From an uncultured Maribacter sp. (GTDB lineage Bacteria > Bacteroidota > Bacteroidia > Flavobacteriales > Flavobacteriaceae): 64,000 nt of DNA. This document shows positions 1 to 64,000 of the stretch, one piece after another. The position numbers were made by a program, and so were the translations under genes. The stretch spans positions 62,001-126,000 of the forward strand of contig CANLTE010000006.1 of the NCBI GenBank assembly GCA_947493885.1, in the 5' to 3' direction. Under the pieces are notes generated by a model. That model searched no databases and had not been told where the DNA came from. It saw only the letters and a list, made by a program, of their open reading frames with translations. Position 1 is the stretch's first letter. Every line of letters begins with the position of its first letter.

Positions 1-1381
1 TTTCATGACCTTTTCCTGCAATCAGAATAATATCTTTAGCATTTGCTAATTGACAGGCAGTTTTAATAGCCTGCTCTCTATTTTCAATAGCAAGTATTTT
101 TTTTACATTTTGAGGCTCTACACCTGCTTCCATTTCCTCAATGATTAGCGTTGGATTTTCAGACCTAGGATTATCAGATGTAAAAATCACCTTGTTACTC
201 ATTTCTGAAGCGATATTACCCATAACCGGACGCTTAGACTTATCTCTATCGCCACCACACCCCACAACGGTGATGACGTTTTCATTTCCAGTCCTTAGTG
301 TATTGATTGTATCAAGTACATTTTTTAACGCATCCGGCGTATGGGCGTAATCAACTATTGCCGTAATTTTTTCTTCTGATATATAATATTGAAACCTTCC
401 ATCCACATTATCTAATTCGCTTAGCAGTCGAAGTGTTTCTAAATTTTCTAAACCTAATAATTGCGATGCAGCATAAATTGCCAGAATATTATAGGCATTA
501 AAGTGACCAATAAGCTTTGTCCATAGCTCACTTTCATTAACTTTTAATAATTGCCCATCAAACTGGCTTTCCAAAACCTGAGCTCGATAGTCTGCATAAC
601 TTTTTAATGCATATGAATATCTTTTTGCCTTTGTGTTTTGCAACATTACCATCCCATTTTTATCATCAGCATTGGTGAGTGCAAAAGCGGATTTAGGCAA
701 ACTATCAAAAAGTACTTTTTTCGTATCTCTATATTCCGCGAAAGTTTTATGGTAATCCAAATGATCATGAGAAAGATTCGTAAAAATTGCTCCCTCAAAC
801 ACCAACCCCTCGGTTCTTTTTTGGTGAATTCCATGCGAACTAACTTCCATAAAACAGTATTCAACACCAGCTGCATTCATTAGGCTTAAATGCTCATTTA
901 TTATTAAAGCATCTGGAGTTGTTAAGTTTGTTGGAAACTCTTGGTCATCTACCATGATTTTAATAGTAGAAATAAGCCCCACTTTAAAACCCGCTTTCTT
1001 AAACAGTCCGTATAACAAACTACTTATGGTTGTTTTACCATTAGTACCTGTTACTCCAACTAGCTTTAAATTTTTGGATGGATTTTCGTAGAAATTAGAA
1101 GCCATTATGGCTAATGCGGAATTTCCATTTTTAACCTCTATATATGTAACACCTTCTACTATTTTTTCTGGTAGAGTTTCGCACACAATAGCAGTAGCCC
1201 CAAGTGATATGGCTTTTTCTATATAATCATGACCATCTGCAATAACCCCATTGATTGCAACAAAAACATCATTTTTGACAATTTTTCTAGAATCAAAACA
1301 CACAGCATTAATACCTCTAAAGGTATCTCCCTTAACGGATATTAGGCTAACTCCAAATAATATGTCTTTTAACAACTTCAT
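1..1381 (-). CDS. murE: UDP-N-acetylmuramoyl-tripeptide synthetase MurE (C-terminus beyond window)
   Basis: Mur ligase that adds meso-diaminopimelate to UDP-MurNAc-L-Ala-D-Glu in cytoplasmic peptidoglycan precursor synthesis. About 460 codons are visible and the frame stays open at the left edge. The ATP loop TGTNGKTT lies at residues 111-118, the central domain carries EVSSHG, and DNPRSENP at about 403-410 is the DNPR motif known to select meso-DAP rather than lysine. The visible part ends at AGKGHE, a conserved MurE stretch. The ATG at 1379-1381 overlaps the ftsI TGA stop as ATGA, so translation is probably coupled. It is the fifth gene of the mraZ-rsmH-ftsL-ftsI-murE cluster. Confidence 0.95.
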   Translation of the reverse strand, partial: MKLLKDILFGVSLISVKGDTFRGINAVCFDSRKIVKNDVFVAINGVIADGHDYIEKAISLGATAIVCETLPEKIVEGVTYIEVKNGNSALAIMASNFYENPSKNLKLVGVTGTNGKTTISSLLYGLFKKAGFKVGLISTIKIMVDDQEFPTNLTTPDALIINEHLSLMNAAGVEYCFMEVSSHGIHQKRTEGLVFEGAIFTNLSHDHLDYHKTFAEYRDTKKVLFDSLPKSAFALTNADDKNGMVMLQNTKAKRYSYALKSYADYRAQVLESQFDGQLLKVNESELWTKLIGHFNAYNILAIYAASQLLGLENLETLRLLSELDNVDGRFQYYISEEKITAIVDYAHTPDALKNVLDTINTLRTGNENVITVVGCGGDRDKSKRPVMGNIASEMSNKVIFTSDNPRSENPTLIIEEMEAGVEPQNVKKILAIENREQAIKTACQLANAKDIILIAGKGHE

Positions 1382-3381
1382 GAAAGCTCCAACGTAATTT
1401 TTTTAACTTTTTGAATATCTGTCCCTTTTGAAATAGACTGATTTTTAACCTTACCATTGCCAATAACCTCAACCTCCAAACCTAAATTTTCAAGAATAGG
1501 AATTGCGTCCATTCCGCTCATACCTTTTACATTCGGCACAGTCTTAAATTGTTTTTGTGCGTTCACGTAATACGTTTGGTAAGATTTATCCAAATCAACA
1601 TTCTCCGTTTTAATTTCTACTTCATCTATCAATGGAGAATTCGCATATATTTTTTGTGCCACCGATTTAAATACAGGACCAGAAACATCCGCCCCGTAAT
1701 ACCCAACACTTTTATCAGGCTCGTGAATAATTACAATACAAGAATATTTAGGATCATCTGCAGGAAAGTAACCCGCAAACGAGGATATATATTTTAATTT
1801 GTTAGGGTCTTTAGAAACATAATCTTTTTGACAAGTACCTGTTTTTCCCGCCATGGAAAAATTAGGAGAATATAAACCATGACCAGTACCATGTTTTTTC
1901 TCTACCACATTTTTCATCAACTGCTTAACCTTACCTATAGTTTCCATTGAGCAGATAGAAGGATCAATAACCTCTTTATCAAATTTTTCTATTGTTCTAT
2001 TCCATTCCCTCACCTCTTTTATTAGGCGAGGTTTTACCATTTCGCCATCATTAGCAATTGCATTGTAAAATGTAAGTGTTTGCAAAGGTGTCATTGAAAC
2101 TTCGTACCCGTGAGACATCCAAGCTAGAGAAACACCAGACCACCCTTTATCACCAGGATATCTGATTACAGGTTTTCCTTCCCCCACAATAGGCAGTCCG
2201 AGCTCCACATTTAAATTCATATCTGAGAGCCTATCCACAAACTTCTTAGGCTGATCTTTATAATTATAATGAATCATTTTTGCAAAAGCCGTATTGGAAG
2301 AAAGCTCAAAGGCTTTTGATAGTGTAACCTTACCATATCCTCCCCATTTTGAATCTTTTACAACCCTATCATACACTTTAAATCTTCCGTTTTCTGTATC
2401 AAGTACAGTGCTGGTATCTATCACCTTATCTTCTAAGGCAGCAACCATACTCATTAACTTAAAAGTAGAACCTGGTTCATGAGATTCTCCTACTGCGTAA
2501 TTTAACTTCTCGTAATATTTGCCCTCTGATGTTCTTCCCAGATTTGAAATTGCCTTTACTTCACCAGTTTTTGTTTCCATCACAATTACACAACCATGAT
2601 CCGCTTTATAATATTCCAACTGCCTCAACAATGCATGATGCGCGATATCTTGTATATTAATATCAATAGTTGAAACAACATCGTAACCATCTTTAGGTTC
2701 AATAATATTGTCCAAACCAATCGGCTTCCACTGCCCTTTAGCAATTTTCTGTTTTAAACGTTTGCCTTCTACACCTCTTAAATATTGACCAAAAGCTCCC
2801 TCCAAGCCAACATTAGTTGTATGACCTTCATCATCAATCCTTTGATAACCAACACTACGCTCAGCAATTTTTCCTAATGGGTGCTCGCGAACCGTTTTTT
2901 GTTCAACAATAATACCACCCTTATAAGGTCCTTTATTAAAAAGCGGAAACTCCTTAACTGCCATGTATTGTGAGTAATCCAGGTTACGAGCAATTAGGGT
3001 ATATCTATTTTTATTGTTTTTTGCCTTTCTTAATGTTTGCTGATAGTGTGAAGAAGTTTTCCCAAACATTTTTGACAAAGCATCTGACAATGGCTTAACG
3101 TTCTCTTTAAAATTTTTATCCGAAACCGTTACTGCATCAAAACGTATAGTGTATTTAGAAACTGAAGTGGCTAAAAGACTTCCATCATCTGAATACAAAT
3201 TACCTCTGTTTGGTTCTATAGTAAACATTTTAGAAGTACGCCTTTCAGCCAAACCTCTATATTTATCGCCATCTACCATTTGTATACTAACAAGTTTAAA
3301 CAACACGACGCCAGCAAAAAGGAATAAACCCGCTGCTACGACATATAATCTTGTTAATATTTTTTTCTCGGTAACTGGCAT
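1378..3381 (-). CDS. ftsI: Penicillin-binding protein, septal transpeptidase FtsI/PBP3, with PASTA domain
   Basis: Septal peptidoglycan transpeptidase, 667 residues, anchored in the inner membrane by one N-terminal segment (about 13-33) with the catalytic part in the periplasm. Active-site motifs are in order: STFK at 305-308 (Ser305 is the acylated nucleophile), SSN at 361-363 and KTG at 513-515. The N-terminal dimerisation module lies before residue 240. The last 55 residues, starting near TVPNVKG, form a single PASTA domain, as in Bacteroidetes FtsI but unlike E. coli FtsI. The ATG directly abuts the ftsL stop, and the TGA overlaps the murE start. Assignment as division-specific rests on the dcw cluster context. 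Confidence 0.95.
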   Translation of the reverse strand: MPVTEKKILTRLYVVAAGLFLFAGVVLFKLVSIQMVDGDKYRGLAERRTSKMFTIEPNRGNLYSDDGSLLATSVSKYTIRFDAVTVSDKNFKENVKPLSDALSKMFGKTSSHYQQTLRKAKNNKNRYTLIARNLDYSQYMAVKEFPLFNKGPYKGGIIVEQKTVREHPLGKIAERSVGYQRIDDEGHTTNVGLEGAFGQYLRGVEGKRLKQKIAKGQWKPIGLDNIIEPKDGYDVVSTIDINIQDIAHHALLRQLEYYKADHGCVIVMETKTGEVKAISNLGRTSEGKYYEKLNYAVGESHEPGSTFKLMSMVAALEDKVIDTSTVLDTENGRFKVYDRVVKDSKWGGYGKVTLSKAFELSSNTAFAKMIHYNYKDQPKKFVDRLSDMNLNVELGLPIVGEGKPVIRYPGDKGWSGVSLAWMSHGYEVSMTPLQTLTFYNAIANDGEMVKPRLIKEVREWNRTIEKFDKEVIDPSICSMETIGKVKQLMKNVVEKKHGTGHGLYSPNFSMAGKTGTCQKDYVSKDPNKLKYISSFAGYFPADDPKYSCIVIIHEPDKSVGYYGADVSGPVFKSVAQKIYANSPLIDEVEIKTENVDLDKSYQTYYVNAQKQFKTVPNVKGMSGMDAIPILENLGLEVEVIGNGKVKNQSISKGTDIQKVKKITLELS

Positions 3382-3711
3382 TTATTGATTCTTATTTTTA
3401 ACCGATTTAACTCTAATTTTCTTTGGTGGCGTTTCCGAAGGAAACAAACCTTTTTCCTCTACGATTTTTGTTATGGTAGATTCTAATTTTAAGCGCTGAA
3501 CATCTGAACGCACTTCAACAAACTGACTTCGCAACTCTTTAACCTCTTCATTTAAAGCTGCTATTTGATGCACTTTTTTATCAGCACTATGAGAACTACC
3601 TATCATTACCGTTGCCAGAAACGAGGCGAAAATGATAAAAAGCCAATTTTTGGGAGCATCTCCACTCACCAAAAACTTACCTTTTAATATGTCCAATATT
3701 CCTTTTCTCAC
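3382..3711 (-). CDS. ftsL: FtsL-like cell division protein
   Basis: Small bitopic protein of 109 residues: basic cytoplasmic N-terminus, one membrane segment (about residues 23-40, NWLFIIFASFLATVMIG), then a coiled-coil-like periplasmic stretch rich in Glu, Leu and Arg, and a basic tail. FtsL family members join the FtsQLB divisome subcomplex. Sequence similarity is low in this family, so the call rests on topology and on the conserved position between rsmH and ftsI. The start is GTG at 3709-3711, with no suitable in-frame ATG nearby. There are 10 bp after rsmH and no gap before ftsI. Confidence 0.82.
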   Translation of the reverse strand: MRKGILDILKGKFLVSGDAPKNWLFIIFASFLATVMIGSSHSADKKVHQIAALNEEVKELRSQFVEVRSDVQRLKLESTITKIVEEKGLFPSETPPKKIRVKSVKNKNQ

Positions 3712-3721
3712 CTTTTGCGAA

Positions 3722-4621
3722 TTAAATTTTTTCAGCTACTCGTAACTTTGCGCTCCTTGCTCTATTATTAACCTTTATTTCTTCTCGAGAAGGAACCTTT
3801 AATCCTCCTACTTTTTTAAAAGGAACTTCTATATTTCCGTAAAAGTCTTTTTCAGGCTCTCCTTCAAACTGCCCCGCTCTTATATACCTTTTCACCAATC
3901 TATCCTCTAAAGAATGGTAACTAATGGCACTAAGTCTACCTCCTTCTTCAAGCAATTCTGGAACTTGTGCTAAAAACTCCTTTATCACCTGTATTTCCTG
4001 ATTCACCTCTATTCTAATTGCCTGATATATCTGCGCTAATATTTTGTGTTCTTTATGATTTGGCAGAAACTTTTTTAATGTTTCTTTTAATTGCTCTGTA
4101 GTTTTAATTGGTGACTCTTCTCTGGCCACAATTATTACATTTGCCATTGCATTTGCATTTCGTAAATCCCCATACTCAAAAAGCACCTTCCTTAAATCAT
4201 CATAGGTATACTTATTTACTACTTCATAAGCAGACAATGTATTTCGTTGATTCATCCGCATATCCAAATCAGCTTCAAATCGGGTTGAAAACCCTCTTTC
4301 TGCTTTATCAAATTGATGAGATGAAACACCAAAATCAGCCAAAATACCATCTACCTTCCTCACACCGTAAAACTTTAAAAACTGTTTTATGTATCTAAAA
4401 TTCTCGTTAATCAAAACAAAACGGTCATCATTGATTGTATTTTCTAATGCATCTTCATCTTGATCAAACGCGTACAGTCTACCCGATTCTCCTAACCTAT
4501 TGAGTATCTCTCTAGAATGTCCACCACCACCAAAGGTTACATCCACATAAATACCGTCACTTTTTATATTGAGTCCGTCTACCGACTCCTGCAACAAAAC
4601 CGGGTTATGATAATTGGTCAT
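3722..4621 (-). CDS. rsmH: 16S rRNA (cytosine1402-N4)-methyltransferase RsmH
   Basis: SAM-dependent enzyme (299 residues) that methylates N4 of C1402 in the 16S rRNA P site; formerly MraW. The N-terminal HNPVLLQE and the SAM-binding VDVTFGGGGHS (about residues 26-37) are family signatures, as are DGILADFGVSSHQ and the C-terminal SYHSLEDRLVK block. Length is normal for the family. The ATG lies inside the 3' end of mraZ with a 17 bp overlap, suggesting coupled translation. Confidence 0.96.
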   Translation of the reverse strand: MTNYHNPVLLQESVDGLNIKSDGIYVDVTFGGGGHSREILNRLGESGRLYAFDQDEDALENTINDDRFVLINENFRYIKQFLKFYGVRKVDGILADFGVSSHQFDKAERGFSTRFEADLDMRMNQRNTLSAYEVVNKYTYDDLRKVLFEYGDLRNANAMANVIIVAREESPIKTTEQLKETLKKFLPNHKEHKILAQIYQAIRIEVNQEIQVIKEFLAQVPELLEEGGRLSAISYHSLEDRLVKRYIRAGQFEGEPEKDFYGNIEVPFKKVGGLKVPSREEIKVNNRARSAKLRVAEKI

Positions 4622-5081
4622 CTTGAGACTTTTTTCCCAGCATTACCTTTCTAGCTAATTGAGCCACTTCTTCTGCAGGTGAGTTAATAGATTCTTCATA
4701 CAAATCCTTATCCCAAATCTCTAAAGTTTTACCAATTGATGCTAACACTACCTCTTTGGTAATACCTACCGTAGTAATAAGGTTTTTAGGAATCAACAAT
4801 CTCCCAGTAGCATCTACCTCTACAGGCTTTACACCTGCTGTAAACTTTCTAATGAAATCTACATTCTCTTTCTCGTAACGGCTTTTAGAATTTAATTCCT
4901 TCATAACCGTTGTCCACTCACTCATCGGATACAATTCAAGACAGCTCTCGTACATAGAACGCTTAATAACAAAGCCTTCATTAAGCACGGGCATAATCTG
5001 ACTTTTAAGGAGAATAGGCAACATTACCCTCCCCTTTGCATCAGCTTTGCAATTATATGTTCCGTAAAAATAAATTTCCAA
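4605..5081 (-). CDS. mraZ: Transcriptional regulator MraZ
   Basis: First gene of the dcw cluster, 158 residues. MraZ proteins carry two AbrB-like (SpoVT-AbrB) swapped-hairpin domains and form ring-shaped oligomers that bind tandem boxes upstream of their own operon. The two halves are recognisable: CKADAKGRVMLP near the N-terminus and VEVDATGRLLIP near residue 90, both with the family's DxxGR. The start appears to be TTG at 5079-5081, because no in-frame ATG lies between the upstream stop and residue 20. Candidate binding boxes sit 46-71 bp upstream. Confidence 0.93.
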   Translation of the reverse strand: MEIYFYGTYNCKADAKGRVMLPILLKSQIMPVLNEGFVIKRSMYESCLELYPMSEWTTVMKELNSKSRYEKENVDFIRKFTAGVKPVEVDATGRLLIPKNLITTVGITKEVVLASIGKTLEIWDKDLYEESINSPAEEVAQLARKVMLGKKSQDDQLS

Positions 5082-5108
5082 AAGAGGTTGATTTTCCTAT
5101 TTATAACT

Positions 5109-5116
5109 CAAATATA
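5109..5116 (-). promoter_or_regulatory. Candidate -7 promoter element of mraZ
   Basis: Read on the minus strand the bases are TATATTTG, an exact match to the Bacteroidetes -7 consensus TAnnTTTG. It lies 27 bp upstream of the mraZ start codon and would place the transcription start near 5104. A convincing -33 TTTG at the usual distance was not found. The GTGGTA boxes lie where the -33 element would be, consistent with repression. Confidence 0.5.
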
Positions 5117-5126
5117 TAGAAATTAT

Positions 5127-5152
5127 TACCACAATTTACCACTAAATACCAC
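5127..5152 (-). promoter_or_regulatory. Candidate MraZ operator: three GTGGTA boxes at 10-bp spacing
   Basis: On the plus strand TACCAC occurs at 5127-5132, 5137-5142 and 5147-5152, with starts exactly 10 bp apart, so all three lie on one DNA face. Read toward mraZ they are GTGGTA repeats. A fourth copy lies at 5221-5226. MraZ is known to bind short G-rich direct repeats with about 10 bp periodicity upstream of its own gene. The link to this MraZ is inferred from position and architecture. Confidence 0.7.
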
Positions 5153-5282
5153 TTTGTTAATAAAAAGCCATTTTTTTGACCATTATTAATGTTAAAATCG
5201 ATGAAAAGCAAATTCCTCATTACCACTTTGAATCTTCACCTTTAGATTTAAAAGTATTTTTACGATACCCTAATACAGACAA

Positions 5283-5312
5283 TTTGCTATTCTTTGGAAA
5301 TGCCTATATTTG
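5283..5312 (+). promoter_or_regulatory. Bacteroidetes-type promoter for the alpha/beta hydrolase gene
   Basis: TTTG at 5283-5286 and TATATTTG at 5305-5312 are separated by 18 bp and match the -33 and -7 elements of Bacteroidetes sigma-ABfr promoters. The predicted transcription start is near 5317, giving a leader of about 26 nt before the ATG at 5343. engB, 12 bp behind the hydrolase gene, would be carried by the same transcript. Confidence 0.6.
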
Positions 5313-5342
5313 CGTTTCCATGAATAGAAGCATTCTCATTGG

Positions 5343-6107
5343 ATGAAAAAAGAAATAATTACAGAAGGAAAATATAGGTATATTGAAGTAGGAGAAGGTA
5401 CGCCAATTATAATACTACACGGTCTTATGGGTGGCTTAAGTAACTTCCATGGGGTTACCAATTATTTTCCTCAAAAAGGGTATAAAATCCTAATCCCTGA
5501 GTTACCTATTTACGACATGCCCATGTTAAAAACTACGGTGAAAAATTTTGCTAAGTTTTTAGATGATTTTATTGCGTTTAAAGGATTAAATAATGTTATT
5601 CTTCTTGGTAATTCGCTGGGAGGACACATTGGCTTATTGCACACTAAAATGTATCCCCAAAACGTAAAAGCATTAGTAATCACTGGAAGTTCAGGATTAT
5701 ATGAAAGCGCCATGGGGGATGGCTACCCTAGACGTGGTGATTACGAATTTATAAAGAAAAAGGCTGAAGCTGTTTTTTATGACCCCGAAGTTGCTACCAA
5801 AGAAATTGTTGACGAAGTTTTCGAAACCGTTAACGACCGTGTTAAACTTGTTAAAACTTTAGCTATTGCCAAGAGCGCCATTAGACATAACATGTCTAAA
5901 GATTTAGCAAAAATGAATACTCCTACATGTATTATTTGGGGAGAAAATGATAATGTTACCCCTCCAAATGTTGCTGAGGAATTTCATGATTTGTTACCAG
6001 ATTCTGACTTGTTTTGGATTAAAAAATGTGGTCACGCACCAATGATGGAACATCCTATTGAATTCAATAGAATTCTTGATGAATGGCTACAATTGCGAAA
6101 CTTCTAA
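5343..6107 (+). CDS. Alpha/beta-fold hydrolase
   Basis: A 254-residue cytoplasmic alpha/beta hydrolase without a signal peptide. HG at 26-27 begins the oxyanion-hole strand, GNSLGG places the nucleophile at Ser91, the acid is probably Asp203 in WGENDNVTP, and the catalytic base is His231 in GHAPMMEHP. The whole catalytic triad is therefore present. The substrate cannot be told from sequence; the fold includes esterases, lipases and C-C hydrolases. It is followed 12 bp later by engB, with which it probably shares a promoter. Confidence 0.85.
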   Translation: MKKEIITEGKYRYIEVGEGTPIIILHGLMGGLSNFHGVTNYFPQKGYKILIPELPIYDMPMLKTTVKNFAKFLDDFIAFKGLNNVILLGNSLGGHIGLLHTKMYPQNVKALVITGSSGLYESAMGDGYPRRGDYEFIKKKAEAVFYDPEVATKEIVDEVFETVNDRVKLVKTLAIAKSAIRHNMSKDLAKMNTPTCIIWGENDNVTPPNVAEEFHDLLPDSDLFWIKKCGHAPMMEHPIEFNRILDEWLQLRNF

Positions 6108-6119
6108 AACCATTTTCCA

Positions 6120-6743
6120 ATGAAAATTAAAACGGCCGATTTTGTAATTAGCAATTCGGATGTAGCGAAATGCCCAAAAGAGCTATTGCCAGAATATGCT
6201 TTCATAGGGAGGTCTAACGTTGGAAAATCTTCATTGATTAACACACTTACCGAAAAAAAAAGATTAGCCAAAACTTCAGGAAGACCTGGGAAAACTCAAC
6301 TTATTAATCATTTCAAAATCAACGACAATTGGTTTTTAGTAGATTTACCTGGCTATGGTTACGCTAGAGTTTCCAAAAAAGATAAAAAAACATTTCAAAA
6401 ATATATTACAGACTATTTTGAGCTACGACAACAACTCGTATGCTCTTTTGTTTTAGTTGACATTAGGCATGAGCCTCAGAAAATTGACATGGAGTTTATG
6501 CAATGGATGGGCGAAAGCGGAATTCCCTTTTGTATAATTTTTACAAAAGCGGATAAACTTAAACCTAAAGCTATTGAAAATCATATAAATACCTATCAAC
6601 AAAAAATGTTAGCCGATATTTGGGAAGAAATGCCACAATACTTTATTACTTCTTCTTCAAACAGAACAGGAAGAGAGGACGTACTTAATTTTATTGATAA
6701 TATTAATCTGGATTATTTTGATCAGCAGAAAAAGCAACTTTAG
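6120..6743 (+). CDS. engB: Ribosome biogenesis GTPase EngB (YsxC/YihA)
   Basis: TRAFAC-class GTPase of 207 residues needed for large-subunit assembly in bacteria. The G1 loop is GRSNVGKSS at 30-38, switch-region SGRPGKTQ at 53-60, G3 is DLPGYG at 75-80 and G4 is TKAD at 142-145. Length is typical for the family. Its last 41 bp overlap the 3' end of the oppositely oriented gene at 6703-7083. Confidence 0.95.
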   Translation: MKIKTADFVISNSDVAKCPKELLPEYAFIGRSNVGKSSLINTLTEKKRLAKTSGRPGKTQLINHFKINDNWFLVDLPGYGYARVSKKDKKTFQKYITDYFELRQQLVCSFVLVDIRHEPQKIDMEFMQWMGESGIPFCIIFTKADKLKPKAIENHINTYQQKMLADIWEEMPQYFITSSSNRTGREDVLNFIDNINLDYFDQQKKQL

Positions 6744-7083
6744 TTTTTTCCGTAATTAAACTTATTAAAGACTCGGCATCTTTTAGTTTATTCAATTTTT
6801 TAGTTGAAATAAACTCTTCAATCATAATTTCTTTTTTATAAAAAATTACAGGAAAGGTAGTTTTTAAGTTATACTCCATTAAATATTCATCTTTATGTAA
6901 AAACTCAAATTCCAAATCACTTGTTTCTCTAAATTTTTTCCAAACTGTATTCTCTTTGAAAACACCATATGTAATATCACATAAAGCACAATTATATGTT
7001 CCTGGACTTAAAACCTTATGCATACTATCTAAAAAAGCATTACCCCTTCCTGAATTAGCATTATAAACAAAAATAAGCTTCAT
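6703..7083 (-). CDS. Conserved hypothetical protein with a CxxC motif
   Basis: A 126-residue protein with no signal peptide or membrane segment. An early beta strand (KLIFVYNANSG) is followed by CALC at about residues 33-36, then alternating strand and helix patterns ending in a hydrophobic FPVIFYK strand. This could fit a small thioredoxin-like or DUF393-like fold, but I do not recognise the family firmly. Its stop lies inside the engB coding region, giving a 41 bp tail-to-tail overlap. The ATG at 7081-7083 has no competing start nearby. Function unknown. Confidence 0.65.
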   Translation of the reverse strand: MKLIFVYNANSGRGNAFLDSMHKVLSPGTYNCALCDITYGVFKENTVWKKFRETSDLEFEFLHKDEYLMEYNLKTTFPVIFYKKEIMIEEFISTKKLNKLKDAESLISLITEKTKVAFSADQNNPD

Positions 7084-7179
7084 AACTTTTTACGTTTTTA
7101 AAATAGTCCCTAGTAACACTTATTACTTACATCAAGAAAGTAAGGGTCCTTATGTAATATTTTTGTTTTAACGTCTAAC

Positions 7180-7223
7180 ATGACAGCTGTCATATTTAGT
7201 TTTAAAGTGGTAATATAACTTTG
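7180..7223 (+). promoter_or_regulatory. Promoter of the stress-protein gene with a 14-bp palindromic operator
   Basis: TAACTTTG at 7216-7223 fits the -7 consensus, with TTTA at 7195-7198 as a weak -33 element 17 bp upstream. Directly before it lies ATGACAGCTGTCAT (7180-7193), a perfect palindrome centred about 40 bp before the predicted start near 7227. That is the usual place for a CRP/FNR-type activator that contacts RNA polymerase. The identity of the regulator is inference. Confidence 0.5.
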
Positions 7224-7252
7224 AGTATTTAGAATACTTAACACTTTTAATT

Positions 7253-8038
7253 ATGGACAAGATTTCAACTATTTTAGTTCCCTATGATTTTTCTCTTACC
7301 TCAGAAATTGCTTTAAACTATGCAGTAAGTTTTATTGGTAAAAATAGAAGTATGAAACTTGTTTTAGGTCACATTACAGAAAACATTAATGCTCCTGAGA
7401 TTACAGAGAAATTTAACGCTATTGCAAAAAAATACAATACACACTTAAAGTTTCCTTTAGAGTTAGTATCAAAATCAGGAACATTACCTGTGGCTATTCT
7501 TGATATTCAAAAAACCAAAAAACTGGATTTAATTATCATGGGAACATCTGGTTCTCACGGAAATAAAGAAAGAACAACAACAAAAACGGCCGAGCTAGTT
7601 CTGCAAGCAAGTTGTCCTGTAATTGCAATTCCACAGGATACTAATGATTTTAAACTTAAAAACATTGCTTTGGTGCTTGGTACTGATGAAATTGACGATA
7701 AAAAAGCTTTAGGAGTACTCTTAGATGTTGCCAGAAAGTTTAACGCTAAGGTACACGTACTTACTATTGAAAACAAACCTGGAACGTATGGTTATTCTGA
7801 AGCAGATGAAAAAAATGAAAACCTTTTAGAGTATTATCTAGAGTCATTTTATTCGCATCGCGTCTTCATTGAAAATAACGATTTGGTAGAAGGTATATTC
7901 AGTTATGTTTCGGAAAAAGAAATTGACATGATTGCCATTTTACCAAGAAATCACACTAAAAACATTAGCCCATCAAAAGGAAGACTAACTCACGCTTTAA
8001 CCTTACAATCAGAGGCACCAATTTTAGCTATAGATTAA
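7253..8038 (+). CDS. Universal stress protein, tandem UspA domains
   Basis: Cytoplasmic protein of 261 residues made of two UspA-like halves: about 1-127 (beginning STILVPYDFS, ending CPVIAIP) and about 130-261 (ending SEAPILAID). The first half has the GTSGSHG start of the UspA nucleotide loop, but the later Gly-Ser of that loop is replaced (TTKTAE), so ATP binding is uncertain. The second half lacks a clear loop. Such proteins often respond to energy or oxygen limitation. It stands alone behind its own promoter and before a bidirectional terminator. Confidence 0.9.
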   Translation: MDKISTILVPYDFSLTSEIALNYAVSFIGKNRSMKLVLGHITENINAPEITEKFNAIAKKYNTHLKFPLELVSKSGTLPVAILDIQKTKKLDLIIMGTSGSHGNKERTTTKTAELVLQASCPVIAIPQDTNDFKLKNIALVLGTDEIDDKKALGVLLDVARKFNAKVHVLTIENKPGTYGYSEADEKNENLLEYYLESFYSHRVFIENNDLVEGIFSYVSEKEIDMIAILPRNHTKNISPSKGRLTHALTLQSEAPILAID

Positions 8039-8077
8039 AAAAAAGCCTTCATACATAAATATGAAGGCTTCTTATTT
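8037..8077. terminator. Bidirectional terminator between the stress-protein gene and gldC
   Basis: AAGCCTTCAT (8043-8052) and ATGAAGGCTT (8061-8070) form a 10-bp perfect stem with an 8-nt loop. An eight-A run at 8037-8044 gives a U-tract for leftward transcription (gldC) and CTTATTTT serves rightward transcription. Confidence 0.85.
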
Positions 8078-8088
8078 TAAAGAATATA

Positions 8089-8424
8089 TTACTTTTTTAA
8101 CTCCAACTTTTCAGCAAAATAATCACAAAAATCCTTCATGGTATTTGTCATTTTTTCATCTTGAGTTGCTCTCATAAAAGTATCGGATAGCGAAACCAAT
8201 GTCTGATGAAAAAAAATTTTCATTTCATCAACAGGCATATCTTTTGTCCATAAATCTATTTTTAAAGACTCTTGATTTTTACTATCCCAAACAGATAATA
8301 GCATTGCTTTTGCTTCTTCATTTTTAATTCCTCCATCTTCAGCAGACCATGAAAGCTGTTCTGGAACCCTATTTTCATCCAATTCTACTTTTAAACTTAT
8401 TTCTGAAGTGTGTGCTGTCGCCAT
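8089..8424 (-). CDS. gldC: Gliding motility protein GldC
   Basis: Short cytoplasmic protein of 111 residues with no signal peptide, matching the conserved GldC pattern: SEISLKVELDENRVPE at the start, the WSAEDGG motif, and a helical C-terminus. GldC assists type IX secretion and gliding in Flavobacterium, although its exact role is not settled. It lies 2 bp behind gldB, the same order as in known gliding species, and the pair probably shares a promoter at about 9439. Confidence 0.92.
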   Translation of the reverse strand: MATAHTSEISLKVELDENRVPEQLSWSAEDGGIKNEEAKAMLLSVWDSKNQESLKIDLWTKDMPVDEMKIFFHQTLVSLSDTFMRATQDEKMTNTMKDFCDYFAEKLELKK

Positions 8425-8426
8425 TG

Positions 8427-9404
8427 TTATCTCCTAGGTTTATAATTTGATTTTTTAAATATTTCTTCTCCCGACAAATTCAATAATTGATTTATCGATA
8501 CATTATTGTTATCCATAAACGCCCTTACAATTTGCCAACCTACATATCTCCCAATTCTTCCTGGAGATTCATTATCTAATTCCAAACCAAATTTAGAAAA
8601 TGGCGCTGGATCTAAAAACCGTAATGCAAGTCTATTATCCGTACTATATAATAACTCGTTTTCAATAAAATTTCGCCAAATTGGTTCTTCGTTGGCATTT
8701 GCCCAATCTATTTGAGAAGAAGTATATCCAATTTTCTGAGCATCAGAGGCGCTAGGCATTAGTTTATCCTTTATATACAATGCCTTTCCATAATAAATCA
8801 TTTGAGCTAAAAAAGAACGATCCTTTACAGAAGAAACCATTGTATTAAAATATACATTAGCCACATCACTAGTAATGAACTTTTTATCCATTCTTGCAGC
8901 TAAATATTTTTGAATACTTCTATAAAACTTATGTTCATGTCCCAAGTAATTATCTAGACTAATAAACAAAAGGCTATCTGCTAGAATAATTCTGTTTTGA
9001 TAATCAACATCATTAGTTACCGTAATTACATGAGGTTCTTTAAATTTTGGAAAATAATACTTCATGTGTTTAAAAAACATTTCCAACTCCGTACTAACAT
9101 TATCAAAATCAGCAAAGGTTTTTTCCACTTCAGAAGACAATTCAACCTGGATTGTGTCTTGCATTTTTTTTACCCAAACGCTATCCGGTGCGGGAAATAA
9201 GTACGGATACTTTTTTCTAAGCCGAGGTAATTCTTCAGGGTTTGCATTTGAAAACTCTTTATCAAAACGAGATATCTTAAAATCTACGTTGACTTTTGCG
9301 ACTTCTCCAGCCACTTTATCATTGTCATTACAGCTAAAAAGAAGGGATAAAAAAGATAAAACAACAAAAATTGACTTTATACTGAAAAGTATTTTAGGAT
9401 ACAT
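8427..9404 (-). CDS. gldB: Gliding motility lipoprotein GldB
   Basis: About 325 residues. The N-terminus is a lipoprotein signal ending LSLLFSC, so the mature Cys would be lipidated and the protein periplasmic or membrane-tethered. The body includes FDADFDNVSTE-like and FPKFKEPHV stretches and a GHEHKFY segment, typical of GldB, an essential gliding and secretion component in Flavobacterium johnsoniae. I place the start at the ATG 9402-9404; a GTG four codons upstream (9416) is possible. It is followed 2 bp later by gldC. Confidence 0.92.
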   Translation of the reverse strand: MYPKILFSIKSIFVVLSFLSLLFSCNDNDKVAGEVAKVNVDFKISRFDKEFSNANPEELPRLRKKYPYLFPAPDSVWVKKMQDTIQVELSSEVEKTFADFDNVSTELEMFFKHMKYYFPKFKEPHVITVTNDVDYQNRIILADSLLFISLDNYLGHEHKFYRSIQKYLAARMDKKFITSDVANVYFNTMVSSVKDRSFLAQMIYYGKALYIKDKLMPSASDAQKIGYTSSQIDWANANEEPIWRNFIENELLYSTDNRLALRFLDPAPFSKFGLELDNESPGRIGRYVGWQIVRAFMDNNNVSINQLLNLSGEEIFKKSNYKPRR

Positions 9405-9438
9405 TTTAATATTCACAATCTACAACTTATTTTAGGGG

Positions 9439-9470
9439 CAAAGTTAATTGTTTTTAAACTAATATATTTG
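9439..9470. promoter_or_regulatory. Divergent -7 elements for gldB and nadE
   Basis: TAACTTTG on the minus strand (9439-9446) would serve gldB, and TATATTTG on the plus strand (9463-9470) would serve nadE. Both fit TAnnTTTG exactly. The nadE element is only 4 bp from its ATG at 9475, so a leaderless transcript is possible. Neither has a clear -33 box, so confidence is moderate. Confidence 0.45.
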
Positions 9471-9474
9471 TTTC

Positions 9475-10266
9475 ATGCAAACGGAGAAAATTATTGACCA
9501 TATTGTTGACTGGCTTAAGAATTATGCTACAAACGCAAATATTAAAGGATTTGTTATTGGAATTTCGGGGGGTATAGATTCTGCTGTAACCTCAACACTT
9601 TGTGCAAAAACTGGACTAGATTTACTTTGCCTAGAAATGCCCATTCATCAAGAAGAAAACCAGGTTACCAGAGCAGCTAATCACATTCAATGGCTTCAAG
9701 AAAATTTCTCCAAAGTAAGTAAACAAACTGTAAACTTAACTCCTGTTTTTGACAGTCTAGTGAGTGCTGTTCCTCCGGTTGATAACGAAGAAGAACGTTT
9801 TATGTCTCTTGCAAACACCAGAGCTAGATTACGCATGACAACATTATACTATTTTGCGGCTTTAAATGGATATTTAGTTGCGGGCACAGGCAATAAAGTA
9901 GAAGATTTTGGCGTTGGGTTTTACACTAAATATGGTGATGGCGGTGTGGACTTAAGTCCTATTGCAGATTTAGTAAAAACTGAAGTTTATGAAATTGCAA
10001 AAAAGCTAAATGTAAATACTGAGATCATAAAAGCCGCACCAACTGATGGCTTATGGGGTGATGATAGAACAGACGAAGATCAAATTGGAGCTTCTTATCC
10101 AGAATTGGAGTGGGCGATGGAAATGAAAGACTTAGGGAAAGATGTTGAAGATTTTTCTGGCAGGGAAAAAGAAGTTTACACTATCTTTACAAAACTTAAT
10201 AGAATGAATCAACATAAAATGCTTCCGATTCCAATTTGTGAAATTCCAAATATGTTAAAAAAATAA
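9475..10266 (+). CDS. nadE: NAD(+) synthetase NadE, ammonia-dependent type
   Basis: Catalyses the last step of NAD biosynthesis, amidation of nicotinate adenine dinucleotide. SGGIDS at 31-36 is the ATP-pyrophosphatase P-loop, and GTGNKVEDFGVGFYTKYGDGG is the characteristic second block. At 263 residues it has no N-terminal glutaminase domain, so it should use ammonia or an external glutaminase. It is divergent from gldB, and the response regulator at 10440 follows after a 173 bp gap. Confidence 0.95.
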   Translation: MQTEKIIDHIVDWLKNYATNANIKGFVIGISGGIDSAVTSTLCAKTGLDLLCLEMPIHQEENQVTRAANHIQWLQENFSKVSKQTVNLTPVFDSLVSAVPPVDNEEERFMSLANTRARLRMTTLYYFAALNGYLVAGTGNKVEDFGVGFYTKYGDGGVDLSPIADLVKTEVYEIAKKLNVNTEIIKAAPTDGLWGDDRTDEDQIGASYPELEWAMEMKDLGKDVEDFSGREKEVYTIFTKLNRMNQHKMLPIPICEIPNMLKK

Positions 10267-10439
10267 ACCTTTTAGCTAGAAATCAGGTAGATAAATCGAA
10301 TATTCTTTCTTATATTCGCATTTTTAGCGAAAAATATTGCATTTTTGTCTCATAATTTAGCCAAATTATCCTTACATTATATGTCAGTTTATATTATAGA
10401 CTAAATTAATATTAAGAAATCTAATTAAAACCAAACAAA

Positions 10440-11069
10440 ATGATTAAAGTGTTAATTGCGGACAATCACCCTATTATTAGAATGGGTGTGAAGAATGTGT
10501 TGAGTTCTGCAACGGGGTTTGAAGTTGTTGATGATGTATCCACCACTGATGAACTGTTTGAAAGATTAAAAGAAGTTACCCCCGATGTAGTAATGTTAGA
10601 AATGGACATACCAAATATTAATGGTATTGCTGCTCTAAGAAAAATTAAGAAAGACTTTCCTGATGTGAAAGTTTTAATGTACAGTGGGCAATCTGAAGAT
10701 GTATACGCTTTAAGTTCTATTAGAGCTGGAGCTTTTGGATACCTTTCCAAAGCATCTGATATTGACTACATAATATCTGCTGTTAAAAAAGTTAGCGAAG
10801 GAAGCATGTTTATTACAAATGAACTTGCTCAGCGTCTTGCTTTTGACGAGGGGACTCAGAAACCTAGACGTTTCTTCAGAAAACTTTCAACAAGAGAAAT
10901 TGAAGTACTTAAGTTATTAGCCAGTGGAAAACGAAATAAAGAGGTAGCTCAAGGGCTTAATCTTAACGAAAAAACCGTGAGTACGTACAAAGCTCGTTTA
11001 ATGAAAAAGTTAAACGTTGACAACATGGTAGATTTATTACAACAAGCTAAGGCTTTAGAGTTGTACTAA
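10440..11069 (+). CDS. NarL/LuxR-type response regulator with Glu at the phospho-acceptor position
   Basis: Two domains in 209 residues: a CheY-like receiver (1-120) and a LuxR-type helix-turn-helix (about 145-205, LSTREIEVLKLLASG...NEKTVSTYKARLMKKL). In the receiver, Asp8 contributes to the acidic pocket, Ser82 is the switch residue and Lys104 the conserved lysine. The segment PDVVMLEMDIPNING aligns with the usual PDxVLLDxxMPxxxG so that the phosphorylated Asp is Glu54; Asp56 is two residues later. Glu here often mimics phosphorylation, so the protein may be constitutively active or regulated some other way. No sensor kinase is adjacent. Confidence 0.9.
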   Translation: MIKVLIADNHPIIRMGVKNVLSSATGFEVVDDVSTTDELFERLKEVTPDVVMLEMDIPNINGIAALRKIKKDFPDVKVLMYSGQSEDVYALSSIRAGAFGYLSKASDIDYIISAVKKVSEGSMFITNELAQRLAFDEGTQKPRRFFRKLSTREIEVLKLLASGKRNKEVAQGLNLNEKTVSTYKARLMKKLNVDNMVDLLQQAKALELY

Positions 11070-11090
11070 ACAAAACAAAGAATAAAAAAG

Positions 11091-11120
11091 TAAAAAAAGT
11101 CTGCAAATGCAGGCTTTTTT
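11091..11120. terminator. Bidirectional terminator between the response regulator and dnaG
   Basis: AGTCTGCA (11097-11104) and TGCAGGCT (11107-11114) pair through eight base pairs, one of them a G-U wobble, with a 2-nt AA centre. Seven A's precede and seven T's follow, so it can work in both directions. The right side runs into the dnaG stop codon. Confidence 0.85.
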
Positions 11121-13099
11121 TATGATAACACTCTATTTAATTTTTTATTTAGCAACTTGTTTAGATGAATATAGTTTACAATTTCTTCTAAAGCTTCCCG
11201 GTTATCTTTACCTGAATCTTTCGTTTGTTCTTGTAAAACAGACATTCTTTTTTTTATTAAAAAACAACGCAAGGTTAATATTGTTTCGCTAACAAGTTGG
11301 GCAATTTCTTCTTCTTTATCCTTTGGGTAAATATCCTTTCTCGCCCAATCATGTATTTGATATTTTTCTTCCTCCATGAGGATAGAGGTTAATTCTTTAA
11401 CTACATCTTGCTCTAGATTTGTCATAAACGAATTCAACGAGAACGACTCATTTTCATTCAATTCATTTATCAACATTTTATAAATAGCTCTAAAGTTTGT
11501 ATTTGCCAACTCAATTTCATCATCCTGAAGGTCTAAAAATATTTTCTCATAAACCTTAGCTTCAATAGATTCTGGCTCTAAAACCAAATCTCCCTCCTCA
11601 TTTTCTTTAAGAACAAGATCTTCAAATTTTTCCAATTTCTGACCATAAAGCAATAACAACTCAATAATTTTACGCTCTAACAAATATTGTACATCTACCT
11701 TTTCTTGAACTTCTTCATTTTTAACTACATCAAAGGCTTTTTGCTCTTGTTTAGCTTTTTTGGACGCATCGGCAACATCTTTTTTCCCAATTTGAGCCAA
11801 CGTATTAAACAACACAGACTCAGAAATATTCATAATTTGAGCGCACTCTTGAATATATATTTCCTTTTTTATTCTATCAGGAATTTTAGCAATGCTATTT
11901 ACAATATCTCTGACCGTATCAGCTCTTTTTATAGGATCATTAGATGCCTCTTTCACTAATAAAGAAGCTTTAAACTGAATGAAATCTTTAGAATGTTGCT
12001 CAAGATACTCAACAACGTCATCGTAATCGTTATTTTTAGAAAAACTATCAGGATCCTCTCCTTCGGGAAATGTACACACTCTAACATTCATTCCCTGCTC
12101 CAAAATTAAATCAACCCCTCTTAAAGAAGCTCTTAGTCCAGCCGCATCTCCATCAAATAATACTGTAATGTTTTTTGTAAGTCTGTTAACTAAGCGTATT
12201 TGCTCTGGAGTTAATGCCGTACCACTGGAAGCTACAACATTTTGAATACCTCTTTGATAAAACTGAATAACATCAGTATACCCTTCAACCAAATAACAAT
12301 TGTCTTCTTTTGCTATGGCTTGCTTAGCATGATAAATTCCATAAAGCACTTTACTTTTATGGTATATATCGCTCTCGGGAGAATTTAAATACTTTGCTGC
12401 TTTTTTATCGTTCGTTAAAATTCGTCCACCAAAACCAAGTACCCTACCACTCATAGAATGTATTGGGAACATTACACGACCTTTAAAGCGATCAAATTTT
12501 TTAGGGTTATTAGGATTATTACTATCCTCTTTAACAATGGTTAACCCTGTTTTTTCTAGGTATTTTAATTTATAACTTTTATCTAAGGCAGCAGTAGTAA
12601 AGCCATCCCATTGATCTAAGCAATATCCTAGATTAAACTTTTTAATAGTTTCATCAGTAAAACCTCTTTCTTTAAAGTAACTTAACCCAATGGCTTTCCC
12701 CAACTCACTATTCCATAACATTTCTGAAAAATGAGTTTGCGCAAACTCAGAAACCAAATACATACTTTCGCGCTCGTTGGCTTCTTCTTTTTGTTCATCA
12801 GTACGCTCTGTCTCCTCTATTTCAATATTGTACTTTTTTGCAAGATATTTTATTGCTTCTGGGTAAGTAAAATGCTCATGTTCCATTAAAAAGGCAACAA
12901 CATTCCCTCCTTTTCCACTACTAAAATCCTTCCAAATCTGTTTTACAGGTGAAACCATAAAACTAGGTGTACGTTCCTCACTAAAAGGACTTAATCCTTT
13001 AAAGTTTGATCCTGATTTCTTTAAATTAACAAAATCACCAATCACTTCTTCCAAGCGAGCAGTTTCATAAACCTTATCTATAGTAGATTTTAATATCAA
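11120..13099 (-). CDS. dnaG: DNA primase DnaG, with degenerate zinc-binding domain
   Basis: Synthesises RNA primers at the replication fork; 659 residues. The catalytic core includes the TOPRIM domain (about 250-345) with EGYTDVIQF and FDGDAAGLRA holding the conserved Glu and Asp-x-Asp metal ligands. A helicase-interaction region follows in the C-terminal third. The N-terminal CHC2 region keeps its framework (FKGLSPFSEERTPSF, then WKDFSSGKGGN), but all four zinc ligands are changed: Cys to Ser37, His to Ser40, and the Cys pair to Asp58 and Ser61. I recall the same pattern in other flavobacterial primases. The start is TTG at 13097-13099. Confidence 0.93.
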   Translation of the reverse strand: MILKSTIDKVYETARLEEVIGDFVNLKKSGSNFKGLSPFSEERTPSFMVSPVKQIWKDFSSGKGGNVVAFLMEHEHFTYPEAIKYLAKKYNIEIEETERTDEQKEEANERESMYLVSEFAQTHFSEMLWNSELGKAIGLSYFKERGFTDETIKKFNLGYCLDQWDGFTTAALDKSYKLKYLEKTGLTIVKEDSNNPNNPKKFDRFKGRVMFPIHSMSGRVLGFGGRILTNDKKAAKYLNSPESDIYHKSKVLYGIYHAKQAIAKEDNCYLVEGYTDVIQFYQRGIQNVVASSGTALTPEQIRLVNRLTKNITVLFDGDAAGLRASLRGVDLILEQGMNVRVCTFPEGEDPDSFSKNNDYDDVVEYLEQHSKDFIQFKASLLVKEASNDPIKRADTVRDIVNSIAKIPDRIKKEIYIQECAQIMNISESVLFNTLAQIGKKDVADASKKAKQEQKAFDVVKNEEVQEKVDVQYLLERKIIELLLLYGQKLEKFEDLVLKENEEGDLVLEPESIEAKVYEKIFLDLQDDEIELANTNFRAIYKMLINELNENESFSLNSFMTNLEQDVVKELTSILMEEEKYQIHDWARKDIYPKDKEEEIAQLVSETILTLRCFLIKKRMSVLQEQTKDSGKDNREALEEIVNYIHLNKLLNKKLNRVLS

Positions 13100-13160
13100 T
13101 ATTCAGTGATTTAAACAAAGTATCAGAATATGTAAAGATAATTTAAAAAGTACATCAATT

Positions 13161-13220
13161 AAAAAAACACCCTGTTTTCAGGGTAGCCATTTTCACCATA
13201 CTAAGGGTGAAATCTATTTT
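13161..13220. promoter_or_regulatory. Tandem hairpins with an alternative pairing, upstream of the 13284 gene
   Basis: ACCCTG-TTTT-CAGGGT (13169-13184) and TTTCACC...GGTGAAA (13191-13212) can form two adjacent hairpins. Alternatively CACCCT (13168-13173) can pair with AGGGTG (13204-13209), which would break both. A seven-A run on the left makes the first hairpin look like a leftward terminator, and TTTTT on the right makes the second look like a rightward one. The block lies between dnaG and the membrane protein gene, which start in opposite directions. Its role is unknown; an attenuator or a short RNA are both possible. Confidence 0.4.
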
Positions 13221-13283
13221 TAATCAATAGCATCTTTGTATCATAGAAATTAAACATAAAAATAACCTTTTAAAACAAAAATT

Positions 13284-13709
13284 ATGATCTGGGGAATTAC
13301 TCTTATTTTATTAAGCATTATTGCGGTACCATCATTAATTCTATCAAAAAAACCTAATGCGAAAGAATTACTCGCTAAAGTAGAGCCTTACCAAGGTTGG
13401 ATTGGTTTGGCATTTTGTTTCTGGGGTGCATGGGGAATTATTACCGCCATTTTAAACTTAGGTTGGCTAACTAGCTCCCCTATTTGGTGGATTACACTTT
13501 TAGCAGGGAATATTGTTTCCGCTACCTTAGGGTTTATGCTTGGTTTTGGATTAATTAACAAGTTGGTTTTAGCGAAAAGCGAGGAAGCTCAAGAGAAAGC
13601 AGAACAGCTTAGGGAAAAAATTGCTCCAAAACAAGGTAAACTAGGTGTTTTAGGTTTAATAGTTGGAGCATGGATGATTGCAGCTTCTTTCTTATTTTCG
13701 GTAGTATAA
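13284..13709 (+). CDS. Small integral membrane protein of unknown function
   Basis: 141 residues with about four hydrophobic segments: 1-21, about 40-60, about 68-92 and 122-141. A hydrophilic loop between the last two holds charged residues ([21 protein letters not shown] shortened here to its core [13 protein letters not shown]). The segment ends are Gly-rich. I do not recognise the family. The SIMPL-domain gene follows 16 bp later, so the two are probably cotranscribed. Confidence 0.7.
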
Positions 13710-13725
13710 ATAAATTTAAAATATT

Positions 13726-14331
13726 ATGAAAAAAACAGCACTTTTAATCGTTTTAATTTTTAGCACCATGACAACTTTTGCTCAAAATACAACAAACCAA
13801 ATATCAGTTAATGGAATCCATAAATTCTCAGTAAAACCTGAGTATAGAGTATCTGTAGTAATAAGCATGCAAAATGTTTATTACGATACAGAAAATACAA
13901 ATGTTACCGAACTCAAAAAAGCTTTCTACGATAAACTGAACAAAATTGGAATAAGCTCCAATAGGTTACAAGAGAACGAAATGAAGTATGATCTTTTAGG
14001 GTATGAAAAAGACGGAACAATTATTGAGTTTAAAACAACATCTATGGAAGAGTTTCAAAAATTTTTAAATACAAAATCTTTAGGACTATCCAAACTTGAA
14101 AATAACGCTTTTTCTAATATTACCGTGGATAAAATGGCAGAATATTCCAATGCTGCTTTTGCAGATGCCAAGAAGAAAGCAACAGCCATTGCCCAAAAAT
14201 TAGGTAAAAAACTTGGAGAAGTAAAAAGCTATGTAGACAACAACTCCTTAGAGATTGAGGACTCTTTATACTACAATAATACTTCTCATAAAAAGACATA
14301 CCTCATATCTGTTTCTTTTGAACTATTATAA
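13726..14331 (+). CDS. Secreted SIMPL-domain (DUF541) protein
   Basis: 201 residues with a signal peptide (MKKTALLIVLIFSTMTTFA, cleavage before Gln20). The mature part starts with NQISVNGIHKFSVKPEYRVSV, recalling the DUF541/SIMPL family, where an N-terminal 'G.g......P...' strand is followed by a helix containing AxxDAKKKAxxIAQKLGKKLG near residue 145-165. Members are periplasmic or exported and of mostly unknown role. It lies behind the small membrane protein and before a large hairpin. Confidence 0.75.
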   Translation: MKKTALLIVLIFSTMTTFAQNTTNQISVNGIHKFSVKPEYRVSVVISMQNVYYDTENTNVTELKKAFYDKLNKIGISSNRLQENEMKYDLLGYEKDGTIIEFKTTSMEEFQKFLNTKSLGLSKLENNAFSNITVDKMAEYSNAAFADAKKKATAIAQKLGKKLGEVKSYVDNNSLEIEDSLYYNNTSHKKTYLISVSFELL

Positions 14332-14347
14332 ATTTGGTTGGTTGATA

Positions 14348-14402
14348 ACCCTGCCCTGAAAGCTTAACTGTATTAAACACACCAGAGCTTTAGAGGCAGG
14401 GT
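14348..14402. terminator. Long stem-loop between convergent genes
   Basis: ACCCTGCC (14348-14355) pairs with GGCAGGGT (14395-14402), and the inner AAAGCT near 14359 pairs with AGCTTT near 14386. It lies between the stops of two converging genes and probably acts as a terminator, although neither side has a long U-tract. Confidence 0.55.
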
Positions 14403-14408
14403 ATACAA

Positions 14409-15479
14409 TTATAAATCAAATCTAAAACCTAATGATATATTTCGTTGCTCAATAGCAGCATTATCAAAAATGGGGTTCAAATCATATTTAATGTACGCAA
14501 CACAATCTCCAAAACCTGCATAAGCACTTAAGCCATATATAAAATTAGAAGTATTGTACCCGCCCTTAAGTTTACTTTTTACAGTTTTACCATTTTCTCG
14601 ATATTTTAATTTTTGCCTTGTAGAGATATTTACACCAGCATACCCTCCAACTCCAATTCGGAACTTATTGTCTAAATTATATCGAATACTTTTTTCAGAT
14701 TTACTAAAACTGGAAGGGCCCAATTCAAAATGAACGGGAAAAACGAGGTTATCTCTTCTGAACTTTACTTTCTTTAAATCAAACTCAAACTCTTGCAATT
14801 CTGTCTGTCCATTATTTGCAACAAAGTAATTATTATCATCAATTCTTAAACCGTTGAATTGATACGATATTCCGTAACGGAATCGCAAAAAATTATTGTT
14901 TTTAAACACACGAGTATGCCAAGCTATGCCAAGTTCATAAAAAGTACCTCTGGTTTTATATGGAGTACTATTGAGTGATGCTCCATCAATTATTGCATTA
15001 TTAAGTCCTAAGGCAAAAACAAAATCTGAATATGTTCTACGATCATACTTAATTTCACGATCTTCTGCCTTCTTTTTTGCCCAATCAACAATGTCATAAG
15101 TTTCTCCTCCTATGGTTATACTAAAACCTTCTTCATCAGCTTCTTTCCCCGCATTATCTAAAACAACATCATTACCATTTCGTTCCAATAGAAAAATCCT
15201 GTTTTCAAGTATTGCCAGTTTATTTTCAATATTTAAAGCTCTTTTTTTTGCTTCCTCTTCTTTGCGTTTTTTTGCCTCTTCTTCGGTTATTTCTCCCTTA
15301 TTCAACTGTTTATTTATACTTTCAACAGTACTTTTTAAAGCCCCCTTTTCCTCATTAACAACTTCGGATTTAAGCGCTCTTAATGCTTGTATTTTTCCTG
15401 AAATATTATCTTGTCCATAAATTTTTGTGACAAAAAATGGGATCAGTAACACTATTACAAATAGGATAATTTTTTTCAT
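14409..15479 (-). CDS. Outer-membrane beta-barrel-like protein with N-terminal coiled coil
   Basis: 356 residues. A signal peptide (cleavage near YGQ, residue 23) is followed by a highly charged helical region (about 25-105) rich in Lys and Glu (EEEAKKRKEEEAKKR) that looks like a coiled coil. The C-terminal 220 residues alternate hydrophobic and polar residues and end SLGFRFDL, as expected for an outer-membrane strand with terminal aromatic and Leu. Homologous proteins are often encoded with ECF sigma and anti-sigma genes, as here. Specific function unknown. Confidence 0.65.
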   Translation of the reverse strand: MKKIILFVIVLLIPFFVTKIYGQDNISGKIQALRALKSEVVNEEKGALKSTVESINKQLNKGEITEEEAKKRKEEEAKKRALNIENKLAILENRIFLLERNGNDVVLDNAGKEADEEGFSITIGGETYDIVDWAKKKAEDREIKYDRRTYSDFVFALGLNNAIIDGASLNSTPYKTRGTFYELGIAWHTRVFKNNNFLRFRYGISYQFNGLRIDDNNYFVANNGQTELQEFEFDLKKVKFRRDNLVFPVHFELGPSSFSKSEKSIRYNLDNKFRIGVGGYAGVNISTRQKLKYRENGKTVKSKLKGGYNTSNFIYGLSAYAGFGDCVAYIKYDLNPIFDNAAIEQRNISLGFRFDL

Positions 15480-15563
15480 GATTTTTTGATTTATGCATTT
15501 CTATCCTACCCCCTTATACAAAGGAGGTAAAAAAGAAACGCCGATTATTGATTGATGAATATT

Positions 15564-16265
15564 CTAGTTGTTGCGGTCAGCAACAGCCGTTTTTATTTTA
15601 AAGTAACCGGTTTTAAGCTGTTCAAAGATTTGATCTCGAAAAGATTGATCTAACTCATTTTCAACCTCTGTCAATAAATTCAAGGCATCAACAGATTTAT
15701 CCTTTCGAAATATTTTATCCATTAAAATTTCGTCTTGAGCTTTTCTTAAAAGTGAATCCACTTCTGCATCTGAAATCACTTTACTTTTTTCAAGCTCATT
15801 TACTTGCGCTACTACTTCAAAAATTTTAACATCCAATACTCTTTCTATTGAATCAGATATTTGAGGTTTTTTTTCGACTTCTACCAAATCATTCATTAGT
15901 ATCTCATTATTATCCTCAGCCTTGCTAACTTCAATTTTTTGATTTTCCTTATCAAAGGCAATTACCTTTTCAGCTTCTAAAACATTGGTTTTCTTTTCTT
16001 CTTTCTTAACTTCTTCAGATGGACTCACCACAATTTTATCTTCTTCGGTAAAAACCTCATTGTCTTTACTTAAAACAAAAATTGATACCAAAAGTAATCC
16101 TATAAGGCTTGCAGCAATGGCATACCAATACGTGCTCTTATTTTTACGTACTCCATGTTTATTTTCTAAGGTTTCAGCAATGCTATCCCAAGCAGCTTCG
16201 GAAGGTTTTATTTCCCTTGAGGATAGTTTCTCAATAATATGTTTTTCAAACTTAGAGGGCTCCAT
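15564..16265 (-). CDS. Probable anti-sigma factor, single-pass membrane protein
   Basis: 233 residues: an N-terminal cytoplasmic part (1-44) containing PSEAAWDSIAETLENKHG, one membrane segment (about 46-66, YWYAIAASLIGLLLVSIFVL), and an acidic, Glu/Lys-rich periplasmic part. It overlaps the upstream ECF sigma gene by 14 bp. Position and topology fit an anti-sigma factor, but no zinc-binding HxxxCxxC motif is present, so the call is by context. Confidence 0.65.
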   Translation of the reverse strand: MEPSKFEKHIIEKLSSREIKPSEAAWDSIAETLENKHGVRKNKSTYWYAIAASLIGLLLVSIFVLSKDNEVFTEEDKIVVSPSEEVKKEEKKTNVLEAEKVIAFDKENQKIEVSKAEDNNEILMNDLVEVEKKPQISDSIERVLDVKIFEVVAQVNELEKSKVISDAEVDSLLRKAQDEILMDKIFRKDKSVDALNLLTEVENELDQSFRDQIFEQLKTGYFKIKTAVADRNN

Positions 16266-16815
16266 ATCCTATAATGTTTTGTTTGTTTAATTCTTTTTGC
16301 AACATTTTACGTGCTTTAAATAACTGAGACTTTGACGTGCTTTCAGAAATTTTTAACATTTTGGCAATTTCTTGATGTTTATAACCTTCAACTGTATACA
16401 GAATAAATACCATTTTATACCCTTGTGGAAGCTCATCAATCAACTGTTGAATATATTCTAGATCTATATCATTCAATGAATTGATATTTTGATTTTCATT
16501 TTTAACCAAAACCTCGTCATCGTATACAACAAATTGTTTTTTTCTAAGAAAGGAGATGCTTTCTCTAATCATTATTCGACGAATCCAACCCTCAAAACTT
16601 CCTTTAAAATTAAAAGTATTTAGTTTTTTAAACACCTTTAAAAAACCGGTAACCATAACATCTTCTGCGAAATGTATATCTTTTATATATTGCCTACAAA
16701 CTCCTAACATTTTAGGTGAATACTTATCATAAATTCGGCGTTGCGCCTCAGAATTACCTGCAACCGCTTTTTTTATTAAGTGCCCTTCGCTTTTATAAAA
16801 TGATATTATTTTCAA
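16252..16815 (-). CDS. ECF-type RNA polymerase sigma factor
   Basis: 187-residue sigma-70 factor with only regions 2 and 4. Region 2 spans about 20-90 (AVAGNSEAQRRIYDKYSPKMLGVCRQYI...AEDVMVTGFLKVFKKL) and region 4 about 125-180 (LPQGYKMVFILYTVEGYKHQEIAKMLKISESTSKSQLFKARKML, shown only as landmarks LPQGYKMVF and YKHQEIA). It directs transcription of a small regulon, perhaps including the two genes behind it. The start appears to be TTG at 16813-16815. Confidence 0.92.
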   Translation of the reverse strand: MKIISFYKSEGHLIKKAVAGNSEAQRRIYDKYSPKMLGVCRQYIKDIHFAEDVMVTGFLKVFKKLNTFNFKGSFEGWIRRIMIRESISFLRKKQFVVYDDEVLVKNENQNINSLNDIDLEYIQQLIDELPQGYKMVFILYTVEGYKHQEIAKMLKISESTSKSQLFKARKMLQKELNKQNIIGYGAL

Positions 16816-16921
16816 ATTCTTTAAAATTGCCCTTCACCTTACTAGACGCACCTTAATTCAAAAAGGTTGCCTGCTATAAAATTATTTTAGAATTTATTAG
16901 AAGAAGTGGTAAACTAAAGGG

Positions 16922-17899
16922 TTACTTTTTTCTATCCACCACGTAATTTACCATAAGTATTAAGGCACTTTTATACTCAGAATCTGGATATGCTTTTAAT
17001 AGAGTAAGTGCCTTTTCTTTATAATCAAGCATTTTTTTAACAGCATAATCTAGCCCACCGTTCTCTTTAACAAAAGCTATAACTTTTTTAACCCTCTTTT
17101 TATCCTTATTATGGTTTTTAATAGAATTAATGAGCCATTTTTTTTCTGTATTGGAGCAAGTATTCAAAACATGAATAAGTGGTAATGTCATTTTTTGCTC
17201 CTTAATATCTATACCTGTTGGTTTCCCAATCTTATCCTCGCCGTAATCAAATAAATCATCTTTTATTTGAAATGCCATACCGCAGTATTCTCCAAATTTT
17301 CTAAAAAGCTCAACTTCTTTAGATTCTGGTCTCACAGAACAAGCCCCCATACTGCAACAAGCAGCTATTAAAGTAGCTGTTTTTTGTCGAATAATATTGT
17401 AGTAAACCTCTTCGGTAATATCTAAACGTCTTGCCTTCTCAATTTGCAATAATTCTCCTTCCGACATTTCGCGTACAGCAACAGAGATTATTTTTAATAA
17501 GTCAAAATCATCATTATCAATGGAAAGCAACAACCCTTTTGATAACAAATAATCGCCGACAAGAACGGCAATTTTATTTTTCCATAATGCATTTATTGAA
17601 AAAAAACCTCTTCGTTTATTGCTTTCATCTACAACATCGTCATGTACCAATGTGGCCGTATGTATAAGCTCAATAACCGCTGCTCCCCTATAGGTTCGCT
17701 CAAAAACCTCACCATTGTTTAACAGTTTTGCAGTTAAAAACACAAACATAGGCCGCATTTGCTTCCCTTTTCGGTTTACAATGTAATGCGTAATTCTATT
17801 TAACAAAGCAACCTTAGAGGACATTGAATCGCGAAATTTCGCCTCAAACATCTCCATCTCCTCATTAATAGGCTCCCTTATTTGCGATACAATTTTCAA
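16922..17899 (-). CDS. Long-chain polyprenyl diphosphate synthase
   Basis: All-trans polyprenyl synthase of 325 residues that extends farnesyl or geranylgeranyl diphosphate with IPP, most likely for the menaquinone side chain. The first Asp-rich motif is HDDVVDES in LVHDDVVDESNKRRG and the second is KDDLFDYGED. GKQMRPMFV and GDYLLSKG are further family blocks. IspB-like by length. Start TTG at 17897-17899, supported by homology of the N-terminus (MKIVSQIREPINEEM). It follows rlmN by 85 bp and may share its transcript. Confidence 0.9.
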   Translation of the reverse strand: MKIVSQIREPINEEMEMFEAKFRDSMSSKVALLNRITHYIVNRKGKQMRPMFVFLTAKLLNNGEVFERTYRGAAVIELIHTATLVHDDVVDESNKRRGFFSINALWKNKIAVLVGDYLLSKGLLLSIDNDDFDLLKIISVAVREMSEGELLQIEKARRLDITEEVYYNIIRQKTATLIAACCSMGACSVRPESKEVELFRKFGEYCGMAFQIKDDLFDYGEDKIGKPTGIDIKEQKMTLPLIHVLNTCSNTEKKWLINSIKNHNKDKKRVKKVIAFVKENGGLDYAVKKMLDYKEKALTLLKAYPDSEYKSALILMVNYVVDRKK

Positions 17900-17984
17900 G
17901 GAATTCTGTTATCAGTTATTGTTTGTTTAGTGTAAAACTAAGAAAAATATTATGTGTAGACCGTAATTTAAAACTACAATTGAC

Positions 17985-19025
17985 TTAAACCTTTTTATTC
18001 GCTAATTGACCGCAAGCCGCATCAATATCTTTTCCTCTAGAACGACGAACTGTTACCACTATATTATTGTTTTCAAGTGTTTTAACATATTTATCTATCG
18101 CCTCATTACTTGCTTGTTGAAATTCGCCATCGTCAATAGGGTTATATTCTATTAAATTAACCTTAGAAGGAGCAAACCTGCAGAACTTAACCAAGGCATC
18201 AATATCCTTTTGACGGTCGTTAATTCCTTTCCAAACAACATATTCGTAAGTTATTCTATTTCTAGTTTTAGCATACCAATATTCCAAAGCTTCTCTTAAA
18301 CTCTCTAAGTTAAAGTTTGCATTAAATGGCATTATGGAAGTTCTTACCTCATCAATTGCGGAATGTAATGAAACTGCCAAATTAAATTTAACCTCTTCAT
18401 CAGCCATTTTTTTAATTATTTTAGGAACACCCGAAGTTGATACTGTAATTCGTTTTGGTGACATTCCTAAACCCTCAGGTGAAGTAATTTTATCTATTGC
18501 TTTTAACACATTGTTGTAGTTCATGAGTGGCTCTCCCATTCCCATAAACACAATGTTGCTTAAAGGCCTATCAAAATACAACCTACTTTCATTATCAATT
18601 GCGACAACCTGATCATAAATTTCATCGGGTTTTAAATTTCGCATTCTTTTTAATCTAGACGTCGCGCAAAATCTACAATCCAAACTACAACCAACCTGAC
18701 TAGACACGCAGGCTGTTGTACGAGTTTTTGTTGGTATTAAAACAGATTCCACAATTAAATCATCATAAAGGCGTACTGCATTTTTAATAGTACCATCGCT
18801 ACTACGTTGCATTTGGTCTACCTTTACATTATTAATCACAAAATTATCTTCTAACATTTCTCTGGTTTGTTTTGAAATGTTAGTCATAACCTCAAAAGAA
18901 TACGCAGATTTTTGCCATAGCCACTCATAGACTTGCTTTCCTCTAAAAGCTTTATCTCCGTTTTTAACGAAAAACTCTTTGAGCTGTTCTTGGGTTAATG
19001 CCCGTATGTCTTTTTTATTTTCCAA
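17985..19025 (-). CDS. rlmN: Dual-specificity 23S rRNA/tRNA methyltransferase RlmN
   Basis: Radical SAM enzyme of 346 residues that methylates C2 of A2503 in 23S rRNA and A37 of some tRNAs. The [4Fe-4S] ligands are Cys113, Cys117 and Cys120 (CSLDCRFC), and the methyl-carrying Cys is Cys338 in DAACGQLA. MGMGEPLMNY is the RlmN signature. The start is TTG at 19023-19025, as no in-frame ATG lies upstream before a stop. The U-tract of the queA terminator ends only about 12 nt before this codon, leaving little room for a separate promoter and leader. Confidence 0.95.
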   Translation of the reverse strand: MENKKDIRALTQEQLKEFFVKNGDKAFRGKQVYEWLWQKSAYSFEVMTNISKQTREMLEDNFVINNVKVDQMQRSSDGTIKNAVRLYDDLIVESVLIPTKTRTTACVSSQVGCSLDCRFCATSRLKRMRNLKPDEIYDQVVAIDNESRLYFDRPLSNIVFMGMGEPLMNYNNVLKAIDKITSPEGLGMSPKRITVSTSGVPKIIKKMADEEVKFNLAVSLHSAIDEVRTSIMPFNANFNLESLREALEYWYAKTRNRITYEYVVWKGINDRQKDIDALVKFCRFAPSKVNLIEYNPIDDGEFQQASNEAIDKYVKTLENNNIVVTVRRSRGKDIDAACGQLANKKV

Positions 19026-19037
19026 GGTTATAAGATA

Positions 19038-19084
19038 AAAAATCCTGCCAACTAAACCATCATAAGGAAAGTGGCAGGATTTTT
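19038..19084 (-). terminator. Terminator behind queA
   Basis: AATCCTGCCA (19041-19050) pairs with TGGCAGGATT (19072-19081), a 10-bp stem with a 21-nt loop and a run of six A's on the plus strand that reads as U's for leftward transcription. It sits between the queA stop and the rlmN start. Confidence 0.8.
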
Positions 19085-19102
19085 AGTATTTTTTATTGTT
19101 AA

Positions 19103-20152
19103 TTACAAAATTAACATTGCATCACCATAAGAATAAAACTTATAGCTTTCTATAATTGCTTCTTTATACGCCTTTTTCATTAAATCATGACCTATAAATG
19201 CTGAAACCATCATAAGCAATGTAGATTTTGGTAAATGAAAATTTGTAATCATGCAATTCGCAATACTAAAGTCGTATGGAGGAAAAATAAACTTATTGGT
19301 CCAACCTTCAAAAGTATTTAACGTTGATTGTGACGAAACAGCACTTTCTAGCCCTCTCATTGCGGTTGTTCCTACAGCACATACTTTGCGTTTGTTTATT
19401 TTTGCCGTATTCACAATCTCTGTGGCTTTTTCGTCAATCACAAGCTCTTCACTATCCATTTTATGCTTTGACAAATCTTCAACCTCAACAGGATTAAAGG
19501 TTCCTAAACCAACATGTAGTGTTACTTCAGCAAAGTCTACACCCTTAATTTCTAAACGTTTTAATAAATGTTTAGAAAAGTGAAGTCCTGCTGTTGGAGC
19601 TGCAACTGCACCTTCATGCTTTGCATATATAGTTTGGTAACGATTTTCATCTTCTGGTTCAACATCTCTTTTAATATATTTAGGAAGTGGAGTTTCACCT
19701 AGTTCACGTAATTTCCTTCTAAAATCGGTATACGAGCCGTCATATAAAAAACGTAGTGTTCTTCCTCTTGAAGTTGTATTATCTATTACTTCTGCAACCA
19801 AAGTATCATCATCACCAAAATATAATTTATTACCTATACGAATTTTACGCGCTGGATCTACCAATACATCCCATAGGCGTTGTTCTTCGTTTAATTCACG
19901 CAATAAAAAAACTTCTATTCTTGCCCCAGTTTTTTCTTTATTACCATATAATCTAGCAGGGAAAACCTTTGTATTATTCAACACCATCACATCACCCTCA
20001 TCAAAATAATTAATAAGGTCTTTGAACATTTTATGCTCTATTTTACCTGTTTCACGGTGAATAACCATTAATTTGGATTCATCTCTATTCTCCGAAGGAT
20101 ATTCGGCTAATAATTCTTCTGGAAGCTCAAAATTGAAGTTTGATAATTTCAT
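19103..20152 (-). CDS. queA: S-adenosylmethionine:tRNA ribosyltransferase-isomerase QueA
   Basis: Transfers the ribosyl part of SAM to preQ1 in tRNA to give epoxyqueuosine. 349 residues from the ATG at 20152; a longer frame starts 12 codons upstream but the usual N-terminus is [40 protein letters not shown] and [12 protein letters not shown] are family blocks. The preQ1 synthesis genes are not in this window. It lies behind aroA, 77 bp apart. Confidence 0.95.
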
Positions 20153-20229
20153 AAATAGCTTTTTAGTTAGCAATTTTTGCGGTGGCAAATATACAACCCT
20201 GAAATAGGGGTTGTCAAGTAAAATCTATA

Positions 20230-21459
20230 TTAAATCTCTGATACCTTAAATTGAAGGTTTTTTAGGTCGGTCCAATAATCAGGATACGACTTAGAAACCA
20301 CTCCTGCATCGTTTATTATAATACCCGATATAATACCTAGTGGAGCAAATGCCATTGCCATTCTATGATCATTGTAGGTATCAATAGCTACATCACTATT
20401 AATTGTTGGAGTTGGCTTTAATGAAAGACTTTTATCTGTTACCGCTATAGAAGCTCCTAACTTTGTTAATTCGGTATGTAAAGCTTCCAACCTATCTGTC
20501 TCTTTGATTTTTAATGTATGTAAACCTGATAGCTCACACCCTATTCCTAAACCTAAACAAGTGACAGCTATAGTTTGTGCAATATCTGGAGCATTAGATA
20601 AATCCCATGAAAAATCTTCAGGTAATTTATCCGCTGTTTTACAAAGAACAACTGCATTATTTTCAAACTTAGTTTCAACACCAAATGAAGTGTAAATTGA
20701 GGCTAAAACACTATCTCCTTGTAAACTATTTTCTTTATAGGCAGATAACTCTATTTTAGTTCCAACCTCGCACAAAGCAGCTATACTGTAAAAATATGAA
20801 GCAGAGCTCCAGTCCGATTCTACCACCAAATCAACATTATCAACTTGTTGCTTAGGGTAAACTTTTATGGTATTGCCTTTAAAAGAATTTTCAACACCTA
20901 TTTCACTAAGTAAACTAAGTGTCATTTTTATATAAGGAACTGATGTTATTTTACCTACCAGCTCTAACTCTATTCCATTTTCTAAACTAGGCGCCACTAA
21001 CAATAATGAAGATATGTATTGACTGCTAATATTTGCAGGTAGGCTAACTTTATGTTTAGTTATTTTTTTTCCTTTAATATGTATAGGAGGATAACCCTCA
21101 TTTTTCTCATAACTTATTTCTGCCCCTAATTCTTTTAGTGCATCTACCAACACCTTTATTGGACGCTCTGTCATTCTTTGCGAACCCGTTAGGGTAACCT
21201 CTCTACCTTGTTGGGTAGCAAAAAAACTGGTGAGAAAACGCATTGCCGTACCCGCATGATGTATATCCACAATACCGTTTTGTACCTCAAGTCCTTTTTC
21301 CATAACTTGAGCATCATCAGAATTAGAAATATTGCTTATTGAAATTGTATCATACAAAGCTTTAAGTAACAAACATCTATTGGATTCACTTTTTGATCCT
21401 GTGATGGTAACTTTAGATTCAATACATAATTTAGACGGACTGGATAGGTGTAATTTCAA
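20230..21459 (-). CDS. aroA: 3-phosphoshikimate 1-carboxyvinyltransferase (EPSP synthase)
   Basis: Sixth step of the shikimate pathway; joins PEP and shikimate-3-phosphate. 409 residues, the normal length. GSKSESNR near residue 22 is the phosphoshikimate-binding start, HAGTAMRFL includes the PEP-site Gly-Thr-Ala-Met-Arg, and KETDR, near residue 318, is the second signature. The start appears to be TTG at 21457-21459. It is separate from the pheA-tyrA operon 3 kb away, so not under the attenuator found there. Confidence 0.95.
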   Translation of the reverse strand: MKLHLSSPSKLCIESKVTITGSKSESNRCLLLKALYDTISISNISNSDDAQVMEKGLEVQNGIVDIHHAGTAMRFLTSFFATQQGREVTLTGSQRMTERPIKVLVDALKELGAEISYEKNEGYPPIHIKGKKITKHKVSLPANISSQYISSLLLVAPSLENGIELELVGKITSVPYIKMTLSLLSEIGVENSFKGNTIKVYPKQQVDNVDLVVESDWSSASYFYSIAALCEVGTKIELSAYKENSLQGDSVLASIYTSFGVETKFENNAVVLCKTADKLPEDFSWDLSNAPDIAQTIAVTCLGLGIGCELSGLHTLKIKETDRLEALHTELTKLGASIAVTDKSLSLKPTPTINSDVAIDTYNDHRMAMAFAPLGIISGIIINDAGVVSKSYPDYWTDLKNLQFKVSEI

Positions 21460-21496
21460 GCTAGATAGGTTTTAAAAACAAGATGCAAATATAAAA

Positions 21497-21823
21497 CTAT
21501 TTCAGCTTTTTATTGTTTTGATGCCTATCATGATCTCTCTTGGTTTTGATATCTAACTTTTTATCAAAAGCCTGTTGTAAATCTACTCCAGTTTGATTTG
21601 CCAAACATAACACTACAAAAAGTACATCGGCTAGCTCCTCTCCTAAGTCTTTGTTTTTATCAGATTCTTTTTCGCTTTGTTCTCCATATCTACGAGCTAT
21701 AATACGAGCAACCTCACCAACCTCTTCGGTTAATTGAGCCATATTGGTTAACTCATTAAAATAACGAACTCCGTGTTCTTTTATCCAATTATCAACGACT
21801 TGTTGTGCATTTTGAATATTCAT
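21497..21823 (-). CDS. MazG-like nucleotide pyrophosphohydrolase
   Basis: 108-residue all-alpha NTP pyrophosphohydrolase. The metal-binding ExxE and ExxD pairs are LTEEVGEVAR (Glu at about 29-30 and 33) and LGEELADVLF near residue 62-71. These enzymes clean up noncanonical nucleoside triphosphates. Stop and start leave 37 bp before aroA. Upstream is the gene remnant at 21830-21916. Confidence 0.88.
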   Translation of the reverse strand: MNIQNAQQVVDNWIKEHGVRYFNELTNMAQLTEEVGEVARIIARRYGEQSEKESDKNKDLGEELADVLFVVLCLANQTGVDLQQAFDKKLDIKTKRDHDRHQNNKKLK

Positions 21824-21829
21824 AGTTGT

Positions 21830-21916
21830 CTATATTTTAGACAAAACTACTTTTTCTGTTTGTTTTTCTACTATAGCTTTATAAAATTCTTTTAAACCCT
21901 CATATTGGTGAGACAG
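21830..21916 (-). pseudogene. C-terminal remnant of a lost gene, perhaps a DUF3857/transglutaminase-like protein
   Basis: Between dtd and the MazG-like gene, one minus-strand frame reads 28 sense codons with no start, bounded by a TAG in frame at 21917-21919 and ending in TAG at 21830-21832. The translation includes QYEGLKEFYKAIVEKQ followed by EKVVLSKI, which reads as a typical protein tail and resembles the ends of DUF3857 transglutaminase-like proteins. From memory such genes lie at this locus in relatives. I infer that a deletion removed the rest. The alternative is a chance open frame. Confidence 0.4.
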
Positions 21917-21995
21917 CTATTGCAACAATACATACCTTCATGTGGTTAAATTTACAATCTTGTAAAACTGTTTAAAACTTTAAACATAATATACA

Positions 21996-22448
21996 TTACT
22001 CTTTTCGCTGAGTGTCAATAAGTATTGTTACTGGACCATCGTTAAGTAGTTCTACTTTCATATCTGCCCCGAAAACCCCCGCACCTACTTTTTTTCTTAA
22101 AAAAAATTCTAATTGCGAAACAAACGACTCATATACTGGAATCGCTACCTTAGGGCTTGCTGCCTTAATATATGATGGGCGATTGCCTTTTTTTGTTGCT
22201 GCATGAAGTGTAAACTGACTTACAACAATAACATCACCTGAAACATCTTGCAACGATTTATTCATAACACCTTTGTCATCATTAAAAATGCGGAGGTTGA
22301 CTATTTTTTTTGCGAGCCAATCAACATCATGTTGATTATCAATCTCTTCGACTCCTACCAAAATTAATAGTCCTTTTTTTATTTCTGAAACTATTTCACC
22401 TTCAACGGTAACACTTGCCCATGAAACTCTCTGAACTACAGCTCGCAT
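21996..22448 (-). CDS. dtd: D-aminoacyl-tRNA deacylase Dtd
   Basis: 150-residue enzyme that removes D-amino acids (and Gly from tRNA-Ala) from mischarged tRNA. Family signatures visible: MRAVVQRVSWASVTVEGE at the N-terminus, SQFTL near residue 77 and the NDGPVTI motif near the C-terminus, whose Gly-Pro cis peptide binds the amino acid. It begins immediately after the rsgA stop with no gap, so it is translated from the same mRNA. Confidence 0.95.
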   Translation of the reverse strand: MRAVVQRVSWASVTVEGEIVSEIKKGLLILVGVEEIDNQHDVDWLAKKIVNLRIFNDDKGVMNKSLQDVSGDVIVVSQFTLHAATKKGNRPSYIKAASPKVAIPVYESFVSQLEFFLRKKVGAGVFGADMKVELLNDGPVTILIDTQRKE

Positions 22449-23399
22449 TTATTTTTCGTTATGAATATCTTGTCGGTAATTTTCGTCTTCGCCCTTTATC
22501 ATTTGAATATAACTCTTATATCTACTCCAAGCAACATCATCAGTATCTAATGCTTCTTTTACGGCACATTTAGGTTCATCAAGATGTAGGCAATTATTAA
22601 ATTTGCAATGACCTTTTAGTTTAAAAAACTCTGGAAAGTAATCGCCTATTTCCTCCTTTTCCATATCAACTATACCAAAACCTTTTATTCCCGGAGTATC
22701 AATAATTCTTGCATCAAAACTTAAATCAAACATTTCTGCAAATGTTGTGGTATGCTGCCCTTGCATGTGCTGCCTTGAAATCTCTGATGTTTTAATAGCT
22801 AAGCCAGGTTCCAAGGCGTTTACCAATGTAGATTTACCAACACCAGAATGACCAGAAAACATGGATGTTTTTCCTACCATTGCTTGTTTTACTTTTTCGA
22901 CATTTTTACACTCCTTAGCTGAAATTCCAATGCATGTATACCCAATGCTCCTATATAACTCTGCTAAATATTTAATTTCACCAAGTTCTTCTTGATTGTA
23001 TAAATCAATTTTATTAAACAATAAAATAGCAGGGATATCATAAGCTTCAGCAGTTGCCAAAAAGCGATCTATAAAAACAGTATATGTAGGTGGATTATTT
23101 AGTGTAATCATTAAAAATACCTGATCCAAATTCGCAGCAATAATATGTGTTTGTTTTGATAGGTTTACTGACTTTCTAACCATATAATTTTTACGATCAG
23201 CAATATCATAAATAACCCCTCTTACTTCTTGGGCATTTTCTTCAAGTTCAAAAGAAACAACATCTCCTACTGATATAGGATTTGTACTTTTAATACCCTT
23301 AATGCGAAACTTTCCCTTTATTCTACAATCATAAAAGACTCCCTCAGAGGTCTTTACCGTATACCAACTTCCAGTAGATTTATAAACAGTTCCTGTCAT
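22449..23399 (-). CDS. rsgA: Small ribosomal subunit biogenesis GTPase RsgA
   Basis: Circularly permuted GTPase, 316 residues, that checks late 30S maturation. Order: OB fold (1-80), G4 FNKID, G5 SAKE, G1 GHSGVGKST (about 182-190), G3 DTPG, then a C-terminal zinc domain with CKFNNCLHLDEPKC. The permuted order of G motifs is diagnostic. I use the ATG at 23397-23399 (MTGTVYKSTGSWY); another ATG lies two codons upstream. First of the likely operon rsgA-dtd-(remnant)-MazG-aroA-queA. Confidence 0.95.
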   Translation of the reverse strand: MTGTVYKSTGSWYTVKTSEGVFYDCRIKGKFRIKGIKSTNPISVGDVVSFELEENAQEVRGVIYDIADRKNYMVRKSVNLSKQTHIIAANLDQVFLMITLNNPPTYTVFIDRFLATAEAYDIPAILLFNKIDLYNQEELGEIKYLAELYRSIGYTCIGISAKECKNVEKVKQAMVGKTSMFSGHSGVGKSTLVNALEPGLAIKTSEISRQHMQGQHTTTFAEMFDLSFDARIIDTPGIKGFGIVDMEKEEIGDYFPEFFKLKGHCKFNNCLHLDEPKCAVKEALDTDDVAWSRYKSYIQMIKGEDENYRQDIHNEK

Positions 23400-23568
23400 T
23401 AACATTAATTATATCACAAAGAAACAATAATACTTTAATAAAACGGTAATAAACCAAAGCGAAGAGCGGGTTTAAAAAATGTATCTCCAAAAAATTAAGT
23501 TTTGTTTCTAAGTTGCAACCCTTTGCTTTTAAAATTGTCTATTAATTATAAATCAAAAAATAAAAATT

Positions 23569-24006
23569 ATGAAGAAAATTATATTTATAATGGGCTTACT
23601 TGCAAGTTCTATAGGCTTGAGTGCTCAGGAATATAAGGTAATTACTAGTGTTGAATCCATTGTTACAAGTGGATTAGGGCGTTCGAGAATAATTGACGCT
23701 AACGAAGAAAAAGATTTTGAAAAGTATACTTCCACACAAACTAAAGAAGACAATACTCGAAACAAATCTAAAAGGAGCGAGATAAGAGTTAAAAACTTTG
23801 AAGAAACCAAACTCCTTAACTTCTACAATCTTGCTGGTATTCGCTTTCAAAACATTGCTGCAAACGATGCTGTAATATCCTCTAAACTTACCGCAATGAC
23901 TGAAGAAGGCTGGCAACTAATTCATGTGGTAAGTGCTGTGGAAAGCGACTCTGGCGAGAAGGATGGAAACGGAATTTTTATTACTAGATATATCTTTAAA
24001 AAGTAA
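23569..24006 (+). CDS. Secreted hypothetical protein
   Basis: 145 residues with a signal peptide (KKIIFIMGLLASSIGLSA, cleavage before Gln20). The mature part has an EYKVITS strand, a charged linker, then LNFYNLAGIRFQNI and MTEEGWQLIHVVSAVE, a pattern like small DUF4177-type domains (EEGWELV...), though I cannot assign it surely. Alone between rsgA (divergent) and the aromatic operon (convergent). Function unknown. Confidence 0.65.
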   Translation: MKKIIFIMGLLASSIGLSAQEYKVITSVESIVTSGLGRSRIIDANEEKDFEKYTSTQTKEDNTRNKSKRSEIRVKNFEETKLLNFYNLAGIRFQNIAANDAVISSKLTAMTEEGWQLIHVVSAVESDSGEKDGNGIFITRYIFKK

Positions 24007-24031
24007 TTATTACCTATTCTCTCTAAAAAAT

Positions 24032-24060
24032 AAAAATCCCGACTTAAAGTCGGGATTTTT
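24032..24060. terminator. Bidirectional terminator at the end of the aromatic operon
   Basis: The 14-base arm starting AAAAATCCCGACTT (24032-24045) pairs perfectly with the arm ending at 24060, around a single A. The A and T runs at the ends allow termination in both directions. It closes the pheA-to-DAHP-synthase operon on the minus strand and the small secreted protein gene on the plus strand. Confidence 0.9.
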
Positions 24061-24066
24061 TAGTAA

Positions 24067-25149
24067 TTACTGATTTAAAATTTTCTCTTGATGGTTAATA
24101 GATTCTTGATGAATAGCTTTAAACATTCTAAGCACAAATTCTTCACTTAATCCTTTAGACTCTCCTTCTAAAATCATAGCTCCTAAAATCTGATTCCATC
24201 TGTTACTTTGTAAAACCGCAACATTTTTCTCTTTTTTAAGCTTACCTATTGAATCTGAAATTTTCATACGCTTACCTAAAGATTCTATTAGCTGAGAATC
24301 AATTACATCAATCTGAGCTCTTAAATTACTCAACTCTTTCGTATAAGCCGCTTCTGAATCGTCTTCTTTTCTGATTTTTAAATCTCTCATGATTTGAACC
24401 AATTTACCAGGTGTTACTTGCTGCGCAGCATCACTCCAAGCATTATCTGGATCAAAATGAGTCTCAATCATTAATCCGTCAAAATTAAGATCTAAGGCAG
24501 TTTGAGAAACATCAAAAATCATTTCTCTATTTCCTGTAATATGAGAAGGATCACTGATTAATGGTAAATCAGGGAATTTATTTTGAAATTCAATTGCCAA
24601 TTGCCATTCCGGAATGTTTCTATACTTAGTTTTTTCGTATGTAGAAAACCCTCTATGAATAGCTCCTAATTTTTTAATTCCTGCAGTATATAAACGTTCA
24701 ATACCACCTAACCAAAGCGATAAGTCTGGATTAATAGGATTTTTTACTAAAACCACTTTATCAGTACCTTCTAAGGCATCTGCAATTTCTTGCATTATAA
24801 ACGGACTTACTGTTGATCTAGCTCCAATCCACAGTAAATCAATATCATGCTCAAGAGCTAACTCTACATGAGCTCTATTAGCTACTTCAGTTGCAGTTTT
24901 TAGACCTGTTTCTTCTTTTACTTTCTGTAACCATTTTAAACCTAAAGCACCAACCCCTTCAAAATTTCCTGGGCGGGTTCTTGGTTTCCAGATACCAGCT
25001 CTGTAATAATTTACATCGGTATCTTTTAATTCATGTGCTATTTTAAGCACTTGTTCTTCCGTTTCCGCGCTACATGGCCCTGCTATTACCAAAGGGTGAT
25101 CTAATCCTAAATCATCTAACCATGTTCTCATTTCTTTTGAATTCTCCAT
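24067..25149 (-). CDS. Bifunctional 3-deoxy-7-phosphoheptulonate synthase / chorismate mutase
   Basis: 360 residues. The N-terminal part (about 1-260) is a type I-beta DAHP synthase, the first step of aromatic synthesis: VIAGPCSAE near residue 21, YRAGIWKPRTRPG, LWIGARSTVSPF and SDPSHITGNR are its blocks. The C-terminal 90 residues (from LRAQIDVIDSQLIESLGKRM) form an AroQ-type chorismate mutase. The fusion links entry to the pathway with the Phe/Tyr branch point. Last gene of the operon, 4 bp after tyrA. Confidence 0.93.
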   Translation of the reverse strand: MENSKEMRTWLDDLGLDHPLVIAGPCSAETEEQVLKIAHELKDTDVNYYRAGIWKPRTRPGNFEGVGALGLKWLQKVKEETGLKTATEVANRAHVELALEHDIDLLWIGARSTVSPFIMQEIADALEGTDKVVLVKNPINPDLSLWLGGIERLYTAGIKKLGAIHRGFSTYEKTKYRNIPEWQLAIEFQNKFPDLPLISDPSHITGNREMIFDVSQTALDLNFDGLMIETHFDPDNAWSDAAQQVTPGKLVQIMRDLKIRKEDDSEAAYTKELSNLRAQIDVIDSQLIESLGKRMKISDSIGKLKKEKNVAVLQSNRWNQILGAMILEGESKGLSEEFVLRMFKAIHQESINHQEKILNQ

Positions 25150-25153
25150 TGTA

Positions 25154-26023
25154 CTACTTTTCTTTTTGCTTGTTTTGTGGTATTCCGTTTAATATTTCTT
25201 TAATCTTATTTGTATTATTCATTTCATTGTAAATGCCATCATAATTATTACTTTCAAGCATTTTTTTAAATTCGGTAAGGTTTTTTATATATCCCTCTAA
25301 GGTCTCAATAACATTTTCTTTATTCTGTTCAAAAATCGGTGTCCACATGGCTGGTGAACTTTTTGCTAAACGCACCGTGCTCTCAAAACCACTCCCCGCC
25401 ATGTCAAAAATATCACGTTCATTTTTTTCTTTTTCAATTACCGTTTTTCCTAACATAAAAGAGCTTATGTGTGATAAATGAGATACATACGCTATGTGCT
25501 TGTCATGTGCTTCAGGGTTCATATATCTAATTCGCATTCCTAACTCACGAAAAAGTTCTAAAGCTCTTTCTTGCAGTTTAAATGCTGTTTTTTCTACTTC
25601 ACAAATTATATTGGTTTTACCGTCATACAATCCATATACTGCTGCTGAAGGTCCAGAAAACTCAGTACCCGAAATAGGGTGACATGCCAAAAAGTTTCTG
25701 CGTTTGGTATGATTTTCTACAGCCTTACATATTTGTCCTTTTGTTGAACCAGCATCAAAAACCACACAATCATCATTAACGGCATCCAATATTTTAGGTA
25801 ATTCGGCTATCATAGCATCAACAGGTATACTAACGATTACGATATTTGCAATTGACAGTTGCTCATAACTCGATTTTTCGTCTATAATCTCCAAAACAAC
25901 TGCTTCGTCTAAATTAGCACTGCTGGCATCTATTCCATAAATAGTGGCTTCTGGTTTCAGACGTTTAATGTCTTTAACCATAGAACCTCCTATTAGTCCA
26001 ACTCCAATTACAAATACATTCAT
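25154..26023 (-). CDS. tyrA: Prephenate dehydrogenase
   Basis: 289 residues; oxidises prephenate to 4-hydroxyphenylpyruvate for tyrosine. The NAD site is GVGLIGGSMV at about 7-16, and CHPISGTEFSGP (near 115-126) and HDKHIAYVSHLSHISSF carry the prephenate-binding His residues. No fused mutase or ACT domain, in keeping with the mutase being fused to DAHP synthase in the next gene. Confidence 0.93.
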   Translation of the reverse strand: MNVFVIGVGLIGGSMVKDIKRLKPEATIYGIDASSANLDEAVVLEIIDEKSSYEQLSIANIVIVSIPVDAMIAELPKILDAVNDDCVVFDAGSTKGQICKAVENHTKRRNFLACHPISGTEFSGPSAAVYGLYDGKTNIICEVEKTAFKLQERALELFRELGMRIRYMNPEAHDKHIAYVSHLSHISSFMLGKTVIEKEKNERDIFDMAGSGFESTVRLAKSSPAMWTPIFEQNKENVIETLEGYIKNLTEFKKMLESNNYDGIYNEMNNTNKIKEILNGIPQNKQKEK

Positions 26024-26073
26024 TTTTCTTTGCTAAATATGAGCACTTATTACGTGCATTATTTTTTTAAAGG

Positions 26074-27219
26074 TTAAAACCTTGTTATGGCTTCTTTAAT
26101 TTTTTCTTCTTTTACACAAAGAGAAAAGCGTATATAACCCTCTCCTTTATTTCCAAAAATAGTTCCAGGAGCTATAAATATATTTTTATCGTATAAAACT
26201 TCATTTACAAATTCCTCGGAAGATAATGCTCCTTCTGGTAATTTCGCCCAAACAAACATCCCCACTGCATTATTATCGTACGTACAGTTTAATTTATCCG
26301 CCAGTTGAAACATTAAATTTCTCCTTGTCTTATAAATTTCATTTAGGTTTTGAAACCATTTATCACCACTATTTAAAGCCTCAATTGCGCCCTTTTGAAT
26401 ACCATAAAACATTCCAGAGTCCATATTGCTTTTTACTTTTAAAATGGCATTTATTAAATCGGCGTTCCCCATAACCATTCCAACTCTCCAGCCAGCCATA
26501 TTAAAAGTTTTACTTAACGAGTTTAATTCCAAAACATTATCCTTAGAACCGTTAATAGAAAGCATACTAGTTGGACTCTCATTTAAAACAAAACTATAGG
26601 GATTATCATTCACTAAAATAATATCGTGTCTTTTTGCAAAATTAACCAGCTGCCCCAATTGTTGCGTACTAGCAGTAGCACCTGTAGGCATATGCGGATA
26701 ACCTGTCCACATTAACTTAACTTTAGATAAATTATCCTTTTCTAAAGCTTCCAAATCAGGAAACCAGTTATTCTTATCTTCCAATTGATACTCGCGGGTC
26801 ACAGCTCCTACCAATTTAGTAACCGATGAATATGTTGGGTATCCTGGATTAGGAATTAATACCTCATCACCTTCATTTAAAAAAGCCATGCTTATATGCA
26901 TAATCCCTTCTTTAGAACCCATTAAAGGTAATATCTCATTCACAGGATTTAACGAAACACTGTACTTTAACTCATAAAAGTTCGCAATAGCTTCTCTTAG
27001 TTCTGGTAAACCCTGATAACTTTGATATTGATGAGCACCAACGTCAGTTACGGCCTGTTTAATTGCATCGATTACAGTTTGTGAAGGAGCTAAATCAGGA
27101 CTACCAATTCCCATATTAATAATTGGTTTGCCTTCTGCAACTAACCCTCTTACTTCTCTTAGTTTTTTTGAGAAGTAATATTCTTCAACTGTTTTTAATC
27201 TATCAGCTGTAGTAATCAT
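26074..27219 (-). CDS. Class I aminotransferase, probably aromatic
   Basis: 381-residue PLP-dependent fold-type I aminotransferase. The cofactor lysine lies in SLSKTFNMAGWRVGM (about residue 240), NPGYPTY and NDNPYSFV are other cofactor-site blocks, and RFSLC near the C-terminus holds the Arg that binds the substrate carboxylate. Position between pheA and tyrA suggests transamination of phenylpyruvate and 4-hydroxyphenylpyruvate; by sequence alone it could also use aspartate or other substrates. The 4 bp overlap with pheA suggests coupling. Confidence 0.88.
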   Translation of the reverse strand: MITTADRLKTVEEYYFSKKLREVRGLVAEGKPIINMGIGSPDLAPSQTVIDAIKQAVTDVGAHQYQSYQGLPELREAIANFYELKYSVSLNPVNEILPLMGSKEGIMHISMAFLNEGDEVLIPNPGYPTYSSVTKLVGAVTREYQLEDKNNWFPDLEALEKDNLSKVKLMWTGYPHMPTGATASTQQLGQLVNFAKRHDIILVNDNPYSFVLNESPTSMLSINGSKDNVLELNSLSKTFNMAGWRVGMVMGNADLINAILKVKSNMDSGMFYGIQKGAIEALNSGDKWFQNLNEIYKTRRNLMFQLADKLNCTYDNNAVGMFVWAKLPEGALSSEEFVNEVLYDKNIFIAPGTIFGNKGEGYIRFSLCVKEEKIKEAITRF

Positions 27220-28043
27220 ATTCTAGCATTTTTATACTCTCCCAAAACCTTAAAATCTTCTGACATAATACCCAAAAGAGATTTCGCTTTTGCAAAATTT
27301 TCATAATCCTCAAAAGTAACATCAACAAAGAACGCATACTTCCAAGGTTTTTCAATAATAGGCAATGATTGAATTTTAGTTAAATTCAAATTACAATCGC
27401 TCATGACATTCAAAACCGTTGCAAGGCTTCCTCTTTTATGATCAGTCACAAACCTAATTGAAGCCTTGTTAATTTCTTCTTTAGGTAACTCTTTATTTAC
27501 CGTTTTAACAATAATAAATCTTGTTGAATTGTTTTTAATAGTTTGTATATCTGTTGCAATAATATCCAAATCATACAAATCCGCTGCTACTTTAGGTGCT
27601 ATTGCTGCTATGTTTTTTAATTGTTTTTCTTGAATTTGTTTTGCAGTTTCTGCAGTATCCACATCTTCAACCATTTTAATATGTGGATAGCCTCTTAAAA
27701 ACTCTTTACATTGCAATAACGCCATAGGGTGTGACCTAACCTCATCAATATCTTCAATTTTTTGTCCCTTTAACACCATTAAATTGTGGTGAATGTTTAG
27801 ATAATGCTCTCCAATTATATGTAGATTATTGTGATAAATTAGTGCGTAATTTGGAATAATGGATCCCGCTATAGAATTCTCAATAGCCATTATACCCTTG
27901 TCTGCGGATTTATTTAAAAGTTTATCCACAAGAATATCAAAAGATAAACATTCCACTAAATCCACTTCATTACCAAAATAGTCGTTTGCTACTTGATGAT
28001 GGTTTGATCCTTTTATTCCCTGTATTGCTAATTTTAAGCTCAT
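27216..28043 (-). CDS. pheA: Prephenate dehydratase
   Basis: 275 residues. The catalytic PDT domain (1-185) includes AIENSIAGSI near residue 54 and NSTRFIIV near 165-172, with the Thr of TRF catalytic. A C-terminal ACT domain (about 190-275) includes RGSLATVLNVMSDCNLNLTK. The motif usually written ESRP, which binds regulatory Phe, reads QSLP here, so Phe feedback may be weakened. First structural gene of the operon; it lies 55 bp behind the attenuator terminator. Confidence 0.94.
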   Translation of the reverse strand: MSLKLAIQGIKGSNHHQVANDYFGNEVDLVECLSFDILVDKLLNKSADKGIMAIENSIAGSIIPNYALIYHNNLHIIGEHYLNIHHNLMVLKGQKIEDIDEVRSHPMALLQCKEFLRGYPHIKMVEDVDTAETAKQIQEKQLKNIAAIAPKVAADLYDLDIIATDIQTIKNNSTRFIIVKTVNKELPKEEINKASIRFVTDHKRGSLATVLNVMSDCNLNLTKIQSLPIIEKPWKYAFFVDVTFEDYENFAKAKSLLGIMSEDFKVLGEYKNARI

Positions 28044-28098
28044 CTACTAAACATTAATTTTTTAGATTTTATCTATATTAAAAACCTCAAAAATTTTA

Positions 28099-28130
28099 CA
28101 AAAAAAAAGTTCCGATTTTCTCGGAACTTT
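28099..28130 (-). terminator. Attenuator terminator in the aromatic operon leader
   Basis: Read on the minus strand, AAAGTTCCGA (28130-28121) pairs with TCGGAACTTT (28115-28106) around GAAAA, followed by a run of nine U's (28108-28100). This is a strong intrinsic terminator lying between the Phe/Tyr-rich leader frame and pheA. The bases AGUUCCG of its 5' arm (28128-28122) can instead pair with CGGGACU inside the leader frame (28169-28163), which would prevent termination. Confidence 0.85.
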
Positions 28131-28155
28131 ACTCTAATTATATTTTTAAAATATG

Positions 28156-28227
28156 CTAGAACAGTCCCGTACCTCTTTTAAAAAAGAAGTAAAAAGTAAA
28201 ACCGTTCCAGAAATATTGTTTTGTCAT
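28156..28227 (-). CDS. Phe/Tyr-rich leader peptide of the pheA operon
   Basis: A 23-codon frame from ATG (28227-28225) to TAG (28158-28156). Residues 1-16 read MTKQYFWNGFTFYFFF, followed by KRGTGLF: seven Phe, two Tyr and one Trp, with six aromatic codons among codons 10-16. UGGAAC (28209-28204) can pair with GUUCUA (28162-28157), CGGGACU (28169-28163) with the terminator's 5' arm, and the terminator arms with each other. A ribosome stalled at codons 10-16 would leave CGGGACU free to form the antiterminator; one reaching the stop codon would cover it. This is the classical attenuation design. Expression of the frame is inferred. Confidence 0.8.
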   Translation of the reverse strand: MTKQYFWNGFTFYFFFKRGTGLF

Positions 28228-28317
28228 TTTTTATAAAAACTTGGGCTAATGTACTAATTAAATTTAAATACTGCTTAATAGTCCCTTTTTTTTTCATTTT
28301 TTTTAGTGTTAGTTATA

Positions 28318-28342
28318 TTTCTTGCTAATAATTAGCAAGAAA
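28318..28342. promoter_or_regulatory. 25-bp perfect palindrome upstream of the pheA leader
   Basis: TTTCTTGCTAAT (28318-28329), a central A, and ATTAGCAAGAAA (28331-28342) form a perfect inverted repeat with 12-bp arms. It lies 90 bp before the leader ATG and about 50 bp before the candidate gldA promoter element. The size and symmetry suggest a dimeric regulator site. It has no U-tract and no gene ends into it, so a terminator is unlikely. Confidence 0.5.
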
Positions 28343-28391
28343 GCAGAAAAGATTAAGGATATTCTATCTTAAATATGATTTTCAAATTGAT

Positions 28392-28399
28392 TAATTTTG
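28392..28399 (+). promoter_or_regulatory. Candidate -7 element of gldA
   Basis: TAATTTTG fits TAnnTTTG and lies 46 bp upstream of the gldA ATG, predicting a transcript start near 28404. No good -33 element was found. Confidence 0.4.
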
Positions 28400-28445
28400 G
28401 TTTTCAAACCGTACTTGAACCTTCTTGTTATTAAAATTCCTTTGC

Positions 28446-29342
28446 ATGTCTATAGTAGTTTCTAACATTTCAAAAACTTTTAACTCGCAAAAAGTTCTAG
28501 ATAACATTTCATTTTCAATAAAACCAGGCGAAATTGTTGGCTTTCTTGGTCCGAATGGAGCAGGAAAATCTACAATGATGAAAATATTAACAACATATTA
28601 TACTGCTAACAAAGGTAACGCTACAGTAAACAATTTTGATGTGTCGTCTGCTCCAAAAGACGTTCAAAAAAGTATTGGATACCTACCGGAACACAATCCT
28701 CTGTATTTAGATATGTATGTTAAAGAATATTTACGTTTTAATGCTAATGTATACAAAGTTGGAGCTTCAAGAATTAATGAGGTAATAGCGTTAACAGGAC
28801 TGAAGCCTGAGTCTCATAAAAAAATTGGACAACTCTCTAAAGGTTACAGACAACGTGTTGGACTAGCCGCAGCTTTATTACACAATCCAGAAGTCTTAAT
28901 TTTAGACGAACCTACAACAGGATTAGACCCTAATCAGCTTATTGAAATAAGAACCCTTATTAGAGAAATTGGCACGAAAAAAACAATTTTACTTTCAACA
29001 CATATTATGAAGGAAGTTGAGGCTATTTGTGACAGGGTAATTATTATCAACAATGGGGTTTTAGTGGCAGACAGAAAGCTTTCTGATTTAAGAACGGAAT
29101 CTCATCAAATAATTGAAGTAGAATTTGATTACAGAGTAGAAGAGGCTTTTCTAAAAAAATTACCTCAAGTCACCCATGTAAAAAATACTGGTGGATTTCA
29201 TTATGAAATTACCTTTGATACTCAAAAAGATATGCGTTCGACAATTTTTGATTTTGCTCACGACAATCAATTAAAAACGTTACAACTTAGTCGAAAAAAC
29301 AAAAACCTTGAAAACTTGTTTACCGAGTTAACCGCTCCTTAA
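28446..29342 (+). CDS. gldA: Gliding motility ABC transporter ATP-binding protein GldA
   Basis: 298-residue ABC ATPase; in Flavobacterium GldA works with membrane partners GldF and GldG in gliding. Walker A GPNGAGKS (about 36-43), the ABC signature LSKGYRQR (near 135), Walker B LILDEPTTGLD and the switch His in STHIM are all present. The phrase VGYLPEHNPLYLDMYVKEYL is close to GldA of known gliders (here IGYLPEHNPLYLDMYV). I choose the ATG at 28446 (MSIVVSNISKTF); a frame extension of seven codons upstream is unlikely. gldF and gldG are not adjacent. Confidence 0.9.
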   Translation: MSIVVSNISKTFNSQKVLDNISFSIKPGEIVGFLGPNGAGKSTMMKILTTYYTANKGNATVNNFDVSSAPKDVQKSIGYLPEHNPLYLDMYVKEYLRFNANVYKVGASRINEVIALTGLKPESHKKIGQLSKGYRQRVGLAAALLHNPEVLILDEPTTGLDPNQLIEIRTLIREIGTKKTILLSTHIMKEVEAICDRVIIINNGVLVADRKLSDLRTESHQIIEVEFDYRVEEAFLKKLPQVTHVKNTGGFHYEITFDTQKDMRSTIFDFAHDNQLKTLQLSRKNKNLENLFTELTAP

Positions 29343-30556
29343 AAAACTGTATATCCTAAAATTAACGAGGAAGACTTAAACTCAGATTCCCAGGACCAAT
29401 AACGACTCATATTATCAAAAGGGGTATTATACCTAAATTCTATACTGAGTTTATTTTGTTTAAATCCGAGTCCCCCATAAAAGTTTTTATCAGGCTCAAT
29501 CTTTAAATTACTTCGATAATTAAACTCGATTTCTTCATTTCTTTTCAGGCTTATCGTATAACCTGCGTTAATAAAAATTCTCGATTTTTCCGAGAGAAAA
29601 AAATAATAACGCCCCCCAAATGCTATTTGAATGTTGGTATAATCTATACTGACTTTTTCTTCATCAATAGAATTTGTAAAAATATTTGTAACCCCAGTTT
29701 TGGCATCTGCTTTGTACTTTTTATAAATTGGCTCAGCAATAATTGCCCATTTGTTTTTGTTAAAGGGTAAAACAAACTCCATTTCTGCCCCCAAACGCAA
29801 ACCTAATTTCGAACCTAAATCATTTATTAAGTTTCTCGATACTCCATTATTTATTGATAAAGAACTATTTGCTACACCAGCTCTCAAGCTAAAATTAAAC
29901 AAATTCTTTTTTTTCTCAGTTTCATCAGTCACAATATAGTCAGAATTCATACATTTATTGTATGCAATAAAAACAGATTTTAAATCATCTTCTTGATAGC
30001 CAATCTTTTTTACGTAACTCGTATTAATATTATTACATTTTAAATTAAGTAATAATTGTTGCTGAAACATATTATTGTGAGCAATACCAGTCTGTTCAGC
30101 CAAATAACTTTTATAAAAAAGCTGCTTTACCTCACCTTCATTAACATTAAAAAAGAATTTTTTTATTTTAGAATTCTCATAAACAAATAAATTAGCTTTG
30201 CCTTGAACCAAAGTTTTAAGAAGCAACGTTTCCTCAACATATTTAGGATACTTATGGTAACTCATATTTTCAATAACCTCAGACGACTTGTCTATTTGCA
30301 CCGTTTCACGAACGTATTCTGAGACTCCTGTAATTACAAATTTTTGAATAATTTCAATCGTTACTAGCTGTGGCTCTGCATTCTCTGAAGTTTTAAACAT
30401 AATCTCACTAGGATTATCTTTCCAATCAAGATTTTTAATGAGACCATCAGTTTTAAATCCAGCATTGTTAATATAGTATCCTTTTTCATATGTTATTTGT
30501 GATATTCCTTTGAAAAAAAAGAATAATAAAACAATTAAAAATACATTCCTTTTCAT
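29339..30556 (-). CDS. Predicted outer-membrane beta-barrel protein
   Basis: 405 residues with a signal peptide (cleavage near GISQ, residue 20). The N-terminal half resembles flavobacterial exported proteins beginning YEKGYYINNAGFKTDGLIKN; the C-terminal half (about 215-405) alternates hydrophobic and polar residues and ends SLILGYTVF with a terminal Phe, as outer-membrane barrels do. The stop overlaps the gldA stop by 4 bp, tail to tail. Function unknown. Confidence 0.65.
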   Translation of the reverse strand: MKRNVFLIVLLFFFFKGISQITYEKGYYINNAGFKTDGLIKNLDWKDNPSEIMFKTSENAEPQLVTIEIIQKFVITGVSEYVRETVQIDKSSEVIENMSYHKYPKYVEETLLLKTLVQGKANLFVYENSKIKKFFFNVNEGEVKQLFYKSYLAEQTGIAHNNMFQQQLLLNLKCNNINTSYVKKIGYQEDDLKSVFIAYNKCMNSDYIVTDETEKKKNLFNFSLRAGVANSSLSINNGVSRNLINDLGSKLGLRLGAEMEFVLPFNKNKWAIIAEPIYKKYKADAKTGVTNIFTNSIDEEKVSIDYTNIQIAFGGRYYFFLSEKSRIFINAGYTISLKRNEEIEFNYRSNLKIEPDKNFYGGLGFKQNKLSIEFRYNTPFDNMSRYWSWESEFKSSSLILGYTVF

Positions 30557-30628
30557 ATCGGTTGGTTTGTGATTGCGTCCGCGAATATAAGATTTAACTT
30601 ATAAAAGTTAGAAAATAAAACTACCATT

Positions 30629-31708
30629 TTAAGTGAAATCGATAAAACAACTTACTACCTCGTCCAACTGGATTTGAACATCTGGATTTGTACAATTTGT
30701 TAAGATTACACAAACCATATTTTCTTCTGGATAAACAAAAAAATTACTGTACCCGCCTACTCCATTACCCACGTGTCCGTAGTATTGTCTCCCTTTTTTA
30801 TCTTGACTTACCTGCCAACCCAAGCCGTAATATGTTGGAACACTTTTAATATTTTCTGTTGTAAAAAAAGGCTTTAAGGCGTTCTCGTTAAGGATACTTT
30901 TATCTAAGTACGCTTGACCCAATTTAATAACATCCTCTGCTGTAGATAAATATCCACCACCAGCCAACTTATAAAAATTATTTACAGGAATTGCTTCTTT
31001 AAAGCCCAATTTATTTCTAGAATAAAAAGCGCTTAAATTTTGGGCTATGCTGCCCTCCTGATTAATTGTTTCAGGAAAGGTGTTTTTCATGTTTAAAGGT
31101 TTTAAAACCTTTTCATCTACATATTTTTCAAAAGGCATACCACTTACTTCTTGGATTGCCAATGACACCAAAATCCAATCAAAACTATTATATAAGTAAT
31201 CAGTTCCAGGTTCAAAAACTAAATCATCATCCTTAAAAACAGAAATTCCTTCTTTTATAGAATACGATTTATTTAGACCATACTCCATTCCTTTATATCC
31301 TCTAATACCAGCAGTATGACTAGCCAATTGCCTAATTGTAAAATCCCATTTTTTTTTAGGATAATAGGGCACATAATGATAAAAAGATTTATCTAAATCT
31401 ATCTTTTTCTCTGAAACCATATGGGCTAATGCTGTAGCAGCTATTGGTTTAGACACACTTGCTATTCTAAAAACAGTTTTACTAGGTACAACGGACTCTT
31501 TTTTATTAATATCTGCGTATCCATACCCTTTGCTAAAAATGGTTTCTCCATTTTTATTTACCATAATTGAAATACCAGGAACTTTACCTTCATCTATTAA
31601 GGCACTTAATATTTTGTCCGCTTTTAGCATTCCATTGATTTCGGTACTATTACCTACTAATTTTTCCCGAATAACAAGATTTTTTATATATCTAAGAATA
31701 GGGTTCAT
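30629..31708 (-). CDS. Serine hydrolase of the beta-lactamase/LACTB family
   Basis: 359 residues with a class C beta-lactamase fold. The nucleophile motif SxxK is SVSK at 84-87. The second motif reads YNS in DYLYNSFDW rather than the common YxN, which recalls the LACTB branch (YST). The third motif is HVG in GHVGNGVGGYSN. No signal peptide is evident, so the location is unclear. LACTB-like enzymes are peptidases rather than antibiotic-resistance enzymes. It follows the DUF2807 lipoprotein by 2 bp. Confidence 0.82.
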   Translation of the reverse strand: MNPILRYIKNLVIREKLVGNSTEINGMLKADKILSALIDEGKVPGISIMVNKNGETIFSKGYGYADINKKESVVPSKTVFRIASVSKPIAATALAHMVSEKKIDLDKSFYHYVPYYPKKKWDFTIRQLASHTAGIRGYKGMEYGLNKSYSIKEGISVFKDDDLVFEPGTDYLYNSFDWILVSLAIQEVSGMPFEKYVDEKVLKPLNMKNTFPETINQEGSIAQNLSAFYSRNKLGFKEAIPVNNFYKLAGGGYLSTAEDVIKLGQAYLDKSILNENALKPFFTTENIKSVPTYYGLGWQVSQDKKGRQYYGHVGNGVGGYSNFFVYPEENMVCVILTNCTNPDVQIQLDEVVSCFIDFT

Positions 31709-31710
31709 TA

Positions 31711-32463
31711 TTATTCTTTAAAAATTAACTTCCCTCGATATATCTCATCCACATTTATATCCTCTGGTCTGTTATAGCTAACTACATTTCCAGTACTACG
31801 TATTACTCCACTAATACTTTCTTGAGGGTTAATTAACAAATCATTTGTTCCTCTATGATTTAAAGTTACTTTTTTAGTAATAAGATGTTGGGCATCTATT
31901 CTAGAATTTCCAGATGCCATAACAACATTAAGATTATCTGCTGTTCCTCTTAGATTAAAGTACGATGAACCGTTCACCACTATTCTCAAATTTGAGATCT
32001 CAAGATCTAAATTAAATTCACCAGTAACGCTTTTGGTTTCAGGATTTGTATGATCCTCAGAAATTAAAACCATATTAGGATATGACAATACACCATCACT
32101 TTTGACCGTCCAACTTGTTCCGCTTCTGATTTCAGTAATATTTGGAGAGGTAATATATATTTTCGTAACTCCGTAATCTCGAACAAAATTACAATTGTTA
32201 TCATCTCTAATTATTAACCTATCACCCTCAACCATAGCAGTAACCTCTTTTCTGAGGTTTTTCCCTGTTTCAATTTCAACCTTGCTAGCATCTCCTTGCT
32301 TTAGGACAACACTTACATTTTCGAAAATTGTAATTTTCGAAAAATCTGGTAGTTCAACTACTTCTCTACTTATTGTTCCAGTCTTTTGAAAACAATCTGG
32401 GGCATTTTCTCCATTACAGGAGGTGAATAAAAAAACAACTATTATGTAATAAATTTTATTCAT
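31711..32463 (-). CDS. Lipoprotein with DUF2807 (head GIN) domain
   Basis: 250 residues. A lipobox (FLFTSC) puts the lipidated Cys at 16. The mature part has the beta-helical repeats of DUF2807, such as FENVSVVLKQGD near the start, later LRIVVNGSSYFNLRGTADNLNVVMASGNSRIDA (landmarks SSYFNLRGTADNL and SGNSRIDA). The family is abundant in Bacteroidetes and of unknown function. It abuts the PagL-like gene without a gap. Confidence 0.82.
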   Translation of the reverse strand: MNKIYYIIVVFLFTSCNGENAPDCFQKTGTISREVVELPDFSKITIFENVSVVLKQGDASKVEIETGKNLRKEVTAMVEGDRLIIRDDNNCNFVRDYGVTKIYITSPNITEIRSGTSWTVKSDGVLSYPNMVLISEDHTNPETKSVTGEFNLDLEISNLRIVVNGSSYFNLRGTADNLNVVMASGNSRIDAQHLITKKVTLNHRGTNDLLINPQESISGVIRSTGNVVSYNRPEDINVDEIYRGKLIFKE

Positions 32464-33564
32464 TTATAAACGTATTCCAATTCCAAACTCAATTGCCTCT
32501 GCTTTTGCTGCATGAGATTTTAATGATATTTCTCCAAAAAGTTTCCTTCCAAAGTAGCGCTTTAAACCAAGTCTATTATATATTCTCCCCTCAAAATCGT
32601 ATGGATAATACACATAATAGCCCAACTGTGTAGTCACCGAAAGCTTGTTTATAAAGAGTTCATGCCCTAAAAAAACACCAACTCTTTTATAATCTGTATC
32701 AGGCGAGATATCTGCTTCATCAAATGCTACAGATCTATGATAAATAAGTTCTTTTAAAAAGTTAGAAAAGAAAACATCTGCACCAATGTGAATTGCACTT
32801 TTTCGCCCCAACCGCTTATCCGCATAAGCCGATAGAATATAAAAAGCATATCTACCAGAACCTATAACATCACTATTATTAAGCCCTGTTCTAAAAGCTA
32901 TATTATATTTAAAGGGTTCCTTAAAGTCTACTCCATCTTCATTTAATAAATATTCTTCTTTTTCATTATTATTTAAATTGTAAATCAATCCTAAATTTAA
33001 AGCAAGTGTATTTGTAGAAGTGTTTGGCGCTTTATAATTACCATTTGAATAATGAATAAGTGTTAACCCTGTTTTTACTCCTAATCCTTTAAAAATATTT
33101 TCTTTATGAAAGTTGAGCATAAAGTATGTGGAACTCATAATATGTGAACCATATGCAATATTCCTAAAATTTTTCTCCTTGTCATAAGGATTGGTATTAT
33201 AAGCCAGCCCTTGACCAACTCTAAACTGGAGTTTTCGTTTAAAATAGTAAAAGCTATAATGCATGTACATCCCAAAATGCTCTCCAAGCGTTTTGTTATT
33301 CATATCTTGATATATAAACGAATACCCTACATCTGGATAATTATAAGCGCTTTCCCACTCTTTTACCCCAAAGGTTTTTTTATTGTAACTAAGAATAACA
33401 CCAGCAGGATGAGCAGTTATTAAGTGCGCAATGTCAGGATTATGAAGCAGAATTGAACCATGAAACTGATTTACATCAATAGTGCTTTTTTTGAAGTTAA
33501 AATGCTCTTGACCAAAACTGATAGCCGCCAAGAAAAGCATTATTGTAAATAAAATTACTCTCAT
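32464..33564 (-). CDS. Acyloxyacyl hydrolase, PagL-like lipid A deacylase
   Basis: 366 residues from the ATG at 33562-33564, with a signal peptide ending near FGQ. The rest looks like an outer-membrane barrel. The stretch IHYSNGNYKAPNTSTN carries the His-x-Ser-Asn-Gly pattern of PagL-type lipid A 3-O-deacylases, in which His and Ser are catalytic. The protein is roughly twice the size of Pseudomonas PagL, as is usual for Bacteroidetes homologs. It lies 38 bp behind metF, so it may be read through from the methionine operon. Confidence 0.75.
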   Translation of the reverse strand: MRVILFTIMLFLAAISFGQEHFNFKKSTIDVNQFHGSILLHNPDIAHLITAHPAGVILSYNKKTFGVKEWESAYNYPDVGYSFIYQDMNNKTLGEHFGMYMHYSFYYFKRKLQFRVGQGLAYNTNPYDKEKNFRNIAYGSHIMSSTYFMLNFHKENIFKGLGVKTGLTLIHYSNGNYKAPNTSTNTLALNLGLIYNLNNNEKEEYLLNEDGVDFKEPFKYNIAFRTGLNNSDVIGSGRYAFYILSAYADKRLGRKSAIHIGADVFFSNFLKELIYHRSVAFDEADISPDTDYKRVGVFLGHELFINKLSVTTQLGYYVYYPYDFEGRIYNRLGLKRYFGRKLFGEISLKSHAAKAEAIEFGIGIRL

Positions 33565-33602
33565 TGACGACAAAAGTAGCAAATAAACTTGGGTAAATTT
33601 CT

Positions 33603-34556
33603 TTAAAACATTGCCTCAGCAACCGCTTGTATATTATCTGACTTACCCATAGAATAGTAATGCAATACTGGCACTCCTGCTTCTTTTAATTCTTTTGATT
33701 GTTGAATAGCCCATTCTACCCCAACTTGACGCACCGCTTTGTTATCTGCACAACCATCAACAGCATCAATTAAATCTTGTGGTAAATCTATACGGAATAC
33801 CTGTGGTAATATTTGTAAATGCCTTTTTACCGCAATAGGTTTAATTCCAGGAATTATTGGAACCTCAATACCCATATCACGTGCTGCTTTGACAAAAGCA
33901 AAATATTTTTGATTATCAAAAAACATTTGAGTTACCACATAATCTGCTCCCGCATCTACTTTTTCTTTAAGTCTTTTTAAGTCGGACTTTAATGATGGTG
34001 CTTCTAAATGTTTTTCAGGATATCCTGCAACACCAATGCAAAAGTCTGAACAATTTCCAGATTCTATAGTTCCATGTAAATAATTTCCTTTATTTAAGCT
34101 TTGAATTTGTTCTACCAATTCTGTAGCATAAGTATGCCCTCCCTTTGTTGGTACAAAATATTTTTGATCTTTCATGGCATCGCCACGTAATGCCATAATA
34201 TTATCAATACCTAAATAATGACAATCTACTAATACATATTCTGTTTCTTCCTTAGTAAATCCACCACACAATACATGCGGAACCGTATCAACATCATATT
34301 TATGTTTAATAGACGCACAAATACCTACCGTACCTGGTCGCATACGAGTCATTTGCTTTTCAAGCAAACCCTGTTTTTCTACATACACGTATTCTTCACG
34401 AGAAGTAGTAACATCAATAAAAGGAGGTTTAAATTCCATTAATGGATCTATATTATTATAAAGCTCCTGAATATTTTTCCCTTTTACTGGAGGTACTATT
34501 TCAAAGGAAAATAGCGTTTTTCCTTTTGCATTTTTTATATGGTCTGTAATTTTCAT
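33603..34556 (-). CDS. metF: Methylenetetrahydrofolate reductase
   Basis: 317-residue FAD enzyme that reduces 5,10-methylene-THF to 5-methyl-THF, the methyl donor for MetH. FSFEIVPPVKG near the N-terminus, DVTTSREEYVY, ALRGDA (about residue 121) and ADYVVTQMFFD are family blocks. It is the fourth gene of the SAM-I-controlled methionine operon, 7 bp behind the DinB-like gene. Confidence 0.95.
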   Translation of the reverse strand: MKITDHIKNAKGKTLFSFEIVPPVKGKNIQELYNNIDPLMEFKPPFIDVTTSREEYVYVEKQGLLEKQMTRMRPGTVGICASIKHKYDVDTVPHVLCGGFTKEETEYVLVDCHYLGIDNIMALRGDAMKDQKYFVPTKGGHTYATELVEQIQSLNKGNYLHGTIESGNCSDFCIGVAGYPEKHLEAPSLKSDLKRLKEKVDAGADYVVTQMFFDNQKYFAFVKAARDMGIEVPIIPGIKPIAVKRHLQILPQVFRIDLPQDLIDAVDGCADNKAVRQVGVEWAIQQSKELKEAGVPVLHYYSMGKSDNIQAVAEAMF

Positions 34557-34563
34557 TTTTCAC

Positions 34564-35040
34564 TTATTCAGTTTTCAACTGACTATTTATAAGATTAATT
34601 TGTCCAAGATGATAAACATCGTGCTGCAAAACACCTTCTAGCATATATTTATTACAATAAGCCTTTCCCGGTGTTTTTTCTTCTAGCCACAAAATATCTT
34701 TTTCTTTTACCAAACCGATAAGAGTTTCTTGAGACTTCTTTAGTTCTAAAAATAAATTTTCTTTTTCCTCCGTTGTACGTACTGAAACATTTTCTCTCCA
34801 ATCCGCTTTTGAATTCAACATAATGTCGAAAGACGCATTCTCTTTTAACTTTTCAATTACAAAATAACGCCAATCAATTATATGGCACACTATTTCGGCA
34901 ATGGTATTTTTGGTGTTCCTAGGTTTCTCATTCCAAAATTCCAAAGGAACATCTTCTAAAGACTTTAAAATAGAATTACCATACCAAGTTTCACCACTAA
35001 ATAACTCCTGATAAGACTTTATAAAATCTTTAATCTCCAT
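34564..35040 (-). CDS. DinB-family four-helix protein
   Basis: 158 residues, mostly helical. His in CHIIDWRYF (about residue 53) and the pair in LQHDVYHLGQI (about 139-143) match the metal-binding triad of the DinB/YfiT superfamily. Members include thiol-dependent enzymes and proteins of unknown role. It is embedded between the metH and metF genes (21 and 7 bp gaps), so a role tied to methionine or thiol metabolism is plausible but unproven. Confidence 0.75.
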   Translation of the reverse strand: MEIKDFIKSYQELFSGETWYGNSILKSLEDVPLEFWNEKPRNTKNTIAEIVCHIIDWRYFVIEKLKENASFDIMLNSKADWRENVSVRTTEEKENLFLELKKSQETLIGLVKEKDILWLEEKTPGKAYCNKYMLEGVLQHDVYHLGQINLINSQLKTE

Positions 35041-35061
35041 TTTGATTAAACTAAATTAACA

Positions 35062-37764
35062 TTAGTCATCTGCAATATTTGGTGCAAGCCATTTCATTGC
35101 TTTTTCTAAACTAATTCCTTTCCGATCCGCATAATCTTGAACCTGATCCTCTTTTATTTTTCCAAGCCCAAAATAACGGGCTTTCTCGTTACCAAAGTAA
35201 TATCCTGAAACTGATGCCGCAGGCCACATTGCTAAACCATCTGTTAGTTTTACTCCAATACGCTCTTCCACCTTTAGCAGTTCCCAAATAGTTAGTTTCT
35301 CTAAATGGTCTGGACAAGCTGGATATCCAGGAGCAGGACGAATGCCCTTATATGCCTCTTTTATTAATTCCTCGTTGTTTAAAGTTTCCTTACCTGCGTA
35401 TCCCCAATGTTTAACACGAACTTCTTTATGCAAATACTCAGCAAATGCTTCAGCCAAACGATCTGCAATTGCTTTAATCATTATTGAACTATAATCATCT
35501 AACTCTTTTTCATATTTCGCAGCTAAATCCGCAGTACCAAAACCTGTACTTACACAAAAACATCCAACATAATCTTGGATTCCAGAATTTTTAGGAGCTA
35601 TAAAGTCTGCCAAGGCATAGTCTGAAACTCCTTCTTTACGTTGAAGTTGTTGACGTAATGTTCTAAAAATAAATGTTTCTTTATCTCTATTTTCATCAAC
35701 AAGAGAGACTTCAACATCATCATGATTAATTGTATTTGCTGGAAAAAGACCAAAAATGGCTTTTGCCTTTAACAACCTTTCATCTAAAACCTTTTGAAGC
35801 ATTTCATTAGCATCTTTAAAAAGCTCTTTCGCTTGCTCACCCACTACCTGATCTTCTAGAATAGCTGGATACTTGCCATGCAAATCCCAACTTCTAAAAA
35901 ATGGAGACCAATCAATAAAATCTACTAATTTTTTAAGGTCTAAATCTTCAATAACGTGAGATCCCAGTGCATTGGGTTTTTTGATTTCTGCACCTAACCA
36001 ATCAATTTTAAACTTGTTTTCTCTTGCCGCTTGAATGGTTTTATACGCTTTCTTCTTAGTACGTTTTAGAAACTTAGTTCTAAACTCCTCATATTCTAAC
36101 TTTATTCCACTTTTATATCCCTCAGAACTTTCTTCCTGTAACAAATCACCAACTACCGTTACCGCCCTGGAAGCATCATTTACATGAACGACCGCATTAC
36201 TATATTGTGTATCTATTTTTACAGCCGTATGCGCTTTACTTGTTGTTGCTCCACCAATCAACAATGGAACTTTAAAATTTTGCCGCTCCATTTCTTTAGC
36301 CAAAAAAACCATTTCATCTAAAGAAGGAGTAATAAGACCGCTCAATCCAATTACATCAACATTTTCTTCAATTGCTCTATTAATAATCTTTTCTGGAGGC
36401 ACCATAACCCCCATATCAACAATTTCGTAGTTGTTACATGCCAAAACAACGCTAACAATATTTTTACCAATATCGTGAACATCACCTTTTACCGTAGCCA
36501 TTAGAATTTTTCCGTTTCCTTTGTCTTCGATTTGTGGGTTTTTAAGTTTTTCTTCTTCTATAAACGGTAATAAATATGCTACCGCTTTTTTCATTACTCG
36601 AGCAGATTTCACTACTTGCGGCAAGAACATTTTTCCACTTCCAAACAGATCTCCTACAACATTCATCCCTGTCATTAAATGCCCTTCAATAACCTCAATG
36701 GGTTTATCAACACTTTGTCTGGCTTCCTCAACATCTTCTTCAACATATTGATCTATACCTTTTACTAATGCTCTCGTAATTCTATTTTGTAATGGCTCCT
36801 CTCTCCAAGATAAATCTACCTTACTCTCTTTAGCCTTACCAACAACAGTTTCTGCGAAATCTAGTAAACGTTCAGTGGCATCGTCTCTTCTATTTAAAAC
36901 AACATCTTCAACACGTTCTAATAGATCTTTCGGAATATCATCATAAATCTCAAGCATAGTTGGGTTTACAATACCCATATTCATCCCTGCCTTAATAGCA
37001 TGATACAAAAACACGGAATGCATTGCTTCACGAACCGGGTTGTTTCCTCTAAAACTGAAAGAAACATTGCTTACCCCTCCACTTACACTACAATGCGGTA
37101 AATTTTCTTTTACCCATTTCGTAGCGTTAATAAAGTCGAGGGCATTTAATTTATGCTCGTCCATACCTGTTGCTACAGGAAATATATTTAAATCAAAAAT
37201 GATGTCTTCCGGAGGAAAACCAACATCATTTACTAATATATCATACGAACGTTTTGCTATTTCAATTCTACGCTCATAATTATCAGCCTGTCCGACTTCA
37301 TCAAAAGCCATAACAATTACTGCGGCACCGTATCTTTTTATAAGTTTAGCGTGATGTTTAAATTCTGCTTCTCCTTCTTTTAAACTTATAGAATTTACAA
37401 CACACTTACCCTGAACAACCTGTAGTCCTGCCTCGATAATATCCCATTTAGAGCTATCAATCATAATAGGAACTCTAGCAATATCTGGCTCAGCTATTAC
37501 CAGATTTAAATATCTTACCATGGCCTCTTTACCATCAATAAGACCATCATCCATATTAATATCAATAATCTGAGCACCACCTTCTACTTGATTACGTGCA
37601 ACATCTAACGCCTCCTCAAAATTTTCTTCTTTAATTAGACGAAGAAACTTTTTAGAGCCAGCAACATTGGTACGTTCCCCAACATTCACAAAATTACTTT
37701 CAGGAGTAATTATTAGAGGTTCTAACCCACTTAATTTTAAAAATCTTAAGTTTGATTTTTTCAT
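35062..37764 (-). CDS. metH: Methionine synthase, folate-, cobalamin- and activation-domain subunit
   Basis: 900 residues covering the last three modules of cobalamin-dependent MetH: pterin-binding TIM barrel (about 15-290, starting [13 protein letters not shown]), the cobalamin module (about 330-560) with the ligand His in DVHDIGKN, and the SAM-binding reactivation domain (about 590-900, ending in PxYxFGxGKI-like [16 protein letters not shown]). The N-terminal homocysteine module is in the next upstream gene, adjoining with no gap. A two-gene MetH is common in Bacteroidetes. Confidence 0.95.
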
Positions 37765-38766
37765 TTAATTCTTATCCTTTATCCCTCTTGGTGTAAACTG
37801 TTTTACCAAGTCTGCAATAGCCTTAATATGTTCTGGTGTTGTCCCACAACAACCACCAACAATATTAACCAACCCTTTTTCTACGTATTCCTTTATTTGC
37901 TCAGCCATTTGCTGTGGCGTTTCATCGTACTCTCCAAATGCATTTGGTAAACCCGCATTTGGATGCGCCGATACTGCATGCCCTGTTTTAGCAGAAATTA
38001 CTTCTAAATGTGGTACAAGCTGATTCGCACCTAATGCGCAATTAAAACCAACAGATAAAATTGGTATATGAGAAATTGAAATTAAAAAAGCTTCTGCTGT
38101 TTGGCCCGATAATGTTCTTCCCGAAGCATCTGTAATTGTTCCACTCACCATTATTGGTAACTCAACACCTCGTTCTTCTTTAACCTCTTCAATCGCAAAA
38201 AGAGCAGCTTTAGCATTTAAGGTGTCAAAAATGGTTTCCACAAGCAATAAATCTGAACCACCATCTAACAAAGCCTCCACCTGTTGTTTATATGCAAGAC
38301 GAAGTTCATCAAACGAAACCGCCCTATATCCAGGGTCATTTACATCTGGGGACATACTTGCTGTTTTATTGGTAGGACCAATACTCCCTGCCACAAAACG
38401 AGGTTTATGAGGCTCCCTTTTTGTAAACTCATTTGCTACTTCTTTTGCAATACGAGCAGATTCAAAATTTAAATCATACACTAGTTCTTCCATACCATAA
38501 TCTGCCATTGCGATTGTGGTGCCCGAAAACGTATTGGTTTCAACAATATCTGCTCCAGCTTCAAAATATTTTCGATGAACCTCAGCAATTGCTTTTGGTT
38601 GGGTTAACGAAAGTAAATCGTTATTTCCCTGAAGTGGTGATTTCCAATCTTTAAATCGTTCTCCGCGAAAATCCTCCTCTGTAAATTTATAACGTTGAAG
38701 CATTGTACCCATAGCTCCGTCTAACACTAAAATTCGTTCTTTTAATATGTCTTGAATATTACTCAT
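37765..38766 (-). CDS. Methionine synthase, homocysteine-binding subunit
   Basis: 333 residues making only the zinc-dependent homocysteine S-methyltransferase module. The start [12 protein letters not shown] is typical, and the zinc ligands are the Cys of GFNCALGA and the adjacent pair in [11 protein letters not shown]. It partners the 900-residue subunit encoded directly downstream. First gene of the operon, 95 bp behind the SAM-I aptamer. Confidence 0.94.
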
Positions 38767-38861
38767 TATTAAGCTTTAACCTATTTAAAACTGCAATTAT
38801 CAACAGAAAATTATATTATCGAATATCAAGTAGGAGAAAGTAAGACTATTGTCTTTTTTTG

Positions 38862-38967
38862 GTTATCTGCCATATTATATTAACATAGTAGAATGTAGCA
38901 CCTTCTTTATTAATTAAAGGGTTGCTAAGGTTTCTTAGGGTCTAATCCCTCCACCTTTCTTGATAAC
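38862..38967 (-). promoter_or_regulatory. SAM-I (S-box) riboswitch upstream of the metH operon
   Basis: On the minus strand the core reads ATCAAGAAAGGTGGAGGG, then TTAGACCC, GAAACCTTAGCAACCC and AAGGTGCTA, the conserved S-box core. The closing stem P1 is GTTATC (38966-38961) with GATAAC (38867-38862). S-boxes bind SAM and shut off downstream genes. A strong terminator was not visible; a small AAGAC/GTCTT hairpin follows. It controls metH (two genes), the DinB-like gene and metF. The gap from 38767 to 39100 holds nothing else that I recognise. Confidence 0.92.
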
Positions 38968-39100
38968 AATTACAAAATTCGTATGAACGGTATGCAAATT
39001 AACACCACATCCAATTTAAAAACAAGGAAAGCTCCATGTTTTTGACCACCTAGTGAACAAAAGTTACAAAATTACTCTAAACACTATTTAAAAGTACATC

Positions 39101-40474
39101 TTATAACAAACCTTTAGCCTTTATCTCCAAGTACTTATTTATGGCGTTAATGGTTAATTGCTGTGGCTCAGTTAATATAGTTTGTATACCGTATTTATTT
39201 AACTCGGCTACAATTAGTTTTTTATCATAGCTAAATTTTTCTGCAATTATCTTATCAAAAATTTCCTGAGTTGTTTTTGCTGATTTAGTTTTTAATAATT
39301 CTAACTCTGTATTTTTAAAAAATACCACCACCAACATGTGATTTTTATTAATCGCCCTTAAATATGGCACTTGTCTATGAACAGCATCTAAACTTTCAAA
39401 ATTCGTATATAACAATAACAAACTTCGTGTTGTTATTTTTCTTTTTATATGTCCATATAGATTACCAAAATCCGACTCACAAAAATCTGTCTCAATATTA
39501 TAAAGTGATTCTTGAATTAAATTCATTTGAGCATTTCTTCGTTCCGCCACAACAAAATTTTCAGCTTTTTTTGAGAAAGAAAAAATACCTGCCCTATCAT
39601 GTTTGCGAACAACCACGCTGCTTATTACTAGAGAGGAGTTAATGGCATAGTCTAATAAACTTAAATTTTCGAAAGGCATTTTCATTACCCTACCTTTATC
39701 TATTATTGAATATACTTGTTGCGATTTTTCATCTTGAAATTGGTTAACCATTAATTGATTTCGCTTAGCTGTAGCTTTCCAATTAATATCTTTTATATTA
39801 TCACCTTGTACGTAATCTTTAATTTGCTCAAATTCAAAAGAATTACCTATTCTTCTTATCTTTTTAATGCCAAATTGCAAACTACTCTGATTTAAAGAAA
39901 TTAAATCATACTTTTTCAATTGTAAAAAGCTGGGATAGGTTTTTACAATTTTAGAATTTTCAAAAGAGCATCTACGAGATACCAATCCTATTTTACTTGA
40001 AATATAAACATGAAGCTGTCCAAAATTATATTCTCCTCGTTCTAAAGGCTTAACTGTGTAGTTTAAATCTACCTTATCACCAGCTTTTACAACTGTTTGT
40101 ATCTGAAAATTACGTTCTTGAAACTGTGTTGGTAATTCATCAATAATAGTACAATACATTTTTAACCAAAAATTATTGGTTATTTTAAGGCCAACTTTAT
40201 TTTGATCCCCATTTGAAAATTTTTCAGGAAGAATTCTTGACCCTTGTATTCCGTTTTTTTCTCTATGTAGTAGTGTTATATCTATAAAAACAAGCGCTAA
40301 AAGAATATAAAATGTAAACTTGGCTAACACAATTAGACTAGAAAAAATAAAACTTAAAACAAAAAGAACTACCACACCAATTAAAGTGTAGAAAAAGCGG
40401 TTATTTAAAAATAAATTTTTAAAAAAATGAGCAACTAGCCATTTTAAAAAAACGGTATCTTCTTGTTTAGTCAT
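39101..40474 (-). CDS. DUF58 domain protein
   Basis: 457 residues with two N-terminal membrane segments (about 25-60), then a large soluble part. The DUF58 core includes IRRIGNSFEFEQIKDYVQGD and INWKATAKRNQLMVNQF, the diagnostic 'R.Y..GD..r.InW.a.Ar' block, and a von Willebrand A-like fold follows. DUF58 proteins pair with MoxR ATPases in membrane-linked chaperone or assembly clusters. Last gene of the cluster, 8 bp after moxR. Confidence 0.88.
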   Translation of the reverse strand: MTKQEDTVFLKWLVAHFFKNLFLNNRFFYTLIGVVVLFVLSFIFSSLIVLAKFTFYILLALVFIDITLLHREKNGIQGSRILPEKFSNGDQNKVGLKITNNFWLKMYCTIIDELPTQFQERNFQIQTVVKAGDKVDLNYTVKPLERGEYNFGQLHVYISSKIGLVSRRCSFENSKIVKTYPSFLQLKKYDLISLNQSSLQFGIKKIRRIGNSFEFEQIKDYVQGDNIKDINWKATAKRNQLMVNQFQDEKSQQVYSIIDKGRVMKMPFENLSLLDYAINSSLVISSVVVRKHDRAGIFSFSKKAENFVVAERRNAQMNLIQESLYNIETDFCESDFGNLYGHIKRKITTRSLLLLYTNFESLDAVHRQVPYLRAINKNHMLVVVFFKNTELELLKTKSAKTTQEIFDKIIAEKFSYDKKLIVAELNKYGIQTILTEPQQLTINAINKYLEIKAKGLL

Positions 40475-40482
40475 TAAACTAA

Positions 40483-41460
40483 TTATTTAGGAATTTCCAC
40501 ACTTTGTAAAATATCGTTAATCACTTGAACCGAAGTAATACCTTCCATTTCTCTTTCAGGAGTAATAATTACTCTATGCTGAAGCACTGGCACAGCTATT
40601 TGTTTAATGTCTTCTGGTGTAACAAAATCTCGTCCATTAATTGCAGCGAAGGCCTTACTTGCTTTCAATAAGGCAATAGAAGCTCTAGGTGAAGCTCCCA
40701 AATACAAAAAAGGATTATTTCTTGTATTTAATATAATTTCAGCGATGTATTTAATTAAATGCGGTTCCACCACCACATTAGTAATCAACTGCTGATAATT
40801 TATAATTTGTTCTCTGCTTAAGCTATTTACTATTTGAGCCAACTTTGTTGTTTTTAAATTATGCTCTCTTGTAATAACCTCGATTTCCTCTTCTAAGCTA
40901 GGGTAATCAACTGTTATTTTAAACAGAAACCGATCTAATTGTGCTTCAGGCAAGCGATAAGTACCTTCTTGTTCAATAGGGTTTTGAGTAGCAATTATCA
41001 TATATGGGGATTCCAATAGGTATTTATTACCATCCATGGTTACCTGTTTTTCTTCCATCACCTCAAATAGGGCTGCCTGAGTTTTAGCAGGTGCTCTGTT
41101 TATTTCATCAACTAAGATGATATTTGAAAAAATAGGCCCTTTTTTAAACTCAAAATTTGAGCTTTTTAAATTAAAAATTGAAGTCCCTAAGACATCCGAT
41201 GGCATTAAATCTGGAGTAAATTGAATTCTACTAAAATCTACTTCTAATGATTTTGCAAGTAGTTTAGCTGTTATTGTTTTTGCAACTCCTGGCACACCTT
41301 CCAATAAAACATGACCCTCTGCTAGCAGTGCGGTAAGCAATAAATTAGCTATATGTTTTTGACCTACAATTACTTTTGACAATTCCTCTTTAACCTGCTG
41401 TACACTTGCTCTAAGGTCTTCTAAATTTAATCTACTATTAAATTCAATATCGTTTTCCAT
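40483..41460 (-). CDS. MoxR-family AAA+ ATPase
   Basis: 325-residue AAA+ ATPase. Walker A is GVPGVAKT (here Ala replaces the usual Gly-Lys spacing: EGVPGVAKTITAK), Walker B ILVDEINR, sensor 1 ATQNP, and RLPEAQLDRFLF is a MoxR hallmark. MoxR ATPases act as chaperones with VWA-domain partners; here the partner is probably the DUF58 protein next to it. Confidence 0.93.
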   Translation of the reverse strand: MENDIEFNSRLNLEDLRASVQQVKEELSKVIVGQKHIANLLLTALLAEGHVLLEGVPGVAKTITAKLLAKSLEVDFSRIQFTPDLMPSDVLGTSIFNLKSSNFEFKKGPIFSNIILVDEINRAPAKTQAALFEVMEEKQVTMDGNKYLLESPYMIIATQNPIEQEGTYRLPEAQLDRFLFKITVDYPSLEEEIEVITREHNLKTTKLAQIVNSLSREQIINYQQLITNVVVEPHLIKYIAEIILNTRNNPFLYLGASPRASIALLKASKAFAAINGRDFVTPEDIKQIAVPVLQHRVIITPEREMEGITSVQVINDILQSVEIPK

Positions 41461-41471
41461 TTTTATATGTT

Positions 41472-42650
41472 TTACTTTTTGTAAAAATCTTCAATCTCTT
41501 TATTAAGTTTAATAAGAGGCTCTTTTGTTCTAAATTTATGAGACTTCATTTTAATTATCAAGCTTATAAGACGTTGAACATCTTCTTGGGGCTTCCCAGT
41601 TTTTAATGCCATTTTTTTAATAAAATCTCCATTTAGTTTTTCTGTAGACAAATGATAATTACTACGAATATGCTCTAAAAAATGTAAAATTGATTTTTGA
41701 ATAATTCCATTATAATCTTCAGCATCATAATGTAGTGTGCTTACTGTTTGCACAAACTCTGTAGTACTATTTTTTAAAGGATCCATAGTTGGAATTATAC
41801 GTTGACGCCTTTTTGCATTAAACAACATAAATAATGCTATACCAAATAACATTAAATACCAGCTCCATTTCAAGGCTTCTTTTGACATTATATACCTTAA
41901 TGGACTTTGGTCTGTATATTCGCTAATTTTTATTGCTTTATCAAAAATTACTGGAATTTGAGGTAAATAAGAAATAGCAGTGCTTATATAATTTGTATTA
42001 ACCGCTTCAAGCATTTGATAATTAGTAAAAACTTCTGGAGAGGTATGTATATAAAAAACACCTTCCCCATAAGGAATAGCTACAAAATTCACTCTGGTCT
42101 CCTTGGCTTCATTTTTCCAATAACCTAATTTTTTAGTCAATAAAGTATCTTTAATGTAACTTGCCCCATAAGGTAGTTTAGGCAGGTACTTTATACTATC
42201 TTTGGTATTGTTCAACTTTAAAATTCGTTCTTTTTGCTTAAGCTCAACCGACTCATAAATCATTTGAAATTTTAAAGTATCTTGAATAAAATGTGGAATA
42301 TTATAAGCCGAAATAAACGCTTTATTTCCGTAGTCAACATATTGCAATAACGCATGAAAAGAAGTTTCATCAATATTATATCTCCCCGAAACACTTATGT
42401 AATTTTTTAAGGTATCTTTTTCTTGAATTCTTAAATGTTGATCATACTCATAAAACGTGGTATAAATTTTCCTTGTTGACTTTTCTTTAAACCAAAAATC
42501 CAACTGTTCAAAAAATATTTTAGTATCAAGAGGCTTAGTTTCTTGCTCATTAAAAGTTGCATTCCAGTTTACCTTTTTACTTCTATTCGTAAACAACAGC
42601 ACAAATACAATTAATAAACCTATGAGTATGTATATTGTTTTTTTACTCAT
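41472..42650 (-). CDS. DUF4350 domain membrane protein
   Basis: 392 residues from the ATG at 42648-42650. One membrane helix lies at the N-terminus (IYILIGLLIVFVLLF) and another near residue 265 (WSWYLMLFGIALFMLF). The part between them is outside the cytoplasm and resembles DUF4350, a glutamine-amidotransferase-like fold. The remainder is cytoplasmic. Overlaps the DUF4129 gene by 8 bp. Function unknown; part of the MoxR cluster. Confidence 0.75.
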   Translation of the reverse strand: MSKKTIYILIGLLIVFVLLFTNRSKKVNWNATFNEQETKPLDTKIFFEQLDFWFKEKSTRKIYTTFYEYDQHLRIQEKDTLKNYISVSGRYNIDETSFHALLQYVDYGNKAFISAYNIPHFIQDTLKFQMIYESVELKQKERILKLNNTKDSIKYLPKLPYGASYIKDTLLTKKLGYWKNEAKETRVNFVAIPYGEGVFYIHTSPEVFTNYQMLEAVNTNYISTAISYLPQIPVIFDKAIKISEYTDQSPLRYIMSKEALKWSWYLMLFGIALFMLFNAKRRQRIIPTMDPLKNSTTEFVQTVSTLHYDAEDYNGIIQKSILHFLEHIRSNYHLSTEKLNGDFIKKMALKTGKPQEDVQRLISLIIKMKSHKFRTKEPLIKLNKEIEDFYKK

Positions 42651-43365
42651 TAGCAAATTGTTGTATTAGTTTGCTAAAAGTACTTGAGGTTGATGCGTAC
42701 TCATTTTCATCTATATAAAACCCTCCATACCATATATATGTATAATAATAAGTAGCCTTACTAAATCCAACTGAATACTTTGTTCCATCTAATTCCAGTT
42801 CGTAATCATAAGCTGTTTTTTGATTTTCAAAGGTTATTACCTTATTATAATCCAGCTGCTTAAGTAGCAATAAATAATGATACCTAATCGCCATTCTGAA
42901 ATCGTTATTCTTTATTGCTTTATGTATTAACGCATTAAAATCTATCTCCTGAATATCTTCCCCAATTTCATATGATAAACTCTCTTTTTCTTCTTTGTTG
43001 CGTTTAAAAATCCAATGCCCCTCATTGTTTAATATAATTTTGACAATAATATATACCACGCCCAGTATTACTAGCACATAAAAAATAAATTTTATGTTTT
43101 CAAAAATAGTTGAGGCTCTACTTCCATTTATACTAAACCAACTACCTATTTTATCTATTAACCAGGCGTTTGCTTTTTCCCAAAAAGAAATCGATTCCTT
43201 GTAGTTGTAATCATCTCCTTGGTATTTTTGTTTAAAATCAATGGGTAATTTTCTAATTCTTTCTGGCCTTTCCCCAGTTTGTCCATTTTGACCATATACC
43301 AACCCAATATAACCCCATAAAAAGGAAGATAAAAGTATCAAAACTTGGTATTTAATTGCTTTCAA
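42643..43365 (-). CDS. DUF4129 domain membrane protein
   Basis: 240 residues. A signal-like N-terminal helix, one membrane segment near residue 90-110 (FIFYVLVILGVVYIIV) and a C-terminal cytoplasmic helical domain (DFNALIHKAIKNNDFRMAIRYHYLLLL) with the YHYLLLL pattern of DUF4129. The start appears to be TTG at 43363-43365, overlapping the SpoIIM stop by 4 bp. Part of the MoxR cluster. Confidence 0.75.
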   Translation of the reverse strand: MKAIKYQVLILLSSFLWGYIGLVYGQNGQTGERPERIRKLPIDFKQKYQGDDYNYKESISFWEKANAWLIDKIGSWFSINGSRASTIFENIKFIFYVLVILGVVYIIVKIILNNEGHWIFKRNKEEKESLSYEIGEDIQEIDFNALIHKAIKNNDFRMAIRYHYLLLLKQLDYNKVITFENQKTAYDYELELDGTKYSVGFSKATYYYTYIWYGGFYIDENEYASTSSTFSKLIQQFANE

Positions 43366-44330
43366 GAGGTCTTTGTAATGGTTTTGAATACCTTGTAAGG
43401 GTAAATTAAAAAGTAATAAGAAATAGCGGACAGCGTTCCAAATATTATTAGCAGAGCTAAAAAATTAGGCATAACGTCGGCATAACGTGTAACGTATCCT
43501 TCTAAAAAACCTGCAGCAATCGTAAACGGAAAAGTACTTATTACAATTTTTATGCTATCTCGCATTCCTTTTTTAAAAGACGTTAGTCTCGAAAAAGTTT
43601 TAGGGAACAATATACTTGCCCCCAGTATAAAACCAGCAGCACCTTCTATAACAATTGCAAAAATTTCCATTGCACCATGAATCCATATACCTTTTGCACT
43701 TTTCCATAGAACATCTTGCTGTTCAAAAAAGTATTGAAATGCTCCTAACATTATTCCATTTTGTAATAGTACATATCCTGTACCTATACCTCCTGTTACT
43801 CCATACGCAAAACTTAAAAGGCCTACTCTTAAATTATTAAATGTTATCCCAATAAAACTTCCCCAATTACTTCCACTTTTATAAACCGCCACTGGATCTC
43901 CGTTTTCAATATTTTGAAGCGTTTCATTAACATAACCATTACCTAAAATAAGTCTCACAAAAGAATCATCATTAGCCGCCGAGACAATTCCTACAAGCAC
44001 TGCTATAATAAAAAAAGCAAACGAATAACCAATATACTTTTTATACTGATATAGCAATAGAGGAACTTCTACTTTAAAAAAACGAACAAATAAATTGGTA
44101 TCTTCTCGTTTAGTTTGATATATTTTTTGATATACTCTTACGGCAAGGTTATTAAGATATATGACAAGTTTACTTTTTTTGTAGTAAGTTTGAGCGTAAG
44201 CTAAATCATTAATTAAATGCATGTACAAATTAGCCAAATCATCTGGATTTTCGACTTTTTTTTGTTCAATGGCTTTTTCAAACTGCTGCCATTTTTCTTT
44301 ATTTTGTCTAATAAAGGCAACTTCACGCAT
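43362..44330 (-). CDS. SpoIIM/DUF95-family membrane protein
   Basis: 322 residues from the ATG at 44328-44330 (MREVAFIRQN); a TTG three codons upstream is possible. A cytoplasmic N-terminal region (1-98) precedes about six membrane helices. NNLRVGLLSFAYGVTGGIGT and GIWIHGAMEIFAIVIEGAAG match the SpoIIM family, named from the Bacillus septum protein but widespread in bacteria that do not sporulate. First gene of the MoxR cluster and divergent from the RDD gene, with only 22 bp between their start codons. Confidence 0.85.
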   Translation of the reverse strand: MREVAFIRQNKEKWQQFEKAIEQKKVENPDDLANLYMHLINDLAYAQTYYKKSKLVIYLNNLAVRVYQKIYQTKREDTNLFVRFFKVEVPLLLYQYKKYIGYSFAFFIIAVLVGIVSAANDDSFVRLILGNGYVNETLQNIENGDPVAVYKSGSNWGSFIGITFNNLRVGLLSFAYGVTGGIGTGYVLLQNGIMLGAFQYFFEQQDVLWKSAKGIWIHGAMEIFAIVIEGAAGFILGASILFPKTFSRLTSFKKGMRDSIKIVISTFPFTIAAGFLEGYVTRYADVMPNFLALLIIFGTLSAISYYFLIYPYKVFKTITKTS

Positions 44331-44352
44331 ACTTAACAAATAAACTCATATA

Positions 44353-45111
44353 ATGGCAGAAATACAAATAACAACAACTCAAAATGTTACCATTGCATTT
44401 ACTGCAGCGGAGTTAGGAGAACGTATTTTAGCTTACTTTATTGACCTAATTATTAAAATTGCTTATATAAGTTTAGTATTTACACTTTATTGGAATTTTT
44501 CTACAAATGGAGGTTTTGGTTTTGAGGAAAATTATTACAACGACTATTGGAGTATTATTGCCATATACATTCTTATTGGTTCACCAGTAATTTTTTATAC
44601 CATTGTTTGCGAGACTCTACTACTTGGTCAAACTATTGGAAAAAAACTTGTTAAAATTCAAGTTGTAAAAATTGATGGGTTTAGAGCTGGTTTTCTTGAT
44701 TTTTTTATACGCTGGGTATTAAGAGCAGTTGATATAAATTTATTTTCTGGTGTTGTTGCCTTAGTTAGTATAGGTAATTCCAAAAAACACCAAAGATTAG
44801 GAGGTATAGCATCAGGAACCGCTGTAATTACGCTTAAAAATAAAATAAATATTAGTCATACTATCCTGCAAGAAGTCTCTGAGGACTACAAACCTACATT
44901 TTTATCGGTTATTAAATTATCTGATAATGATGCAAGAATTATTAAAGAGAACTATATACGAGCTAAAAGAAAGGGAGACCACAAAACTATTTTAATCATT
45001 AAAGAAAAAATTATTAATGTAATTGGAGAAGAACCCCCGAAAGACATGACCGCGAAAAAATTTATAGAATGTGTTTTAACAGATTATAATCATTTTACTA
45101 AAAATATGTAA
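44353..45111 (+). CDS. RDD-family membrane protein
   Basis: 252 residues. The RDD domain (about 15-165) starts LGERILAYFIDLIIKI, with Arg and Asp in the first helix, and has three membrane helices plus FFIRWVLRAVD and KKHQRLGG. A soluble tail follows (about 170-252). RDD proteins may be ion or osmolyte transporters, but their function is mostly unknown. Divergent from the SpoIIM-DUF4129-DUF4350-MoxR-DUF58 operon; the pair is often adjacent in Bacteroidetes. Confidence 0.85.
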   Translation: MAEIQITTTQNVTIAFTAAELGERILAYFIDLIIKIAYISLVFTLYWNFSTNGGFGFEENYYNDYWSIIAIYILIGSPVIFYTIVCETLLLGQTIGKKLVKIQVVKIDGFRAGFLDFFIRWVLRAVDINLFSGVVALVSIGNSKKHQRLGGIASGTAVITLKNKINISHTILQEVSEDYKPTFLSVIKLSDNDARIIKENYIRAKRKGDHKTILIIKEKIINVIGEEPPKDMTAKKFIECVLTDYNHFTKNM

Positions 45112-45117
45112 TGAACA

Positions 45118-45513
45118 TTAATCTATGTTTTTACCAATATCGTCTAACTCGTTACGTTTTGGCTGCTTAGGATTTGATCCATATTTATTATCTCCATATT
45201 GACTATCGGTACACATAAGAGCAAGAAACCAAAGACCTCCAATTAAAGGAATTAAACGTATTAAAATATACCATCCACTTTTTCCAATATCATGAAGTCT
45301 CCTAATTGTCAGGGATAAAAAAGGAATTATTACTGCTAAGATATATATAGCTAACGGAATATTGGCATAATCTCGCACCCCAAGACTTTCTGCAATCAAT
45401 GAAATAGAAACCACTAGGATAATATTAAATAATAAAAACAACCAATACTCTTTTCTTCTTGATCTTCCAGAAAAATCCATCCACCTCTTAAAAGGCATTA
45501 AATACCAATCCAT
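45118..45513 (-). CDS. DUF805 membrane protein, copy 2
   Basis: 131 residues from the ATG at 45511-45513 (MDWYLMPFKRWMDFSGRSRRKEYW). FSGRSRRKEYW and RRLHDIGKSGWY are the DUF805 signatures, with about four membrane helices. Similar to the neighbour at 45580-45948, so a local duplication. It lies 66 bp behind that gene. Function unknown. Confidence 0.88.
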   Translation of the reverse strand: MDWYLMPFKRWMDFSGRSRRKEYWLFLLFNIILVVSISLIAESLGVRDYANIPLAIYILAVIIPFLSLTIRRLHDIGKSGWYILIRLIPLIGGLWFLALMCTDSQYGDNKYGSNPKQPKRNELDDIGKNID

Positions 45514-45579
45514 AGTACATAATTTTACTAAAAAAAGGCGAAACATGGTTTCACCTTTTAAAATTTTGATTAATTATTA

Positions 45580-45948
45580 TTAAGCTTCAGAGACTCCTAT
45601 ATCATTTAATTCGTTATTAGGATTTTTTGGATTTTCACCCCATTTATTTGAACCTTGCTCACTATCCGTACAAGCTAAAACTAAACTATAAATAGGAATC
45701 AACAAGTACCAACCGCTTTTACCAACATCATGCATTCTTCTAACACCCACTGCTATAGACGGAATAAGAACAGCAAGAGAATATACGGTCGAAACAATAG
45801 CCAAAGCAGGAACCTCCATTATAATTGCTAAAATATTAATACCATAAGAAAAAATGATATTGAATAAAAAGAACATCCAATATTCTTTTCTTCTTGCTCT
45901 TCCGCTAAAATCTGTGTATTGTTTTAAAACTTTTAAGTACCAATTCAT
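45580..45948 (-). CDS. DUF805 membrane protein, copy 1
   Basis: 122 residues starting MNWYLKVLKQYTDFSGRARRKEYW, with VRRMHDVGKSGWY and a C-terminal DSEQGSNKWGENPK tail like that of copy 2 (DSQYGDNKYGSNPK). Four membrane helices. Role unknown; tandem DUF805 copies are common. Confidence 0.88.
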   Translation of the reverse strand: MNWYLKVLKQYTDFSGRARRKEYWMFFLFNIIFSYGINILAIIMEVPALAIVSTVYSLAVLIPSIAVGVRRMHDVGKSGWYLLIPIYSLVLACTDSEQGSNKWGENPKNPNNELNDIGVSEA

Positions 45949-46056
45949 CTTAATTTGTTTAACTGATTATTATTCTGGTTAGCTAATTAAACGCTTTTCT
46001 TAAAAAAAAATTATTTTTAATTCTATTTTTCTAATTGACAACTAATGGTACATTAT

Positions 46057-46089
46057 AAAAAAAATGCCTCTATATTATAGAAGCATTTT
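46057..46089 (-). terminator. Terminator at the end of the sulfate-reduction operon
   Basis: AAAATGC (46061-46067) pairs with GCATTTT (46083-46089), with an inner TCTAT/ATAGA stem. Eight A's at 46057-46064 give a U-tract for leftward transcription. It lies 20 bp beyond the end of the siroheme methyltransferase gene. Confidence 0.8.
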
Positions 46090-46109
46090 TCCTTTTTTTT
46101 TAAATCTAA

Positions 46110-46883
46110 TTAGACAACAGAAGCATGATTTTCAATTAGGTTACATACAATCTCTCTGTGATTCACTACCTCACCAATAATAATGATTGCAGGGTTTTTT
46201 AAAGGTTGTTCTTTCACAACTTCTTGAATAGCATTTATGGTTGAAACTCCAATTTTTTCATTTTCCCGAGTGCCATTTTGGATAATTGCTATTGGGGTCT
46301 CCGATTTCCCTTCTTTTTTGAACAAATCTACAATTTCAGGGAGCTTGCTCATACCCATTAAAATAACAACAGTCGCATTTGATTTCGCAGCTAATTGAAC
46401 ATCTTTTGACAGCTTATGTTCTTTTGTTGTTCCTGTAATTACCCAAAAACTTTCAGAAGAACCTCTTTTTGTAACGGGTATATTTTGGGCTGCCGGTACG
46501 GACATTGATGAAGAAATTCCTGGAACCATTGCAACTTCTAACCCATACTTAGCGGCATACTCCATTTCCTCTGCTCCGCGTCCAAAAACAAAAGGGTCTC
46601 CTCCTTTTAATCTTACAACATGACCTTTTTTCTTCGCTTTTTCAACAATCAGTTCATTTATTTGTTCTTGCTGATAAGCATAGCATCCTTTACGTTTTCC
46701 AACAAAAATTTTTTCCGCCGAAGAAGCGTATTTCAATAAATCATCATTTACTAGAGCATCATACAAAACAACATCCGCACTTTCTAGCGCTCTTACTCCC
46801 TTAAGCGTAATTAATTCCGCATCACCAGGACCAGCTCCAACAACAGTCAGTTTAGGTGCGATTAACTCTTCATTCTTATACAT
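46110..46883 (-). CDS. cobA: Uroporphyrinogen-III C-methyltransferase (siroheme synthesis)
   Basis: 257-residue SUMT that makes precorrin-2 with two SAM, toward the siroheme of sulfite reductase. VVGAGPGDAELITLKG at the N-terminus and VRLKGGDPFVFGRGAEE (about 92-108) are signatures. No CysG-type dehydrogenase/ferrochelatase part is fused, so that step must be encoded elsewhere. 9 bp behind the sulfite reductase gene. Confidence 0.93.
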   Translation of the reverse strand: MYKNEELIAPKLTVVGAGPGDAELITLKGVRALESADVVLYDALVNDDLLKYASSAEKIFVGKRKGCYAYQQEQINELIVEKAKKKGHVVRLKGGDPFVFGRGAEEMEYAAKYGLEVAMVPGISSSMSVPAAQNIPVTKRGSSESFWVITGTTKEHKLSKDVQLAAKSNATVVILMGMSKLPEIVDLFKKEGKSETPIAIIQNGTRENEKIGVSTINAIQEVVKEQPLKNPAIIIIGEVVNHREIVCNLIENHASVV

Positions 46884-46892
46884 CTCTAAAAA

Positions 46893-48992
46893 TTATGCTT
46901 CCGAAAGCTCCTTAGCTCTATACGCCTCAATAGCTGCAAGAACGTTTTGGGCATCTTTCAAATAAGCTTCCGCAAATTGCTTTGTAGGCTCATTTTTGTT
47001 CAACTGTAATACTAAATCTGTAAAAGAGGTAGCTAATTCAATCTTTCCCGCTTCAATAAACTTTTCATCAAAGTCCTTAATAATTCCTGCGTGCGTGTTG
47101 GTTTTTACTTTTTCAGCAAGTAATACAGCTTTTGCCGAGTTTACCATTGAAGTATATGAATGATATATACTTGCTGCAAACTTATCTTCAGATAACTTTT
47201 CGGAAGCATTTTGTATTTTCTCTTCACTTTCAAATAATAATGTTGCGATTAAATCAATTACAACTCCTGCACATTCTCCTACTCCAATCGCTTTTTTATA
47301 TTTCTCTTCAGAACCCCAATCAATTAAATCATCTTGCGTAAGGTTTTCTATTTCCGCCAATGGTTTTAAGAAATCATAAAAATAATGTTCTCCTTTTTCT
47401 GCATAATAACTAACAAACGAAGCACCGCCTCCATTTTCTTCAAAATCATTTAATATTGCTCTTAAAGCCTCTGGACCTCTTTTACTTGGTATTTTGATTA
47501 CTTTATCCGCAAATTTTGCGTTTCCATCTCCTAAATTACCACCACCTAACAACACTTGAAGCGCAGGCGCTACTAATTTGTCTTTAGTTCTAATAGACAT
47601 TCCTTGAAAACCAATATTTGCCATACTGTGCTGACCACAAGCGTTCATACATCCACTTATTTTAATAACAACATCTTCATTATTAATATAATGTGGGTAC
47701 TCAGATTTTATTACTCGCTCTAGCTCTTTAGCAATTCCTGTACTACTTGCAATACCTAAATTACAAGTATCTGTACCTGGGCATGCTGTAATATCTAAAG
47801 CCCTGTTATATCCTGCTTCAACAAAACCTAATTTTTCTAATTCATTATAGAAAAAAGGAACTAACTCTTCTCTTACATAAGGAATTAATATATTTTGACG
47901 CAAAGAAAGTCTTAACTCTCCTGCTGCATGCTCACTAACTAAATCAGCTAATAAACGCGCCTTATCTGTATAAAAATCTCCTATTAAAACCTTTATTCCA
48001 ATAGCAACAAAACCTTCTTGCTTTTGAGGAATTATATTAGTTGATTTCCAAGCGTTAAATGCAGCTTCATCATTAACTTTTACACCTGTTAACTCTTCAT
48101 TTACTACAGGTAAATCAACTTTTGGATAACTATCTACATCAACTGGATACGATTTCACCGGAACAGCAAGTTGCTCATCTGCCAAAAGTTTTTTGAATCC
48201 TTCTAAACCTTCATCTTTTATTAAAAACTTTAAACGTGCCTTTGCTCTACTTTTACGTTCGCCGTAACGGTCAAAAACACGAACAACTCCATCCATTAAA
48301 GGAATTATTTTATCTGATTCTAAAAATTCAAATAAAACATCTGCAAGTCTTGGCTGAGAACCTAATCCTCCACCTAGCATTACCTTAAATCCTCTAACTC
48401 CATCTTTTATTTTAGCAATAAATCCTAAATCGTGCATGTAAGACAACCCAGTATCTTCATCACTTGCAGAAAAAGATACCTTAAACTTACGTCCCATTTC
48501 TTGACTTATCGGGTTACGTAAAAAGTACTCAAACAATGCATGAGCATATGGAGAAACATCAAAAGGTTCGTTAACATCAATACCTGCTGTTTCACTAGCC
48601 GTTACATTACGAACAGTATTACCACAAGCTTCTCTAAGGGTAACATCATCTTTTTCTAACTCCGCCCAAAGTTCAGGAGTACGATTTAAGTCTACATAGT
48701 GTATTTGAATATCTTGACGCGTTGTAATATGCAATCGCCCTCTAGAATACTCATCAGAAACATCACAGATTCGTTTTAATTGTTTTGATGTTACCTTTCC
48801 GTAAGGTAATTTAATTCGAATCATTTGAACACCTTCTTGTCTTTGCCCATAAACACCACGAGCTAAACGAAGACTTCTAAACTTTTCTTCATCCAATTTA
48901 CCTTCATGAAACTGTCTAATTTTAGCTTCTAGTTCAATAATATCATTTTGAACTACCGGATTTTCTATTTCTGTTCTAAAACTTTGCATCAT
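46893..48992 (-). CDS. Ferredoxin-type sulfite (or nitrite) reductase with C-terminal extension
   Basis: 699 residues. Two NirA/Sir-type repeats occupy about 1-545, with LHITTRQDIQIHY near the N-terminus. The four Cys that hold the [4Fe-4S]-siroheme centre are in CPGTDTC (about 410) and SGCMNACGQH (about 450). From about residue 555 an all-helical extension follows that standard assimilatory reductases lack. Neighbouring cysDNH genes argue for sulfite as the substrate. A second ATG lies one codon later. Confidence 0.9.
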   Translation of the reverse strand: MMQSFRTEIENPVVQNDIIELEAKIRQFHEGKLDEEKFRSLRLARGVYGQRQEGVQMIRIKLPYGKVTSKQLKRICDVSDEYSRGRLHITTRQDIQIHYVDLNRTPELWAELEKDDVTLREACGNTVRNVTASETAGIDVNEPFDVSPYAHALFEYFLRNPISQEMGRKFKVSFSASDEDTGLSYMHDLGFIAKIKDGVRGFKVMLGGGLGSQPRLADVLFEFLESDKIIPLMDGVVRVFDRYGERKSRAKARLKFLIKDEGLEGFKKLLADEQLAVPVKSYPVDVDSYPKVDLPVVNEELTGVKVNDEAAFNAWKSTNIIPQKQEGFVAIGIKVLIGDFYTDKARLLADLVSEHAAGELRLSLRQNILIPYVREELVPFFYNELEKLGFVEAGYNRALDITACPGTDTCNLGIASSTGIAKELERVIKSEYPHYINNEDVVIKISGCMNACGQHSMANIGFQGMSIRTKDKLVAPALQVLLGGGNLGDGNAKFADKVIKIPSKRGPEALRAILNDFEENGGGASFVSYYAEKGEHYFYDFLKPLAEIENLTQDDLIDWGSEEKYKKAIGVGECAGVVIDLIATLLFESEEKIQNASEKLSEDKFAASIYHSYTSMVNSAKAVLLAEKVKTNTHAGIIKDFDEKFIEAGKIELATSFTDLVLQLNKNEPTKQFAEAYLKDAQNVLAAIEAYRAKELSEA

Positions 48993-49076
48993 TTAAGCCT
49001 CTCCTAACTTTCATAAAAATTGAAAGCACTCATTTTTAGGCTTTTTGGAGTTATATTGTTTGTTTCCTTTTCTAGC

Positions 49077-50324
49077 TTAGTTAATGAATCCCGCCCCAAC
49101 TGTATTATTGGATTGAGAATCTATTAAAATAAATGAACCATTAGTACGGTGCTCTTTAAAAGCGTCGTAAAAAACTGGTTTATTTAACTTAAATGTCACT
49201 TGGGCAATATCATTCATACCTAAAGAACTAACACCCTCTTCTATTCCAGAATAATCTGGGTTAATTTTATGATGGATTTTATCCACTTTTGCCAACACCT
49301 TATTTACACCGTGTTGTAAAACGTATTTGTTACCTGCGCTTAAATTTTGCGCATCCATCCATGAAATTGTCGCTGTAAATTGCTTTTCAATTTTTGGTAA
49401 GTCGTTTGCCTTCACCAACATATCCCCTCTGCTAACATTTATTTCATCTTCTAATGTAATCGTAACCGAAGACCTTCTTGCAGCTGTTTGATATTTTTTA
49501 TTGTAAAAATAAATTTCTTTGATTTTTGATTTTGTTTGCGATGGCAGCGCTATAACCTCATCACCTACATTTAACTCTCCTCCATAAACTTTACCAGCAA
49601 ACCCTCTGAAATCATGAAACTCTTCGGTTTTAGGACGAACTACATACTGTACAGGAAAACGTGGTGTTCCAGCATTAAAAATATCTCCTTTATCCAAATT
49701 TTCTAAATGATTCAATAATGTAGTACCTGAATACCAAGACATGTTTTCTGACTTATTTACCACATTGTCCCCTTTTAATGCACTTACCGGAATAAATGTT
49801 ATGTTTTGATCTTGATAATCTCTTTTACTCATTAATTCTTCAAAATCAGTCTTAATACTATTATACGTTTCTTCTGAATAATCAACTAAATCCATTTTAT
49901 TAATAGCAACCACTACCTCTTTAATACGTAGCAAATTATTAATAAAAAAATGTCTGTTGGTTTGTTCAATAACTCCTTTACGAGCATCTATCAAAATAAT
50001 GGCTGCCTGAGAAGTTGATGCTCCTGTAACCATATTTCTAGTATATTCAACATGACCTGGAGTATCTGCTATAATGTAACTTTTTTTCGCTGTGGAAAAA
50101 TAAATATGAGCTACATCAATTGTAATACCTTGTTCTCTTTCTGCAACTAAACCATCTGTAGCTAAAGAGAAGTCTAAATAATCATAGCCTTTTTGCTTAC
50201 TCGTTTTTTCTATAGCCTCTAACTTATCTGTAGTCAACGATTTTGTATCATAAAGTATTCTTCCAATTAAGGTACTCTTACCGTCATCTACACTCCCTGC
50301 TGTTGCTAATTTTAATACTTCCAT
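49077..50324 (-). CDS. cysN: Sulfate adenylyltransferase subunit 1 (GTPase) CysN
   Basis: 415 residues. EF-Tu-like GTPase whose GTP hydrolysis drives APS formation by CysD. G1 GSVDDGKST (10-18), G3 DTPGH and G4 NKMD are present, followed by two beta-barrel domains. No APS kinase (CysC) domain is fused at the C-terminus. 85 bp behind cysD. Confidence 0.95.
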   Translation of the reverse strand: MEVLKLATAGSVDDGKSTLIGRILYDTKSLTTDKLEAIEKTSKQKGYDYLDFSLATDGLVAEREQGITIDVAHIYFSTAKKSYIIADTPGHVEYTRNMVTGASTSQAAIILIDARKGVIEQTNRHFFINNLLRIKEVVVAINKMDLVDYSEETYNSIKTDFEELMSKRDYQDQNITFIPVSALKGDNVVNKSENMSWYSGTTLLNHLENLDKGDIFNAGTPRFPVQYVVRPKTEEFHDFRGFAGKVYGGELNVGDEVIALPSQTKSKIKEIYFYNKKYQTAARRSSVTITLEDEINVSRGDMLVKANDLPKIEKQFTATISWMDAQNLSAGNKYVLQHGVNKVLAKVDKIHHKINPDYSGIEEGVSSLGMNDIAQVTFKLNKPVFYDAFKEHRTNGSFILIDSQSNNTVGAGFIN

Positions 50325-50409
50325 TTTATTTGGCTGTTAGCTATTTACACTTGGCATATAGCTTATTAAATATTTTTTATTTCTTCTGGTAAATTGTGTT
50401 TCGCAAACT

Positions 50410-51312
50410 CTAAAAATATCCTTGTTGCTTGCGTTTTTCCATTGCCGCTTCTGACCTTTTATCATCAATACGAGCACCTCTTTCAGAGATTGTAGAATCT
50501 CTAATTTCCTGTACTACCGACGAAATATCGGAGGCTTCAGAAAATACCGCTGCTGTACAACTCATATCTCCCACAGTTCTAAAACGAACCATACGCTCAA
50601 TTACCTCTTCATCTTCCTCTTGATATACATACTCTGAGTGCGACCAAATAAGTCCGTCTCTAAGGAATACTTTTCTTTTATGTGCAAAATATATTGATGG
50701 AATCTCGATTTGCTCTTTTTCAATATAAGACCAAACATCTAATTCTGTCCAGTTAGAAATTGGAAAAACACGAACATTCTGTCCTAATTCAATCTCACCA
50801 TTAAGCATATCAAACAACTCAGGTCTTTGATTTTTTTCATCCCACTGACCAAAATCGTCTCGTACAGAAAAAATACGCTCCTTTGCTCTAGCTTTTTCTT
50901 CATCTCTACGTGCTCCTCCAATACAAGCATCAAACTTAAATTCTTCGATGGCATCAAGTAAAGTAGTTGTTTGTAAATGATTTCTACTAGAATATCTACC
51001 AGTTTCTTCTTTTACTTTACCTTGGTCAATTGAATCTTGTACATTTCTAACAATAAGTTCTAGACCTAATTCCTCAACCAATTTATCTCTAAATTCAATA
51101 GTTTCAGGAAAATTATGCCCTGTATCAATATGCATTAAAGGAAAAGGAATTTTTGCGGGCCAAAAAGCCTTTTGAGCCAACCTCACTAGTGTAATTGAAT
51201 CTTTTCCTCCAGAAAACAATAATACTGGTTTTTCAAATTGAGCTGCTACCTCTCTAAAAATATAGATAGACTCATTTTCTAATGCATTTATATGTGCTGT
51301 ACTACTACTCAT
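50410..51312 (-). CDS. cysD: Sulfate adenylyltransferase subunit 2 CysD
   Basis: 300 residues from the ATG at 51310-51312 (MSSSTAHINALENES). ATP-pyrophosphatase fold with the P-loop SGGKDSITLV, and HIDTGHNFPETIEFRD as the second block. Makes APS from sulfate and ATP together with CysN. An alternative ATG ten codons upstream would overlap cysH; I prefer the internal start. Confidence 0.95.
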   Translation of the reverse strand: MSSSTAHINALENESIYIFREVAAQFEKPVLLFSGGKDSITLVRLAQKAFWPAKIPFPLMHIDTGHNFPETIEFRDKLVEELGLELIVRNVQDSIDQGKVKEETGRYSSRNHLQTTTLLDAIEEFKFDACIGGARRDEEKARAKERIFSVRDDFGQWDEKNQRPELFDMLNGEIELGQNVRVFPISNWTELDVWSYIEKEQIEIPSIYFAHKRKVFLRDGLIWSHSEYVYQEEDEEVIERMVRFRTVGDMSCTAAVFSEASDISSVVQEIRDSTISERGARIDDKRSEAAMEKRKQQGYF

Positions 51313-51325
51313 TATATTCCTTCTT

Positions 51326-51949
51326 TTATGTGTGCAATCCACACTCTCTATTTTCTAATACTTTTGTTGGGTCAAAATATTTATGCTCATTAGGCAAACT
51401 ACGCTCTTCTAAATAAGCGTCCAATTGTTCATCATTCCAGTGATAAAATGGGCTTACTTTTAATGTTCCATCTTTACCTAAACTTAAAATATCTAATGAA
51501 TCTCGCAAAGCTGTTTGACCTTTTCTAAGATTTGTAAACCAAACATCTGGCCTATGTTCCTCCATAGCTCTTTTAAAAGGCTCTAACTTTACTTGCTCAG
51601 TAAAAATGGCATGATTTGGATCATCCACTGCAGGAATCCCCATTACTACATCTCTATGAGAAGATGTTTGTTTTGGAACATATAATTTTACATTCAGATT
51701 TAACTTCTCAATAAGCTCCTCGGCATGTCTATAAGTATTAGGGGTGTTATACCCTGTATCACACCAAATTACAGGAACATCTTTTTTTACTGATGTAACC
51801 GCATTTAAAATTGCTACTTCATATGGTCTAAAATTAGTAGTAACAATAGCTTTTTGAGCATGCTGAAATGCCCAAGAAATTATTTCCTCTGGCAGTGCAT
51901 TTTTAAATTGCGCATTTAACTCTTCGATTTGTTTTTGTGCTAAACCCAT
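51326..51949 (-). CDS. cysH: Phosphoadenylylsulfate-type reductase CysH, lacking Fe-S cysteines
   Basis: 207 residues. The C-terminal ECGLHT holds the catalytic Cys, and TTNFRPYEVAIL replaces the usual SxFG P-loop start. Bacterial APS reductases carry CC pairs for a [4Fe-4S] centre; none are present here, so the sequence looks like the PAPS-type. Yet no APS kinase gene (cysC) is in the operon, so either it is elsewhere or this enzyme uses APS without the cluster. It follows the DUF2061 gene by 11 bp. Confidence 0.9.
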   Translation of the reverse strand: MGLAQKQIEELNAQFKNALPEEIISWAFQHAQKAIVTTNFRPYEVAILNAVTSVKKDVPVIWCDTGYNTPNTYRHAEELIEKLNLNVKLYVPKQTSSHRDVVMGIPAVDDPNHAIFTEQVKLEPFKRAMEEHRPDVWFTNLRKGQTALRDSLDILSLGKDGTLKVSPFYHWNDEQLDAYLEERSLPNEHKYFDPTKVLENRECGLHT

Positions 51950-51960
51950 TTTTATTTTTT

Positions 51961-52218
51961 CTATTTACCCCATTTAATAAGGTTCCATAATCTCTCATGG
52001 AAGAAATAAAGAATCATTTTTGTAATAAAATCAATTGAAGCTATAGAAGCAGCTATAGACATTTCACCTGTTAGTATATATGATATCACCAACGTATCAA
52101 TCGTACCAATAACTCTCCAACTAAGTGCTTTTGCCACACTTCGAATAGGTTTTTCAGACTTTTTGTCTTGCTTAAAATCGCCTTTATTTTTATCTAAAAT
52201 CAATCGATCTGCAATCAT
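51961..52218 (-). CDS. DUF2061 small membrane protein
   Basis: 85 residues. AKALSWRVIGTIDTLVISYI and HERLWNLIKWG are DUF2061 signatures, with two hydrophobic helices (about 38-70). The family sits at the head of cys operons in many Bacteroidetes, suggesting a sulfur-linked role, possibly in transport, but it is not defined. First gene of the operon DUF2061-cysH-cysD-cysN-sulfite reductase-cobA. Confidence 0.85.
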   Translation of the reverse strand: MIADRLILDKNKGDFKQDKKSEKPIRSVAKALSWRVIGTIDTLVISYILTGEMSIAASIASIDFITKMILYFFHERLWNLIKWGK

Positions 52219-52256
52219 TATAATTGATAATTTAAAACCCTACTAAAGTAATAGAG

Positions 52257-52286
52257 TATTCAAAAATAGAATTATTATTTTGAATA
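52257..52286. promoter_or_regulatory. Inverted repeat over the promoter of the sulfate-reduction operon
   Basis: TATTCAAAA (52257-52265) and TTTTGAATA (52278-52286) form 9-bp arms around 12 nt. On the minus strand the left arm includes TATTTTTG (52268-52261), an exact fit to the -7 element, predicting a start near 52256. A second imperfect dyad, CTACTAAAGTAATAG (52240-52254), follows. A repressor here would block the promoter; the Rrf2 protein encoded just upstream is the obvious candidate, by inference. Confidence 0.5.
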
Positions 52287-52419
52287 TTGACGCAAAAAGC
52301 TAATTAATATTACATAAATCCTATCGAATTAGTAGATTATTAAAAAAAAGCAGAATCAATTGCGAATAATTTATACAATAAAGCCTGTTCGTGTAAAAAA
52401 TTAATCGCTTTAAACTAAA

Positions 52420-52833
52420 CTATTTGGAAAGAATATCTTCAAGCGTATTATTACGATACACCTTTAATGCACTATCTCTAACTTGAAGCATTAACCTGTT
52501 TACAGTACAGGTATTTTCATCTGGGCAGTCGTCGCACTTTTCATAAAAATTAAGGCTTACGCAAGGCACCATGGCAATTGGGCCTTCTAACACCCGCATG
52601 ATATCTGCCATTAAAATATCAACAGGTTTTTTAGCTAGGTAATAGCCTCCTCCTTTTCCTTTTTTTGAATTTAAAAACCCAGACTTACGAAGAGTAAGTA
52701 AAATACTTTCTAAAAACTTTTGCGAGATATTTTCCTCCTCCGCTATTTCCGCAATCTGTACAGGAGTATTTTCTTCCTTTGAAGCCAAATAAGAAAGAGC
52801 TTTTAAACCGTATTTAGTTTTTTTAGAGAGCAT
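52420..52833 (-). CDS. Rrf2-family transcriptional regulator with a four-Cys cluster
   Basis: 137 residues from the ATG at 52831-52833 (MLSKKTKYGLKALSYLA); a longer frame 12 codons upstream is less likely. The N-terminal winged helix includes ISQKFLESILLTLRKSGFLNSKKGKGGGY (landmark KGKGGGYYLAK). Cys91, Cys100, Cys103 and Cys109 lie in the loop where IscR-type proteins bind an Fe-S cluster. Neighbours are sulfur genes on both sides, so it may sense cysteine or Fe-S status like CymR or IscR. Confidence 0.9.
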   Translation of the reverse strand: MLSKKTKYGLKALSYLASKEENTPVQIAEIAEEENISQKFLESILLTLRKSGFLNSKKGKGGGYYLAKKPVDILMADIMRVLEGPIAMVPCVSLNFYEKCDDCPDENTCTVNRLMLQVRDSALKVYRNNTLEDILSK

Positions 52834-52947
52834 ATTGCGAATATAGGAAAAATGAAAATTAAAAAACAATCTCCCCTTTATTTCTAGCGTCCCAAAAAGT
52901 CTATTCTAACTTCTTTAAAATAAATGAAATTTAGCCCTCAGCACTAA

Positions 52948-54111
52948 TTACTCCAACGCCTGCTCTATATCAGCAATAATATCATCAATATGCTCTAAAC
53001 CAACAGAAATCCTGATAGAACCATCAGTGATGCCAGAAGCTAATCTCTCCTCTTTAGTTAGCTTACTATGCGTTGTTGACGCAGGATGTGTTACGATACT
53101 TCTAGAGTCTCCCAAATTAGCAGATAACGATAACATTTTAATTGCATCAAAAAACTTTTTACCTGCTTCCACACCTCCTTCTACCTCAAAAGCCACTACA
53201 CAACCTCCTGCTTTCATTTGCTTTTTGGCAACTTCATACTTAGGATGCGATTTTAAAAATGGATACCTTACCCAATTAATTTTTGAGTGCTTTTCTAAAT
53301 ATTCGGCAAGTTTCAACGCATTTTCGCAATGCTTATCTACCCTTAAAGCCAAAGTTTCTAAACTTTTTGACAACACCCAAGCGTTAAAAGGAGAAAGCGC
53401 CGGACCTGTTATTCTAGAAAATCGATACACTTTATCTACTAATTCTCTACTCCCAACAGTAATTCCTGCAAGAACTCTACCCTGACCATCCATTAATTTA
53501 GTTCCAGAATGTATTACTAAGTCTGCACCAAATTTTATAGGTTGTTGTAAATATGGAGAGGCAAAACAATTATCAATTATTAAAATTAAATTGTGTTTTT
53601 TAGCTATTTTACCCAACACTTCTAAATCTACTACATCTACACCTGGATTGGTTGGTGTTTCTGCGTATAATATTTTCGTGGTCGGCTTTATTCTAGTCTC
53701 TATACTATCTAACTCGTTAATATTAAAGTAATCATATAATATATTCCATTTTGGAAAAAAATTCGCGAATAATGAATGCGTTGACCCAAAAACACTTCCA
53801 GCAGAAAGTATATGGTCTCCACTATCTAATAACGACGCAAGAGTAGAAAAAACTGCCGCCATACCTGATGCAAAAGCAAAGCCATCCTCTGCGCCTTCCA
53901 TTTTGCATACTTTCTCTATAAATTCTGACGTATTTGGGTTAGAGTATCGAGAATATATATTTCTATCTTTTTCTTCAGCAAAAGATGCCCTCATATCTTC
54001 TGCATCCTCGAATACAAAACTGGAAGTAAGATACATTGGTGCGGAATGCTCCAAAAATTGAGAACGTTCTACTTGTGTTCTTATCGCTTCTGTTTCAAAC
54101 TTTTTACTCAT
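52948..54111 (-). CDS. metZ: O-succinyl/O-acetylhomoserine sulfhydrylase (MetZ-type)
   Basis: 387-residue Cys/Met-metabolism PLP enzyme. The cofactor Lys is in HSGTKLMDGQGR (about residue 206), NPNTSEF and SRYSNP mark the substrate side, and SIRISVGLEHIDDI ends the fold. It converts activated homoserine plus sulfide to homocysteine. With an acetyltransferase gene next door, O-acetylhomoserine is the likely substrate. A second enzyme of the family (MetY) is encoded 5 kb upstream in the same cluster. Specificity within the family cannot be fixed by eye. Confidence 0.85.
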   Translation of the reverse strand: MSKKFETEAIRTQVERSQFLEHSAPMYLTSSFVFEDAEDMRASFAEEKDRNIYSRYSNPNTSEFIEKVCKMEGAEDGFAFASGMAAVFSTLASLLDSGDHILSAGSVFGSTHSLFANFFPKWNILYDYFNINELDSIETRIKPTTKILYAETPTNPGVDVVDLEVLGKIAKKHNLILIIDNCFASPYLQQPIKFGADLVIHSGTKLMDGQGRVLAGITVGSRELVDKVYRFSRITGPALSPFNAWVLSKSLETLALRVDKHCENALKLAEYLEKHSKINWVRYPFLKSHPKYEVAKKQMKAGGCVVAFEVEGGVEAGKKFFDAIKMLSLSANLGDSRSIVTHPASTTHSKLTKEERLASGITDGSIRISVGLEHIDDIIADIEQALE

Positions 54112-54160
54112 CTATTTATTTTTTCTCCTTACAATACCTAACGACTAAGTAAAGTCGGAA

Positions 54161-57100
54161 TTAACTTTTTTCTGCTATTCGTAATATATCTCCAAAAACT
54201 CCTCTTGCGGTAACTGCCGAACCAGCTCCAGCACCTTGAATCACCAACGGATGCTCTCCATACGATTCCGTATAAATCTCTATGATAGAATCCGACCCCT
54301 TAACTTGCCCTAATGCACTTTCTTTAGGTACCGATATTAACTTTACATCTAAAGTTCCTTTTTCCTTTTGAAGGTTTCCATGTAGGTCACCTACATAGCG
54401 CAACACATGATTTGGCTTTTGATTTTTCTTTATTTCGTTGAAAGTATCATCTAAAATTTCAAGATTATTCAAAAAATTATCCACATCACCATCTTGCAAA
54501 ATTGAAGGTATTAGGTTTTGAATATTTACATCTGAAAATTCGTTTCGTAAATCAAGCTCTCTAGCTAAAATCAGCAATTTACGTCCAACATCATTCCCAG
54601 ATAAATCTTCTCTTGGGTCTGGCTCCGTAAAGCCTTTTTTCATTGCATCTTTTAAAATAGATGAAAAAGGCACATTGACCTCAGAAAAAGTATTAAATAT
54701 ATAACTCAACGACCCAGAAAACACTCCTTTTATTCGAGTAATATTTTCACCCGATAAGTGTAATAACTTAATAGTATCTATTAAAGGTAAACCTGCTCCA
54801 ACATTGGTTTCGTATAAATATTGTTTTTGATTTTTCGCCAGTTCCTCTCTTAACAGTTCATAATAATTAAAACCAAGCGTATTTGCTATTTTGTTTGAAG
54901 AAACAATATCAAATCCGTTTTCTACGAAGTCAAAATAATGAGCAACAAAATCCTCACTAGCTGTATTATCAACTACAATTAAATTTTCTAAATGATTCTT
55001 TTTAGCAAATGCAAAAATATCCTCAACAACGTATGGCTCTCCTTTTTTATCAATTAAAGTTTCCCAATTTTTTGGAATACTTTTGGTATTAAACAATACC
55101 TTTTTAGAATTTGCAATTGCAAATACATTAATGGCAATGCCTTTTCGTTTTTCAATAGTTTTTGAAGATTCCAAAATTTGATTCACCAATGTTCCTCCAA
55201 CATTTCCATGACCAAAAACTGCAACATTTACTTTTTTTGCGTTTCCGAAAACCTGACCATGCATTACATTTAATGCTTTTGTTAAATCAGATTTCTTAAG
55301 TACTAAACTCACGTTTTTTCCAGAGGCCGTATTATTAAATAACAACGGCACTATTTGGTTTTTTATCAGTGAATTATAAGGTTTATGAAAAGTACTTAAA
55401 TCTTGACCAACAATTGAAATTACCGAAACATCCTTGGTAAGGGTAATCATATTAATGTCTTTGGACTCAAAATCATTAGCAAATTCGTTTTGCAATGCTC
55501 TTTTCGCTTGATTTGCCTGATTTTCCGCCACTACAAGCCCTATTCCTCTTTCAGAAGATCCTTGAGATATTATACTTACATTAATTTGATTATCTCCCAA
55601 AGCTTTAAAAATTCGAGCGTCCACCCCAACTTTTCCAAGTAAACCACGTCCTTCTAGATTTACGAGTGCAACGTCTTCTATTACAGATAATGACCTTATA
55701 CCCTCTTTACTTGTTTTCGCACTAATTAAAGTCCCCTTATTATCGCTATTAAATGTATTTAAAATACGTAGCGGAATATTTTTTTCTATAAGTGGAATTA
55801 TAGTTTTCGCATGAAGAATGGTTGCTCCAAAATTAGCTAATTCATTAGCCTCTCCATAAGACAACTCCTCAATTCTTTTTGCGTCAGAAACCAGGTCTGG
55901 ATTAGCAGTATAAATACCATCTACATGGGTATAATTTTGAAGTTCTTCGGCATCTAAAAAATTAGCTATTAGAGCAGCAGAATAATTACTTCCATTTCTA
56001 CCCAAAGTAGTAGTTTCTTCATCAAGTGTTGAACCAATAAATCCAGTTATAATAGGTACAACATCTTCACTTAACTCTGAAAACTTGCGTAATACATTCT
56101 CTTTAGATTGTGCCTCTAACACATTAGCTTCACCAAAAACATTATCTGTTTTAATCAGTTTTCTAGAATCAATATACTGAGCATTAACACCTTTTCCTAT
56201 AAGCAATTTAGCTACCAACTTCACAGAAATTAGTTCTCCAAAAGCTAATACCTGGTCTTTTATTTTTGCACTATAATCTCCTAACAAAGAAACTCCTTCA
56301 AACAACTGGTACAAAGCTGCAAACTCTTCTGAAAGATTAACATTTTTGTAATTTTTAGATTGATATTCTTCAAACGCAATAAAATCATCAGAATAGTTTT
56401 CACCATTTGCTGCCTTTTCTAAAATAGCTTCAAGTTGATCTGTAGCCTTTTCTCGAGCTGATAATACTACAGCAATATTCTCACCACTATCAACCTTTGA
56501 AGATATAATGTTAAGCACATGACCCAACCCTTCTCCATTACTAAGAGACTTTCCTCCAAATTTCAACACTTTAATTTTACCTGACCTGCCATTTTTGTTA
56601 AAAATAACATTCAGTAATTTTTGCATTTGATCAAACTCAATTAAAAAAGCATCATGACCATGAAGTGATTGCACTTCTCCATACGTTACATTACTGTTTG
56701 CTTGAGCTAATCGTTTAAAAGTGTCTTTGTTTTCTTTTGCTGTAAAAAACAAATCGGAGTCTACTCCTATAATATGAATATTAGTATCACTCTTTTGCAA
56801 CCTAACAAAAGCTTGCTCACCCTCTCTGCTAATATCTATTGTTTTAAGTAATTGATTCATTAGCTTATACGCGGAAAGTTGAAAACGTTCTTTTAACTTT
56901 TCCCCATGATGTGTCAACCAACTCTCCACATTAAAAACCTGAAGCTCCTCATTGGTACTTCGTTTAAAACGTTCATTAAAGGATTCTGGCGTTCTATAAC
57001 ATAACATTGCATGCATACGAGCATCATGCACTGGTTGTTTAGAATTTACTAAAAACTGCTCTTGAATTTGACAATTAGCTATCAACCAGTCCGTTGATTT

Positions 57101-57547
57101 CCAGTCAGATGCAACTGGAATTAAATGTTGCGTTAAATTAGGGTTTAGTGCCGCCATCTCCCATGCGATACCACCCCCCATAGAACCTCCAAGAAGCGCA
57201 AATATTTTATCAATCTTTAACTCCTGAAGTCCTTGTAAAAATATTCTAGCAACATCACCTGCTATAAAATCTTTATAGTTTTCAATAACAAAACCATCAT
57301 GTCCGTTGCCTGGCACATTAAATGCCAGTATAGTATAACGATTTGTATCAATACATTTTCCTTCACCAACAAGTGCAGACCACCATCCGTCTTTACCAGT
57401 TACATTAGAATTACCAGTTAATGCATGATTAATTACCACTATTGGCGCCTCATGCAAGGGTTTTCCAAACAATTGATACGACAATGATATGTCTTGCGAA
57501 ATACCACTATAAGTAGTATAATTTTCAATAGTCAGGTGATGTAACAT
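54161..57547 (-). CDS. Trifunctional fusion: homoserine O-acetyltransferase - aspartokinase - homoserine dehydrogenase
   Basis: 1128 residues. 1-320 is a MetX-like alpha/beta hydrolase: nucleophile Ser122 in GGSMGGG, Asp in GVDSD (263-265), His298 in HGHDAF. About 325-775 is an aspartokinase, starting KVLKFGGKS (the usual Thr of KFGGTS is Lys333) and including ACT regulatory modules. About 778-1128 is a homoserine dehydrogenase with NAVFGHGNVGG-like AVFGHGNVGG and GVFSGSLSYIFN. The fused MetX and ThrA activities enclose the route from aspartate to O-acetylhomoserine except for the aspartate-semialdehyde step. 27 bp after metY, under SAM-I control. Confidence 0.93.
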   Translation of the reverse strand: MLHHLTIENYTTYSGISQDISLSYQLFGKPLHEAPIVVINHALTGNSNVTGKDGWWSALVGEGKCIDTNRYTILAFNVPGNGHDGFVIENYKDFIAGDVARIFLQGLQELKIDKIFALLGGSMGGGIAWEMAALNPNLTQHLIPVASDWKSTDWLIANCQIQEQFLVNSKQPVHDARMHAMLCYRTPESFNERFKRSTNEELQVFNVESWLTHHGEKLKERFQLSAYKLMNQLLKTIDISREGEQAFVRLQKSDTNIHIIGVDSDLFFTAKENKDTFKRLAQANSNVTYGEVQSLHGHDAFLIEFDQMQKLLNVIFNKNGRSGKIKVLKFGGKSLSNGEGLGHVLNIISSKVDSGENIAVVLSAREKATDQLEAILEKAANGENYSDDFIAFEEYQSKNYKNVNLSEEFAALYQLFEGVSLLGDYSAKIKDQVLAFGELISVKLVAKLLIGKGVNAQYIDSRKLIKTDNVFGEANVLEAQSKENVLRKFSELSEDVVPIITGFIGSTLDEETTTLGRNGSNYSAALIANFLDAEELQNYTHVDGIYTANPDLVSDAKRIEELSYGEANELANFGATILHAKTIIPLIEKNIPLRILNTFNSDNKGTLISAKTSKEGIRSLSVIEDVALVNLEGRGLLGKVGVDARIFKALGDNQINVSIISQGSSERGIGLVVAENQANQAKRALQNEFANDFESKDINMITLTKDVSVISIVGQDLSTFHKPYNSLIKNQIVPLLFNNTASGKNVSLVLKKSDLTKALNVMHGQVFGNAKKVNVAVFGHGNVGGTLVNQILESSKTIEKRKGIAINVFAIANSKKVLFNTKSIPKNWETLIDKKGEPYVVEDIFAFAKKNHLENLIVVDNTASEDFVAHYFDFVENGFDIVSSNKIANTLGFNYYELLREELAKNQKQYLYETNVGAGLPLIDTIKLLHLSGENITRIKGVFSGSLSYIFNTFSEVNVPFSSILKDAMKKGFTEPDPREDLSGNDVGRKLLILARELDLRNEFSDVNIQNLIPSILQDGDVDNFLNNLEILDDTFNEIKKNQKPNHVLRYVGDLHGNLQKEKGTLDVKLISVPKESALGQVKGSDSIIEIYTESYGEHPLVIQGAGAGSAVTARGVFGDILRIAEKS

Positions 57548-57574
57548 TATATTCTTTTTAGTATAAAATAATTT

Positions 57575-58852
57575 CTAGCTAATTTGTTCAAAGGCCTGTG
57601 TTAAATCTGCCTTTAAATCTTCAATATCTTCCAAACCAACGGATAAACGAATTAAATCCTGACCAACACCTGCTCCTTCTTGCTGCTCTACTGTTAATTG
57701 TTGGTGTGTAGTACTTGCTGGGTGTATTATTAATGACTTAGTGTCTCCAATATTGGCTAGTAAAGAAAATATTTGAGTAGCATCAGTAACTTTTTTAGCC
57801 GCTTCAAAACCACCTTTTACTCCAAAGGTAACCAAACCACTTTGGCCCTTAGGTAAATATTCTTTAGCTAAATCATAGTATTTATTACTTTTTAACCCTG
57901 GATAATTTACCCAAGCAACTTCTTCTCTACTTTCTAACCATGTAGCTAGTTCCAAAGCATTTTCACTATGTTGCTTTACTCTCACAGACAACGTTTCTAA
58001 TCCTTGAATTATCTGAAAAGCATTATACGGACTTAAAGCTCCACCAAAATCTCTTAATCCTTCCAAAATTAACTTAAAGGTAAAAGCAGCAGCACCAAGA
58101 GCCTCACTATATACTAAACCATGATACCCAGCTGAAGGCTCCGTAAATTCAGGAAACTTACCATTTGTCCAATCAAAAGTACCAGCATCAATAATTGCAC
58201 CACCCAAAGAAGTTCCCTGTCCACCAATGTATTTTGTTAAAGAATGAATAACCAAGTTAGCTCCATGATCAATTGGATTTAACAATGCTGGTGTTGCTAC
58301 CGTGTTATCAACAATAAAAGGAACTTGAGCCGTCTTTGCCTCTTTAGATATTGCTTTTAAATCTAAAACATCTAGCTTAGGGTTTCCTAAAGATTCTACG
58401 AAAAACGCTCTTGTATTATCTTGAACAGCATTTTTAAAATTTTCAGGATTTGATGCATCAACAAAAGTGGTTGTGATACCTAGTCTAGGTAAGGTTACAT
58501 TTAATAAGTTAAAAGTACCACCGTATAAACTACCAGAAGCCACAATATGGTCACCCGCTTTTAACAAGGTCAACAATCCCGTTGAAATTGCAGAAGTACC
58601 TGAAGCAAATACAACTGCCCCAACTCCACCTTCAACTGCTGCCAGTCTATTTTGTAATATTTCATTGGTAGGGTTATTTAATCGTGTATAAATAAAACCC
58701 AGTTCTTTTAAGGCGAATAAATTTGCAGCATGATCTGTATCATTAAAAACATATGATGATGTCTGATAAATTGGAACAGCTCTAGTGCCAGAAGTTTGCG
58801 TAGTATCATGCCCTGCATGTAACGCATTTGTTGAAATTTTTTGACTACTCAT
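57575..58852 (-). CDS. metY: O-acetylhomoserine sulfhydrylase MetY
   Basis: 425 residues from the ATG at 58850-58852 (MSSQKISTNALHAGHD); upstream codons are in frame but lack similarity. PLP enzyme with the Lys in HSLTKYIGGQGT (about residue 208), and NPTNEIL and RLSVGLED blocks. It makes homocysteine from O-acetylhomoserine and sulfide. First gene behind the SAM-I riboswitch, then the fusion gene and metZ. Confidence 0.93.
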   Translation of the reverse strand: MSSQKISTNALHAGHDTTQTSGTRAVPIYQTSSYVFNDTDHAANLFALKELGFIYTRLNNPTNEILQNRLAAVEGGVGAVVFASGTSAISTGLLTLLKAGDHIVASGSLYGGTFNLLNVTLPRLGITTTFVDASNPENFKNAVQDNTRAFFVESLGNPKLDVLDLKAISKEAKTAQVPFIVDNTVATPALLNPIDHGANLVIHSLTKYIGGQGTSLGGAIIDAGTFDWTNGKFPEFTEPSAGYHGLVYSEALGAAAFTFKLILEGLRDFGGALSPYNAFQIIQGLETLSVRVKQHSENALELATWLESREEVAWVNYPGLKSNKYYDLAKEYLPKGQSGLVTFGVKGGFEAAKKVTDATQIFSLLANIGDTKSLIIHPASTTHQQLTVEQQEGAGVGQDLIRLSVGLEDIEDLKADLTQAFEQIS

Positions 58853-58983
58853 GATTTTTGACTTTTTAATTATTAAAACTTTATTAAAAAACCCAAACCC
58901 TAAATTGCGGACATTGCAATTAGGTAAAATCAAAGAGTTAAAAAGAAATTAGAAAACGATTACCTTATTGGGTAATTTGTTTT

Positions 58984-59098
58984 GTTATCTGCCTAAAAAA
59001 ATTAAATTTATTTTTCGGTAGAATTTAGCACCTTCTTTGAAAGACAAAGGGTTGCTAAGGTTTCACAGGGTCTAATCCCTCCACCTTTCTTGATAACT
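58984..59098 (-). promoter_or_regulatory. SAM-I (S-box) riboswitch upstream of metY
   Basis: Read on the minus strand: ATCAAGAAAGGTGGAGGG, TTAGACCC, GAAACCTTAGCAACCC and AAGGTGCTAAATTC, the S-box core, closed by P1 GTTATC (59097-59092) with GATAAC (58989-58984). Nearly identical in core to the element before metH. Just downstream ATTACC/GGTAAT can form a small hairpin before a short U stretch, a possible weak terminator. It commands metY, the fusion gene and perhaps metZ. The remaining gap to metY and to metK holds no other gene that I can see. Confidence 0.93.
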
Positions 59099-59127
59099 AT
59101 TCAATACGTGTTTGAACTTTTGAAATG

Positions 59128-59135
59128 CAAATATA
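59128..59135 (-). promoter_or_regulatory. Candidate -7 element for the metY riboswitch transcript
   Basis: TATATTTG on the minus strand fits TAnnTTTG and lies 30 bp upstream of the S-box aptamer. The predicted transcript start is near 59122. No -33 TTTG was recognised. Confidence 0.5.
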
Positions 59136-59261
59136 TAGCCAGAATTTTAATTTATCCTATTTTTTTTAAGAAAATAACAAATAAATCAACTTATTTAACT
59201 GTAGTTAAAACGTAAAAACAAATTCTACAAAAACTACTTAATCAAATTTAGAACGGTATTT

Positions 59262-60518
59262 CTATAAGTTAAAAGCTTTTTTTACAGCTTCAACCATATC
59301 TAATTTTTCCCAAGTAAATAATTCTACCTCAGTTTCTACTCTACCATTGTATGGAGATTCAAACACCTTTGTAATTGTTTGCGGGGTTTTACCCATATGC
59401 CCATATGCTGCTGTCTCCAGATAGATTGGATTACGTAGTTTTAAACGTTCTTCTATTGCAAACGGACGCATGTCAAACAAGGCTGCTACTTTTTCCGCTA
59501 TTTGCCCATCTGACAACTCAACATTAGATGTGCCATAGGTATCCACAAAAATTGATGTTGGTTCTACAACACCAATTGCGTAACTCACTTGAACTAATAT
59601 TTCATCCGAAATTCCAGCAGCAACTAAATTTTTAGCAATATGCCTTGAAGCATATGCAGCACTACGGTCAACTTTACTAGGATCTTTACCACTAAATGCT
59701 CCTCCTCCATGAGCTCCCTTGCCCCCATAGGTATCAACAATAATTTTACGCCCTGTTAATCCAGTGTCTCCATGCGGACCTCCAATTACAAACTTACCAG
59801 TTGGATTTATATGATATTTAATTTGGTCATCAAACAAAGCTTGGATATGCTCTGGTAACTGAGATTTAACTCTAGGTATTAAAATAGCAACAATGTCCTC
59901 TTTAATTTTAGACAACATTACTTCATCGTCAACATCAAAAGCATCATGCTGCGTTGAAATCACAATAGTATCTATACGCTGCGGTACATTATCATCAGAA
60001 TACTCTATGGTAACCTGAGATTTTGCATCCGGTCGCAAATAATTAATTTCTGTATTCTCTCTTCTTAATTCGGCTAAAACTTTAAGAATTTTATGAGAAA
60101 TATCAAGTGCCAAAGGCATATAATTCTCTGTTTCCTTGGTGGCATAACCAAACATCATCCCTTGATCACCAGCTCCCTGAGCTTCTTTTTCTCCTCTATC
60201 AACTCCTTGGCTAATATCTTGAGACTGCTCGTGAATAAGAGATATCACCCCACAAGAATCCCCACTAAATTGGTATTCTCCCTTGGTATATCCAATTTTA
60301 TTGATAACATTTCTTGCTATATTTTGTACGTCTAGATAGGTATTACTTTTTACTTCTCCTGCCAAAACAACTTGCCCTGTGGTCACCAAAGTTTCACAGG
60401 CCACCTTACTCTCTGGGTCAAAGGCCAAAAAACTATCCAAAAGCGCATCACTAATTTGGTCTGCAACTTTATCTGGGTGTCCCTCACTAACGGACTCCGA
60501 TGTAAACAAATACGACAT
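59262..60518 (-). CDS. metK: S-adenosylmethionine synthetase
   Basis: 418 residues; forms SAM from methionine and [26 protein letters not shown] at the start (landmark SEGHPDK, with His for the ATP site), [12 protein letters not shown] near residue 114 and [16 protein letters not shown] near residue 275 are the three signatures. Normal length. It sits in its own transcription unit behind a SAM-II-like leader. Confidence 0.97.
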
Positions 60519-60565
60519 AATAAAATTTTAAGAAGAAAACTGTCTGAAGAAACCTGAAACTAATC

Positions 60566-60600
60566 GATGTCAACACCCTTTATATTCAGCGTGTAACATC
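60566..60600 (-). promoter_or_regulatory. Hairpin directly behind the metK aptamer
   Basis: GATGT and ACAC on one arm (60600-60591) pair with GTGT and ACATC on the other (60575-60566). It begins at the last base of the aptamer's CAG segment, so it may compete with aptamer folding. It lies 48 bp before the metK ATG. Role as expression platform is inferred. Confidence 0.5.
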
Positions 60601-60646
60601 TGTTTTAGCATTTTTGGAGGTTGCAAGCAGTCAAATCTTTCCTCAT
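60600..60646 (-). promoter_or_regulatory. SAM-II-like riboswitch upstream of metK
   Basis: On the minus strand the sequence has GAGG, then GATTTGACTGCTTGCAACC, TCC, and later ATGCTAAAACAG. The SAM-II core known from alphaproteobacteria and marine metagenomes has GAUUU(A/G)A-CNG-...UUGCA and GCUAAAA followed by bases complementary to the CNG; here CUG and CAG provide that pseudoknot. P1 GAGG/CCUC is short (4 bp). The promoter's predicted start lies 5 nt upstream. By eye the core match is strong; the related SAM-V class is an alternative. Confidence 0.75.
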
Positions 60647-60657
60647 TATTGTGAATG

Positions 60658-60688
60658 CAAAAGTAAGTAAATTGTAATTATTTACTAA
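60658..60688 (-). promoter_or_regulatory. Candidate metK promoter
   Basis: TACTTTTG on the minus strand (60665-60658) fits TAnnTTTG, with TTAG (60688-60685) 19 bp upstream as a -33 element with one mismatch. Start predicted near 60652, just before the aptamer. Confidence 0.5.
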
Positions 60689-60850
60689 TCATTTAAAGAA
60701 AACATTATATAACATATATAAATTTTTTATTACGTCGAAAGTGTCTATTTTTTCATCGGATATCACAATAAAGATTTCACCATCACTGTGATAACTTGTA
60801 TATTGTGAGGCATTATTTAATTATACCATTTTAACTATAAACTTTTTTTT

Positions 60851-61465
60851 ATGCATATTGCTGTCGCAGGGAACATTGGAGCTGGAAAAACAACTTTAAC
60901 CAAACTATTATCTAAACATTTTAGATGGGAGGCAAATTTTGAAGATGTTGTGGATAATCCATACCTAGATGATTTTTACAACCAAATGGAGCGATGGAGT
61001 TTTAATCTGCAAATTTACTTTTTAAACAGTAGATTTAGACAAATACTGCAAATTAGAGAAAGTGGCAAAGACACGATTCAAGATAGAACTATTTACGAAG
61101 ACGCGCACATTTTTGCACCCAATTTACATGCTATGGGTTTAATGACAAATCGCGATTTTAATAATTACTCTAGTTTGTTTGAATTAATGGAATCACTGGT
61201 TCAACCACCAGACCTATTAATATATCTGCGAAGTTCTATTCCTAATCTGGTAAAACAAATTCATAAAAGGGGAAGAGAATATGAAAATACAATTTCTATT
61301 GAATATTTAAGCAGGCTTAACGAGCGATACGAAGCTTGGATTCATGGCTATGATAAAGGGAAACTTTTAGTTATTGATGTTGATGAGTTGGATTTTGTAG
61401 ACGACCCAGAAGATTTAGGCAGTGTTATTAATAAGATTGATGCAGAAATAAATGGTTTATTCTAA
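60851..61465 (+). CDS. Deoxynucleoside kinase
   Basis: 204 residues. Walker A GNIGAGKTT at 7-15, ERWSFNLQIYFLNSRF near residue 47 and the DR motif in IQDRTIYEDAHIF (about 78) are family marks of deoxyadenosine/deoxyguanosine-type kinases; RGREYE carries the LID arginines. It salvages deoxynucleosides. The stop overlaps the start of the next gene (TAATG). Upstream dyads at 60761-60793 may be regulatory. Confidence 0.88.
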   Translation: MHIAVAGNIGAGKTTLTKLLSKHFRWEANFEDVVDNPYLDDFYNQMERWSFNLQIYFLNSRFRQILQIRESGKDTIQDRTIYEDAHIFAPNLHAMGLMTNRDFNNYSSLFELMESLVQPPDLLIYLRSSIPNLVKQIHKRGREYENTISIEYLSRLNERYEAWIHGYDKGKLLVIDVDELDFVDDPEDLGSVINKIDAEINGLF

Positions 61466-62172
61466 TGACAAACTGTGTTATTGCTAGTACCTCTACAATT
61501 TATAATAGCACATATTTAGAGTATCTTTTTGATGAACTAAAGGAGCTTTACAAAAATACGGACGAGGTTCTTTTTATACCTTACGCAAGACCTAGCGGTA
61601 TAACTCATGATGAATATGAAAGTATCGCAAAAACAGCTTTCACCAAAATTGATAAAAAAATAGTTGGACTTCATCATTTTAAAAAACCTATTGATGCTAT
61701 TAACAATGCCAAAGGTATTTTTACAGGTGGTGGCAATACTTTTGTTTTGGTTTCTAGACTCTATGAATTAAACCTTATAACTCATCTCAAACAAACCATT
61801 TTATCTGGAACACCTTATTTAGGAACTAGTGCTGGCAGCAACATTTTAGGCCCAAGTATGCAAACTACTAATGATATGCCTATAGTTTATCCTCCAAGTT
61901 TTACAACTTTAAATATTTTACCCTTTAATATTAATCCACATTATTTAGATTCAGACCCAAATTCAAAACATAAGGGAGAAACTCGAGAAACTAGAATAAA
62001 AGAATTTCACAAATTCAACAGCACCCCTGTGGTAGGCCTTAGAGAAGGTAGCTGGATTCGTTTACAGAATAACAATTGTATTTTAAAAGGGAAAGACTTA
62101 ACAGCCAGAGTTTTTGAAAAAAACAAGACACCTTATGAAGTTAAAGAGGGTACTTCTTTGACTAATTTATAG
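61465..62172 (+). CDS. pepE: Peptidase E (alpha-aspartyl dipeptidase)
   Basis: 235 residues, family S51. Nucleophile Ser in GTSAGSNI (about residue 122), GIFTGGGNTFVLVSRL (about 85) and NINPHYLD with the catalytic His near residue 155 are present. It cleaves Asp-X dipeptides in the cytoplasm. Starts one base inside the stop of the kinase gene. Confidence 0.92.
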   Translation: MTNCVIASTSTIYNSTYLEYLFDELKELYKNTDEVLFIPYARPSGITHDEYESIAKTAFTKIDKKIVGLHHFKKPIDAINNAKGIFTGGGNTFVLVSRLYELNLITHLKQTILSGTPYLGTSAGSNILGPSMQTTNDMPIVYPPSFTTLNILPFNINPHYLDSDPNSKHKGETRETRIKEFHKFNSTPVVGLREGSWIRLQNNNCILKGKDLTARVFEKNKTPYEVKEGTSLTNL

Positions 62173-62292
62173 TAAACGCACTAAGCTAAAACCTCTTTAC
62201 TCAACCAAACTACCGTTTCCCTCATTTTACATTTCATAGACCGTTTTCTTAGATTAAGTTTAAATAGATTTTTAACCTTAATTATAAAAAAA

Positions 62293-63000
62293 ATGGAACC
62301 AAAAAAAAATCCTCGTAAAGATTTAAATCAAAACAAAGGCATCTATTTTGCTCTAGGAATGCTCCTTGTACTTACCGTAACGTATATAGCCTTAGAATGG
62401 AAAACCCCAATTAATTCACATGGCTATGACCCTATTGCGATGAACGTAACAGACGAAATTATTGAAGACGCGCCTATATTTACATTGAAAACTACACCAC
62501 CACCTCCGCCTCCAGTTGTGATTCCTGAAAAAATTGTTATTGAAGAAGACGATGCTGATATTGTAGAAACCATTGTTGCTGACTCAGATACTAATCAGGA
62601 TGAAATAATTGAAGTTAAAGATGTTGTATACGAAGAGGAGCCCATCTCCGATGAACCTATTCCTTTTAGAGCTGTTGAAGATGCACCAATTTTTCCTGGT
62701 TGCGAAAATGAAAGTGATAAACACGCTTGTTTTCAAAAAATGATGATTAAGCATATTAGCAAGGTGTTTAAATATCCAGAATTGGAACAAGAAATGGGTA
62801 TTCAAGGCAGGGTCAATACCATGTTCGTTATTCAAAAAGACGGTAGTATTGGCCAAGTAAGAATGCGTGGCCCGAATGGCAATTTAGAAAAAGAAGCGGC
62901 CAGAATTATTAGCAAATTACCCAAAATGATTCCTGGAAAACAAAGAGGTAAAGCTGTCAGAGTTCCTTTTAGCATTCCCATTACATTTAGATTACGATAA
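62293..63000 (+). CDS. TonB-like energy transducer
   Basis: 235 residues: short cytoplasmic start, one membrane segment (about 18-36), a Pro-rich stretch (TTPPPPPPVVIPEK), an acidic linker, and a C-terminal TonB domain (about 140-235) with GIQGRVNTMFVIQKDGSIG and KAVRVPFSIPITFRL. It should couple the proton-motive force to outer-membrane receptors. No ExbB/ExbD gene is next to it. Starts about 120 bp after pepE. Confidence 0.9.
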   Translation: MEPKKNPRKDLNQNKGIYFALGMLLVLTVTYIALEWKTPINSHGYDPIAMNVTDEIIEDAPIFTLKTTPPPPPPVVIPEKIVIEEDDADIVETIVADSDTNQDEIIEVKDVVYEEEPISDEPIPFRAVEDAPIFPGCENESDKHACFQKMMIKHISKVFKYPELEQEMGIQGRVNTMFVIQKDGSIGQVRMRGPNGNLEKEAARIISKLPKMIPGKQRGKAVRVPFSIPITFRLR

Positions 63001-63030
63001 CCACAACCATTATCTATAAATCTGTAAACA

Positions 63031-63058
63031 AAAAAGCCACGCTAATGCGTGGCTTTTT
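63031..63058. terminator. Bidirectional terminator between the TonB-like gene and hppA
   Basis: AAAAAGCCACGC (63031-63042) pairs with GCGTGGCTTTTT (63047-63058) around TAAT: a perfect 12-bp stem with A and T runs at the ends. Confidence 0.9.
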
Positions 63059-63077
63059 CTATATATAAAATTGAGTA

Positions 63078-64000
63078 CTATTTAACCACAACATCAGTAT
63101 ACACAACAGTATCATCCGTAATATTGTCTTCATCTGTAACAGGCGCTTCAATGGTTTTAACCTCATTATCTAGATTAGTAGCCATTCCTTCTTCAGGTAT
63201 AGCAATACTAGGCGCTATTACTAATGCCACAACTGACATTAATTTTAAAAGAATATTTAGAGAAGGTCCAGAAGTATCCTTAAAAGGGTCACCAACTGTA
63301 TCACCTACCACAGCAGCTTTATGCACATCTGTACCCTTACGACCGTCCTCTTCTATCGTCTTCTTCGCATTATCCCATGCTCCACCAGCATTAGATTGAA
63401 AGATTGCCATTAAAACACCACAAGTAGTAACTCCGGCAAGTAAACCTCCTAACATTTCAGCACCACCAATACCCACTAGCTTTCCTCCAAAACCAACAAT
63501 TACTGGTACGGCTATAGCTAACAATCCTGGCAATACCATTTCACGTATAGATGCTTTTGTTGAAATATCAATACATTTTCCATATTCAGCAACACCATCC
63601 GCTGCATCAAATATTTTTCTATCCTCCTCGGATGCTTTTGAAATATCTGAATCATATTTACGCATTACCTCCAATGCAGCTTTTAAAGCAGGAATATCTC
63701 TAAACTGGCGACGAACTTCTTCAATCATTGCCATAGCAGCCCTACCTACAGCATTCATTGATAGTGCGGAGAACACAAATGGCAACATACCTCCTACCAA
63801 TAAACCTGCCATAATATCTGGTCTTGAAACATCAATTGAAGTTACATTTGCCGTTTTCATAAACGCAGCAAATAGTGCCAATGCTGTAAGTGCAGCAGAC
63901 GCAATAGCAAAACCTTTACCAATTGCTGCTGTCGTATTTCCAACCGCATCTAATTTATCTGTACGCTCGCGAACCTCACTTGGCAGCTCTGCCATTTCCG
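63078..64000 (-). CDS. hppA: Membrane-bound pyrophosphatase (C-terminal part; gene begins beyond window)
   Basis: About 306 codons of a K+-stimulated ion-pumping pyrophosphatase that uses PPi hydrolysis to move H+ or Na+. The frame is still open at the right edge, where it reads a Glu before [33 protein letters not shown] has Ala where K+-independent enzymes have Lys (GNTTKA), so the protein should be of the K+-dependent class. [14 protein letters not shown] and [16 protein letters not shown] are strongly conserved. An acidic tail of about 40 residues follows the last helix. Confidence 0.93.

Follow-up and report, generated by a model that had tools for sequence, protein, structure and literature searches.

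An uncultured Maribacter sp. very probably controls its operon for phenylalanine and tyrosine synthesis by ribosome-mediated transcription attenuation, with charged tRNA-Phe and tRNA-Tyr as the signals sensed. The attenuator would lie on the minus strand of the window, by which we mean the whole stretch of 64,000 nt that was analysed, and would control the genes pheA-aminotransferase-tyrA-DAHPS/CM. The initial annotation had read the leader as an attenuator, and the conserved aromatic codons along with the alternative 2:3 and 3:4 pairings support this reading at the level of sequence.

The leader and the operon behind it

The features referred to below are listed here in the coordinates of the window.

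28246..28253, minus strand: candidate promoter box of the -7 type, TACATTAG, 18 nt ahead of the leader start
28156..28227, minus strand: leader peptide ORF MTKQYFWNGFTFYFFFKRGTGLF, ATG at 28227, TAG ending at 28156, 23 codons plus TAG
28201..28210, minus strand: segment 1, 5' arm of the protector helix, includes UGGAAC (from fold and alignment)
28180..28200, minus strand: proposed regulatory codons 10-16 (F T F Y F F F), from the minus-strand reading and the coding-constraint test
28156..28169, minus strand: segment 2; its CGGGACU (28169-28163) is the partner of segment 3 and shares bases with the 3' arm of helix 1:2 (28165-28156)
28122..28128, minus strand: segment 3, AGUUCCG, part of the terminator 5' arm and the antiterminator 3' arm
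28100..28130, minus strand: putative intrinsic terminator, a hairpin (segments 3:4) followed by nine T (from sequence, fold and relatives)
27216..28043, minus strand: pheA, prephenate dehydratase, first gene of the operon (ORF; PF00800, E 3e-57)
26074..27219, minus strand: aminotransferase class I/II (ORF; PF00155)
25154..26023, minus strand: tyrA, prephenate dehydrogenase (ORF; PF02153 and PF20463)
24067..25149, minus strand: DAHP synthase with a chorismate mutase domain (ORF; PF00793 and PF01817)

A 23-codon minus-strand frame with 7 Phe, 2 Tyr and 1 Trp, six of its aromatic codons lying in codons 10-16, had been described from the window, and the leader MTKQYFWNGFTFYFFFKRGTGLF agrees with that description base for base. 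The strong terminator with nine U's predicted 25 nt beyond the stop codon is borne out by the letters as well: the hairpin AAAGTTCCGAGAAAATCGGAAC starts 25 nt past the leader stop, and the nine T after it end at 28100. The RNA from 28228 to 28095 has a predicted folding energy of -36.9 kcal/mol (z = -5.45), which was equalled by 0 of 200 shuffles, and its lowest-energy fold contains 1:2 and 3:4 together.

No Shine-Dalgarno-like sequence is seen upstream of the leader ATG on the minus strand of the window. The motif TANNTT(A/T)G, which we take to resemble the Bacteroidota -7 promoter consensus, was sought in the 75 nt ahead of the leader start and found in 76 of 80 relatives, at a distance of 16-21 nt and in 47 of them at 18 nt. 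Another frame, opened by an ATG at 28297 and running for 39 codons, was considered and rejected; it overlaps the leader in a different frame and has the candidate promoter inside it.

The initial annotation held that the downstream operon makes Phe and Tyr, and Pfam assigns its four ORFs to enzymes leading to both. The divergent gene upstream, called gldA in the initial annotation, is, also by Pfam, an ABC-transporter ATPase. Between this gene and the leader promoter lies a perfect 25-base palindrome, TTTCTTGCTAATTATTAGCAAGAAA (28318-28342), and among 233 loci an exact copy beyond this genome was seen solely in the nearest relative (L003, L084).

The search with PheA gave 139 loci, the best 80 of which were examined (PheA identity at least 76%); keeping only these 80 skews the close set towards similar PheA. 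The closest named record among them is an uncultured Maribacter with a PheA 98% identical. All of the 80, Maribacter luteus and Zobellia barbeyronii among them, carry a leader and a terminator. Their leaders are 22-23 codons long and one of them starts with GTG; the terminator starts 21-28 nt past the leader stop in 80/80. In 76/80 pheA is followed by the same three genes in unchanged order, fewer of them being visible in the fetched stretch of the other 4.

Coding constraint, alternative helices and the proposed switch

Across the window and its 80 close relatives the leader frame is stop-free through 22 codons in 81/81 aligned sequences, and the two alternative frames of the region have a stop in 76/81 and 68/81. 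Among single-base differences between nearest neighbours, 63 of the 82 within codons 10-16 are synonymous and 19 non-synonymous, so that the synonymous share is 77% against 17% expected. Codon 7 is always aromatic, being solely TGG, TTT or TAT in 81/81 leaders; Phe stands at codons 12 and 14 in 81/81 and at codon 15 in 80/81 (one three-base gap), and a Tyr is found inside codons 10-16 in 81/81. Phe and Tyr are both present in every one of the 81 leaders and Trp in 55. The alignment of the relatives thus upholds the conserved cluster of aromatic codons that the annotation had asked about, and judged by these substitutions the cluster is under coding constraint. This constraint and the open frame speak for translation of the leader.

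A conserved peptide raises the question of whether the peptide itself is the sensor, arresting the ribosome on free Phe or Tyr instead of responding to scarce charged tRNA. TnaC is an arrest peptide of this type. The conserved aromatic positions would suit such sensing, as would KRGTGLF, the fairly well conserved end of the peptide in the close clade, but that end is also RNA segment 2, and in codons 17-23, which contain segment 2, the synonymous share is 30% with 30% expected. This pattern fits conservation of the pairing rather than of the peptide. Moreover, Phe, Tyr and Trp interchange at codon 7, and beyond the clade a comparison by eye shows peptides alike only in their richness in Phe and Tyr, with subgroups sharing endings such as ETLYV. 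We therefore regard sensing by the nascent peptide as improbable and keep to attenuation through charged tRNA.

The helices were examined in alignment A1, with 81 sequences (the window and the best 80 of 139 loci) and 500 shuffles. For the antiterminator, both CGGGACU and AGUUCCG are found where the annotation had paired them, and 97.7% of cells in 2:3 are paired, with at most 58.4% in slid controls. Double changes occur in 3/7 pairs of 2:3, which 11/500 shuffles reach; the double-change cells number 6, and some slid controls give 7 and 11. We consider the covariation of 2:3 inside the close clade modest. The terminator helix 3:4 (ten pairs) has 96.9% of cells paired and double changes in 4/10 pairs (reached by 25/500 shuffles). 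Its double-change cells number 52 against 19.8 in shuffles (0/500), 41 of the 52 at the loop-closing pair, and its number of pair types is no higher than in shuffles (173/500). In a few sequences segments 2, 3 and 4 change together, at alignment columns 67/114/131 and 65/116/129, which matches the co-change that mutually exclusive helices of a switch require.

The protector helix 1:2 (19 pairs) has 90.4% of cells paired, and 88.0% in the segment 1 stretch 28201..28210. Its double-change cells number 36 against 23.2 in shuffles (0/500). Double changes are found in 4/19 pairs, which 426/500 shuffles match, and because this number is no better than in shuffles 1:2 is weakly supported. The pairing of the UGGAAC arm proposed in the annotation is seen in the lowest-energy fold of the leader RNA and is weak across the relatives. 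As to the suggested check on conservation of the three helices, 2:3 and 3:4 are kept with some compensating changes, and 1:2 is less well conserved.

In the order of events that we infer, from start site and translation through stalling and its kinetics to termination and the response to Phe and Tyr, transcription would start shortly 5' of the leader, and a ribosome would initiate at the leader ATG without a Shine-Dalgarno-like sequence and trail RNA polymerase. With Phe or Tyr short, the ribosome would stall in codons 10-16, opening segment 1 and leaving segment 2 free. The free segment 2 would pair with segment 3 once this is made, and polymerase would pass before 3:4 replaces 2:3, so that the operon is read. 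With Phe and Tyr plentiful, the ribosome at the stop codon would cover segment 2, 3:4 would form, and transcription would probably terminate near 28100.

Predicted folding during synthesis fits this scheme. The runs used an assumed ribosome footprint, either before segment 4 is made or with the complete RNA. Before segment 4 is made, a stall at codons 12-15 gives a probability of 2:3 of 0.97-0.99 in the window and one at codon 16 gives 0.64; this probability is at least 0.5 in 80/81 sequences at codons 12-15 and in 71/81 at codon 16. When the ribosome has reached the stop codon, the probability of 2:3 is 0.00, and that of 3:4 in the complete RNA is 0.95 for the window (median 1.00). In runs without a ribosome, 2:3 has a probability of 0.10 in the window and a median of 0.92 among the sequences before segment 4 is made, and the terminator forms in the complete RNA (1.00). 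At equilibrium the complete RNA with a stalled ribosome has a probability of 3:4 of 0.98-1.00 in the window (median 0.96-1.00). Since the terminator is still favoured there, antitermination would have to be kinetic; 2:3 would form first and hold until polymerase has passed.

The distance from the T run to the pheA start is 56 nt in the window and 10-98 nt in other relatives, and 2-3 nt in many Muricauda/Allomuricauda-type loci (L020, L036, L047 and other Allomuricauda-type loci, at about 2995-3000). The hairpin could therefore also hinder pheA translation in the Allomuricauda-type loci. That it mainly occludes the pheA translation start, and not transcription, would agree with these short distances, but it sits poorly with the longer ones in the window and the other relatives and with a hairpin and U-run that have the form of an intrinsic terminator; we hold this to be slightly less probable still than sensing by the peptide.

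A known RNA family at the leader was ruled out: Rfam gave no match up to E 10 at 28,100-28,230 of the window and none at the gathering threshold in the 13 loci searched, RF01692 included. A small-molecule aptamer, a T-box or a protein-binding attenuator with an incidental ORF would account for the strong structure ahead of a biosynthetic operon, but is hardly credible given this lack of an Rfam match, the coding constraint on the ORF and the poor conservation, in the close-clade alignment, of the spacer between the leader stop and the terminator. We return to the ribosome-mediated attenuator for the remainder.

Spread of the leader and other leaders in the genome

A covariance model (R1) was built from the close clade and used to search 149 genomes of the family at E 0.001. 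It matches one site in the genome of the window and matches 84/149 family genomes, 83 of these once. There was no R1 match at this threshold in 65/149, and the model misses diverged leaders, as G013, G026, G045 and G051 carry leaders despite this. A second R1 match in G450 was rejected as a further leader copy; its position is between two convergent genes, and we take it for a terminator matched by chance.

Two further sets were collected: a diverged set of 70 upstream regions from 83 matching genomes (13 of the lowest-scoring left out), and a wider set of 70 of 258 matching genomes (67 new, 3 duplicates), the rest having mostly less similar PheA. In the 70 regions of the diverged set the leaders vary in peptide, for instance MNTLNHTYYNWFYFFFSEKKETLYV and MNHLSTYFNFWYFYFKDRTGIAM, yet keep the layout. 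Among 50 diverged leaders, Phe and Tyr are each present in 50/50 and Trp in 30/50. Pairs of segments 2:3 found in them include CGAGAC:GTCTCG, GAGCGGGA:TCCCGCTT, AGAGCGGTC:GACCGCTTT and CCGGGAT:ATCCCGG.

To 49 of the 70 loci an arm-permutation test was applied, leaving out 15 near relatives, 5 leaderless loci and 1 without a found terminator. The terminator 5' arm scored against its own leader gave a mean of 17.7; permuted arms gave 14.1 and shuffled leaders averaged 10.8, and 0 of 10,000 permutations reached the observed value. As a sequence-based argument for 2:3 this test between genera is stronger than the one within the close clade.

For the wider distribution, 137 pheA upstream regions (L083-L223 minus L153-L156, the window's own being L083) were scanned for an ORF having 5 or more aromatic residues in a stretch of 8 codons, followed by a terminator within 65 nt. 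An aromatic leader with terminator was found in 120/137: in 92/97 regions of Flavobacteriales, the window's own included, and in 28/40 of other Bacteroidota, that is, 24/31 in other orders of the class and 4/9 elsewhere in the phylum. It should be noted that order and class membership were taken from kinship labels. The antisense strand gave 1/137 and dinucleotide shuffles 0/1,370. A first version of the scan had found 104/137, with 2/137 on the antisense strand at 5 or more aromatics and 7/137 at 4 or more; the stem rule was later relaxed and the T run tightened, giving the 120/137. The shuffles, the antisense strand and the relatives rule out a chance origin of the arrangement. Judging from these upstream regions, the leader arrangement is widely kept in Flavobacteriales and beyond.

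The scan finds no leader in 5/97 regions of Flavobacteriales and in 12/40 of the other PheA-bearing regions. One of the Flavobacteriales misses (L120) has only 138 nt ahead of the PheA match. L205 was missed by the scan and has a leader visible by eye, and L191 and L207 matched the first scan and were missed by the final one. Since a long frame extends as far as pheA in L183-L185, and nearly as far in L186, pheA is probably not the first gene at these loci. A separate leader type, NNRFYFSNSFYFFF or similar, was observed in L159, L160, L163, L166, L168, L170 and L174, which share one genus label (g94); its terminator arm is mostly of the AATCCTGAT type.

Further amino-acid leaders are seen in the same genome. 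Ahead of hisG (L153, about 1198-1320) lies a His-rich leader, MRNTNMHHHFHTGSQAR, with a terminator 27 nt past its stop and an uncontrolled 7 bp match between the terminator 5' arm and the leader or spacer. An Ile/Val-rich leader, MKTKSVLINVIVIVSSRR, lies ahead of ilvD (L154, about 1087-1210) with a terminator 22 nt past its stop; the ilvD ATG is 312 nt past the leader start, and the arm matches of his and ilv are 7-8 bp, likewise uncontrolled. Ahead of a trpE-like gene (L155, 2143-2026, minus strand) there is a Trp leader, MRNKRTNTWWWSNLRKTS, followed by a hairpin. A likely terminator is seen in the fold of that region. The trp leader of this genome scores 51.3 bits against Rfam RF01692 (Bacteroid-trp), with a cut-off of 49, and the cut-off is passed in 17 of the 40 relatives searched.

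Relation to known attenuators

Ribosome-mediated attenuation of amino-acid operons has reportedly been predicted by comparative analysis in work by Vitreschak et al. from 2004, the abstract of which is said to name Bacteroidetes/Chlorobi, and in work by Lopatovskaya et al. from 2010. Rfam RF01692, the Bacteroidota tryptophan leader, comes from Weinberg et al. 2010 (PMC2864571), which lists a motif called 'pheA' for Actinobacteria. Like the Phe/Tyr leader, RF01692 is an RNA of this phylum that encodes a leader peptide and precedes an amino-acid gene. Its codons are for Trp, however, and its gene is trpE; neither it nor any other Rfam family matches the Phe/Tyr leader.

For Flavobacterium psychrophilum, passages of PMC9723704 (2021) report strong clues that amino-acid operons are attenuated through leader peptides. 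They also describe structured 5' elements ahead of pheA and hisG, which have no Rfam hits and recur in other Flavobacteriaceae genera. The pheA element described there precedes the same gene, in the same family, as the leader of the window. For pheA, Section 19 of that paper presents neither a peptide nor helices nor covariation; more may be found in the supplement. The paper also states that translation initiation in Bacteroidota relies on sequence properties other than Shine-Dalgarno. Passages of PMC7366714 report short ORFs in Bacteroides 5' UTRs that are reminiscent of leader peptides. The Phe/Tyr leader is absent from the passages of PMC4833913 and PMC8305728 that were matched. Among the matches listed, supplements aside, PMC9723704 alone points to this leader. 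The annotation's remark that few descriptions exist in Bacteroidetes thus makes the leader look newer than it is, with RF01692 matching this genome and a pheA element reported in PMC9723704. In broad terms, both the mechanism and its occurrence in the phylum were already known from RF01692, PMC9723704 and PMC7366714.

As far as the literature matches show, what is added here is the Phe/Tyr peptide together with its covariation and breadth. The leader likely answers how Phe and Tyr synthesis is regulated in a whole order, and it could supply an RNA family unmatched by Rfam 15. Further, we speculate that leader-peptide attenuation is a principal and old control of amino-acid synthesis across Bacteroidota, with the Phe and Tyr sensor standing beside the His, Trp and Ile/Val leaders, a proposal for and against which we find the balance about even. 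If it is true, initiation without a Shine-Dalgarno site implies that ribosome and RNA polymerase must be closely timed in Bacteroidota. The leader offers a conserved single-site reporter with which to test whether Bacteroidota ribosomes closely follow RNA polymerase. Attenuation of this kind is classical and has been noticed before; the proposed dual sensing and the breadth in a phylum not known for Shine-Dalgarno sites make the leader a useful test bed.

The classical case is the E. coli pheL-pheA attenuator, in which a Phe-rich leader peptide and the logic of 1:2, 2:3 and 3:4 helices precede pheA. The leader of the window is like it in its richness in Phe, in the proposed logic of alternative helices and in having pheA behind it. 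It differs from the E. coli system in that each of the 131 leaders counted here has Tyr codons together with Phe codons, and in that the operon of the window additionally carries tyrA and the DAHP synthase.
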